Shown here: in pieces, positions 1 to 35,000 of the stretch
Layout: each line of letters starts with the position of its first letter
How positions within the stretch are numbered: position 1 is the first letter of the stretch
NCBI GenBank assembly: GCA_937141935.1
Contig: CAKZQS010000037.1
Span: forward strand, 1-35,000
Length of the DNA stretch: 35,000 nt
Reading direction: 5' to 3'
Source: an uncultured Ectothiorhodospiraceae bacterium
Lineage (GTDB): Bacteria > Pseudomonadota > Gammaproteobacteria > Nevskiales > Oceanococcaceae
Translations under genes and position numbers: made by a program
Notes under the pieces: generated by a model
The model's input: the letters and a program-made list of their open reading frames with translations, nothing else
What the model was told of the DNA's origin: nothing
The model's database searches: none

Positions 1-23
1 CCTTCGGGCTCCCTGCGGTCGTT

Positions 24-69
24 CGAATCGGCTCTCCTGCCGATTCGGCAAGTCCTGGTGGGCCCACCA
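24..69. repeat. inverted repeat plus 14-bp palindrome at window start
   Basis: Two symmetrical elements lie in the 271 bp before the first gene. A 9-bp perfect stem (positions 24-32 with 39-47, loop TCTCCT) is followed by the perfect palindrome TGGTGGGCCCACCA at 56-69. The palindrome resembles a tRNA acceptor end with CCA, but there is no T-arm or anticodon arm in front of it, so it is not a tRNA. There is no T-run for a terminator. I see no coding sequence in 1-271. The function is unknown; an intergenic repeat element is possible. Confidence 0.4.
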
Positions 70-271
70 CTTTCGTCGCGCAGCGGCTGCCATCCGATTC
101 CCGGTGGCGGCTGCAGGTGACTCGGGCCGTCCTGGCCCTCGCCCTTCGCGCCCCTGGGGTCTGTCAAATCGGCCGCCCTGCGTAAAGCCGGTGACGCCGG
201 TGCGCCCAGCATTCCCGGCACCCGGCCGACCTTCTTGGCATCATCCCCCCTCCCCCAACACCGGACGGCCG

Positions 272-1513
272 ATGAGCACGCCCACGCTGAATTCCCCCCT
301 GACCCTGCCGCGCGGCGGCACGCTGGCCAACCGCATTGCCAAGTCGGCGATGAGCGAGGCTCTGGGCACGATGGACAACCGGGTCACGCCGGAGCTGGTG
401 CGGCTGTACCAGCGCTGGGGTGCCGGGGGTGCGGGGCTGCTGGTCACCGGCAATGTGATGATCGACCGCAAGGCGCTGGGCGAGCCGGGCAATGTGGTGA
501 TTGAGGACGAGCGCGACATGGCGCAGCTGCGCGAGTGGGCGCAGGCGGGCCAGGCCGCGGGCGCACAGCTGTGGGTGCAGCTGAACCACCCGGGGCGGCA
601 GTGCCCCAAGGGACTGAACCGGGAGTCGGTGTCGCCCTCGGCGGTGCCCTTCAACAAGGCGATGCAGCCCTACTTTGATACGCCCCGCGCGCTGACGGGC
701 GCGGAGATCGAGACGCTGATTGCACGCTACGCCCGCGCGGCCGCGATCTGCCGCGAGGCTGGCTTTGCCGGTGTGCAGATCCATGGCGCGCATGGCTACC
801 TGGTCAGCCAATTCCTGTCGCCCAAAACCAACCAGCGCGAGGACGAATGGGGCGGCAGCGCCGAGAACCGCCGCCGCTTCGTGCTGCGGGTGCTGGCGGC
901 GATGCGTGCGGCCACGGCCGCGGACTTCCCCATCGGCATCAAGCTGAACTCGGCGGATTTCCAGCGCGGCGGCTTTAGCGAGGAGGAATCGCTGGATGTG
1001 ATGTCGGCGCTGGCCGACGCCGGAATCGACCTGATCGAGATCTCCGGCGGCACCTATGAGGCACCGGCGATGACTGGCGTACGCGCCTCCACCCGCGAGC
1101 GCGAGGCGTACTTTCTGGACTTTGCCGACAAGGTGCGCGCTCGGCTGCCGAACACGCCGCTGATGGTCACCGGCGGTTTTCGCAGCGCGGCGGGCATGAA
1201 TGCCGCACTGGCCAGCGGCACCTTGGACCTGTGCGGCGTGGCGCGGCTGCTGGCCATCGAGCCGGAGGCGCCGCGGCGCCTGCTGGCCGGCCAGAACCCG
1301 CGCGAGACGGTGCGCCCGATCAAGACCGGCATCGGCCCGGTAGACCGCATGGCGATCATGGAGGTCACCTGGTACACGCGGCAATTGCGGCGCATTGGCC
1401 GCGGCGGCGCGCCCAAGCCGCGCGAGTCGGGGCTGAAGGCCTTCGTGTGCAGCCTGGCCGACACGGCCAAGGGCCTGCGGGCCACGCGCCGCCTGCGCGC
1501 CAGCGGCGCCTGA
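272..1513 (+). CDS. NADH:flavin oxidoreductase (old yellow enzyme family)
   Basis: An FMN-dependent ene-reductase type TIM barrel of 413 residues, a usual length for the family; cytoplasmic, reducing activated double bonds with NAD(P)H. Seen in the sequence: an N-terminal barrel strand NRIAKSAMSE (about 20-29), LWVQLNHPGRQ (100-110), the active-site pair H171/H174 in HGAHGY, and the family signature SPKTNQREDEWGGS (183-196) followed by ENRRRF. LIEISGG (254-260) and the later VTGGFRS segment fit the phosphate-binding end of the barrel. The frame is open back to position 104, but that extension is low-complexity Pro/Arg-rich translation, so the ATG at 272 is preferred despite a weak ribosome site. 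It lies 16 bp upstream of the glyoxalase gene, probably one transcript. The substrate cannot be told. Confidence 0.9.
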   Translation: MSTPTLNSPLTLPRGGTLANRIAKSAMSEALGTMDNRVTPELVRLYQRWGAGGAGLLVTGNVMIDRKALGEPGNVVIEDERDMAQLREWAQAGQAAGAQLWVQLNHPGRQCPKGLNRESVSPSAVPFNKAMQPYFDTPRALTGAEIETLIARYARAAAICREAGFAGVQIHGAHGYLVSQFLSPKTNQREDEWGGSAENRRRFVLRVLAAMRAATAADFPIGIKLNSADFQRGGFSEEESLDVMSALADAGIDLIEISGGTYEAPAMTGVRASTREREAYFLDFADKVRARLPNTPLMVTGGFRSAAGMNAALASGTLDLCGVARLLAIEPEAPRRLLAGQNPRETVRPIKTGIGPVDRMAIMEVTWYTRQLRRIGRGGAPKPRESGLKAFVCSLADTAKGLRATRRLRASGA

Positions 1514-1529
1514 GGCGCCTGAGGCGGCC

Positions 1530-1970
1530 ATGCAATACCTGCACACGATGCTGCGTGTCGCCGACCTGGACGCGGCGCGGCATTTTTACTGCGAGTTGCT
1601 GGGCCTGGTGGAGGTGCGGCGCGTCGACAACGAGGCCGGCCGCTTCACGCTGGTGTTCCTGGCCGCCCCGGACGATGTGGAGCTGGCCGCACAGCGCATG
1701 GCGCCGCTGGTGGAGCTGACCCATAACTGGGACCCGGAGGCCTACACCGGCGGCCGTAACTTTGGCCACCTGGCCTACCGCGTGGCGGATATCTACGCGC
1801 TGTGCCAGAAACTGCAGGACGCGGGCGTGACCATCAACCGCCCGCCCCGCGACGGCCACATGGCCTTCGTGCGCTCGCCCGACGGCATTTCCATTGAGCT
1901 GCTGCAGGCCGGCGACCCGCTGCCGCCCGCCGAGCCCTGGGCCTCGATGGAGAACAGCGGCAGCTGGTAG
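1530..1970 (+). CDS. gloA: glyoxalase I (lactoylglutathione lyase)
   Basis: A single-domain VOC-fold enzyme of 146 residues that isomerises the hemithioacetal of methylglyoxal and glutathione to S-lactoylglutathione in the cytoplasm. The four metal ligands of the short, Ni-type bacterial enzyme are visible: H5, E62 in VELTHNWD, H80 in GHLAYRV and E123 in ISIELLQ. VELTHNWD and FVRSPDGISIEL are typical for true GloA rather than a generic VOC protein. A GAGG ribosome site stands 8 nt before the ATG. It follows the flavin oxidoreductase by 16 bp, which suggests joint handling of reactive carbonyls. The C-terminus is about 10 residues longer than the E. coli protein and is Pro/Ser-rich. Confidence 0.88.
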   Translation: MQYLHTMLRVADLDAARHFYCELLGLVEVRRVDNEAGRFTLVFLAAPDDVELAAQRMAPLVELTHNWDPEAYTGGRNFGHLAYRVADIYALCQKLQDAGVTINRPPRDGHMAFVRSPDGISIELLQAGDPLPPAEPWASMENSGSW

Positions 1971-2092
1971 GCGCCGGCGTTTGACACCCACCCGGCCGTG
2001 GCAGCCTCGGCAGGGGCACCATGACTGGCCCCAGCACGGGCCAGGGCCAGGGTCCGGTCCCAGGTCCGGCATCGGCCGCCGGCGTGGCGCAG

Positions 2093-2118
2093 AAAAAAGG
2101 CCGCACCGAGGTGCGGCC
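2093..2118 (-). terminator. rho-independent terminator of the surface lipoprotein gene
   Basis: Read on the minus strand: perfect 8-bp stem GGCCGCAC/GTGCGGCC with a 4-nt loop, followed by a run of six T. It sits 27 bp after the stop of the lipoprotein gene. Confidence 0.8.
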
Positions 2119-2144
2119 GTCGTTCAGCATGGAATACCCCGGGC

Positions 2145-3782
2145 TTAGCGGGTCTGCCCCGCGGCGCCGGTGGCCGTGGCGCAACTGATGGGGATACTGA
2201 AGCTTTCGCTCGTTCCATCCGCGCTAATCGTGGTGGTCTGCGTCGCAACAGCCCCGTTCAGGTCGCTGAAGCGCGGCGCGATGCTGACGTTGTACGTGGC
2301 GCCCTGCACCAGATCGCTGAGCTGGTAGGCACCGGCGCCCAGGTTGACCGCGGTAGTCGCCGACAGGCCGGACAACGCGTAGCGCACGACGCCCGCAACG
2401 ACGGGCACGCTGACGGTGGTGTCCTGCGTGCAGGTGGCGGTGAGGTTCAGCGTTTCGCTGACGTAGGTCACCGGCTCCTGCAAGGTCAGGTTGACGGTGC
2501 CGCACACCGGCACCTCGCTGACCGTGTCGGCCCAGCTGTTGTTGGCAAAGTCGAAGGCCCGCACTCGCGCCGTCGCCTCGGCGCTGACGCCATAGCGCGC
2601 GGCCAGGTCGCCCGTAAGCAGCCGCAGGCTGGTGGCACCCCCGGGCACATAGCCGGAGGCGGAGGCGTCGCTGGACGTTTCGGTGACAAGCAGGCCAGCG
2701 GCGGGGACGCTGGCCCCGTCGAAGGTCACCACCATGTCCTGCGTACAGGCCGGCGTGCTGCGGGTCAGTGCGAAGAAGGTGAGGTGGTCGGTGTTGAAGG
2801 CGGCCGTGTGGCTGCCTGTACCGGCATTCAACGGACCGACGGTGACGGTCTGGTTTTCGTTTTGCCATTGCCCGCTGCGCTCGTCATAGGAGAACAGCGC
2901 CAACACGTCGCCCTCGGCGATGTTGCGGCCGGCGTTCGGCAGCGGCGTGTCGGCCGGCAACTCCAGCGCGATGGTGACCGGCTGCGAGAACTGCGTGACC
3001 GGGTCGCCATTGGCATCGGTGATCTCGATGTTCGCGCCGGCCAGGGGCTTGCGCACGGTCCCGCCACCAGCCACGGAAAGCCCGTCGGAGAGCGCTCCGA
3101 TCAAGATTGCGTCGTCCGCATCCGGGGCAGTGCGTTCGACGTGGCTGACGTTGATCTGCACCTGGCCGCCATCGGCCAGGCTGCCGTCGGGGCCACGCAG
3201 GTCGGTGCCGGCCGGCAGCGTCAGCACGGCCCAGCCGGCATCGCTGCGCCCGCCGCTGCCATCGGTCCGGGTATCCACCACGGTTGCTGCCGGCAGGTTT
3301 CCGCTGGCGATATCTGCCGTCTGGGTGACGTCACCGACGCCATCCGCCTCGCGACTGATCAGCGGGATCAGAGCCACTACCGCATCGGCGCCCTCGGCGA
3401 AGGCCGCCAAGGACACCGTTTGGCTGCGCGGCAGGTAGCCAGGCGCCTGCACCGCGATTTGAATGCGGTCGACGGTGGAACTGCGGCGCTGCGCCACCAC
3501 AAAGTTGCCATCGCTGCTGCTCAGCGTCTGCAGCGCATCGCCGTTGACGTCGACGATGCTGGTCGCCGGCTGGCCGTTACGCAGGAAACTCACAGTGACG
3601 TTATCGACCGTGCGGCCGCTGGCGGCATCCACCACCGAGCCGTTGATGGCCTTGCTCAGCGCGCCCGGTTGCGGCGGCGCCACCACCGGCTCGCGGCCAC
3701 CCCCATTGTTGTCGTCATCACAGCCCCAAAGCCCGAAGGCCGCCACGCACAGCAGCGCGGTTCGCAGTGTGGAATTCCGCAT
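2145..3782 (-). CDS. cell-surface lipoprotein with carboxypeptidase-like regulatory fold
   Basis: A 545-residue exported lipoprotein. The signal sequence ends in LWGC (lipid Cys21), followed by DDDNN, an acidic run that may steer it to the outer membrane or surface. Residues about 48-110 (GSVVDAASGRTVDNVTVSF) look like a carboxypeptidase-D regulatory beta-sandwich. The middle (about 175-340) has GANIEITDANGDPVTQFSQPVTI and LFSYDERSGQW, the pattern of FAM171-like or ZU5-like beta domains. The rest holds two CTQD-containing beta modules. The ATG at 3782 is chosen because it starts the signal peptide and has GAGG about 12 nt upstream; the open frame goes further but adds no signal sequence. I see no catalytic motif; a binding or structural role is an inference. 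Confidence 0.75.
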   Translation of the reverse strand: MRNSTLRTALLCVAAFGLWGCDDDNNGGGREPVVAPPQPGALSKAINGSVVDAASGRTVDNVTVSFLRNGQPATSIVDVNGDALQTLSSSDGNFVVAQRRSSTVDRIQIAVQAPGYLPRSQTVSLAAFAEGADAVVALIPLISREADGVGDVTQTADIASGNLPAATVVDTRTDGSGGRSDAGWAVLTLPAGTDLRGPDGSLADGGQVQINVSHVERTAPDADDAILIGALSDGLSVAGGGTVRKPLAGANIEITDANGDPVTQFSQPVTIALELPADTPLPNAGRNIAEGDVLALFSYDERSGQWQNENQTVTVGPLNAGTGSHTAAFNTDHLTFFALTRSTPACTQDMVVTFDGASVPAAGLLVTETSSDASASGYVPGGATSLRLLTGDLAARYGVSAEATARVRAFDFANNSWADTVSEVPVCGTVNLTLQEPVTYVSETLNLTATCTQDTTVSVPVVAGVVRYALSGLSATTAVNLGAGAYQLSDLVQGATYNVSIAPRFSDLNGAVATQTTTISADGTSESFSIPISCATATGAAGQTR

Positions 3783-3960
3783 GAATATCGCCTCGTTCTC
3801 GTTCGTTATTGCCCTGTGGTGAGGGCCCCCAGCGGCAGGCGGCATGCCACACGCCCCCCGCTACGCACCAGCAAGGCAGCTATTGCCGCCGCGCAAAACC
3901 GCCCCGATGAGACGGCCGGCCGGGCTGATGCAAGTGTGTGGCCGCGAGAACCGACGCCCG

Positions 3961-6900
3961 CTAGGTGCCGCTGGCCGGCAGCTCCTCGGGCAGGATGCGG
4001 TTGTGCAGGTGGCGCAAAAAGCCCTCTTCGGACACGGCCGGGCTCTTCAGGAAGCCCTGCATCTCGTGGCAGCCCAGCGCCTGCAACGTTTGCCACTGCG
4101 CCTGCGTTTCCACGCCTTCGGCCACCGCGCGCATGCGCAGGCTATTGGCCAGCGCGGCAATGGCGCCGCAGATGCTGGCCTGGTTGTCGTCCTTGTCCAC
4201 ATCCCGCACAAATTCGCGATCGATCTTGACCGTATCGATCGAGAACTCCTTGAGGTGCGTCAGCGAGGAATAGCCCGTACCAAAATCATCCAGCGCCACC
4301 GAGAAACCGGCCTGCTTCAGCCGCAGCAGCGAGTCGCGCACCTGCTCGACATCGGCAACCACGGCGGACTCGGTCAGCTCGACCTCCAGCGCCTCGGGCG
4401 GCACGTGGTATTCGCGGCAGGTCTCGATCAGCGTCTCCACGATGGCCGGCTGGCCCAGGTTGGCGGCCGACAGGTTGATGGCGATGGGCACCGTTTCCTG
4501 GCCGGCATCGAACCACTGCCGCAAGGTGCGGCAGATCCGCCGGATCACCCAGCTGTCCAGCGCGTGGATCAGGTCGCTTTGCTCGGCCAGCGGCACGAAT
4601 TCGGAGGGGCTGACCCAGCCGCGCTGGTCGTCGTGCCAGCGCAGCAGCGCCTCGGCCCCCGTCACACGGTCGTCGCTGTCGTAGCGCGGCTGGAAATAGA
4701 GCTGCAGCTGGTCGTCGTCGATGGCGGCGCTCAGCCGGGATTCCAGCGCCACCCGGTCGGCCGCACGGGCCGTCATGGCGCGGTCGTAGACCGCAACCCG
4801 TGACGCCGCCGCGTCGCCCATAGAACGCGCGGCCGTCGCCGCGAAGCGCAGCAGGGTGGCGGCGTCCTTGGCATCCCGCGGCGCGAGGGCAATCCCGAAG
4901 TGCAGGCCCAGGGGGACGCGGTGCTCCTGATACTGCAAGTGCTTGGTGCCCTGCGACAGCATGCGGTTGGCCAGCTGCGCGGCCCCTTCCTCGCCGCCCG
5001 CTTCCAGCGCATAGACCGCGAGCAGGTCGCCATCCACGCGGGCGATGTCACGCCGACCCACGTGCTCCTCGGTGCCATGCACGACGCGCACCAGGCGCGC
5101 CGCAACCGCCCGCATCACCTCATCGTGCACCACATGCCCCAGAGCATCGGACACATTGCGCGGCACGGTGACCCGAACGCAGATCACGGCCACCGTCATG
5201 TCGTCGTCCTTCGCCCGCACCAGCGCTTCGGCCAGGCGCTGCGAAAACAGGTGCCGGTTCGGCATGCCGGTCAATCGATCGTAAAAGGCCAGCTGGGTGT
5301 AGCGCGCATGGCGCTCCTGGGCGCGCAGCTGGAAGCGCAGATAACCGTAAAGCGCGAGCGCGATGGCCGCGCAGTACAGGGCATAGGCCCACCAGGTTGC
5401 CCAGGGCGCGGGGTGCACGGTGATGCCGAGGCGGGCGATGTTTGCGGTCGCGACGCCATCGCTGTTGATGCCGCGCGCCTCCAGCAGGTAGTAACCGGGG
5501 TTGAGGTTGGTGTAACTGATCCGCCGCTGCGGCGAGTAGCGGCTCCAGCTGTCGTCGAATCCCACCAGGCGGTAGGAATAGACATTCTTCTCCGGCGCCG
5601 TGAAGTCCGTGATCGCAAACTCGAATGTCACGGCGTTGTCGGCGTGACCGAGCTCGAGCTGCTGTCGGGTGTAGACCGAGGCCGAGGCTGGCAGCCGGCG
5701 AAACAACTGCTGCACCTCGGTCAACACGATTCGCGGCGGGTTGGTGTTGGTCTCGACCGCAGCAGGGTCAAAGATGTTGAAGCCATTGGGGCCGCCAAAC
5801 AGCAGCTGGCCGTCCGCGCGCCGGTGGTAAGCGCCAAAATTGAACTCCTCGGAATACAGCCCGTGTTCGCGGTGATAGCTACGCACCTGATGGGTGCGGG
5901 TATCGATGCGGGAGATCCCGGAGTTGCTGCTGAGCCAGAGCCCGCCGGAGTCATCCGGCAGTACCGAGTAGATGACATTTCCGGACAAGCCCTGCGCACT
6001 TGTCACCCAGCGAAAACGCACCTCGTCGCGCTGCAGGGCCACGGCGCTCATCCGCCCCAGCCCGAAGCCGGCCGTGCCGATCCACACATCGCCGTCCTCG
6101 GACACATGCACGGCATAGATCGCATCGGAGCGCAATCCATAGGGCGTCTCGAACACGGCACGAATATGCCGTGCGACCTGGAGGTCCGCACCCACCATCA
6201 CCAGACCGGCGCCGTCGGTCCCGATCCAGATTTCGCCGTCAGGCGCCTCGGTAATGGCGGTCGGCCGAATGTTTTCGAGCAGGTCGCCGGACTGCAGGCG
6301 GTGGACCTGATCCGCGGAGTCGATCCAGGACACGCCACCGTTGAACGTGCCCACCCAAACGCGCCCCTGCGAATCCTCGAACAGCGACATCACGCCGGCG
6401 CTGCGCAGTGCGTTGGGGTCCGCACGATCCGCCGGAAAGCTACGCAGCGAGCCGTCGGCCGGGTCGTAGCGCAACAGCCCGCCCGCCAGCGTGCCGATCC
6501 AGAGCCTGTCGCGCCGGTCGCGCAGCAAGGCCATTACGCGCGCATCGGGGAGGTCGAACAGGCCCGCGGCCTTCGTCACCGGCCCGACCCGCACACCCTC
6601 ATGATTCAGGCGCACCATGCCGGCACCGATCGTTCCCATCCAGGTTTCGCCTTGCGGACCATCCGCAAAGGCGGTGACATGCGCGCCGGACAACCACTGC
6701 GGCGCGCGCGGGCCAAAAGACCAGCTTCGCGAGTTCCACCATGAGGCGCCGCCGCCACGGGTCCCCAGCCAGACGGCGCCGGCAGAATCCTGGTACACCG
6801 TCATCACGTCGTCGCCGCCCACGCTGAAGGGATCCGTGCGGTCATGCCGGATCCAGCGCGGCTCGGTGCCGCTCGCCGAATACACCAGCACGCCGGCGTC

Positions 6901-7794
6901 GGTGGCCGCCCATACCCGGCCGTCGCGATCCTCAAGCAAATCCTGAACCCGAGCGTCAGCGTCCAGCCCCTCCGGCCTTGGCAGGCGCTCCGCTGACCGC
7001 CCCGGCTCCCAGCGGGCGATATCCCCCGTGTTGGTCCCCAGCCACAAATCCCCATTCCGCGCGACCAACAGCGCCGTCAGCGGCGCTTCGAGCATCGGCG
7101 CGGCCGCGGTGGCGGCAACGGCGCGGAGGCGCGTATCGCCCACCGCCATGCGATACAGGCCACGCATGGTGGCCACCCAAACATCCCCCGAAGGCGACTC
7201 GGCGATCGCGGTCACCCGCAGGTCCGTCGGGCCGCCATCCACGGCGACCGCCTCGGGCTGGAACTGCGGCGCCTTGCTAAGGAATGCGCCAGCCCCGTCA
7301 GTGCCATGCCACACGGCACCATCACTCGCGGCGAGCAGCGAGGTCGCGCGCCGCCGAGGCGCACCTTCGGGCGCGCCGCCGGCGGGCAGGAAGGACTGAA
7401 AGCGCTCCTCGCTGCGGTCCCAGCGAATGACGCCCGCGTCATTGCTGGCCAGCCACAAATCGCCGCGGCTGTCCTCCGCAACCGCCCAGATGTAATCGCT
7501 GCGCAGACCACCGGGGTCGAGATAGTCGCGGTAGTAATGCGTGAACTCGTAGCCGTTGTAGCGGTTCAGGCCGTTCTCGGTGGCCAGCCACAAAAAGCCC
7601 TGCGAGTCCTGGTACACGTCCAACACCGTGTTCTGGCTCAGCCCTTCGCGGACCCCCATCGTCTCGAACAAAAAGGGCGCGCCCGCGCTCGCCAGCACCC
7701 CCGGCACCCACAGCAGCAGGCCCAGGCGGCAACACACCCCCAGTAGCATCGACAGGCCGGCATCCCTGAATCGCGGCCCGGATGAATTCGTCAC
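3961..7794 (-). CDS. beta-propeller sensor with degenerate GGDEF and intact EAL domain
   Basis: A 1277-residue membrane sensor and probable cyclic-di-GMP phosphodiesterase. Order: signal peptide (about 10-35); two seven-bladed-type propellers of the two-component-regulator repeat family, starting SQNTVLDVYQDSQGFLWLAT and continuing to about 690; a Y_Y_Y beta domain (YSYRLVGFDDSW, LNPGYYLLEARG); one membrane helix at about 801-820; GGDEF domain (about 837-960); EAL domain (about 1025-1265). The GGDEF signature reads DGDLL (921-925), so cyclase activity is unlikely. EAL residues are kept: E1048 in EALLRW, N1107, E1139, D1169/D1170 in DDFGTGYSS, K1190, E1226. A GTG start at 7794 with AAGGGG five nt upstream is preferred; an ATG at 7749 lacks a ribosome site. 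The ligand is unknown. It is transcribed divergently from the subtilase gene. Confidence 0.88.
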   Translation of the reverse strand: MTNSSGPRFRDAGLSMLLGVCCRLGLLLWVPGVLASAGAPFLFETMGVREGLSQNTVLDVYQDSQGFLWLATENGLNRYNGYEFTHYYRDYLDPGGLRSDYIWAVAEDSRGDLWLASNDAGVIRWDRSEERFQSFLPAGGAPEGAPRRRATSLLAASDGAVWHGTDGAGAFLSKAPQFQPEAVAVDGGPTDLRVTAIAESPSGDVWVATMRGLYRMAVGDTRLRAVAATAAAPMLEAPLTALLVARNGDLWLGTNTGDIARWEPGRSAERLPRPEGLDADARVQDLLEDRDGRVWAATDAGVLVYSASGTEPRWIRHDRTDPFSVGGDDVMTVYQDSAGAVWLGTRGGGASWWNSRSWSFGPRAPQWLSGAHVTAFADGPQGETWMGTIGAGMVRLNHEGVRVGPVTKAAGLFDLPDARVMALLRDRRDRLWIGTLAGGLLRYDPADGSLRSFPADRADPNALRSAGVMSLFEDSQGRVWVGTFNGGVSWIDSADQVHRLQSGDLLENIRPTAITEAPDGEIWIGTDGAGLVMVGADLQVARHIRAVFETPYGLRSDAIYAVHVSEDGDVWIGTAGFGLGRMSAVALQRDEVRFRWVTSAQGLSGNVIYSVLPDDSGGLWLSSNSGISRIDTRTHQVRSYHREHGLYSEEFNFGAYHRRADGQLLFGGPNGFNIFDPAAVETNTNPPRIVLTEVQQLFRRLPASASVYTRQQLELGHADNAVTFEFAITDFTAPEKNVYSYRLVGFDDSWSRYSPQRRISYTNLNPGYYLLEARGINSDGVATANIARLGITVHPAPWATWWAYALYCAAIALALYGYLRFQLRAQERHARYTQLAFYDRLTGMPNRHLFSQRLAEALVRAKDDDMTVAVICVRVTVPRNVSDALGHVVHDEVMRAVAARLVRVVHGTEEHVGRRDIARVDGDLLAVYALEAGGEEGAAQLANRMLSQGTKHLQYQEHRVPLGLHFGIALAPRDAKDAATLLRFAATAARSMGDAAASRVAVYDRAMTARAADRVALESRLSAAIDDDQLQLYFQPRYDSDDRVTGAEALLRWHDDQRGWVSPSEFVPLAEQSDLIHALDSWVIRRICRTLRQWFDAGQETVPIAINLSAANLGQPAIVETLIETCREYHVPPEALEVELTESAVVADVEQVRDSLLRLKQAGFSVALDDFGTGYSSLTHLKEFSIDTVKIDREFVRDVDKDDNQASICGAIAALANSLRMRAVAEGVETQAQWQTLQALGCHEMQGFLKSPAVSEEGFLRHLHNRILPEELPASGT

Positions 7795-7799
7795 GCAGT

Positions 7800-7805
7800 C
7801 CCCTT
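7800..7805 (-). promoter_or_regulatory. ribosome binding site that selects the GTG start of the sensor
   Basis: AAGGGG on the minus strand, 5 nt before GTG at 7794. The next ATG at 7749 has no comparable site, so this decides the start and gives a normal signal peptide n-region (basic RFRD). Confidence 0.55.
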
Positions 7806-8005
7806 CGTTGACGCGTAGTGGCACCCAGTGGCGGCACCGCAGTAAGTATGAAGGCAATGTACTGTGCGGGCCCCGGCCTGTCGAAGCGCGTAGGCGTTTT
7901 TACGATAGACCCTGTCAAAAAGCCGGCGTAAAGTGCGCCCTGAGAACCTGAGCCTGCGGCTGGGGGAAGCCGCTGTCCCGCCCCGCGCGGGAATTGGAGA
8001 ACGAA

Positions 8006-9832
8006 ATGCGCACATTGAGTGTGACGATTGGCGCTGTTGCAGCTCTGGCAGCTGCCGCGACCTTGTGGGTAGAAAACGGGGACTTGCCGGCAACGACCAC
8101 CGGCGCCGACGCGACCGCGACCGCGACCGCCGAGGTGGTCGCCGCGGCACCGCGTGCGCCCTCCGCGCTGCAGCGTTTTATTGTTCAGGGCCCCAGCCAC
8201 GAGCAGGCCCGTGCCTGGGTCGAGGCCGCAGGCGGCGAGATCATCAGCGTGCTGCCCGTGATTCGCGGCGTCGGCGCGCGCCTGTCGGCGCAGCAGGTTG
8301 CGGCGCTGCGCGAGCAACCCGGCCTGCGGCTGCAACGCGACCGCAACCTGCAGCTCAGCGACGATGACGATGACGAGCGCGAAGGCCAGGCCCAGCAGCC
8401 CGCCGTGTCGCCCTTCGCCGCCTGGATCGGCGCCGACCGCGTGCACGCCAGCGGCATCGACGGCAGCGGCGTGACCGTCGCCTTCATCGACACCGGCCTT
8501 TGGCAGCGCGCCGCGCGCCACGCCCGCCTGCGGGCGCAGGTCGATCTGGTCGGCGATGCGACGGTCGAGCAGCCGGGCCGGCAGCCGCAGGACGGCTATG
8601 GCCACGGCACCCACATCATGTCGACGGTGGCCCACCCGGCCTACGAGCGCAATGCGCGCTACACCGGCATTGCGCCCGGCGCCGACCTGGTCAGTGTGCG
8701 CGCCTTCGACGACGCGGGCCTGGGCAGCTACATCGACGTCATCGAAGGCATCGAATGGGTGTTGCGGCAGCGCGAGGCGCTCGACATCCGCGTGTTGAAC
8801 CTCTCCTTTGGCGCGCAACCGCAGTCGCGCTACTGGGACGACCCGCTGAATCAGGCGGTGATGGCCGCCTGGGAGGCGGGCATTGTCGTGGTGGCCTCCG
8901 CCGGCAACGAGGGCCCCGACGCCATGACCATCGGCGTGCCGGGCAATGTGCCCTACGTCATCACCGTGGGTGCGGCCAGTGACAACCACACCTGGCGCGA
9001 TGTCAGCGACGACTTTTTGAGTACCTTCTCCTCCGCCGGCCCCACCACCGAGGCCTTCGTCAAACCGGACCTGCTGGGCCCGGGCGACCGCGTGCTGGGG
9101 CTGATGCCGCCGGCCAGCCACCTGGCGCAGACCTATGGCGCCCAGTCGCAGGTCCGCGGCGCGTATCACGCCCTGTCCGGCACATCGCAGGCGGCGGCGA
9201 TCACCAGCGGCGTGGCCGCGCTGCTGCTGCAGGCCGATCCCGGCCTCGACCCGGATACGGTCAAGTGCCGCCTGATGGCCTCGGCGCAGCTGGCGATGGC
9301 CTCCGAAAGCACCTTGCAGTACTCGCTGTTCCAGCAGGGTGCCGGCCTGGTCAACGCCTGGGAGGCGGTGCACAGCGATGCACGCGACTGCGCCAATGTG
9401 GGCATGGATGTGGCCGCCGACCTTGCCGGCGAGCAGCACTACATGGGCCCGGCCGCGATGAGCGAAGCCGGCGATTTCTACATAGTCGATGCGGAGGGCT
9501 ACCCCATTGAGGCCGATGGCTACGTGTGGGGCGGCCGCTACACGCAAAGCCAGGGTTATATCTGGGGTGGGCGCAACCTCTTCAGCCTGGGTTACACCTG
9601 GGGCGGCCGTTACCTGCAGAGCCAGGGCTACACCTGGGGCGGGCGGGTCAACCCCGACGGCTACACCTGGGGCGGGCGTGTCGACCCGGACGGTTACACC
9701 TGGGGTGGGCGCGTCGAGCCCGATGGTTACACCTGGGGCGGGCGCGTTGAGCCCGACGGCTACACATGGGGCGGGCGCAACACGGCCGTGCTAGGTGTGA
9801 ACCGCTATGTTGCCCCCGAAGAGGCGCGTTAG
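8006..9832 (+). CDS. exported S8 subtilisin-like serine protease with C-terminal WGG repeats
   Basis: A 608-residue secreted protease. Order: signal peptide (1-20); Ala/Thr-rich linker; I9-like propeptide (about 55-117, with FIVQGPSHEQARAWVEAAGG); acidic DDDDDE; S8 catalytic domain (about 135-470). The catalytic triad is D162 in AFIDTG, H200 in GHGTH and S394 in GTSQAAA, with oxyanion Asn301 in SAGNEG. After residue 500 come eight repeats of GY[VIT]WGGR (505-591), the first three spaced by 12 residues and the rest by 11. The ATG at 8006 is chosen for GGAGA five nt upstream; a TTG 12 nt earlier is in frame. It is divergent from the propeller sensor, with a 211-bp gap, and is followed by a clear terminator. 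The protease family is certain; the repeats' role is not known to me. Confidence 0.92.
   Translation: MRTLSVTIGAVAALAAAATLWVENGDLPATTTGADATATATAEVVAAAPRAPSALQRFIVQGPSHEQARAWVEAAGGEIISVLPVIRGVGARLSAQQVAALREQPGLRLQRDRNLQLSDDDDDEREGQAQQPAVSPFAAWIGADRVHASGIDGSGVTVAFIDTGLWQRAARHARLRAQVDLVGDATVEQPGRQPQDGYGHGTHIMSTVAHPAYERNARYTGIAPGADLVSVRAFDDAGLGSYIDVIEGIEWVLRQREALDIRVLNLSFGAQPQSRYWDDPLNQAVMAAWEAGIVVVASAGNEGPDAMTIGVPGNVPYVITVGAASDNHTWRDVSDDFLSTFSSAGPTTEAFVKPDLLGPGDRVLGLMPPASHLAQTYGAQSQVRGAYHALSGTSQAAAITSGVAALLLQADPGLDPDTVKCRLMASAQLAMASESTLQYSLFQQGAGLVNAWEAVHSDARDCANVGMDVAADLAGEQHYMGPAAMSEAGDFYIVDAEGYPIEADGYVWGGRYTQSQGYIWGGRNLFSLGYTWGGRYLQSQGYTWGGRVNPDGYTWGGRVDPDGYTWGGRVEPDGYTWGGRVEPDGYTWGGRNTAVLGVNRYVAPEEAR
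9518..9778 (+). repeat. tandem GYxWGGR-coding repeats
   Basis: Eight in-frame units inside the subtilase gene. The last five WGGR cores sit exactly 33 bp apart (GYTWGGRVxPD pattern), the earlier ones 36 bp apart. The DNA of the 33-bp units is nearly identical apart from third positions and one variable codon (Asn, Asp, Glu, Glu), which points to recent duplication by slippage or unequal crossing over. Confidence 0.92.
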
Positions 9833-9855
9833 CGCCGACCAATTCGGATACTCAA

Positions 9856-9889
9856 GCACAGCCCGGCCCCGCCGGGCTGTGTGCGTTTT
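9856..9889 (+). terminator. rho-independent terminator of the subtilase gene
   Basis: A 12-bp GC-rich stem (9856-9867 with 9871-9882, 3-nt loop, last pair G-T) followed by TTTT, 23 bp after the subtilase stop codon. Confidence 0.8.
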
Positions 9890-9931
9890 GGGCCCCCGAT
9901 ACCCACGCCCGCGAGAGCAGCCCGGCCCGAC

Positions 9932-10579
9932 CTAGGCCGGCGAGGCGCGCCCGGGGTCGGCGGCCGGCGTGGGCTGCGCAATAAAGCCAAAGGGCTGTTC
10001 CAGGCTGCCGCGCACCCATTCCAAGCGCAGGGCGGCATCGCCCCAGGGCAGCGTGACCGGGTGGGCTTCCGGTGCCTGCCAGGCCGCGGCCAGCGTGTCT
10101 TCGCTCAGGGGCCGCCCACCGGCTTCCTGCAGCAGCTCCAATAGCAGCGCCTGATCCTGCTCGTGCAGCAGGGCCAGCGCCGGTCGCTCCTCGTTCGCGT
10201 CGGGCGCCAGCGGCGCATCGTCGGCGCAAATCGCACCCGCGAAATACAGCGCTTCATCATCGCCGCGCAGCAACCGTCGTGGCTGCAGCCGCGCGCCGGT
10301 TTGCACGCGCAGCCAGGGCGTGCCCTGCGCCGGGATTTCCAGCCGCGCGACATAGGGCGCCACCTCCAGGGCCACATGCACCGCCTGCGGTCCGTTCTGA
10401 AAGATGTAGCTGCCGCTGGGGTGGCGCAAGTAATTGCGCGCGATGAATTCGCGCAACGCGGGGTTGCTGATGCCCTCGCCGCGCAGCCGCCAGTGGCCGC
10501 GCCGGTCCAGGGCCAGCCAGCCGTAGATGTCCGGCACATTCGGCCACTGCTGCAGCGCGCGGCGTACCCGTTCGTCCAT
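9932..10579 (-). CDS. conserved protein of unknown function (DUF294x-like family)
   Basis: 215 residues, cytoplasmic, no signal peptide. The N-terminus MDERVRRALQQWPNVPDIYG followed by GWLALDRRGHWR, then FIARNYLRHPSGSYIFQNGPQ and VHVALEVAPYV, matches from memory a proteobacterial family of unknown function best known from pseudomonads (DUF2946 or DUF2944; I am not sure of the number). The ATG at 10579 is chosen because similarity starts exactly there. The C-terminal part is more variable and ends in a Pro/Ala-rich tail. It runs tail-to-tail with the subtilase and head-to-head, 42 bp apart, with a small exported protein. No function is proposed. Confidence 0.78.
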   Translation of the reverse strand: MDERVRRALQQWPNVPDIYGWLALDRRGHWRLRGEGISNPALREFIARNYLRHPSGSYIFQNGPQAVHVALEVAPYVARLEIPAQGTPWLRVQTGARLQPRRLLRGDDEALYFAGAICADDAPLAPDANEERPALALLHEQDQALLLELLQEAGGRPLSEDTLAAAWQAPEAHPVTLPWGDAALRLEWVRGSLEQPFGFIAQPTPAADPGRASPA

Positions 10580-10610
10580 GCAAGCGCTCTTCGAGGCGGG
10601 CGGTCTTGGC

Positions 10611-10616
10611 ATTATC
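10611..10616 (-). promoter_or_regulatory. possible -10 element for the DUF protein gene
   Basis: GATAAT on the minus strand, about 31 bp before the ATG at 10579. No convincing -35 hexamer. Its upstream part would overlap the start of the divergent small gene. Confidence 0.3.
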
Positions 10617-10621
10617 GGCCG

Positions 10622-10885
10622 ATGCGCCGCCTGCCGCTCGCCACCCTGCTCCTGCTGTGCCTGCTGGCCGTGCTGGGCCTGCGCGGCAGCCACCCGGGTC
10701 ATGGCACGGCCAGCGGTGACGTGGTGGAGCGGCCCCCGATCGTCTGCGTCAGTGGCCGCCAGTACACCCGCTGCCCCAGCGATTGCGAAGCCGGCCCGCG
10801 CGGCGAGGCGCATTGCCGCTGCCAGGACTTCTACCTGCGCCGCAACGGGCAGGCGCTGCAATACAGCCACCAGCTCTGCCGCTGA
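10622..10885 (+). CDS. small exported cysteine-containing protein
   Basis: 87 residues. A clean signal peptide (MRRLPLATLLLLCLLAVLG) leads to a short mature part with six cysteines after residue 40 (VCVSG, YTRCPSDC, HCRCQDF, QLCR). This suggests a disulfide-stabilised periplasmic or secreted peptide. The start is the ATG at 10622, giving the hydrophobic leader; ribosome binding is weak. It ends 83 bp before trhO and begins 42 bp from the divergent DUF gene, so it could share a regulatory region with the latter. I recognise no family. It could be spurious given the GC content, but leader plus paired cysteines argue for a real gene. Confidence 0.55.
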   Translation: MRRLPLATLLLLCLLAVLGLRGSHPGHGTASGDVVERPPIVCVSGRQYTRCPSDCEAGPRGEAHCRCQDFYLRRNGQALQYSHQLCR

Positions 10886-10931
10886 GCGGCGCCCGCACCG
10901 GCGCCGCCGCCGGCCGCTGGGCGCGCGCCGG

Positions 10932-10937
10932 TAGAAT
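10932..10937 (+). promoter_or_regulatory. possible -10 element of the trhO operon
   Basis: TAGAAT followed by a GC-rich stretch, 31 bp before the trhO ATG. I find no good -35 hexamer at 16-18 bp. Confidence 0.3.
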
Positions 10938-10968
10938 GCGGCCCCGCCCCGCCCCTCCGCCTGCCTGC

Positions 10969-11886
10969 ATGCCCGCCTACCGCATCCTCGCCCTGTACCA
11001 GTTCGTCGCCCTGCCCGACCATGCGGCGCTGTGCGAGCGCCTGCGGGGTCTGTGCGAGCAGGCCGGCCTGTGCGGCACGCTGCTGCTCGCGGCCGAGGGC
11101 ATCAACGGCACCGTGGCCGGCAGCGAGTCCGGCACGCAGGCGCTGCTGGACGCGCTGGCCGCCGACGGCCGCTTCACGGCGCTGAACCTGAAGCAGAGCT
11201 GGGCCGACAGCGCACCCTTTCACCGGCTCAAGGTCCGCAGCAAGGCCGAGATCGTCACGATGGGCCGGCCCGAGGTGGACCCCGCGGCCCTCAACGGCAC
11301 GCGGCTGAACGCCGAGCAGTGGAATGCGCTGCTCGACGAGCCGGACGTCGTGCTGATCGACACCCGCAACGACTACGAGGTGGCCGTGGGCCGCTTCCCC
11401 GGGGCCCTGGACCCGGGCACCCGCCGCTTTCGCGACTTCCCCGACTTCGTCGCCCGCGAACTCGACCCGCAGACGCAGCCGCGCATCGCGATGTACTGCA
11501 CCGGCGGCATCCGCTGCGAAAAAGCCAGCCACTACCTGCTGCGCCAAGGCTTTGAAGAGGTCTACCACCTCGACGGCGGCATCCTGCAATACCTGGAGGA
11601 TGTGCCGGCCGCGCAGAACCGCTGGCAGGGCGAGTGCTTTGTCTTCGACGGCCGCGTCAGCGTCGATGCACAGCTGCGCCCGGGGGTCTACAGCCAGTGT
11701 CATTCCTGCCGCCACCCGCTCGGCCCGCAGGACCGCGAGCACCCCGACTACAGCGCCGGCGAGTGCTGTGCCCATTGCGTCGACCGGGCCACGCCCGAGC
11801 GCCGCGCGAGGCTGGCCGAGCGCGAGCGCCAGGTGCGTCTGGCCGCCGAGCGCGGCGAGGCGCACATCGGCCGCAAGGACCGCTGA
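10969..11886 (+). CDS. trhO: tRNA uridine-34 hydroxylase (rhodanese-related)
   Basis: 305 residues, close to the usual length of TrhO (formerly YceA), which hydroxylates U34 of several tRNAs on the way to 5-methoxyuridine or cmo5U. An N-terminal domain with LLLAAEGINGTVAGS (38-52) is followed by FHRLKVRSKAEIVTMG (84-99) and a rhodanese domain (about 125-215). The conserved Cys177 lies in YCTGGIRCEKAS, with Cys183 also kept. The C-terminus has CHSCRHP and CCAHC, a probable zinc-binding knuckle typical of the family. First gene of a three-gene run; the GST gene starts 6 bp after its stop. Family assignment is very safe. Confidence 0.93.
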   Translation: MPAYRILALYQFVALPDHAALCERLRGLCEQAGLCGTLLLAAEGINGTVAGSESGTQALLDALAADGRFTALNLKQSWADSAPFHRLKVRSKAEIVTMGRPEVDPAALNGTRLNAEQWNALLDEPDVVLIDTRNDYEVAVGRFPGALDPGTRRFRDFPDFVARELDPQTQPRIAMYCTGGIRCEKASHYLLRQGFEEVYHLDGGILQYLEDVPAAQNRWQGECFVFDGRVSVDAQLRPGVYSQCHSCRHPLGPQDREHPDYSAGECCAHCVDRATPERRARLAERERQVRLAAERGEAHIGRKDR

Positions 11887-11892
11887 GCCCCC

Positions 11893-12567
11893 ATGGCGGC
11901 CGCCCCGATTCTGTACAGCTTTCGCCGCTGCCCCTACGCGATGCGGGCCCGGCTGGCGCTGGCCGTGGCCGGCCTGCGCGTCGAGCTGCGCGAGGTACGG
12001 CTGCGGGACAAGCCCGCCGCCCTGCTCGCGGCCTCGCCCAAGGGCACGGTGCCGGTGCTGCACTGCCCCGACGGCAGGGTGCTCGAGGAGAGCATCGACA
12101 TCATGCACTGGGCGCTGGACCAGGCCGATCCGCTGCAGTGGCGCAGGGCGGACCGCGCGGCCGACACCGCGGCGCTGATCGCCGCCTGTGACCAGGGCTT
12201 CAAGCCCTGGCTGGACCGCTACAAGTATTTTGACCGCCACCCCGACCAACCGCGCGCGGCCTACGCGGCGGCCTGCGCCGAATACCTGGGCGACTGGGAC
12301 GCGCGCATCGCGGCCCAGGGCGGGGGTCTGCTGGGCGCCCGGCCGACACTGGCCGACCACGCGCTGCTGCCCTTCGTGCGCCAGTATGCGCGCAGCGATG
12401 CGGCCGCCTTCGCCGCCCTGCCCTACCCCGCGCTGCAAGCCTGGCTGGCCGCCTATGAGCGCAGCCCGCTGGCCGCGCGCATCATGCCCAAGTGGCCGGT
12501 CTGGGCGGGCGACGCCCCCGGCCCCCTGATCGACTGGAGCGAAGCCGATGCCCAACCCCCGCGCTAG
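11893..12567 (+). CDS. glutathione S-transferase
   Basis: 224 residues: thioredoxin-like N-terminal domain (about 5-78) with SFRRCPYAMRARLAL, in which Cys13 takes the place of the catalytic Tyr/Ser, followed by TVPVL and the glutathione-binding ES of LEESIDIM. The C-terminal domain is helical (about 90-210). A Cys in this position is typical of glutaredoxin-2-like and omega/beta-type enzymes that reduce or deglutathionylate rather than conjugate. It lies 6 bp after trhO and overlaps the aminotransferase start by 20 bp, so translation is probably coupled. Substrate unknown. Confidence 0.85.
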   Translation: MAAAPILYSFRRCPYAMRARLALAVAGLRVELREVRLRDKPAALLAASPKGTVPVLHCPDGRVLEESIDIMHWALDQADPLQWRRADRAADTAALIAACDQGFKPWLDRYKYFDRHPDQPRAAYAAACAEYLGDWDARIAAQGGGLLGARPTLADHALLPFVRQYARSDAAAFAALPYPALQAWLAAYERSPLAARIMPKWPVWAGDAPGPLIDWSEADAQPPR

Positions 12568-13705
12568 CGCCCTGCGCCAATCCCCGATCCGCGCGATGAC
12601 CCAGCGCTGCCGCGAACTGGGCGGCGTGAACATGGGCCAGGGCATCTGCGACACCCCGCCGCCGCGCCTGCTGCTGGATGCCGTGCCCACGGCGCTGGCG
12701 GCCGGCCACAACACCTACAGCCGCTATGACGGCGTGGCCCCGCTGCGCGAGGCGCTGACCGACAAGCTGGCCGCCTACAACGGGCTGCACTACGACCCCG
12801 AGACCGAGGTGCTGGTCACGCTGGGCAGCACCGGCGCCTTTGCCGCGGTGCTCGGCGCCCACTTCGAGGCCGGGGATGCGCTGCTGCTGCTCGAGCCCTA
12901 CTACGGCTACCACCGCAACCTGGCCGAGCTGGCCGGGCTGGAACTGCGCTGCGTGGCCATTGAGGGCGCCGACGGTGCGCTGGACCTAGCCGCGCTGGAG
13001 GCGGCGGCGGCCGGTGCGCGCGGCATTGTGGTCAACAGCCCCAACAACCCCAGCGGCCGCATCCTGAGCCCGGCCGAGCTCGACGCCATCGCCGCCGTCT
13101 GCGCGCGCCACGACCTGCTGTGCATCGCCGACGAGATCTACGAGTATTTCCTCTACGACGGGCGCGCACACCACAGCATGGCCACGCGGCCGGGCATGCG
13201 CGAGCGCACCTTCACGCTGGGCGGTTACTCCAAGACCTACAGCATCACCGGCTGGCGCATCGGCTATTGCGCGGCGCCCGCGGCGCTGGCGGCGCCCGTC
13301 GGCCTAGTGGCGGACCTGTACACGGCCTGCGCACCCACCCCCCTGCAACATGCGGTGGCCGCGGCCATTCGCGACCTGCCGCCGGACTACTACGAGGAGC
13401 TGGCCCGCAGCCATCAGGCCCAGCGCGACCAGTTCTGTGCGGCGCTCAAGCAGGCCGGTCTGCCACCGCGAGTGCCGCAGGGCGCCTATTACGTGCTGGC
13501 GGATGTCGCCGCCCTGGGCTGCACCACGGCGGCCGCGGCGGCACAGACGCTGCTGGAGCAGGCCGGCATCGCCGCCATCCCCGGCAGCGCCTTCTATACC
13601 CAGGGCCGCGGCGAGCACCTGCTGCGCTTTTGCTTTGGCAAGACCCAGGCCGACCTGGACCGCGCCTGCGAGCGGCTGGCGCAATGGGCCCGCGCCGGCA
13701 GTTAG
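12548..13705 (+). CDS. class I/II PLP-dependent aminotransferase
   Basis: 385 residues, fold-type I aminotransferase, cytoplasmic. Motifs in order: NMGQGICDTPPP (28-39, substrate-binding strand), TLGSTGAFAA (91-100, phosphate-binding turn), NSPNNPSG (163-170), IADEIYEY (193-200; Asp195 and Tyr198 hold the pyridine ring), GGYSKTYSITGWRIGY (225-240) with the Schiff-base Lys229, and a C-terminal RFCFGK that carries the carboxylate-binding Arg. The subfamily resembles the aspartate/methionine/kynurenine aminotransferases; which amino acid it uses is not clear. It overlaps the GST gene by 20 bp. Its stop faces the MscS gene. Confidence 0.9.
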   Translation: MPNPRASALRQSPIRAMTQRCRELGGVNMGQGICDTPPPRLLLDAVPTALAAGHNTYSRYDGVAPLREALTDKLAAYNGLHYDPETEVLVTLGSTGAFAAVLGAHFEAGDALLLLEPYYGYHRNLAELAGLELRCVAIEGADGALDLAALEAAAAGARGIVVNSPNNPSGRILSPAELDAIAAVCARHDLLCIADEIYEYFLYDGRAHHSMATRPGMRERTFTLGGYSKTYSITGWRIGYCAAPAALAAPVGLVADLYTACAPTPLQHAVAAAIRDLPPDYYEELARSHQAQRDQFCAALKQAGLPPRVPQGAYYVLADVAALGCTTAAAAAQTLLEQAGIAAIPGSAFYTQGRGEHLLRFCFGKTQADLDRACERLAQWARAGS

Positions 13706-13802
13706 CGCCGCGGGTCGGCGCCGGCGACTGAGGTCAGCTGCGGGGCCGGCGACGGGATCGGCCCAATGACGTCGGCTGCTGGGGCCCGCGCCGCGCGGTC
13801 GC

Positions 13803-14351
13803 TCAGCCCCGCCCCGAGCGCCGGGCGAAACGGCGCGCGGCGGGCACCGCCGGCGTGGGCCGTGGCTCCTGGATCACCGCCTTTTGCAGGATCAGGCTGT
13901 TGGGGTAGCTGACCACGTCGCCACACGGGCGGCGGATCTGCACGTGGAAGGCGCCAATGGCTTCGATGGTGCCGCGGATGTCCTCGTCCTTGTCCACCAC
14001 CTTGACCACATCGCCGATGCGGTAGGGAAAACCGAAGAAGATGATCAGGCTGGCGCTGAGATTGCTCAGGATCGACCACTGCGCGAACAGCGCCACGCCC
14101 AGCACCGCGACCATCGAGGTCAAAAAAATCGTGATCTGCCCGTAGCGCACGTTCAGCGTCAACAGGGCGGCCACGACGACCAGGGCCAGCAAGGCGAGTT
14201 GCAGGCTCTGGGTGACATAGAGGATGCGGGCCTCGGCGATGCCGTGCTCGCGGCCCCAGCGGCCCACGAAACGGCGCACCGCGCTGCGGCCAAGCAGGTA
14301 CACGACGAGCAGCGCCGCCAGCAGCAGCGCCTGGATCCATCCGGGGTTCAT
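13803..14351 (-). CDS. small MscS-type mechanosensitive channel protein
   Basis: 182 residues, inner membrane. Two predicted helices (about 4-22 and 44-65) precede the pore helix and beta domain: FAQWSILSNLSASLIIFFGFPYRIGD, then GTIEAIGAFHVQIRR and VSYPNSLIL, the classic MscS beta-domain sequence. It is much shorter than E. coli MscS (286) and ends soon after the beta domain, so the large C-terminal cytoplasmic cage is missing. Such short forms occur in proteobacteria and may act in ion balance rather than emergency release; that is an inference. The start at 14351 gives the first membrane helix; further upstream translation is Arg-rich without hydrophobicity. Divergent from the GDPD gene, with a 130-bp gap. 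Confidence 0.82.
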   Translation of the reverse strand: MNPGWIQALLLAALLVVYLLGRSAVRRFVGRWGREHGIAEARILYVTQSLQLALLALVVVAALLTLNVRYGQITIFLTSMVAVLGVALFAQWSILSNLSASLIIFFGFPYRIGDVVKVVDKDEDIRGTIEAIGAFHVQIRRPCGDVVSYPNSLILQKAVIQEPRPTPAVPAARRFARRSGRG

Positions 14352-14416
14352 GGCCCTATTTTCCGTGGCACGCGGCCGCCAGGGCAAGCGCGGGCGCTGC
14401 CGCACCACGCCGCGTA

Positions 14417-14450
14417 CTGCCACTGTGCTGTCATGCAGGCCGCGCACACT
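14417..14450 (+). promoter_or_regulatory. putative Pho box and -10 upstream of the GDPD gene
   Basis: CTGCCAC-TGTG-CTGTCAT at 14417-14434: two 7-mers spaced by 4 bp, the layout of a PhoB site (second half 7/7 to CTGTCAT, first half 5/7). Ten bp further is CACACT (14445-14450), a weak -10. The 10-bp gap equals that of E. coli phoA. Transcription would begin near 14457, which favours the ATG at 14482 over the one at 14461. Confidence 0.45.
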
Positions 14451-14481
14451 GGCCGGCTGGATGAACCGCCCCACTGCTGCC

Positions 14482-16227
14482 ATGCTCAAGCTCCCCCTTC
14501 CCGCGCTGCGCCCTGCCGTGCTGCCCGTTCTGTTGCTGGCCCTGCTGGCCGCCTGCGTCGGCGGCCGCGGCGCGCCCACCGATCTGCACCGCGCCGCCGA
14601 CGGCAGCCTGCTGCCGCTGCCCGTGCCGCTCGTGATCGCCCACCGGGGCTATTCCGGCATCGCGCCCGAAAACACCGAGGTCGCCGTCGCGCTGGGCGCC
14701 GACGTGCCCTCCGAGTACGTCGAAATCGATGTGCAGATGAGCGCCGACGGCGGCATCGTCGTGATGCACGACACCACGCTGACGCGCACCACCGATGCGC
14801 CGCTGCAATACCCGCTGCGCGCGCCGTGGAACGTGGCTGACTTCACGCTGGAGGAGATGCGGGCCCTGGATGCTGGCACCTGGTATGGCCGCGACAAGGA
14901 GCCGGGCAACTTCGCCTACGCCGGCGAGCCGGTGCCGGACCTGCGCACCATCCTCGACACGCTGCGCGACCGCGCCGGCCTGCTGCTGGAGGTCAAGAGC
15001 CCCGGCCTGTACCCCGGCATCGAGGCGGCCATCGCCGCCGAGCTGGAAGCAGCCGGCTGGGTCGAGGCCGGCGCCCCGACGCAGCCGCTGATCGTGCAGT
15101 CCTTCGACTGGGAGTCGATGGCGCGCTACGCGCAGCTGCACCCGCAGGTGCCCGTGGGCCTGCTGGGCAATCCGCCAACCGACGAGGCGATCTGGACCGC
15201 GGTGGCCGAATACGCGGACTGGATGAACCCCAGCCACAGCCGGCTGGACGCCGAGCTGGTCGCCGAGATCCACCGGCGCGGCCTGCGCACCAGCCCCTAC
15301 ACCGTCAACGATGCGGCGCGAATGCGCGAGCTGCTGGACATGGGCGTGGACGGCATCATCACCGACCAGCCCACCCGGCTGCGTCAGGTTCGCGATGCCG
15401 CCCTCGCGCCGCAAGGCGAGTTCGCCCTGCAAAACGGCGAGCTCAACGAACTGTCCGGGCTGGCGCGCAGCCTGGCCCACCCGGGCGTGTACTGGGGGCA
15501 TAACGACTCGGGCGACCGGCCGCGCCTGTTCGCTTTCGCCGGCGACGGCCGCGATCTGGGCACCCTGGAGCTGCCCGGGGCCGGCGCCGTCGACTGGGAG
15601 GACATGGCCAGCTTCGTCGAGGACGGCCAGCCCAAGCTGCTGCTGGCGGACGTGGGCGACAACGAGGCCCTGCGCCCCTTCGTGACCCTGTACATCGCGG
15701 CCGAGCCGGCGACGGCCCCGCCCTACAGCGGCATGCTGCCGGTCGAGCGCACGCTGACGCTGACCTACCCCGACGGTCCGCGCGACTGCGAGGGCGTAGC
15801 GGTGGATGCCCAGGCCGGCGCGATTTATCTGCTGTCCAAACGCGACCCCAGGCCGCGGCTGTACCGCATCCCGCTGGGTGCGCCGGAGGGGCTGCCGCTG
15901 ACCGCGGAGTTTCTGGGCGAGGTCGACAGCCTGCCGCTGCCCAAGGGCGGTGAACTGGCCGCGCCCGGCGAAATCACCAATGTCTCCCCGACCGCGCTGG
16001 CCCTGAACAGCTCCCATGCGCTGATCGTCACGCTGGAGCACAGCTACCGCTACCCGCGGGCGCCGGGCCAGAGCCTGCTGGAGGCCCTGGCCGGCACGCC
16101 GCAGCGCATCGTGGTGCCGGAGTACCGGCAGATCGAATCCGGCGACTTCATCGCCGAGGGCGCCGCGCTGCTGATCGGCAGCGAGGGCCGGCCCGCCGCG
16201 ATGTACGCCAGCGCGGAGGGCCAATGA
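14482..16227 (+). CDS. lipoprotein glycerophosphodiester phosphodiesterase fused to a propeller-like domain
   Basis: 581 residues, exported and lipid-anchored (lipobox LLAAC, Cys25). Residues about 48-305 form a GDPD TIM barrel that splits glycerophosphodiesters into sn-glycerol-3-phosphate and an alcohol: AHRGYSGIAPENT (53-65, His54, Arg55), EIDVQMSADGG (81-91, Glu81, Asp83), VMHDTTL (His96), LLLEVKSPG and a final GVDGIITDQPTRL. Residues about 310-581 (ELSGLARS, WGHNDSGDRPRLFAF, DWEDMAS, LLADVGDNEALRPFVTLY) look like a beta-propeller or phytase-esterase-like module seen elsewhere as a stand-alone protein. The start could also be ATG 14461, with a seven-residue longer leader. Its stop overlaps the next gene's start (ATGA), so the two are translationally coupled. 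A Pho-box-like site lies upstream. Confidence 0.88.
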   Translation: MLKLPLPALRPAVLPVLLLALLAACVGGRGAPTDLHRAADGSLLPLPVPLVIAHRGYSGIAPENTEVAVALGADVPSEYVEIDVQMSADGGIVVMHDTTLTRTTDAPLQYPLRAPWNVADFTLEEMRALDAGTWYGRDKEPGNFAYAGEPVPDLRTILDTLRDRAGLLLEVKSPGLYPGIEAAIAAELEAAGWVEAGAPTQPLIVQSFDWESMARYAQLHPQVPVGLLGNPPTDEAIWTAVAEYADWMNPSHSRLDAELVAEIHRRGLRTSPYTVNDAARMRELLDMGVDGIITDQPTRLRQVRDAALAPQGEFALQNGELNELSGLARSLAHPGVYWGHNDSGDRPRLFAFAGDGRDLGTLELPGAGAVDWEDMASFVEDGQPKLLLADVGDNEALRPFVTLYIAAEPATAPPYSGMLPVERTLTLTYPDGPRDCEGVAVDAQAGAIYLLSKRDPRPRLYRIPLGAPEGLPLTAEFLGEVDSLPLPKGGELAAPGEITNVSPTALALNSSHALIVTLEHSYRYPRAPGQSLLEALAGTPQRIVVPEYRQIESGDFIAEGAALLIGSEGRPAAMYASAEGQ

Positions 16228-17153
16228 TGCTGCGCACCCTACCCGCCCTGCGCCCGCTCGCCGCGGGCCTGGCCCTTGCGCTGCTGGCGGCCTGTGGCGG
16301 CGGTGGCGCCGCCAGCCAGGCGGCTCACAGCGGCGAGGCCTTGGCCGCGCCGCTGAACCAGGCCCATGCGCATAACGACTACGAGCACCCGCGGCCGCTG
16401 TACGACGCGCTGAGTCAGGGCTTCATGAGCGTGGAGGCCGACGTGTTCGCGGCACCGCTGCCGGCGGCGCTGGCCGCGCTGCTGCCCGCCGGCGCGCCGC
16501 TGTCCGAGCTGTATGTCGCCCACGACCCGCAGGACATCCGCCCCGAGCGCACGCTGCGCAACCTGTACCTGGAGCCCCTGTGGGCCCTGTTCGAGGCGCG
16601 GGGCGAAATCCTGCCCGGGCAGCGCCAGCCGCTGCAGCTGCTGATCGACTTCAAGACCGAGGCCGAAACCACCTGGGCCCTGCTGGCGCCGCAGCTTGAG
16701 GACTACGCGCCGATGCTGAGCCGCTATGCCGATGGCGTGGTCGAGCCCGGGGCCGTCAGCGTCGTGATCTCCGGCAACCGGCCCACGGCCACGCTGGCCG
16801 CTCTGGGCACGCGGCTGGCCTTCATCGACGGCCGCCTGCCCGACCTGGATAACCCGCAGCCGGCGACGCTGGTGCCGCTGATCAGCGACAACTGGGGCAA
16901 CCACTTTGGCTGGCGCGGCGAGGGGCCGGTGCCGGCCGAGGACGCCGCCAAGCTGGAGCGCGTGCTGCGCGAGGCCCATGGCCTGGGCGCGCGGGTGCGT
17001 TTCTGGGCCACGCCGGACGCGCCCGGCCCGGCGCGCGAGGCGCTGTGGGGTGTGCTGGCCGATGCCGGCCTGGATCACATCAATACGGACGACCTGGAGG
17101 GCTTGGCGGCCTTCCTGCGCGCCCGCGAAAGCGGCGAGACCCGCGAGCCCTAG
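16224..17153 (+). CDS. PLC-like phosphodiesterase lipoprotein
   Basis: 309 residues, lipoprotein (LLAAC, Cys24). It resembles the PLC/GDPD superfamily branch represented by yeast AIM6: NQAHAHNDYEHPRPLYDAL (45-63) with GFMSVEADVF (66-75, Glu71 and Asp73 as metal ligands), YVAHDPQD, LLIDFKTEAE, and a C-terminal INTDDLEGL in place of the GDPD ITDxP element. The usual HRG motif is replaced by HAHND, as in that branch. Start and stop are interlocked with the GDPD gene (4-bp overlap; a second ATG follows directly). Same leader type and coupling suggest that both act together on phosphodiesters in the periplasm; the exact substrate is unknown. Confidence 0.8.
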   Translation: MMLRTLPALRPLAAGLALALLAACGGGGAASQAAHSGEALAAPLNQAHAHNDYEHPRPLYDALSQGFMSVEADVFAAPLPAALAALLPAGAPLSELYVAHDPQDIRPERTLRNLYLEPLWALFEARGEILPGQRQPLQLLIDFKTEAETTWALLAPQLEDYAPMLSRYADGVVEPGAVSVVISGNRPTATLAALGTRLAFIDGRLPDLDNPQPATLVPLISDNWGNHFGWRGEGPVPAEDAAKLERVLREAHGLGARVRFWATPDAPGPAREALWGVLADAGLDHINTDDLEGLAAFLRARESGETREP

Positions 17154-17342
17154 CCCCCGCGCCCCCTGCGCCCCCCTTGGCGCGGCCGGCTGGTGGACCG
17201 GGGGTGGCCGTGGCCACCGCGCCGGTCCGGTACAGGCGCGGCCAGTGTGCCGCGCGGATGTTGTGGGCAGATGGCCGTCCCGCGTCGCCACTGTGACGCC
17301 GCCGTGGCCGCGAGGCCGCGGCCGGGTAACCGGACCGGCCGG

Positions 17343-17401
17343 GCCGCTATTCATCGACTTCTTCGATGATAATGGCCAGCATTTGGCGCTTTTTTAGCGG
17401 C
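17343..17401. repeat. nested inverted repeats upstream of the hydroquinone reductase gene
   Basis: GCCGCTA at 17343-17349 pairs with TAGCGGC at 17395-17401. Inside lies a second hairpin, TCATCGA/TCGATGA (17351-17357 with 17363-17369, loop CTTCT), then a short GCCA/TGGC stem and a T6 run (17390-17395). It could end the lipoprotein operon or structure the leader of the next gene. The 292-bp gap 17154-17445 otherwise holds only GC-rich sequence without a visible gene. Confidence 0.4.
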
Positions 17402-17445
17402 ATTTCCGATGATGTAATGGCCGCTCGCTTTCACCGGGACACAGC

Positions 17446-18429
17446 ATGGGTTTGCTGGTCGACGGCCAGTGGCAGGACCGCTGGTATGACACGAAATCAC
17501 ACGGCGGCGCCTTCAAGCGCGACGTCAGCCGCTTTCGCCACTGGGTCACGCCCGATGGCGCCCCCGGCCCCAGCGGCGAGGGCGGCTTTGCCGCCGCGGC
17601 CGGGCGCTACCACCTCTATGTGGCGATGGCCTGCCCCTGGGCGCACCGCACGCTGATCTTCCGCCAGCTCAAGGGCCTGCAGGACATGATCGACATCTCG
17701 GTGGTGAACCCGCTGATGGGTAGCGAGGGCTGGACCTTCCACCCCGGCCCGACGGTCATTGCCGACCCGATCCACCAGGCCGACAAGCTCTACGAGGTCT
17801 ACCTCGCCGCTGACCCTCAGGCCACCGGCCGGGTCACGGTGCCGGTGCTTTGGGACCGCGAACGCAACACGATCGTCAGCAACGAATCCAGCGAGATCAT
17901 CCGCATGTTCAACAGCGCCTTCGACGGCGTGGGTGCGCGGCCCGGCGATTACTACCCCGAGCCGCTGCGGCCCGAGATCGACCGGCTGAACGACTGGATT
18001 TACGACAAAGTGAACAACGGCGTCTATCGCGCCGGCTTTGCCACCTCGCAAGCGGCTTATGAGGAGGCGGTGACCGCGCTGTTCGCGGCGCTGGACGAGC
18101 TGGAGCAGCGGCTATCCACCCGCCGCTACCTCTGCGGCAGCACGCTGACCGAGGCCGACTGGCGGCTGTTCACCACGCTGCTGCGTTTCGACCCGGTCTA
18201 CGTCGGCCACTTCAAGTGCAACCTGCGCCGGCTAGTGGACTACCCGCACCTGTACGCTTACCTGCGCGAGCTGTACCAAATGCCGGGCATCGCCCAGACC
18301 TTCGATGTCGATGCGACCAAGCTGCACTACTACGGCAGCCACGACACGGTGAACCCCACCGGCATCGTGCCGCTGGGCCCGCAGATCGACTACACCGCCC
18401 CGCACGGCCGCGAGGCCCTGGACGGCTGA
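17446..18429 (+). CDS. yqjG: glutathionyl-hydroquinone reductase
   Basis: 327 residues, xi-class glutathione transferase (YqjG/EcfG/ECM4/PcpF family) that removes glutathione from glutathionyl-hydroquinones in the cytoplasm. The catalytic Cys63 lies in the family signature MACPWAHRT (61-69). Next come VNPLMGSEGWTF, VTVPVLWD, and NNESSEII-type residues SNESSEIIRMFNSAF that bind glutathione. The helical domain has LNDWIYDKVNNGVYRAGFA, LCGSTLTEADWRLFTTLLRFDPVY, and the typical C-terminal HYYGSHDTVNPTGIVPLGP. Full length. It appears monocistronic, with convergent transcription from the S15-type gene downstream. Confidence 0.94.
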   Translation: MGLLVDGQWQDRWYDTKSHGGAFKRDVSRFRHWVTPDGAPGPSGEGGFAAAAGRYHLYVAMACPWAHRTLIFRQLKGLQDMIDISVVNPLMGSEGWTFHPGPTVIADPIHQADKLYEVYLAADPQATGRVTVPVLWDRERNTIVSNESSEIIRMFNSAFDGVGARPGDYYPEPLRPEIDRLNDWIYDKVNNGVYRAGFATSQAAYEEAVTALFAALDELEQRLSTRRYLCGSTLTEADWRLFTTLLRFDPVYVGHFKCNLRRLVDYPHLYAYLRELYQMPGIAQTFDVDATKLHYYGSHDTVNPTGIVPLGPQIDYTAPHGREALDG

Positions 18430-18488
18430 GAGGGCCGCGCCCGGCGGCTGGCCTGCGCGGGGCCCCGGGCGCACCCCAGCCAAACCGG

Positions 18489-18525
18489 GCCGGCCTGCCG
18501 GGCTCCATGAGCCCGACAGGCCGGC
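18489..18525. terminator. strong hairpin between convergent genes
   Basis: Stem of 9 bp (GCCGGCCTG/CAGGCCGGC), one mismatch, then 7 bp (CGGGCTC/GAGCCCG) with a 3-nt loop. No T-run on either side, so it is a terminator-like structure of uncertain strength serving both yqjG and the opposite gene. Confidence 0.45.
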
Positions 18526-18550
18526 GCCGGTGCCTCTGCCGGCGGCGCGG

Positions 18551-20275
18551 CTAGAGGCCGGGGCGCAGCCGGTCCGGCGCAATCGGCGCGCCGCGCGGCG
18601 CCAGCGGCAGCACCAGGCGGCTGCCATCCAGCCCGGTGTAGACCCGGCTGCTGGCAAAGGTGCTGTCCTGTTCGATCCAGTCGTCGACGTTGCGCAGCGT
18701 CAGCCGCAGGCTTGCGCCGCGCGGGACCACGTCGTCCTGCGGGTACATGCGCAGCGTCGCCTCGTAGCGCTCGCCCGGGGTCAGCGCATGCACCTGATCC
18801 AGCCCCTGCAGGTGGCGGGTGTTCAGGTAGCCGCGGTTGATCCAGCTGGCGCCGCCGCCCGGCTGTACCACTTCCAGCAGCACCGCCCAGCGCGTGCGCT
18901 CGGCATCGGTGGCGGCCGCCAGCTCAACATAGGGCCGGCCGCGCAGCTGCAGCGCCTGCTCCAGCGGCGCCGTCTCGAACACCAGCCGGTCCGGCGTTCC
19001 GGCCAGGCCGGACAGCGTGTTGCCGAGGTTGGGGATCTCGGTGCCGGCCACGCTTTGCGGCAAATCGGCCAGCGCCAGCTCGGTGCTGGCACCGGGCGCA
19101 TCCGCCAGCGTGCCCTCCGGGTTCAGGTGCAGCGTCAGCGTTTCCGGCGCACGCGGCGGGAAGTCCTCGGCCGCCATCCAGATGCCGTCGCTGTTCTGGA
19201 TCAGCACCGGCGGCAGGTCGGCCAGAATGCCGGTGTCGATGCCGTGCAGGTAGTGGTCGAACCAGCGGTGGCGGATGAAATCCCAGTCGCCACGGTTGGG
19301 GAAGGCATGGCCCCACTGGCCAAAGATCGCCCGCTTCTCGCCGCGCAGCGCATTGAACCAGCCATCGATGTGGTTGGGCTTCACGTTCCAGTCCTGCAAG
19401 CCGTGGATGTGCAGCACGCTGGCCTGGATCTGTGCCGCACCGGGGCGGTAGTCGCGCTCCTGCCAATAGGCGTTTTCGTCGCCGCTGAAGTCCAGCGCAT
19501 TGGCAAAGTTCTCCGGCACGCAAGTCAGGCGCTCCGGGTAGGTCGTAACCGCATTCGGGTGCGCGCCCGGCGCCATGCTGATGGCGAGGTAGGCGGCATT
19601 GGTCGGGATCGCGCCCTGGGAATAGGCCACGCCGTCATAAAAGCTGTACTCGTACTGATTGCTGACGGTGGCCGTGGGCACGATGGTGACCAGGCTCGGC
19701 GGGTTCAGCAGCGCGGCACCGAGCTGGGTCTCGCCGTCGTAGCTGGCGCCATACATGCCGACCTTGCCATTCGACCAGGGCTCGGCCGCCAGGTGCTCGA
19801 TGATGTTGTAGGCGTCCTGCCACTGCACCGGGCCAGTCTGCTCGATACAGCCACCGGAGTTGTAATTGCCGCGCACGTCGGCAAAGGCCACCGCGTAGCC
19901 GCGCGGGGCGAAGTAGTCGACCAGGCCCGGCGAATAGGGCGTCTCGTGGGTCGGGTCCAGGTTCAGGATCTGGTAGGGCGTCTTGACCAGGATCACCGGC
20001 ACGCCGACCTCGGCATCGGCCGGGCGGTAGACGTTGACCCACAGCTGGGCCCCATCACCGCCCTCGACGATGTATTCATAGCGCTGGATGTCGCTGTAGA
20101 TCGGCTGGGTCAGCCGGGCTTCGATTGCGGCGCGGTTCAGCGGCGCGGCGCCATCGTCACCGCGCGCCGCCGCGGTGGGCGCATCGACCTGGCCGCCCTG
20201 ACAGCCGGCCAGCACAAGGCCGCACAGGGCCACGAACGCCGGCAGCCGCCGGCGGGCTTGGGGGGTATCCAACAT
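18551..20275 (-). CDS. lipoprotein CocE/NonD-type hydrolase (X-Pro dipeptidyl-peptidase S15 family)
   Basis: 574 residues. Lipoprotein leader ending LVLAGC (Cys25). An alpha/beta hydrolase domain follows: VNVYRPA (81-87), ILVKTPY, YAVAFADVRGNYNSGG (oxyanion and DVRG signature, about 127-142), nucleophile Ser178 in YGASYDG, likely Asp295 in HGLQDWNV and His323 in GQWGHAF. A jelly-roll C-terminal domain (about 370-574) completes the S15/CocE layout. Members cleave X-Pro peptides, cocaine or acyl esters; substrate unknown here. The ATG at 20275 has GGAG about 8 nt upstream and begins the leader, so it is preferred over an open extension to 20314. Divergent from phoD, with a 141-bp gap. Confidence 0.87.
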   Translation of the reverse strand: MLDTPQARRRLPAFVALCGLVLAGCQGGQVDAPTAAARGDDGAAPLNRAAIEARLTQPIYSDIQRYEYIVEGGDGAQLWVNVYRPADAEVGVPVILVKTPYQILNLDPTHETPYSPGLVDYFAPRGYAVAFADVRGNYNSGGCIEQTGPVQWQDAYNIIEHLAAEPWSNGKVGMYGASYDGETQLGAALLNPPSLVTIVPTATVSNQYEYSFYDGVAYSQGAIPTNAAYLAISMAPGAHPNAVTTYPERLTCVPENFANALDFSGDENAYWQERDYRPGAAQIQASVLHIHGLQDWNVKPNHIDGWFNALRGEKRAIFGQWGHAFPNRGDWDFIRHRWFDHYLHGIDTGILADLPPVLIQNSDGIWMAAEDFPPRAPETLTLHLNPEGTLADAPGASTELALADLPQSVAGTEIPNLGNTLSGLAGTPDRLVFETAPLEQALQLRGRPYVELAAATDAERTRWAVLLEVVQPGGGASWINRGYLNTRHLQGLDQVHALTPGERYEATLRMYPQDDVVPRGASLRLTLRNVDDWIEQDSTFASSRVYTGLDGSRLVLPLAPRGAPIAPDRLRPGL

Positions 20276-20353
20276 CAGTGTTCTCCGTGGCGCCGGCGCG
20301 GGGCGCGGCGCCATGTCCTCTCGAAGGGTTTATCGTAGCGGGGCTTTTCGCAG

Positions 20354-20387
20354 GATTCATGCCGGTGTCACCGCCCGGCCATAAACT
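20354..20387 (+). promoter_or_regulatory. putative Pho box and -10 upstream of phoD
   Basis: GATTCAT-GCCG-GTGTCAC at 20354-20371: two 7-mers 4 bp apart (4/7 and 6/7 to the PhoB half-site), then exactly 10 bp, then TAAACT (20382-20387, 4/6 to TATAAT). This is the spacing of the E. coli phoA promoter. Transcription would start near 20394, 23 bp before the ATG. Confidence 0.5.
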
Positions 20388-20416
20388 GCGCGGCTGCCAA
20401 GCAGGAGAACCCCACA

Positions 20417-22192
20417 ATGAGCGACTTTCACCGTCGGCGCTTTCGCCGCCTACCCCGGCTGCCGATCAGCCGCCGGACCTTCATGCGTCGTGCCGGTGGT
20501 GCCACGGCTGGGGCCTTCGCGCTGGGCAGCATCGCGGGCTGCAATGGCGGCCGCCCACCAGTGGCCAGCAGCGGCCCGCAAACGCCGGGCAACCCGGTCG
20601 CGCCGGCCAGCCTGCAATTCCTGCACGGCGTCGCCAGCGGCGACCCGCGCAGCGACCGCGTGATTCTGTGGACCCGGGTCACGCCTGCCGACGAGGTCAG
20701 CGGCCCGATCAGCGTGGACTGGCTGCTGGCCCGCGACCCCGAGATGACCGACGTGGTGCAGGCCGGCCGCTTCGTCACCGGCCCCGCGCGCGACTACACC
20801 GTGAAGGTGGACCCCACGCGCCTGGACAGCTTCACCAGCTATTACTACCGCTTCGCCGTGACCCAGGCCGACGGCACGGTGGTGCAGTCGCCGCAAGGCC
20901 GCACCAAAACCGCCCCCGGGGCCCGCGATGCCGTGGCCCAGGTGCGCATCGCCTCGGCCTCCTGCAACAACTACAGCTTTGGCTTTTTCAATGCCTTTCG
21001 GCGCATCGGCGAGCGGGCCGACGTGGATCTGGTCATCCACCTGGGCGATTACATCTACGAGGGCGGCAGCAGCGGCAACGGCCTGCGTGGCCACCTGCCC
21101 GACCGCGAGATCATCAGCCTGGCCGACTATCGCGAACGGCACGCGCAGTACAAGACCGACCCGGACCTGCAGGAGGCCCACCGCCAGCACCCCTGGATCA
21201 CCACCTGGGACGACCACGAAACCACCAACAACAGCTACGCCACCGGCGCCTCGAACCACACCGAGGGCGCCGAGGCCGAGGGCTTCTGGGCCGAGCGCGT
21301 GGGCTGGGCGCTGCGCGCCTATTTCGAATGGATGCCGATCCGCGATAACGGCCCGGGCTTCGACGCCCCGGCCGCCGGCGAGCCGCGGCTGGAGGACGGC
21401 GCGAGCGGCCTGGATCCGCGAGGCCTGGGCCGCATCTACCGCACGATCCCCTATGGCGAGCTGATCGACATCATCATGCTCGATACCCGCCTGGCCGGCC
21501 GCGCGGTGCAAAGCACCGACGATATCGTCTCCGAAGAGCAGACAATCCTCGGCCGCGCCCAGCGCGAATGGTTCCTGCGCGAGCTGCAAAACAGTCGCGC
21601 CACCTGGAAAATCATCGGCAACGGCACCACCTTCGCGCCGCTGATCGCGCCGGGTGTGAACCCGCTGACCGGCTGCACCGCGCTGCCCGGCGAGGACCCC
21701 TGCTTTGCCAACGAAGACGCCTGGGATGGTTACCGCTTCGACCGCCAGGCCGTGTTCGATGCCATCGAGGAGGGCGCGGTGCAGAACAGCGTCTTCATCT
21801 TTGGCGACATCCACGCGGTCATCGCCTGCGACTTGCCGCGGGTGCCCAATGACCCCAGCCAGTACAACCCGCTGACCGGCGAGGGCAGCCTGGGCGTGGA
21901 GCTGTGCTGCGGCGGCGTGGCCCAGGTGCCGGTGCCGGTGTGGACCGGCCTGCGGGCCTCGGGCTCCAACCCGCACATGAAGCACGCGCAGGAGGAGCAG
22001 CTGGGCTACATGCTGATGGACATCACCCCGGAACGGGTCCAGGGCGAGTGGTACTACAGCACCCCCTTCGTGCCGGGCTCGCCGGTCGAGCTGCTGGACC
22101 CGGTGATGCTGCAGACCACCGCCGGCAGCCAGCGGCTGACGCCGGCGCTGCTGCCCTCCCCGGGCAAGGACGCGCCGCCGCTGGCCGACTGA
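20417..22192 (+). CDS. phoD: alkaline phosphatase D (PhoD family), Tat-exported
   Basis: 591 residues; metal-dependent phosphomonoesterase/phosphodiesterase acting outside the cytoplasm. The leader carries a twin-arginine motif SRRTFM (18-23), a weakly hydrophobic stretch and SIAGC (Cys42), so it is probably a Tat lipoprotein. PhoD N-terminal sandwich (about 65-165: LHGVASGDPRSDRVILWTRV) precedes the catalytic domain. Its likely metal ligands are C183 in ASCNN, D211 and Y214 in LGDYIYEGG, D265/D266 and H267 in WDDHETTNN, and the later FGDIHA. AGGAGAA stands 7 nt before the ATG. A Pho-box-like site upstream agrees with phosphate-starvation control. The C-terminal half of the catalytic domain (NGTTFAP, VELCCGGV, EWYYSTPF) is complete. 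Confidence 0.93.
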   Translation: MSDFHRRRFRRLPRLPISRRTFMRRAGGATAGAFALGSIAGCNGGRPPVASSGPQTPGNPVAPASLQFLHGVASGDPRSDRVILWTRVTPADEVSGPISVDWLLARDPEMTDVVQAGRFVTGPARDYTVKVDPTRLDSFTSYYYRFAVTQADGTVVQSPQGRTKTAPGARDAVAQVRIASASCNNYSFGFFNAFRRIGERADVDLVIHLGDYIYEGGSSGNGLRGHLPDREIISLADYRERHAQYKTDPDLQEAHRQHPWITTWDDHETTNNSYATGASNHTEGAEAEGFWAERVGWALRAYFEWMPIRDNGPGFDAPAAGEPRLEDGASGLDPRGLGRIYRTIPYGELIDIIMLDTRLAGRAVQSTDDIVSEEQTILGRAQREWFLRELQNSRATWKIIGNGTTFAPLIAPGVNPLTGCTALPGEDPCFANEDAWDGYRFDRQAVFDAIEEGAVQNSVFIFGDIHAVIACDLPRVPNDPSQYNPLTGEGSLGVELCCGGVAQVPVPVWTGLRASGSNPHMKHAQEEQLGYMLMDITPERVQGEWYYSTPFVPGSPVELLDPVMLQTTAGSQRLTPALLPSPGKDAPPLAD

Positions 22193-22309
22193 GCGGCGTC
22201 GCCGAGCCAGTGAGCGGCGCTGTCGGGGGGCCGGGCGGCGCGGCTGGCCGACGGGGCGACACCGGCATGCACTAGACTCGGCGGCTGCGAGGAGACTTAC
22301 AGAGCGAAC

Positions 22310-23233
22310 ATGTTCGAGTTTTATCTGCGGCACGAGTACGCCTTCGCCGCCGTGCAGTTGCTGCTGGCGATGCTGGGCATGGGGGCCACGCTGACGCTGC
22401 GCGACTTCGTCGAAGTCGTGCGCGACCCCAAGGGTTTCGCCACCGGCTTTGGCCTGCAGGTGCTGCTGGTGCCGCTGGCCGCGTTGGGCTTCATTGCCCT
22501 GCTGGACCTGTCGCCCGGCGTCGCCGTGGGGCTGGCGCTGTGCGCCGCCATCCCCGGCGGTACGGTGTCGAATATCTTCACCTACCTCGCCCGCGGTCAC
22601 GTGGCCTTGTCGATCGCCCTGACCGGCGTCACGACGCTGGTCTGCGTGTTTTCCACGCCCATCGTGCTGGGCCTGCTGATCGCGCAATACATGCCGGCCG
22701 ACTTCGAGATGCCCGCGGGCCGCATCGCGCAGGAGATCGGCCTGTACCTGCTGCTCCCGCTGGTCGTCGGCATGGGGGTGCTGCGTTATGCGCCGCGCAT
22801 CGCGCCGACGCTGTCGCGCTGGGCCATCCGCGGCTCGCTGTTCGTCATCGCGCTGATCGTCGTTGGCGCGCTGGGCGCCGGCCGGCTGGACCTGGAAACC
22901 TTTGGCGGTGGCAATGTGCTGGTCGTCGCCGGCTTCATCGCGGTGTTGACGGCCATGGGGGCCCTGCTGCCGCGGCTGGCCGGGCGGCCCTGGGAGGACG
23001 TCGCCGCGATCAACCTCGAGGTCACGGTGCGCAATACCAACCTCGGGCTGCTGATCAAGGCCTCGCTGTTCCCCGCGGTCGTCGGCGTGGCCGACCCCGT
23101 AGGCGACAACGTGCTGTTCACCGTGCTGCTCTACGGCGGGCTGCAGCTGGCCTTTGGCGGCGTGATGATCGGTCGATTCCGGCGCCGCGCGGCGGCGCAG
23201 GATCGCGCCGCGGGCGCGCCCGAGGCGGGCTAG
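22310..23233 (+). CDS. bile acid:sodium symporter (BASS) family transporter
   Basis: 307 residues with about nine to ten membrane helices, inner membrane. The first crossover-type motif AAIPGGTVSNIFTYLARGHVAL (about 82-103) and ALSIALTGVTTL, together with NTNLGLLIKASLF (the second discontinuous helix), identify the family. Members move bile acids, organic acids or sulfated compounds with Na+; the substrate here cannot be told. A GAGGAG site lies about 16 nt before the ATG, with AGAG closer. The C-terminus is Arg/Ala-rich. It follows phoD by 117 bp and ends just before a 17-bp tandem repeat. Confidence 0.85.
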   Translation: MFEFYLRHEYAFAAVQLLLAMLGMGATLTLRDFVEVVRDPKGFATGFGLQVLLVPLAALGFIALLDLSPGVAVGLALCAAIPGGTVSNIFTYLARGHVALSIALTGVTTLVCVFSTPIVLGLLIAQYMPADFEMPAGRIAQEIGLYLLLPLVVGMGVLRYAPRIAPTLSRWAIRGSLFVIALIVVGALGAGRLDLETFGGGNVLVVAGFIAVLTAMGALLPRLAGRPWEDVAAINLEVTVRNTNLGLLIKASLFPAVVGVADPVGDNVLFTVLLYGGLQLAFGGVMIGRFRRRAAAQDRAAGAPEAG

Positions 23234-23257
23234 CGCGGCAAGGCCCACCGCGCGGGG

Positions 23258-23342
23258 CGATATTGCTGGCGGGGCCGTATCGCTGGCGGGGCGGCTTCGC
23301 TATCGGGGTCGTGCTCCTGGCGGGGCGGGCTCCCTAGCGGGG
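23258..23342. repeat. five 17-bp tandem repeats between convergent genes
   Basis: Five consecutive 17-mers, all ending CGGGG (for example CCGTATCGCTGGCGGGG at 23275-23291). The spacing is exact while the first half of each unit varies. A worn sixth unit may precede them (23241-23257). The last unit overlaps the stop codon and final codons of the amidotransferase gene on the minus strand. Confidence 0.75.
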
Positions 23343-24041
23343 CTGGGTCAGGCCCAGATCCGCCAGCCAGCGGGTTGCGACCCGCTCGGCCTTGCGCGCG
23401 GGCTCCGTACCCCAGCGGTTCACGGCCTCGCGCAGGCCCTGCGGCGCGATGCCATGCCGGGCCAGCTCGCAGGTGTGACCCACCAGCCAGGGTTCGACCT
23501 CGCCGGAGAACTCCGGGTGGAACTGGCAGGCCAGCACATGCCGCTCGATGGCAAAGGCCTGCTGCGCGCACAGCGCGCTGCGTGCCAGCGCCGTGGCACC
23601 GGTCGGCAGCGCGAACTGCTCGCCATGCCAGTGCCAGGCCAGGGGCTCGTCGGCATAGGTCTCCAGGCAGCTCTCGTGGCCCTCCGGCGTCAGCTCGATG
23701 GGCGCCACGCCGATCTCGGGCTCGGCAGCCGCCTCCACCACGGCCCCCAGGGCGCGCGCGATCAGCTGCGCGCCCAGGCACAAGCCGAGCAGCGGCTGGC
23801 CCGCGTCGATGCGCCGCGCGGTCAGCTCCAGCAGCGCGGGCAGATGGGGATATTGCGCAGCATCGTTGACGCTGATCGGACCGCCCAGCAGCACCAGCAC
23901 ATCGGCCGCGGCGGCGGCCTCGGGGGCCTGCGGGCTCCAGGCATCCAGCGTGTGGATCGCCAGGCCCTGGCGCAAAAAGGGTGCGGCGAAGCCGTCCAGG
24001 GTTTCAAAGGCCACGTGGCGCAGCACCAGGGCGTGGGGCAT
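23334..24041 (-). CDS. class I glutamine amidotransferase (GMP-synthase-like)
   Basis: 235 residues, a stand-alone class I GATase domain, cytoplasmic. Catalytic triad: Cys88 in LLGLCLGAQ, His175 and Glu177 in CQFHPEFS; GGPISVND (53-60) forms the oxyanion strand. Such stand-alone forms resemble YfeJ-like proteins and gamma-glutamyl-compound hydrolases; no partner synthetase is encoded nearby, so the acceptor reaction is unknown. The ATG at 24041 begins the first beta-strand MPHALVLRHV. The open frame upstream overlaps the divergent gene and is not used. The 3' end is formed by a 17-bp tandem repeat, giving the C-terminal residues. Confidence 0.85.
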   Translation of the reverse strand: MPHALVLRHVAFETLDGFAAPFLRQGLAIHTLDAWSPQAPEAAAAADVLVLLGGPISVNDAAQYPHLPALLELTARRIDAGQPLLGLCLGAQLIARALGAVVEAAAEPEIGVAPIELTPEGHESCLETYADEPLAWHWHGEQFALPTGATALARSALCAQQAFAIERHVLACQFHPEFSGEVEPWLVGHTCELARHGIAPQGLREAVNRWGTEPARKAERVATRWLADLGLTQPR

Positions 24042-24066
24042 GGGGCTCGGGGGCAGGAATTCGCGC

Positions 24067-24098
24067 GTTATAGTGCAGCCTGAAGTCCCCGCTGTCAG
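24067..24098. promoter_or_regulatory. overlapping divergent promoter region
   Basis: TATAGT (24069-24074, +) and TATAAC (24067-24072, -) share the same bases. On the minus side CTGACA (24093-24098) is a good -35, 20 bp from TATAAC or 17 bp from CACTAT. I find no clear -35 for the plus side. The 70-bp gap must serve both genes. Confidence 0.35.
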
Positions 24099-24111
24099 GC
24101 CGCCCGCCCCG

Positions 24112-24594
24112 ATGTCCGAAGAGCTCGACCGCTTGCCCTCCACCAGCGCCGCCGCGACGCGGGCGCTGGAGTTGCTGGCAACGCCGGGCCGGCAGGTCTG
24201 GGCCGCCGTGTACGGGCCGCCGCCGCTGCTGTTTCTGGATGCCGGCGCCGTGGCCATGCTGCAGGGCTGGTTGCTGTCGGAGCCGCGCGCACAGCTGCAG
24301 GTGCTGACCGACGACGACCGCGAGCTGGCGCGCCAGGCGCCGCAGTTCGTGGCGCTGGCACGCCGCCTGAGCAGCCGCATCGCGGTGCGCCGGCAGCCGC
24401 CGCGGGCCGAGCCCCTGCCGGCCGAATGGCTGCTGACCGACCGCGGCGGCATCCTGACCCGCCGCGGCCCGGAGGCGCGGGAGTGGTTCGGCGCCGCCCA
24501 TGCGCCCTTCGACATGCGCCGGCTGCAGCGCACGCATGCCGCCCTGTGGGAGCCGGCCCTGCCCGCCAGCGAGCTGCGCGAGCTGCGCCTCTAG
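24112..24594 (+). CDS. conserved hypothetical protein (DUF7931-like)
   Basis: 160 residues, soluble. The pattern RALELLATPGRQVWAAVYGP, AMLQGWLLSEPRAQLQVLTDD, RLSSRIAVRR, EWLLTDRGGIL and the final ALWEPALPASELRELRL resembles a proteobacterial family that I recall as DUF7931, sometimes mislabelled HPA2 acetyltransferase. It looks like the C-terminal, phospholipase-D-like half-fold without HKD motifs. The start at 24112 is the first codon after the shared promoter region. Divergent from the amidotransferase, convergent with the PHA synthase-like gene (7 bp between stops). Function not known. Confidence 0.7.
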   Translation: MSEELDRLPSTSAAATRALELLATPGRQVWAAVYGPPPLLFLDAGAVAMLQGWLLSEPRAQLQVLTDDDRELARQAPQFVALARRLSSRIAVRRQPPRAEPLPAEWLLTDRGGILTRRGPEAREWFGAAHAPFDMRRLQRTHAALWEPALPASELRELRL

Positions 24595-24601
24595 CGCAGC
24601 C

Positions 24602-25765
24602 TCAGGCGGCCGCCGAGCGCGGCACCAGCCAGTCGGCCGTTTCCTGCCATACGGCACGGAAGGCCTTGCTGCCCAAGATCACGCCCATGTGCCCTCCGGG
24701 CGCGACGCGAAAGCTCTTGTCCTGGCTGGCCACCAGATCCACGCTGCGCGAGGCGATGGGCGGCGGCACCAGGGTGTCGCGGTCGCCGGCATAGGCCAGG
24801 AAGTTGGCGCGGATGCGGGTCAGGTCGGCCACCTCGCCGCTGGCCAGCTCGATCTGCCCGCTGGCCAGCGTGTTGTCGATGGCCATCTTGCTGGTCATGT
24901 CGCGCACCACCCCGCCGGGGTACATCAGCATGTTGTTCAGGTAGGCGGCCGTCGTCGAATGCGACTCCACGAACTCGCGGTCGGCCAGGCGGGTGATCAG
25001 GTCCCAATAGGTCGTGACGCTGCCAACGGGGTCGGTCAGCTTGAAGGCCAGCGTCGTCATCCACGGCGGCACGTTGAACATGCGCGGGTCGAGCATCTGC
25101 AGCCGCAGGTCGGTGTACTTGGCCACCAGCTGTGCCGGCGCGTTGATCAGCTGGGCCGTTTGCGCCACGAAGCCGCCGCCGCGCAGGTCGATGGGGCTGG
25201 CCACGGTGACCAGGTTGCGCACCTCGGGGTCGGCATTCAGGCCCTGGTTCATCAGGCACAACAGGCCCCCCATGCACCAGCCGTACAGCGACAGCTCCCG
25301 CGTGCCGGCATGCTCGCGGATGCGCTCCAGCGCCTGGCTGAACATGCGCTCGGCGTAGTCGTACAGCCCGTAGTGCGCATGCGCCTTGCGCGGCCGGCCC
25401 CAGTCGATCATGTACACGCGAAAACCGCGCGCCGCCATGTAGCGCACCAGCGAGCGCTGCGGCATCAGATCGAAGGTCTCGGTGGTGACCCCCAGCGGCG
25501 GCACCAGCACCAGCGGCACGGGGAACTGGCGGTGCTCGATGGGCAGCACGCTGCCATCCGGCAACCGAACCTCGGCCTCGTCCGGCAGCCCGTAATAGCG
25601 CACCGACATCGGGTCGCCGTCATAAACCAGCTCGTACCAGGTCTTGCCGGACTGGATCAGCCGCTCGCGCTGAAACATCCAGTCCAGCCCATTGCCCAGC
25701 GCCCGCGCGGCGGCGCGGTTGGCGCCCAGCAGCGGGGCCAGCAACGAGCCGCGGCCGCCGCTCAC
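24602..25765 (-). CDS. phaC: PHA synthase-like protein (class III PhaC type)
   Basis: 387 residues, alpha/beta-hydrolase fold with a Cys nucleophile, matching the size of class III PhaC. Lipase-box-like YGWCMGG (161-167, Cys164), PLVLVPPLG and YMIDWGRP (118-125), LVTVASPIDL, YAGDRDTLVPP (catalytic Asp328 or Asp330) and GGHMGVILG (His359) all fit polymerases that join hydroxyacyl-CoA into storage polyester. No phaE partner is seen in the window, so class III activity as such is not proven. The start is a GTG at 25765 with GGAG about 9 nt upstream. It lies 57 bp after the WS/DGAT homologue on the same strand, probably one operon. Confidence 0.8.
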   Translation of the reverse strand: MSGGRGSLLAPLLGANRAAARALGNGLDWMFQRERLIQSGKTWYELVYDGDPMSVRYYGLPDEAEVRLPDGSVLPIEHRQFPVPLVLVPPLGVTTETFDLMPQRSLVRYMAARGFRVYMIDWGRPRKAHAHYGLYDYAERMFSQALERIREHAGTRELSLYGWCMGGLLCLMNQGLNADPEVRNLVTVASPIDLRGGGFVAQTAQLINAPAQLVAKYTDLRLQMLDPRMFNVPPWMTTLAFKLTDPVGSVTTYWDLITRLADREFVESHSTTAAYLNNMLMYPGGVVRDMTSKMAIDNTLASGQIELASGEVADLTRIRANFLAYAGDRDTLVPPPIASRSVDLVASQDKSFRVAPGGHMGVILGSKAFRAVWQETADWLVPRSAAA

Positions 25766-25822
25766 CGGGGAACTCCGCGGCCGCCCGGGGCGGCCTGAGG
25801 CCGCCGTGGCGGCAGGCTGTGG

Positions 25823-27142
25823 CTAGGCATTGTCCAGGCCCTCCTCTTCCAGCTCGCGCAATGCGCGCTCCATGTACACCGCGATGCGCTGCAAATGCGG
25901 CAGGTTGTCACGCGCGCCGCACAGGCCCACGCCCACCGTGTCGCCATAGCCGGCACTGGCCATGGCCAGCGCGGCGCCCTGCAGCAGCATCGGCATGGGG
26001 TAGATCTCCTCGATGGGGTGCGGGCCAACGCGCAGCGCCCCGGCCGGCAGTTCGTAGTGCGCCAGGGCCAGGTTGAACATCGGCGCCAACCGGTGGTCGA
26101 GGCCGCTGAGCTGGCGCAGCACATAGGGCAGCGCCTCGACACTGGCCTCGACAGCGGCGCTGTGCGCCCCGCGGGCGCGCACCATGACGCGGGCCACGCG
26201 CAGCGACTCGCGAATCTCGTCCAGCCGCTTGCGCCGGTGGGCGTGCTGCGTGCCCAGGCTGACGAACAGCGGGCTGAGCTGGCCGTCGCTGCGCGAGCGG
26301 TCGCCCACCAGTGCCAGCAGCGGGGCGTCGGGCAAGGCGTTGTACTCGCGAAAGAAGCGCCGCAGCGCGCTGCCGCAAAGATAGATCAGCAGCTCCTCTT
26401 CACTGGCCTGGATGCGCGCGCCGACGCGCGCGAGCCGGGCCCGGTCGTAGTGCTGGGTGGCGAAGCGCCGCAGGCTGTTGATGCGCGCGTTCAGCGGCGA
26501 GGCCGGCGCGCGGCGCAGGCCGGCCCAGGGCAGGCGCGAGAGCAGCGCCTCGCGCAGCCGCCGCTGCAGCGGGCCGATCAGCGCCAGCGGCCCACGGCCC
26601 GGCCGCCTGCGCCCGCGGCGTGGCAGCGCCAGCTCCCAGGGGGCGCGCCCGGACTGGCCATGCGCGCCGCCAAAGGCCCGCGGCAGCAACTCGCGCAGAT
26701 CGCCGGCGCTGAGCAGCGCCGGGTGCAGCTTGAGATAGATGGCCAGGCAGCCGGCGTGCGGCCCGCTGCGCAGGCCCTCGATCAGGTGGACTTCCCAGGC
26801 CGGGCGGTCCAGGTCCAGGCGCTTGCCGTGCAGCCGCGAAACCAGCTCGCCCAGCTCCCGCTCGCCGCCCGGTCGCGGAAGTGCGGAGACTCGAAAGTGG
26901 TATTCGATGTCGATGCGGCCGTCGACGGCGTAACGCGGCGTGCGCCCCAGGCGCCGCTCGATGCGCCAGGTCCATGGCGCGACGGGCAGCGCCTGCTGCC
27001 ATTGCCGCGCCAGGCTCAGCGCGGCCTCGTCGACCTCGCCCACCGGGCGCAAATACAGCAGCACACCCATGTGCAGCGGCGTGTCGCGCCCTTCCAGCGC
27101 GAGCCAGCCGCGCTCCAGCGCGCCGAGTGTGTCCTCGTTCAT
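25823..27142 (-). CDS. wax ester synthase/diacylglycerol acyltransferase homologue with a lost active site
   Basis: 439 residues, close to normal for bacterial WS/DGAT. N-terminal LGALERGWLALEGRDTPLHMG, PAWEVHLIEGL before the active-site strand, and the C-terminal ND-like region (LAHYELPAGA, PMPMLLQGAALAMASAGYGD, VGLCGARDNLP) support the family. The catalytic HHxxxDG is read here as HPALLSA (140-146): the second His, the catalytic base, is Pro and the Asp-Gly are Ser-Ala. The flanking KL before and GDLRELL after are as in active members. So transfer from acyl-CoA is doubtful. The ATG at 27142 with a GAGGA site is preferred to a GTG at 27175. Upstream of phaC on the same strand. Confidence 0.8.
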   Translation of the reverse strand: MNEDTLGALERGWLALEGRDTPLHMGVLLYLRPVGEVDEAALSLARQWQQALPVAPWTWRIERRLGRTPRYAVDGRIDIEYHFRVSALPRPGGERELGELVSRLHGKRLDLDRPAWEVHLIEGLRSGPHAGCLAIYLKLHPALLSAGDLRELLPRAFGGAHGQSGRAPWELALPRRGRRRPGRGPLALIGPLQRRLREALLSRLPWAGLRRAPASPLNARINSLRRFATQHYDRARLARVGARIQASEEELLIYLCGSALRRFFREYNALPDAPLLALVGDRSRSDGQLSPLFVSLGTQHAHRRKRLDEIRESLRVARVMVRARGAHSAAVEASVEALPYVLRQLSGLDHRLAPMFNLALAHYELPAGALRVGPHPIEEIYPMPMLLQGAALAMASAGYGDTVGVGLCGARDNLPHLQRIAVYMERALRELEEEGLDNA

Positions 27143-27207
27143 GCGCCCATCCTCGTCCAGGCGGTCCTCCAGCACAGCCCGTTATTGTGACCGATTCGGC
27201 GGCGGCC

Positions 27208-28521
27208 TCAGGCCGCCGGGGCGTTGCTGCCGCCCAGGACCGACCACTCGCCGACATGCTCGCCACCCCGGCTCAGCAGCAGCGGACCGAACTGGCCCAG
27301 CACGCGTTCGCTCTGGCGCGGGCGCAGAAAGACATGGTCGCCCTCGGCCAGGGCCGTCGCCGGCGCACCGACGACAAGATCCTGATTGGTGCTGTGGCCG
27401 AACAGCGGTTCGGGGCGCAGGCCGGCCGGCGCGACGGGGTCGGCCAGCCAGTGCCCGCCGTAGACGAAGTAGCTGGCGCGGCGATTCGGGTCCCACCAAT
27501 GCAGCAGGCGGCTGGCACCATCCAGGCCCGGCAGGGTCAGCGGGCCGGCAGCCTTCAACACCGGCGTGGCGATCCACGCGGCGGGCCGATGCCCGGACAG
27601 GCTGGGCAGGTCGAAGTCGCCGGGGTGCACAAAGGCCGAGCCCACGGCGATGTCATTGCTCAGGGACTCGGACTCGTGCAGGCGGTAGGTGGGGCTGCCG
27701 GCGGTGTTCAGCGTGAGCCCGTCGCCGTTGATGCCGCGGCCCTCGCGCCACAGGGCCGGGTGGGTCTGCGCGATCTGCTCGACAACGTCCTGGTAGGCGC
27801 GCATGGCCTTGGCCAGCAACGCGTCCGGGCTGCCCAGCAGCGCCGGCACCTTCACCACATGCGGGTCGTAGCCCATCAGGCCCGCCAGGCGCAGGTGGCG
27901 CGGGTTGGCGGCGATGCGCTCGAGCATCGCGGCGAGTTCCGGGCCGGCCGTCACGCCGCCGCGGTGCAGCCCGACGTTGATCTCGATATTGACGGCAAGC
28001 GGCCGGCCCTGGGAGCGGGCCCAGTCGTCATAGGCGGCCAGCCGCCGCGGGCTGTCGACCAGCCATTCGAGCTGGCGCTCGGGCACGAAGCTGCCACGGT
28101 GCAGGGCATAAAAGGCCTCGACCGCCGCCAGCGGCAGCGGCTTGCCCAGCAGCATGTGGCTGTCGGGCATGGCCTGCGCCAGCGTGTTCAGGTGCGGCTG
28201 GTGGAAGACCATCAGCCGCCGGGTGCCGGCGGCCTCGGCCAGATAGGAAAGCAGTTCAACCGAGGGCACGGATTTGGCGACCAGGCGCAGCTGTTTGTCG
28301 CCCGCGCCGCGGGCCAGCGACTCGCGCACCAGGGCGATGTTGTGGTCCACGGCGTCGAGGTCCAGCAGCAGGCGCGGGATGCCGCCGCCATGCGCGCCCA
28401 GCAAGGCGTTGCGGCGGGCGAATTCGGCACTGTAGGGCGCGCCCTGCGCCCGCGGCCGCGCCCACCAGGCCAGGCCCAGCGGCAGCGCCAGGGCGCCAAG
28501 CAAGAGGTGGCGGCGTCGCAT
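27208..28521 (-). CDS. DSD1-type PLP enzyme (D-threonine aldolase/alanine racemase-N fold) with export leader
   Basis: 437 residues. Fold-type III PLP barrel: PRLLLDLDAVDHNI (49-62), Schiff-base Lys83 in LVAKSVPS, then FHQPHLN, NIEINVGLHRGG, GLMGYDPHV and a C-terminal beta domain with VGSAFVHPGDFD, GHSTNQ and EGDHVFLRPRQSE. Relatives split or dehydrate D-threonine or D-serine. The N-terminus MRRRHLLLGALALPLGLAWW is a leader with RRRHLLL, near the Tat consensus, which would fit a folded cofactor enzyme exported to the periplasm. The start at 28521 is the first with a leader. 65 bp upstream of the WS/DGAT homologue. Confidence 0.83.
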   Translation of the reverse strand: MRRRHLLLGALALPLGLAWWARPRAQGAPYSAEFARRNALLGAHGGGIPRLLLDLDAVDHNIALVRESLARGAGDKQLRLVAKSVPSVELLSYLAEAAGTRRLMVFHQPHLNTLAQAMPDSHMLLGKPLPLAAVEAFYALHRGSFVPERQLEWLVDSPRRLAAYDDWARSQGRPLAVNIEINVGLHRGGVTAGPELAAMLERIAANPRHLRLAGLMGYDPHVVKVPALLGSPDALLAKAMRAYQDVVEQIAQTHPALWREGRGINGDGLTLNTAGSPTYRLHESESLSNDIAVGSAFVHPGDFDLPSLSGHRPAAWIATPVLKAAGPLTLPGLDGASRLLHWWDPNRRASYFVYGGHWLADPVAPAGLRPEPLFGHSTNQDLVVGAPATALAEGDHVFLRPRQSERVLGQFGPLLLSRGGEHVGEWSVLGGSNAPAA

Positions 28522-28870
28522 GCCGCTAGACCTTCGGCAGCCGTGCAGGGGGCGGCTGTACAGGCCCCCGACCGGAGCCCTGAGCAGAGCCATGACCGGC
28601 GCCAGGACCCGGCTCCAGGCCGCCGCAACAACCCCTAGGGCGCCACTCGCCCGGCGTGATCGCACCGGCCCACAGCCGGTCGCGCCGCCCCCGCCTACCC
28701 CGAGAGTATTGCCAGGCCATCGTCTCCCCTTAGCGCCGCCGTGTCCTGCGCATTCTAGCCGAGCCCCCCGGCGCGGCCCGCGTCGGGCGGTTTTGCGCCC
28801 CGGCGATGGCTCGCCTATGCTGCCCGCGACCATCGTGCCGGCAACAGCGGCTCTCGCGGGGAGGACACCG
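28522..28870. other. intergenic region between divergent genes
   Basis: 349 bp with no gene that I can support. It is GC-rich, with no hairpin terminator. The only signal noted is a promoter-like pair near its right end (28793-28821). Open frames on either strand here are Gly/Arg/Pro-rich and look non-coding. Confidence 0.5.
28793..28821 (+). promoter_or_regulatory. possible promoter of the small exported protein gene
   Basis: TTGCGC (28793-28798), 17-bp spacer, TATGCT (28816-28821). A start near 28828 would leave about 43 nt of leader with GGGGAGGA before the ATG. Confidence 0.4.
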
Positions 28871-29248
28871 ATGCCATCGACGCCCATGCTCAGGCTGCGC
28901 CCGCTGGCGGCCGCCCTGCTGCTGACGCTGTGGGCCCCGGGCCTGCTGGCCGGCCCGCTGTTGCCACCCGGCGTCGCGGATGCGCGGCTGGCCTACGCCG
29001 AGGCCCGCGCGATGAGCGAATACCCCTTCCTGAACCCGCAGCACCCGGACGTGAACTGGGACGCGATCGCCGCGGTGAACGATCGCCGCGACATCCTGAT
29101 ACGCAGCGGCCGCGAGCCGCTGGAGGCCCTGCAGCAGGCGGTGCGCGACGTGGCGCCGGCCTTTGCCATGCTGCAGAGGCAATCCTCCCGCGGCGGCCGC
29201 GACGCCGCCGCCCCGAACGACCCGCCGCGCCAACGCGGCCATTGGTAA
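28871..29248 (+). CDS. small exported protein of unknown function
   Basis: 125 residues. Signal peptide MPSTPMLRLRPLAAALLLTL with a likely cut after LLAG (about residue 22). The mature part has PGVADARLAYAEARAM and NPQHPDVNWDAIAAVNDRRDIL, then a helical REPLEALQQAVRDVAPAFAML and an Arg/Pro-rich tail. GGGGAGGA lies about 8 nt before the ATG. It begins the plus-strand run that leads to two tautomerase-like genes, 23 bp before the first. I recognise no family. Likely periplasmic. Confidence 0.65.
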   Translation: MPSTPMLRLRPLAAALLLTLWAPGLLAGPLLPPGVADARLAYAEARAMSEYPFLNPQHPDVNWDAIAAVNDRRDILIRSGREPLEALQQAVRDVAPAFAMLQRQSSRGGRDAAAPNDPPRQRGHW

Positions 29249-29271
29249 ACCCGAGTCCCGAGCAAGCCCCG

Positions 29272-29730
29272 ATGCCCCGCAAGATAATCGTGACGCTGCC
29301 CGCTGGCCACCTGGCGGCCAGCTCGACGCAGGCCCTGGAGACCGCGCTGCAAACCGTGTACGCCCGCCACCTGGAGGACGGCCGGCCGCCGCTGGTGCTG
29401 TGGTGCGAGCTGCCCGCCGGACAAGGTTTCGTCGCCGGCGCCCCGGCGGCGGTGCATATGCTGTTCGTCGAGGTGGCCAACGGCCTGCCGCAGCCACAGC
29501 GCGAAGAGGCCATGCTGGCCTTCGCGCAGGCCTACGCCGCCGGCACCGGCGTGGCGCTCGAGCAGCTGATGGTGACGCTGGCGGACGCCGACACCTTCGC
29601 CGCCTACCTGCAGGCCAACCGTGGCCGCCTGCACTGGGCCGCGCGCCTGCGCTTTGCACTGGGCACGCTGTGGCATGCGCTGCGCAGCCGCCGGCGCCTC
29701 GGCTATGCGCAGCTGCGCGCCAACCTGTAG
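29272..29730 (+). CDS. tautomerase-like protein (tentative)
   Basis: 152 residues, cytoplasmic. Starts MPRKIIVTLPAGHL, with a Pro next to the initiator Met as in the tautomerase (MIF/4-oxalocrotonate) superfamily, followed by a helix (STQALETALQTVYARHL), a strand LVLWCELPAG, then VHMLFVEVANGLPQPQREEAMLAF, resembling the second beta-alpha-beta half. The C-terminal helix-rich part (RGRLHWAARLRFALGTLWHAL) is unusual. The assignment rests on Pro-1 and the fold pattern and on the neighbour, so it is tentative. Ribosome site weak. Next gene 17 bp on. Confidence 0.55.
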   Translation: MPRKIIVTLPAGHLAASSTQALETALQTVYARHLEDGRPPLVLWCELPAGQGFVAGAPAAVHMLFVEVANGLPQPQREEAMLAFAQAYAAGTGVALEQLMVTLADADTFAAYLQANRGRLHWAARLRFALGTLWHALRSRRRLGYAQLRANL

Positions 29731-29747
29731 CCCGCCGGAGACCCGCC

Positions 29748-30131
29748 ATGCCCGTCTATAACGTCGCCTGTCCCCGCCCGCTGCCGGAGGCCACCCGCGC
29801 CGCCGTTGCCGGCGCCATCACGCAGACCCACTGCCGCGAAACCGATGCCCCCGCCGCCTTCGTCAACGTCGTGCTGATGCACAACTACCCGCTGCCCGCC
29901 GGCGTGGCACTGAGCGTGCTGGGCGGCGTACGCAGCGGCGGCAACCGCACCCCGGAATCCATCGAAGCGCTGCGCCAGGCGCTGATCATCGCCGTGGCGC
30001 AGGCCGCCGGCGTCGAGGCGCAGGCGGTGGCGGTCGAGTTGCTCGGCGCCCCCGCGCAGTGGGCGATGGAGGGCGGCCGGGTGCTGCCCGAGCCCGGCGC
30101 CGAGGACGCCTGGTTCGCCGCGCAGCGTTAG
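29748..30131 (+). CDS. tautomerase family protein
   Basis: 127 residues with Pro directly after Met (MPVYNVACPRPLP), the catalytic Pro-1 of the 4-oxalocrotonate tautomerase/MSAD superfamily; this needs Met removal, which small second residues allow. TRAAVAGAITQTHCRETDAPAAFVNVVL fits the first helix and beta strand, and SGGNRTPESIEALRQALIIAVAQAAG the second unit, with an Arg in a typical position. GGAG stands about 9 nt before the ATG. Paired with the preceding gene by a 17-bp gap; the two may form a heteromeric enzyme, which is an inference. Substrate unknown. Confidence 0.72.
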   Translation: MPVYNVACPRPLPEATRAAVAGAITQTHCRETDAPAAFVNVVLMHNYPLPAGVALSVLGGVRSGGNRTPESIEALRQALIIAVAQAAGVEAQAVAVELLGAPAQWAMEGGRVLPEPGAEDAWFAAQR

Positions 30132-30263
30132 AGCGAGCCCCAGCGCGGCGGCTGCCCGGTTGGGCTGCGCCGCGCCAGGCGCCCCCTCGTTACAGTGCGC
30201 ACGGCACGCGCATGCCGAGCTGGCGAAGGGCGCCATTCGGGCATGCGACACTAGCCGGCCCCG

Positions 30264-30752
30264 ATGCCCCACCCGCTGGCCATGTCCCCGCACCGCTGCG
30301 ACACCGCCGACCGCGCCTTTGCCGCCGACTTCCACAGCGGCCGACTGCGGCCCAACGACTTCGACCACATCGGGCACCTGCGACTGGCCTATGTACTGCT
30401 CTGCGAGCGCCCGCCAGGCGCGGCCACCGCCCGCTACGGCGAGGCCTTGCGGGCGTTTTTGGCGGCGCACGGCATCGCAGCCGACAAGTACCACGCGACC
30501 CTGACCGCGGCATGGGTGGGGGCGGTGGCGCATTTCATGCGGCGGGCGACCCCCTGCAGCAGCTTCGCCGAATTCCGGCGGCAGGCGCGGCCGCTGGACG
30601 ACAGCCGCGTGATGCTGCGCCACTACTCCCCGCGGCGCCTGTACTCGGCCCCGGCCCGCCGCCGATTGCTGCGCCCCGACCGCGCGCCCATCCCTGGGCT
30701 GCGCATCCCGCGTCGCGACGCTGCCGCCACGGCAAGCCCGGGGCATGGCTGA
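30264..30752 (+). CDS. conserved-looking hypothetical protein
   Basis: 162 residues, soluble. The segment FDHIGHLRLAYVLLCE (33-48) and HGIAADKYHATLTAAWVGAV (69-88) has the regular spacing of His and aromatic residues of a helical domain, resembling small unnamed proteins of proteobacteria. The C-terminal 40 residues are Arg/Pro-rich and probably disordered. ATG 30264 is used; a second ATG at 30282 would drop six residues, and neither has a good ribosome site. Its end overlaps the GNAT gene by 8 bp, implying coupled translation. No function is proposed. Confidence 0.6.
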   Translation: MPHPLAMSPHRCDTADRAFAADFHSGRLRPNDFDHIGHLRLAYVLLCERPPGAATARYGEALRAFLAAHGIAADKYHATLTAAWVGAVAHFMRRATPCSSFAEFRRQARPLDDSRVMLRHYSPRRLYSAPARRRLLRPDRAPIPGLRIPRRDAAATASPGHG

Positions 30753-31242
30753 GCTGCGCGCGGCGAGCGCCGCCGACGCGGCGGCGCTGGCGGCCATATA
30801 CAACCCCTACATCCGCGATTCGGTCGCGACCTTTGAGGAGACGCCGCTGGGCGCCACGGCGATGCGTGAGCGGCTGGCGCAGGTGGAGGCGCAGCGCCTG
30901 CCCTGGCTGGTCGCCACGGTGGACGACCGCGTGGTGGGTTACAGCTACGCCACGGCCTGGCGGACGCGCAGCGCCTACCGCTACAGCGTGGAGAGCACGG
31001 TCTACCTGGCGCCGGATGCGCAGCGCCAGGGCCATGGCCGGGCGCTGATGCAGGCGCTGCTGGACGCGTTGCAGCCTCGGGGCGTGCACTGCGTGATTGC
31101 GGGCATCTCGCTGCCCAACCCGGGCAGCGTGGCGCTGCACGAGGCCCTGGGTTTTGCGCCGGTGGCCCGGTTTCCGGAGGTAGGCTACAAGTTCGCGCGC
31201 TGGGTCGACGTGGGCTATTGGCAGCGGCTGCTGTCAGGCTGA
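30745..31242 (+). CDS. GNAT N-acetyltransferase of the phosphinothricin acetyltransferase type
   Basis: 165 residues, one GNAT domain. AAIYNPYIRDSVATFEETP (17-35) and VVGYSYATAWRTRSAYRYSVESTVYL are typical of the Pat/Bar/MddA branch, which acetylates methionine sulfoximine or phosphinothricin. The acetyl-CoA pocket is APDAQRQGHGRALMQ, followed by NPGSVALHEALGF and the branch-typical ending VGYKFARWVDVGYWQ. Overlaps the preceding unknown gene by 8 bp. In the wild the role is detoxification of methionine derivatives, by family analogy. Confidence 0.88.
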   Translation: MAELRAASAADAAALAAIYNPYIRDSVATFEETPLGATAMRERLAQVEAQRLPWLVATVDDRVVGYSYATAWRTRSAYRYSVESTVYLAPDAQRQGHGRALMQALLDALQPRGVHCVIAGISLPNPGSVALHEALGFAPVARFPEVGYKFARWVDVGYWQRLLSG

Positions 31243-31418
31243 GACAACCGGATCAGCACCGGGTCCCACTCGGAATCCGGGGCCCGGCTCGCTTAGGGTT
31301 CGGCTCTGTCACACCGTTCGCGTGGCCGCGCCGGCCGGGCGCGCTGCGGCGGACGGGCCCGCGACCTTATGCTGTAGGCCGAGGAGTACAACGGGCCGGC
31401 AGCGCCCATGGAGACAGC

Positions 31419-32693
31419 ATGCGAGCGACCCGCTCGGCGGCGCGCAAGACGCGCGCCACCCACTCACGCCCCCTACTCGCCACGGGCATCGCCCTGGCCG
31501 GCCTGTGTGCGGCCGCGGCGCTGCCTGGATGCGGCGACCGCGCCACCAGCGGCGCCGAGCGTGGCGATGTGGCGGGACCAGCCGATGGCCTGCCGGTGAT
31601 GCTGATTGCCAATGCCGAGGCCGGGACGGTGTCGGTGATCGACAGCCAGACGCAGCGCCTGCGACATACGCTGAACATCATCCCGGACGGGCCGACGCCG
31701 GCGGTGGAGCGCGACCCCGCGCAGGCACTGCTGGGGCAGCGCATCGTTGAGTTCGCCGGCGGGCTGAACTACGCGCAGGACCTCGACGTGGCCCCCGACG
31801 CGCGCACGCTCTATGTCTCGCGCGGCCACCGCGGCGACGTGGCGGCCTTTGACCTGGCCAGTGGCGAGCTGCTCTGGGTCAGCCCGCTGGACGGGTTGCG
31901 GGCCGACCACATGACGATCAGCCCGGATGGCGGACGCCTGTATGTCTCCGGGCTGGTGGAGGACCAGGTTTACGTGCTGGACGCCGCCACGGGCGCCATC
32001 AGCGGCCGTGCCCTGACCGGGCAATGGCCGCATGACAACCACCTGAGCGCGGATGGCGCGGTGCTCTACAACGCCAGCATCGGCAACATTCTGGTGGAGC
32101 CCGAAGCGCGAGCGGTGCTGGCCAGCAACCCGCTGACCTCGCCCTACCAGATCAGCAAGATCGACACGCAAAGCCTGCAAGTCCTGCAGCGTTTTCCCTT
32201 CACGGCTGGGGTGCGCCCCTTCGCGCTGAATGCGGAGGAGACCCACCTCTACGCGCAGTTGTCGCTCTACAGCGGCGTGATCGAATACGACCTGGAGCAG
32301 GCAACCATCAGCCGCCAGCTGGACCTGCCCGTGGCGCCGGACACCGGCGAAGAGGATTACGACTTCGAGGCGCCACACCACGGCCTGGCGCTGAGCCCGG
32401 ATGGCAACACGCTGTGCCTGGCCGGGCGGATTTCCGACTATGTGGCGCTGGTGGACGTGGCCAGCTTCAGCGCCCGCGCCATTACGCCCGTGGGCGACGC
32501 GCCGAGTTGGGCCACCACCAGCGTTGACGGGCGGCACTGCTATGTGCCCAACAATCGCGAGGCCAGCGTCTCCGTCATCGACTATGAAAGCGGCGCCGAG
32601 ATCGCCCGCGTGCCCGTGGATGCCGGTCCGAAGTTTGGCGTGGCGGCGAGGATCCCCGCCGATGTCGTGGCGGCCTGGACCTCGGCGCCCTAG
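31419..32693 (+). CDS. lipoprotein with YVTN-type beta-propeller
   Basis: 424 residues. A long basic leader ends ALPGC (Cys38). The rest is a seven-bladed-type propeller with repeats such as MLIANAEAGTVSVIDSQTQ, LDVAPDARTLYVSRGHRGDV, MTISPDGGRLYVSG, LALSPDGNTLCLAGR and HCYVPNNREASVSVIDY. Such lipoproteins usually serve in binding, surface contact or as redox-partner scaffolds; nothing shows an active site. GGAGA lies about 6 nt before the ATG at 31419. The preceding 176 bp carry no visible gene. No terminator of its own; a hairpin belonging to the opposite tRNA follows. Confidence 0.82.
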   Translation: MRATRSAARKTRATHSRPLLATGIALAGLCAAAALPGCGDRATSGAERGDVAGPADGLPVMLIANAEAGTVSVIDSQTQRLRHTLNIIPDGPTPAVERDPAQALLGQRIVEFAGGLNYAQDLDVAPDARTLYVSRGHRGDVAAFDLASGELLWVSPLDGLRADHMTISPDGGRLYVSGLVEDQVYVLDAATGAISGRALTGQWPHDNHLSADGAVLYNASIGNILVEPEARAVLASNPLTSPYQISKIDTQSLQVLQRFPFTAGVRPFALNAEETHLYAQLSLYSGVIEYDLEQATISRQLDLPVAPDTGEEDYDFEAPHHGLALSPDGNTLCLAGRISDYVALVDVASFSARAITPVGDAPSWATTSVDGRHCYVPNNREASVSVIDYESGAEIARVPVDAGPKFGVAARIPADVVAAWTSAP

Positions 32694-32723
32694 GCGTGCC
32701 GGCGCACGTCGAGGGCCGGCGCC

Positions 32724-32761
32724 AAAAAAAAACGGCCCGCGCGCCTGGGCACGCGGGCCGT
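32724..32761 (-). terminator. rho-independent terminator of tRNA-Val
   Basis: Read on the minus strand: perfect 10-bp stem ACGGCCCGCG/CGCGGGCCGT, 10-nt loop, then an uninterrupted T run (about nine). It begins 6 bp after the tRNA. On the plus strand the hairpin has no T-run but could still slow the lipoprotein transcript. Confidence 0.85.
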
Positions 32762-32767
32762 TGATAT

Positions 32768-32842
32768 TGGTGGGCGATGCAAGATTTGAACTTGCGACCC
32801 CTGCCGTGTGAAAGCAGTGCTCTACCCCTGAGCTAATCGCCC
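32768..32842 (-). tRNA. tRNA-Val(CAC)
   Basis: 75 nt including encoded CCA. Acceptor GGGCGAT pairs with ATCGCCC; D-arm GCTC-AGGGGTA-GAGC; anticodon stem CTGCT/GGCAG with loop TTCACAC, anticodon CAC reading GTG; T-arm with TTCAAAT. The sequence agrees with gammaproteobacterial tRNA-Val(CAC) as I know it. Single gene with its own promoter and terminator. Confidence 0.95.
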
Positions 32843-32876
32843 TGATTGTGCCGGCCCGCAGGCGAGCCGGGCGCGC

Positions 32877-32882
32877 ATTATA
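32877..32882 (-). promoter_or_regulatory. -10 element of the tRNA-Val promoter
   Basis: Perfect TATAAT on the minus strand, 34 bp before the tRNA, followed by a GC-rich discriminator GCGCGC as found at stringently controlled stable-RNA promoters. The -35 region falls inside the last codons of pckA; no good hexamer is seen there. Confidence 0.6.
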
Positions 32883-32890
32883 GCGCGGCT

Positions 32891-34555
32891 TTAACCCGCC
32901 ATCACGTTGCGGATGCCCAACTCGCCGAACTTCTTGTCCTCGAAGTTCTGCACGAACATCGCCTTGAGCTCACGGGCCTTGGCGTTATAGGCCTCCTGGT
33001 CATCCCAGGTGGTGCGCGGGTCGAGCATCTCGTCGGGCACGCCGGGGCAATGCGTCGGCATCTTCAGCCCGAAGATGTCGTGCGTCTTGTAGCTCATGTC
33101 GGGCGCGTGCAGATCACCGCGCAACGCCGCATTCAGCATCGCCCGGGTCAGCTTGATCGAAATACGCTGGCCAATGCCATAGGGGCCGCCGGTCCAGCCG
33201 GTATTCAGCAGGATGCAGCGGGTCTTGGCGCCGCGCACCTTCTGGGCCAGCAACTCGGCATACACCGAGGCCGGCCGCGCCATGAAGGGGGCACCAAAGC
33301 AGGCGGAGAAGGCGGCCTTGGGCTCCGTCACACCGACCTCGGTGCCGGCCAGCTTGGCGGTAAAGCCGGAGACGAAGTGGAAGATCACCTCGTCCTCATC
33401 CAGCACCGACACCGGCGGCAGCACGCCAAAGGCGTCGGCCGTCAGGAACACCAGCGTGCTGGGATGCGGCCCCTTGGCACCCGCGGCGACGCCGGGGTTG
33501 CAGCTCAGCGGGTAGGAGAAACGGGTGTTCTCGGTGATTGACTGATCGGACAGATCGAGGTCCTGCGGGTCGGTCTCGGCGAGGTCGCGACCGGGCACGG
33601 GCGGCACGTTCTCGATGACCGTACCCGGCATCGACAGCGCCGCGGCGATCACCGGCTCGGCGTCCTTGTTCAGGTCGATCAGCTTGGCGTAGCAGCCGCC
33701 CTCGAAGTTGGACACGCCCGAGGTCGTCCAGGCGTGCTCATCGTCGCCAATCAGGAGCCGATCCGGGTCCGCCGACAGCGTGGTTTTGCCGGTGCCCGAC
33801 AGGCCAAACAGGATCGCACTCGTGCCGTCCTTGCCGATGTTGGCCGAAGCGTGCATCGGCAGATAGCCCTGCGCCGGCAGCAGGTAGTTGAGTACCGTGA
33901 AAATCGACTTCTTGTTGATACCGCAGTAGTCGGCCGCGCCGGTGATCAGCACGCGCCGGTGGCGGATGTCGATGATCACGCAACACTCGCTGCGTGTGCC
34001 GTCGCGCTCCGGTTCGCAGAAGAAGGAGGGCACGTTCAGGATCGTCCAGCGCTTGGCTTCGACATCATCGATGCCGACCGACTCGCTGACGAACATATTG
34101 CTGGCGAACAGCGCATGCGTGGCGTACTCGCCCACGAAGCGCAGCGGAATCGCGTACTCGGGCAGCCACCCGGCGTTGAGATCCTGCACATACAGGCGCG
34201 GACTGTTGGCGTTGACATGCGCGGTGACGCGCTCGTACAGCGCCTCGATCTTGTCCGCCGGGAAGGCCTGCAGGTCGGCCTTCCACCAAATCTCGTCGTG
34301 CACCTCCGGCCAATCCACGCAGAAGGTGTCGCGGACCGGGCGGCCGGTGATGTCGGGGTTGGTGTAGAACACCAGCGGCCCCTGCTCGCCGAGCTTCGTG
34401 GCATAGGCCTTTTGCTCGTCAGCGGGGCCATCCCGGCGCACGCGACCGCGGTCGTTGGCGATGGCGTTGTGGAAGAGGTCCGTGCTGGACAGGTTGTGGT
34501 GAAGGTCGGGGCCGTCAATGCCCAGCGCGCCCTTCAGGTCTTCGCGGATGCACAT
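32891..34555 (-). CDS. pckA: ATP-dependent phosphoenolpyruvate carboxykinase
   Basis: 554 residues; converts oxaloacetate and ATP to PEP, CO2 and ADP at the start of gluconeogenesis, in the cytoplasm. The substrate-binding Arg region ITGRPVRDTF (69-78), the metal/active-site stretch NYLLPAQGYLPMHASANIG (223-241), P-loop GLSGTGKTT (251-259), kinase-2 IGDDEHAW (269-276), FEGGCYAKLI, ENTRFSYP, FLTADAFGVLPPVS, and NTGWTGG are in place. The N-terminal third differs from the E. coli type (TGRPVRDTF instead of TGRSPKDKF), indicating a divergent branch. Slightly longer than usual (about 530-540). The gene follows the rRNA operon and its terminator, and the tRNA-Val promoter overlaps its end. Confidence 0.94.
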   Translation of the reverse strand: MCIREDLKGALGIDGPDLHHNLSSTDLFHNAIANDRGRVRRDGPADEQKAYATKLGEQGPLVFYTNPDITGRPVRDTFCVDWPEVHDEIWWKADLQAFPADKIEALYERVTAHVNANSPRLYVQDLNAGWLPEYAIPLRFVGEYATHALFASNMFVSESVGIDDVEAKRWTILNVPSFFCEPERDGTRSECCVIIDIRHRRVLITGAADYCGINKKSIFTVLNYLLPAQGYLPMHASANIGKDGTSAILFGLSGTGKTTLSADPDRLLIGDDEHAWTTSGVSNFEGGCYAKLIDLNKDAEPVIAAALSMPGTVIENVPPVPGRDLAETDPQDLDLSDQSITENTRFSYPLSCNPGVAAGAKGPHPSTLVFLTADAFGVLPPVSVLDEDEVIFHFVSGFTAKLAGTEVGVTEPKAAFSACFGAPFMARPASVYAELLAQKVRGAKTRCILLNTGWTGGPYGIGQRISIKLTRAMLNAALRGDLHAPDMSYKTHDIFGLKMPTHCPGVPDEMLDPRTTWDDQEAYNAKARELKAMFVQNFEDKKFGELGIRNVMAG

Positions 34556-34585
34556 CGCTCGCTAGCTGCCGAGTAAAAGCAGGCG

Positions 34586-34614
34586 ATTGTAGCGCGTTCC
34601 CCCCGGTACCGGGG
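34586..34614 (-). promoter_or_regulatory. possible pckA promoter with 14-bp palindrome
   Basis: TACAAT (34586-34591) on the minus strand lies 30 bp before the pckA ATG. Starting 9 bp upstream of it is the perfect palindrome CCCCGGTACCGGGG (34601-34614), placed over the spacer and -35 region as an operator would be. No -35 hexamer is seen. Confidence 0.35.
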
Positions 34615-34615
34615 C

Positions 34616-34645
34616 AAAAAAAAAGCCCGACCATAAGGTCGGGCT
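34616..34645 (-). terminator. rho-independent terminator of the rRNA operon
   Basis: Minus strand: 9-bp perfect stem AGCCCGACC/GGTCGGGCT with loop TTAT, then about nine T. It lies 14 bp after 5S rRNA and before pckA. Confidence 0.9.
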
Positions 34646-34659
34646 CTTTCTCGAATAAA

Positions 34660-34778
34660 TGCCTGGCGGTGCCCTACTCTCACACGGGGAAACCCCGCAC
34701 TACCATCGGCGAGGCAGCGTTTCACTTCCGAGTTCGGGATGGGATCGGGTGGTTCCACTGCTCCATTGCCGCCAGGCA
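34660..34778 (-). rRNA. rrf: 5S ribosomal RNA
   Basis: About 119 nt. The ends TGCCTGGCGG and CCGCCAGGCA pair to form helix I; internal CCCGAACTCGGAAGTGAAACG and GATGGTAGTG match bacterial 5S rRNA. It lies 82 bp after the 23S end. Confidence 0.96.
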
Positions 34779-34860
34779 AAGCAAAATCGTTACAGCAACA
34801 TAGCTGACAATGCGCCGCCACCAGGGGGGGGGCACATCTCAAAAGTGCTTGAGCGTTATA

Positions 34861-35000
34861 TGGTCAAGCCTCACGAGCAATTAGTACTGGTTAGCTGCAT
34901 GCATTGCTGCACTTCCACACCCAGCCTATCAACGTCGTAGTCTTCGACGGCTCTTAAGGGGCCTCAAGGGCCCAGTGAGATCTCATCTCGAGGGGGGCTT
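34861..35000 (-). rRNA. rrl: 23S ribosomal RNA, 3' end only (partial)
   Basis: The last 140 nt of 23S rRNA; the remainder lies beyond the right window edge. On the minus strand it contains GACTACGACGTTGATAGGCT, GTACTAATTGCTCGTGAGGC and the end CTTGACCA, close to the E. coli 3' end. The 82-bp spacer to 5S (34779-34860) holds no tRNA. Confidence 0.95.

Follow-up and report, generated by a model that had tools for sequence, protein, structure and literature searches.

We report that the S8 subtilase encoded at 8006-9832 of the window, by which we mean the whole stretch of 35,000 nucleotides analysed here, ends in an aromatic repeat tail of a type that is found in related subtilases of several phyla, and that genes of this family recurrently adjoin genes for propeller sensors, in the window a divergent gene whose product carries GGDEF and EAL domains. 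We tentatively propose that subtilase and sensor constitute a two-gene module in which the tail of like units would act as a recognition surface and the sensor would set c-di-GMP, a reading that we consider quite possible, if just short of probable. The features of the two genes are as follows.

8006-9832, forward strand: S8 subtilase CDS, 608 amino acids with the ATG at 8006 (7994 is an alternative ORF start)
8006-8080, forward strand: N-terminal hydrophobic segment, probable Sec signal peptide (predicted from the sequence; the model has a low-confidence helix at residues 5-19)
8171-8359, forward strand: prodomain-like fold, residues 56-118 (model mostly confident there; Foldseek top match ProN-Tk-SP, 3afg)
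8462-9346, forward strand: Peptidase_S8 catalytic domain, residues 153-447 (PF00082, E 3.3e-46, 158.3 bits)
9383-9517, forward strand: conserved pre-tail linker, CANxGxDxxxDLxGxxHYxGP... (comparison of relatives)
9518-9778, forward strand: eight GY[VIT]WGGR units, period 12 and then 11 residues (sequence, TRF, tail profile)
9779-9829, forward strand: C-terminal end containing GVNRYVAPEEAR, which likely corresponds to the INxWVxQE of the family (relatives' tails)
7858-8005, no strand: gap of 148 bp between the divergent subtilase ATG and the first possible sensor start (coordinates)
3961-7857, reverse strand: propeller sensor with Reg_prop repeats, Y_Y_Y, TM, GGDEF and EAL (PF07494, PF07495, PF00990, PF00563; TM by eye)
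4819-5289, reverse strand: GGDEF domain with degenerate signature, VDGDL (Pfam; motif check)
4039-4737, reverse strand: EAL domain, signature motifs apparently intact (Pfam; motif check)

The initial annotation had described an intact S8 triad, and D162 (DTG), H200 (HGTH) and S394 (GTSQ) are in place, as is N301, residues that we take to be the catalytic ones; the triad and the PF00082 score place the protein in Peptidase S8. The Pfam scan returned PF00082 only, with neither an I9 match nor a LapG-type cysteine protease domain, and the AlphaFold model, confident over the prodomain and much of the enzyme, shows a prodomain-like fold aligned with ProN-Tk-SP. Against the NCBIfam T7SS mycosin model TIGR03921 the protein scores 123.2 bits, under the cut-off of 278.75, and it is thus not a mycosin. 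The best PDB relatives are Tk-SP entries, both by sequence (9ues, 3afg) and by structure (3afg; the Foldseek search used the window model only and was read for the enzyme part alone), and Tk-SP and Tk-subtilisin (S8, Thermococcus) share the catalytic fold and the prodomain-like fold of the window subtilase; neither a Trp repeat tail nor a linked sensor is known to us in these enzymes. Judged by its N-terminal segment, the window subtilase is probably secreted or exported. Downstream of it, at 9932-10870 on the reverse strand, lies a gene matching PF11161 (DUF2944), a family of unassigned function.

The eight GY[VIT]WGGR units that had been noted initially lie at exactly 9518-9778, that is residues 505-591, with W-to-W spacings of 12, 12 and 12 followed by 11, 11, 11 and 11. 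When residues 471-608 were shuffled 20,000 times, a single unit appeared in two shuffles and more than one in none, and the array is therefore far beyond chance. No Pfam or NCBIfam model, the hexapeptide transferase repeat included, matched the tail at E<=1. Towards the end of the array the copies recur every 33 bp (TRF: 4.6 copies, 88% match; 33-nt steps), and the near-identical DNA described initially is thus borne out as far as likeness goes, but the copies are not freshly duplicated because silent sites have diverged under a conserved peptide (pS 0.51 and pN 0.047 for the eight 21-nt cores). Elsewhere in the window, at 23252-23343, there are short tandem repeats of 17/34 bp.

The window tail, with spacings of 12 and 11, departs from a strict W period of six, which is the rule among its relatives. 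A tail profile, A4, which was built from the tails and linker of 25 named relatives with the window excluded, matches the window at 9452-9670 (E 9.4e-10), a match that is partly to the linker, and by this profile the window protein belongs to the Trp-hexad-tail subtilase family as defined in this analysis. At E<=1e-6 A4 reached only four of 276 gammaproteobacterial genomes, the window's own counted, and of its five matches three lie within S8 ORFs and two extend past the edge of the retrieved locus. A possible parse of the 12-residue unit is a pair of hexads, the second without its W (GYVWGG/RYTQSQ), and the 11-12-residue unit of the window is a variant of the family's six-residue type.

Orthologues with about 50% identity were present in all three other genomes of the window's family that were searched; two have tails of AYIWSR hexads and the third, from the same genus, has GDPWGGGY. 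At the level of the order this subtilase was found at E<=1e-60 in six of 85 genomes (the window's included), and one of these relatives has DGYTWGGAGSGGTTA units of about 15 residues. A scan of named genomes gave 298 relatives, the best 80 of which were kept for analysis; these 80 come mostly from MAGs of Gammaproteobacteria, Acidobacteriota and Chloroflexota, the few isolates among them including two Peristeroidobacter, Steroidobacter gossypii, Thiocystis violacea and a Colwellia. Of these best 80 of 298, 74 have three or more W in a period of six residues, and 76 do so if F counts. Among the six others, L027 is cut and has a longer unit, L041 is cut, L084 contains a run of N, L033 has only two in-register units with a contig end close by, and L049 and L087 have regular units with F in the W position throughout; L070 reaches the W count only via its shifted frame. 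Unit wordings among relatives include GYLWTD, GYIWPD and AYIWSR. For the 86 tails of named loci the consensus around W is G-[YF]-x-W-[STN]-[DN], and 601 of the 768 W-to-W spacings listed are exactly 6. A terminal W motif resembling INxWVxQE closes 72 of 82 complete tails; of the 73 tails with both end motifs present, 56 have a distance divisible by six between first and last array W, and in 42 the final array W stands 13 residues ahead of the terminal W. Conservation beyond one strain, the absence of which had been named initially as part of what would refute the reading, thus applies to the tail type, which spans several phyla, but not to the exact GYxWGGR unit, which was seen only in the window genome among the loci compared. 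In the Chloroflexota relatives L121, L122 and L126 the catalytic domain is followed by no Trp tail, and L118 and L119 (also Chloroflexota, distant subtilase relatives) have a five-residue Trp repeat, SVNWN, and no hexads. Among viruses, 65 pattern matches were obtained and none encodes a relative.

One explanation for such regularity is that the tail self-associates or folds as a beta element, in the manner of a solenoid or fibril, and that it stabilises or polymerises the enzyme and is unrelated to the sensor pairing. The prevalence of W spans that are multiples of six, the likeness of the units within a protein and the consistent use of F in L049 and L087 all fit this explanation, but neither of the two tails modelled with AlphaFold came out as a confident fold, pLDDT being about 26-42 in the window tail and 23-38 over most of the pure hexad tail of L034. 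Moreover, copy number varies, as does the period, which across the family is 6, 11, 12 or about 15, and 5 in some Chloroflexota. The stacked beta structure suggested in the initial annotation therefore finds no backing in the models, and we regard a beta element as unlikely. The relatives of the window protein share the six-residue period of the left-handed beta-helix hexapeptide repeats, from which the window tail differs in matching no Pfam model and both modelled tails in lacking a confident fold; the aliphatic-Gly hexad that is the motif of hexapeptide repeats is absent from the Trp tails.

Comparison of the units within each array suggests what is being maintained. Over 79 arrays the median pS is 0.60 and the median pN 0.10, with pN below pS in 76, and in 77 arrays (695 units) identity at the residue before W is 0.80 within proteins versus 0.24 between them. 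In these 77 arrays the overall codon identity at matching residues, 0.58, exceeds the 0.48 that each gene's own usage predicts, hence some duplication is recent; the excess is below 0.05, that is, codon choice is near-random, in 31 of them. L034 is an example, with ten identical GYLWSD units and a codon identity of 0.35 (0.40 expected). Since agreement within proteins is high while codons are near-random in those 31 arrays, selection acts on the peptide, and many arrays are kept alike as peptide and not as DNA. We also considered whether recent duplication of DNA accounts for all of the likeness between copies, and this was ruled out by the pN/pS and codon data. Identical-DNA arrays disrupt assembly and may be absent from MAGs.

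Neutral slippage, which would leave the repeats without function, would be in keeping with the recent share of duplication and with unit wording and copy number that differ between related species, but a pN far under pS, the near-random codons and a type conserved across phyla make it barely credible, and we disfavour it. The one frame-broken array seen is that of L070 (3833-5608), which shifts frame midway so that NPFVDG units pass into an arginine-rich reading; L087, on the same contig, is the intact paralogue of this subtilase, and the frame change may be phase switching of repeat arrays or an assembly error. The initial suggestion of a repeated surface is strengthened, as one under selection, by the purifying selection on the units, their agreement within proteins and the conservation of the tail type across phyla.

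The propeller part of the window sensor is the single match in its genome at E<=1e-15. The TM between Y_Y_Y and GGDEF implies that the propeller should face the compartment that would receive the Sec-exported subtilase. The output is probably that of a phosphodiesterase, as the GGDEF domain is degenerate and the EAL domain looks intact, verdicts for which we presume the usual signature motifs. We know of no established signal for propeller GGDEF-EAL proteins. Adjoining the sensor, at 2145-3845 on the reverse strand, is a 566-aa ORF with no Pfam match at E<=0.01.

An exported protease gene beside a gene for a membrane GGDEF-EAL protein is also the layout of LapG/LapD. According to PMC3032553, LapD has a HAMP domain and GGDEF and EAL domains that are both inactive or degenerate, and upon c-di-GMP binding it sequesters LapG, a cysteine protease. 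By analogy, control might run inside-out, the c-di-GMP-bound GGDEF-EAL protein capturing the subtilase via its propeller, perhaps by the Trp tail, and thereby controlling surface cleavage. The shared layout and the degenerate GGDEF of the window sensor speak for such control, but the EAL motifs of the window sensor appear intact, other pairs use kinases and the window protease is of type S8 and not a LapG-type cysteine protease; we therefore consider it improbable. LapD is not known to have a propeller.

As regards the outputs of the sensors across loci, fusions of the propeller to GGDEF-EAL occur in the window, L104, L109, L110, L111 and L113, and fusions to GGDEF in L106 and in one of the two sensors of L103. 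L101 and L103 have a propeller kinase with REC and Hpt adjoining a separate REC-GGDEF-EAL gene, in L107 REC-GGDEF-EAL stands next to a kinase propeller, and in L112, also with a kinase propeller, GGDEF-EAL ORFs stand on both sides of the pair. In total, a c-di-GMP domain (GGDEF or EAL) is in or beside the sensor in 11 of 15 regions (the window and L100-L113), and kinase propellers with no c-di-GMP gene seen nearby were found in L100, L102, L105, L108 and L125. In the 39 loci with a propeller in the shorter retrieved flanks, 19 show EAL or GGDEF, 10 kinase only and 10 neither, many of these sensors being cut. In 14 genomes, EAL matches number 6-39 per genome. In L050 (Chloroflexota) a kinase and an OmpR-type regulator are present and a propeller is not. 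None of the sensors that were scanned over their full length (window, L101, L103, L110 and L111) contains a DNA-binding domain, and action downstream of the protease therefore fits better than control of its gene.

The pairing itself was examined in 84 family loci: 79 named ones, L016 having been dropped as a duplicate of L009, plus L009, L010, L011, L013 and L014. L016 (an Oceanococcus MAG) and L009 (genome G003) have the same tail and the same contig coordinates, and the 84 loci are not independent, since L014 and L027 share a tail, L090 and L092 are the same protein and several loci share a genome. The propeller family is present in the retrieved flank of 39 of the 84 loci, and in 26 of the 44 with both flanks of at least 1.5 kb; the nearest propeller is downstream on the same strand in 26, divergent in 10 and upstream in 3 of the 39. 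Any of propeller, EAL, GGDEF or kinase is found in 51 of 84 loci (32 of 44 with both flanks), and none of them in the retrieved flanks of 33 (12 of 44). The propeller count of 39 is based on the propeller HMM, as the single-linkage neighbour clusters, which cover 50 of 84 loci, lump propellers together with further signalling genes.

Whole genomes were searched with an 801-aa propeller query. In 14 genomes, ten picked for a sensor in the flank and four (G000, G001, G002 and G064) by kinship, 26 of 31 family members have a propeller within 6 kb, compared with 8 of 39 in 12 genomes picked oppositely, for a named locus with no propeller seen in its flank. For other, non-family S8 matches in the genomes examined the count is 0 of 25, these controls being the S8 sites reached by the family profile at E<=1e-20 and <=202 bits and not every S8 (one, G370:C65, begins at a contig end). 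In the 6-kb count, propeller pieces of one ORF were merged and G365 was counted once, and the tail-only fragments G361:C36, G368:C227 and two of G368:C261, plus G375:C165, were omitted. In the four genomes picked by kinship the propeller beside the subtilase is the sole match at E<=1e-15. Pfam Reg_prop gave no match over the 14 genomes and 14 control genomes, where the 24-residue model probably cannot reach the threshold set. A distant subtilase subfamily with Trp repeats also lies beside propellers in L114, L115 and L116, and no propeller was seen in the stretch examined in its members L117 and L120. Tandem tailed subtilases, mostly with different unit wording, stand near one or two propeller sensors in L106, L125 and L103.

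For 33 of 34 adjacent pairs, which were taken into the analysis, subtilase and propeller distances correlate with r 0.76 (the maximum in 2000 permutations was 0.27), and the nearest neighbours of both partners agree in 16 of the 33; the paralogous pairs L025 and L100, in one genome, each share the nearest neighbour for both partners. Shared ancestry explains part of this correlation. Charge co-variation between tail and propeller was considered and dropped as not specific to the tail: it is positive (rho 0.41) but weaker than that between catalytic domain and propeller (0.66).

Bacteroides HTCS, according to PMC3243724, recognise oligosaccharides and control loci that are usually adjacent, and Reg_prop/Y_Y_Y input and genes adjoining those of degradative enzymes are likewise features of the Bacteroidetes HTCS. 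The present sensors differ from them in that the outputs are GGDEF-EAL, GGDEF or kinase and the partner is a protease; an HTCS combines Reg_prop, Y_Y_Y and TM with kinase, receiver and DNA-binding domains in one chain, whereas the window sensor has a GGDEF-EAL output. LapG/LapD and the Bacteroidetes HTCS are the nearest working analogies, and the window pair is a member of neither. The HTCS likeness raises the alternative of a nutrient-type pairing, in which the protease would do no more than break down external protein, the propeller would respond to the resulting products and the tail would separately hold the enzyme on a surface or polymer. Besides the input domains typical of Bacteroides HTCS (PMC3243724), it draws support from tailed subtilases in genomes without a propeller match, such that tail and sensor may be independent: G367 and G377 have tailed family subtilases (L018 and L031) and no propeller at E<=1e-15, and the tail thus does not serve the propeller only. 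Yet no uptake genes recur within about 4 kb, where the neighbour clusters present in at least four of the 84 loci are the subtilase, signalling genes and a third (7 loci) whose representative ORF overlaps the subtilase on the opposite strand, and the sensors scanned whole lack the DNA-binding domain. Overall we hold a nutrient-type pairing to be somewhat unlikely, though a serious contender.

In the two-gene module that we favour, the prodomain-bearing subtilase would be exported with its tail as an array of short aromatic units selected for mutual likeness, and the inner-membrane sensor would have the propeller as periplasmic input and GGDEF-EAL as output. What the propeller reads might be made by the protease or be the protease itself, the sensor would then alter cytoplasmic c-di-GMP, and the tail may be a multivalent recognition element. 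Contact between tail and propeller is something that we infer, since AlphaFold assigns the tail no confident fold and some genomes have tails but no such propeller. A bolder version would make the tail a multicopy peptide signal or ligand, its about 5-12 like aromatic units being excised by, or presented on, the protease that carries them and read by the adjacent propeller, which sets c-di-GMP. We see this as a long shot; lineage-specific wording together with strong agreement between copies would then mark a recognition code, and several phyla would have in common a self-contained circuit of protease, peptide and c-di-GMP. In the literature, of which few subscription papers were covered, we found no report on this pairing of protease and propeller sensor, on a subtilase with a WGG repeat, or on a two-component regulator propeller with GGDEF and c-di-GMP.

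The window copy of this tail type went unrecognised by Pfam and NCBIfam. Like units over near-random codons represent a clear case of selection for repeat sameness, and the role of the tail is directly testable. If the module is as we propose, a tail type of several phyla would mark exported proteases that are wired to propeller sensors and often to c-di-GMP, it would constitute a second partnership of protease and GGDEF-EAL protein besides LapG/LapD, built from unrelated parts, and it would provide an input for propeller GGDEF-EAL proteins.
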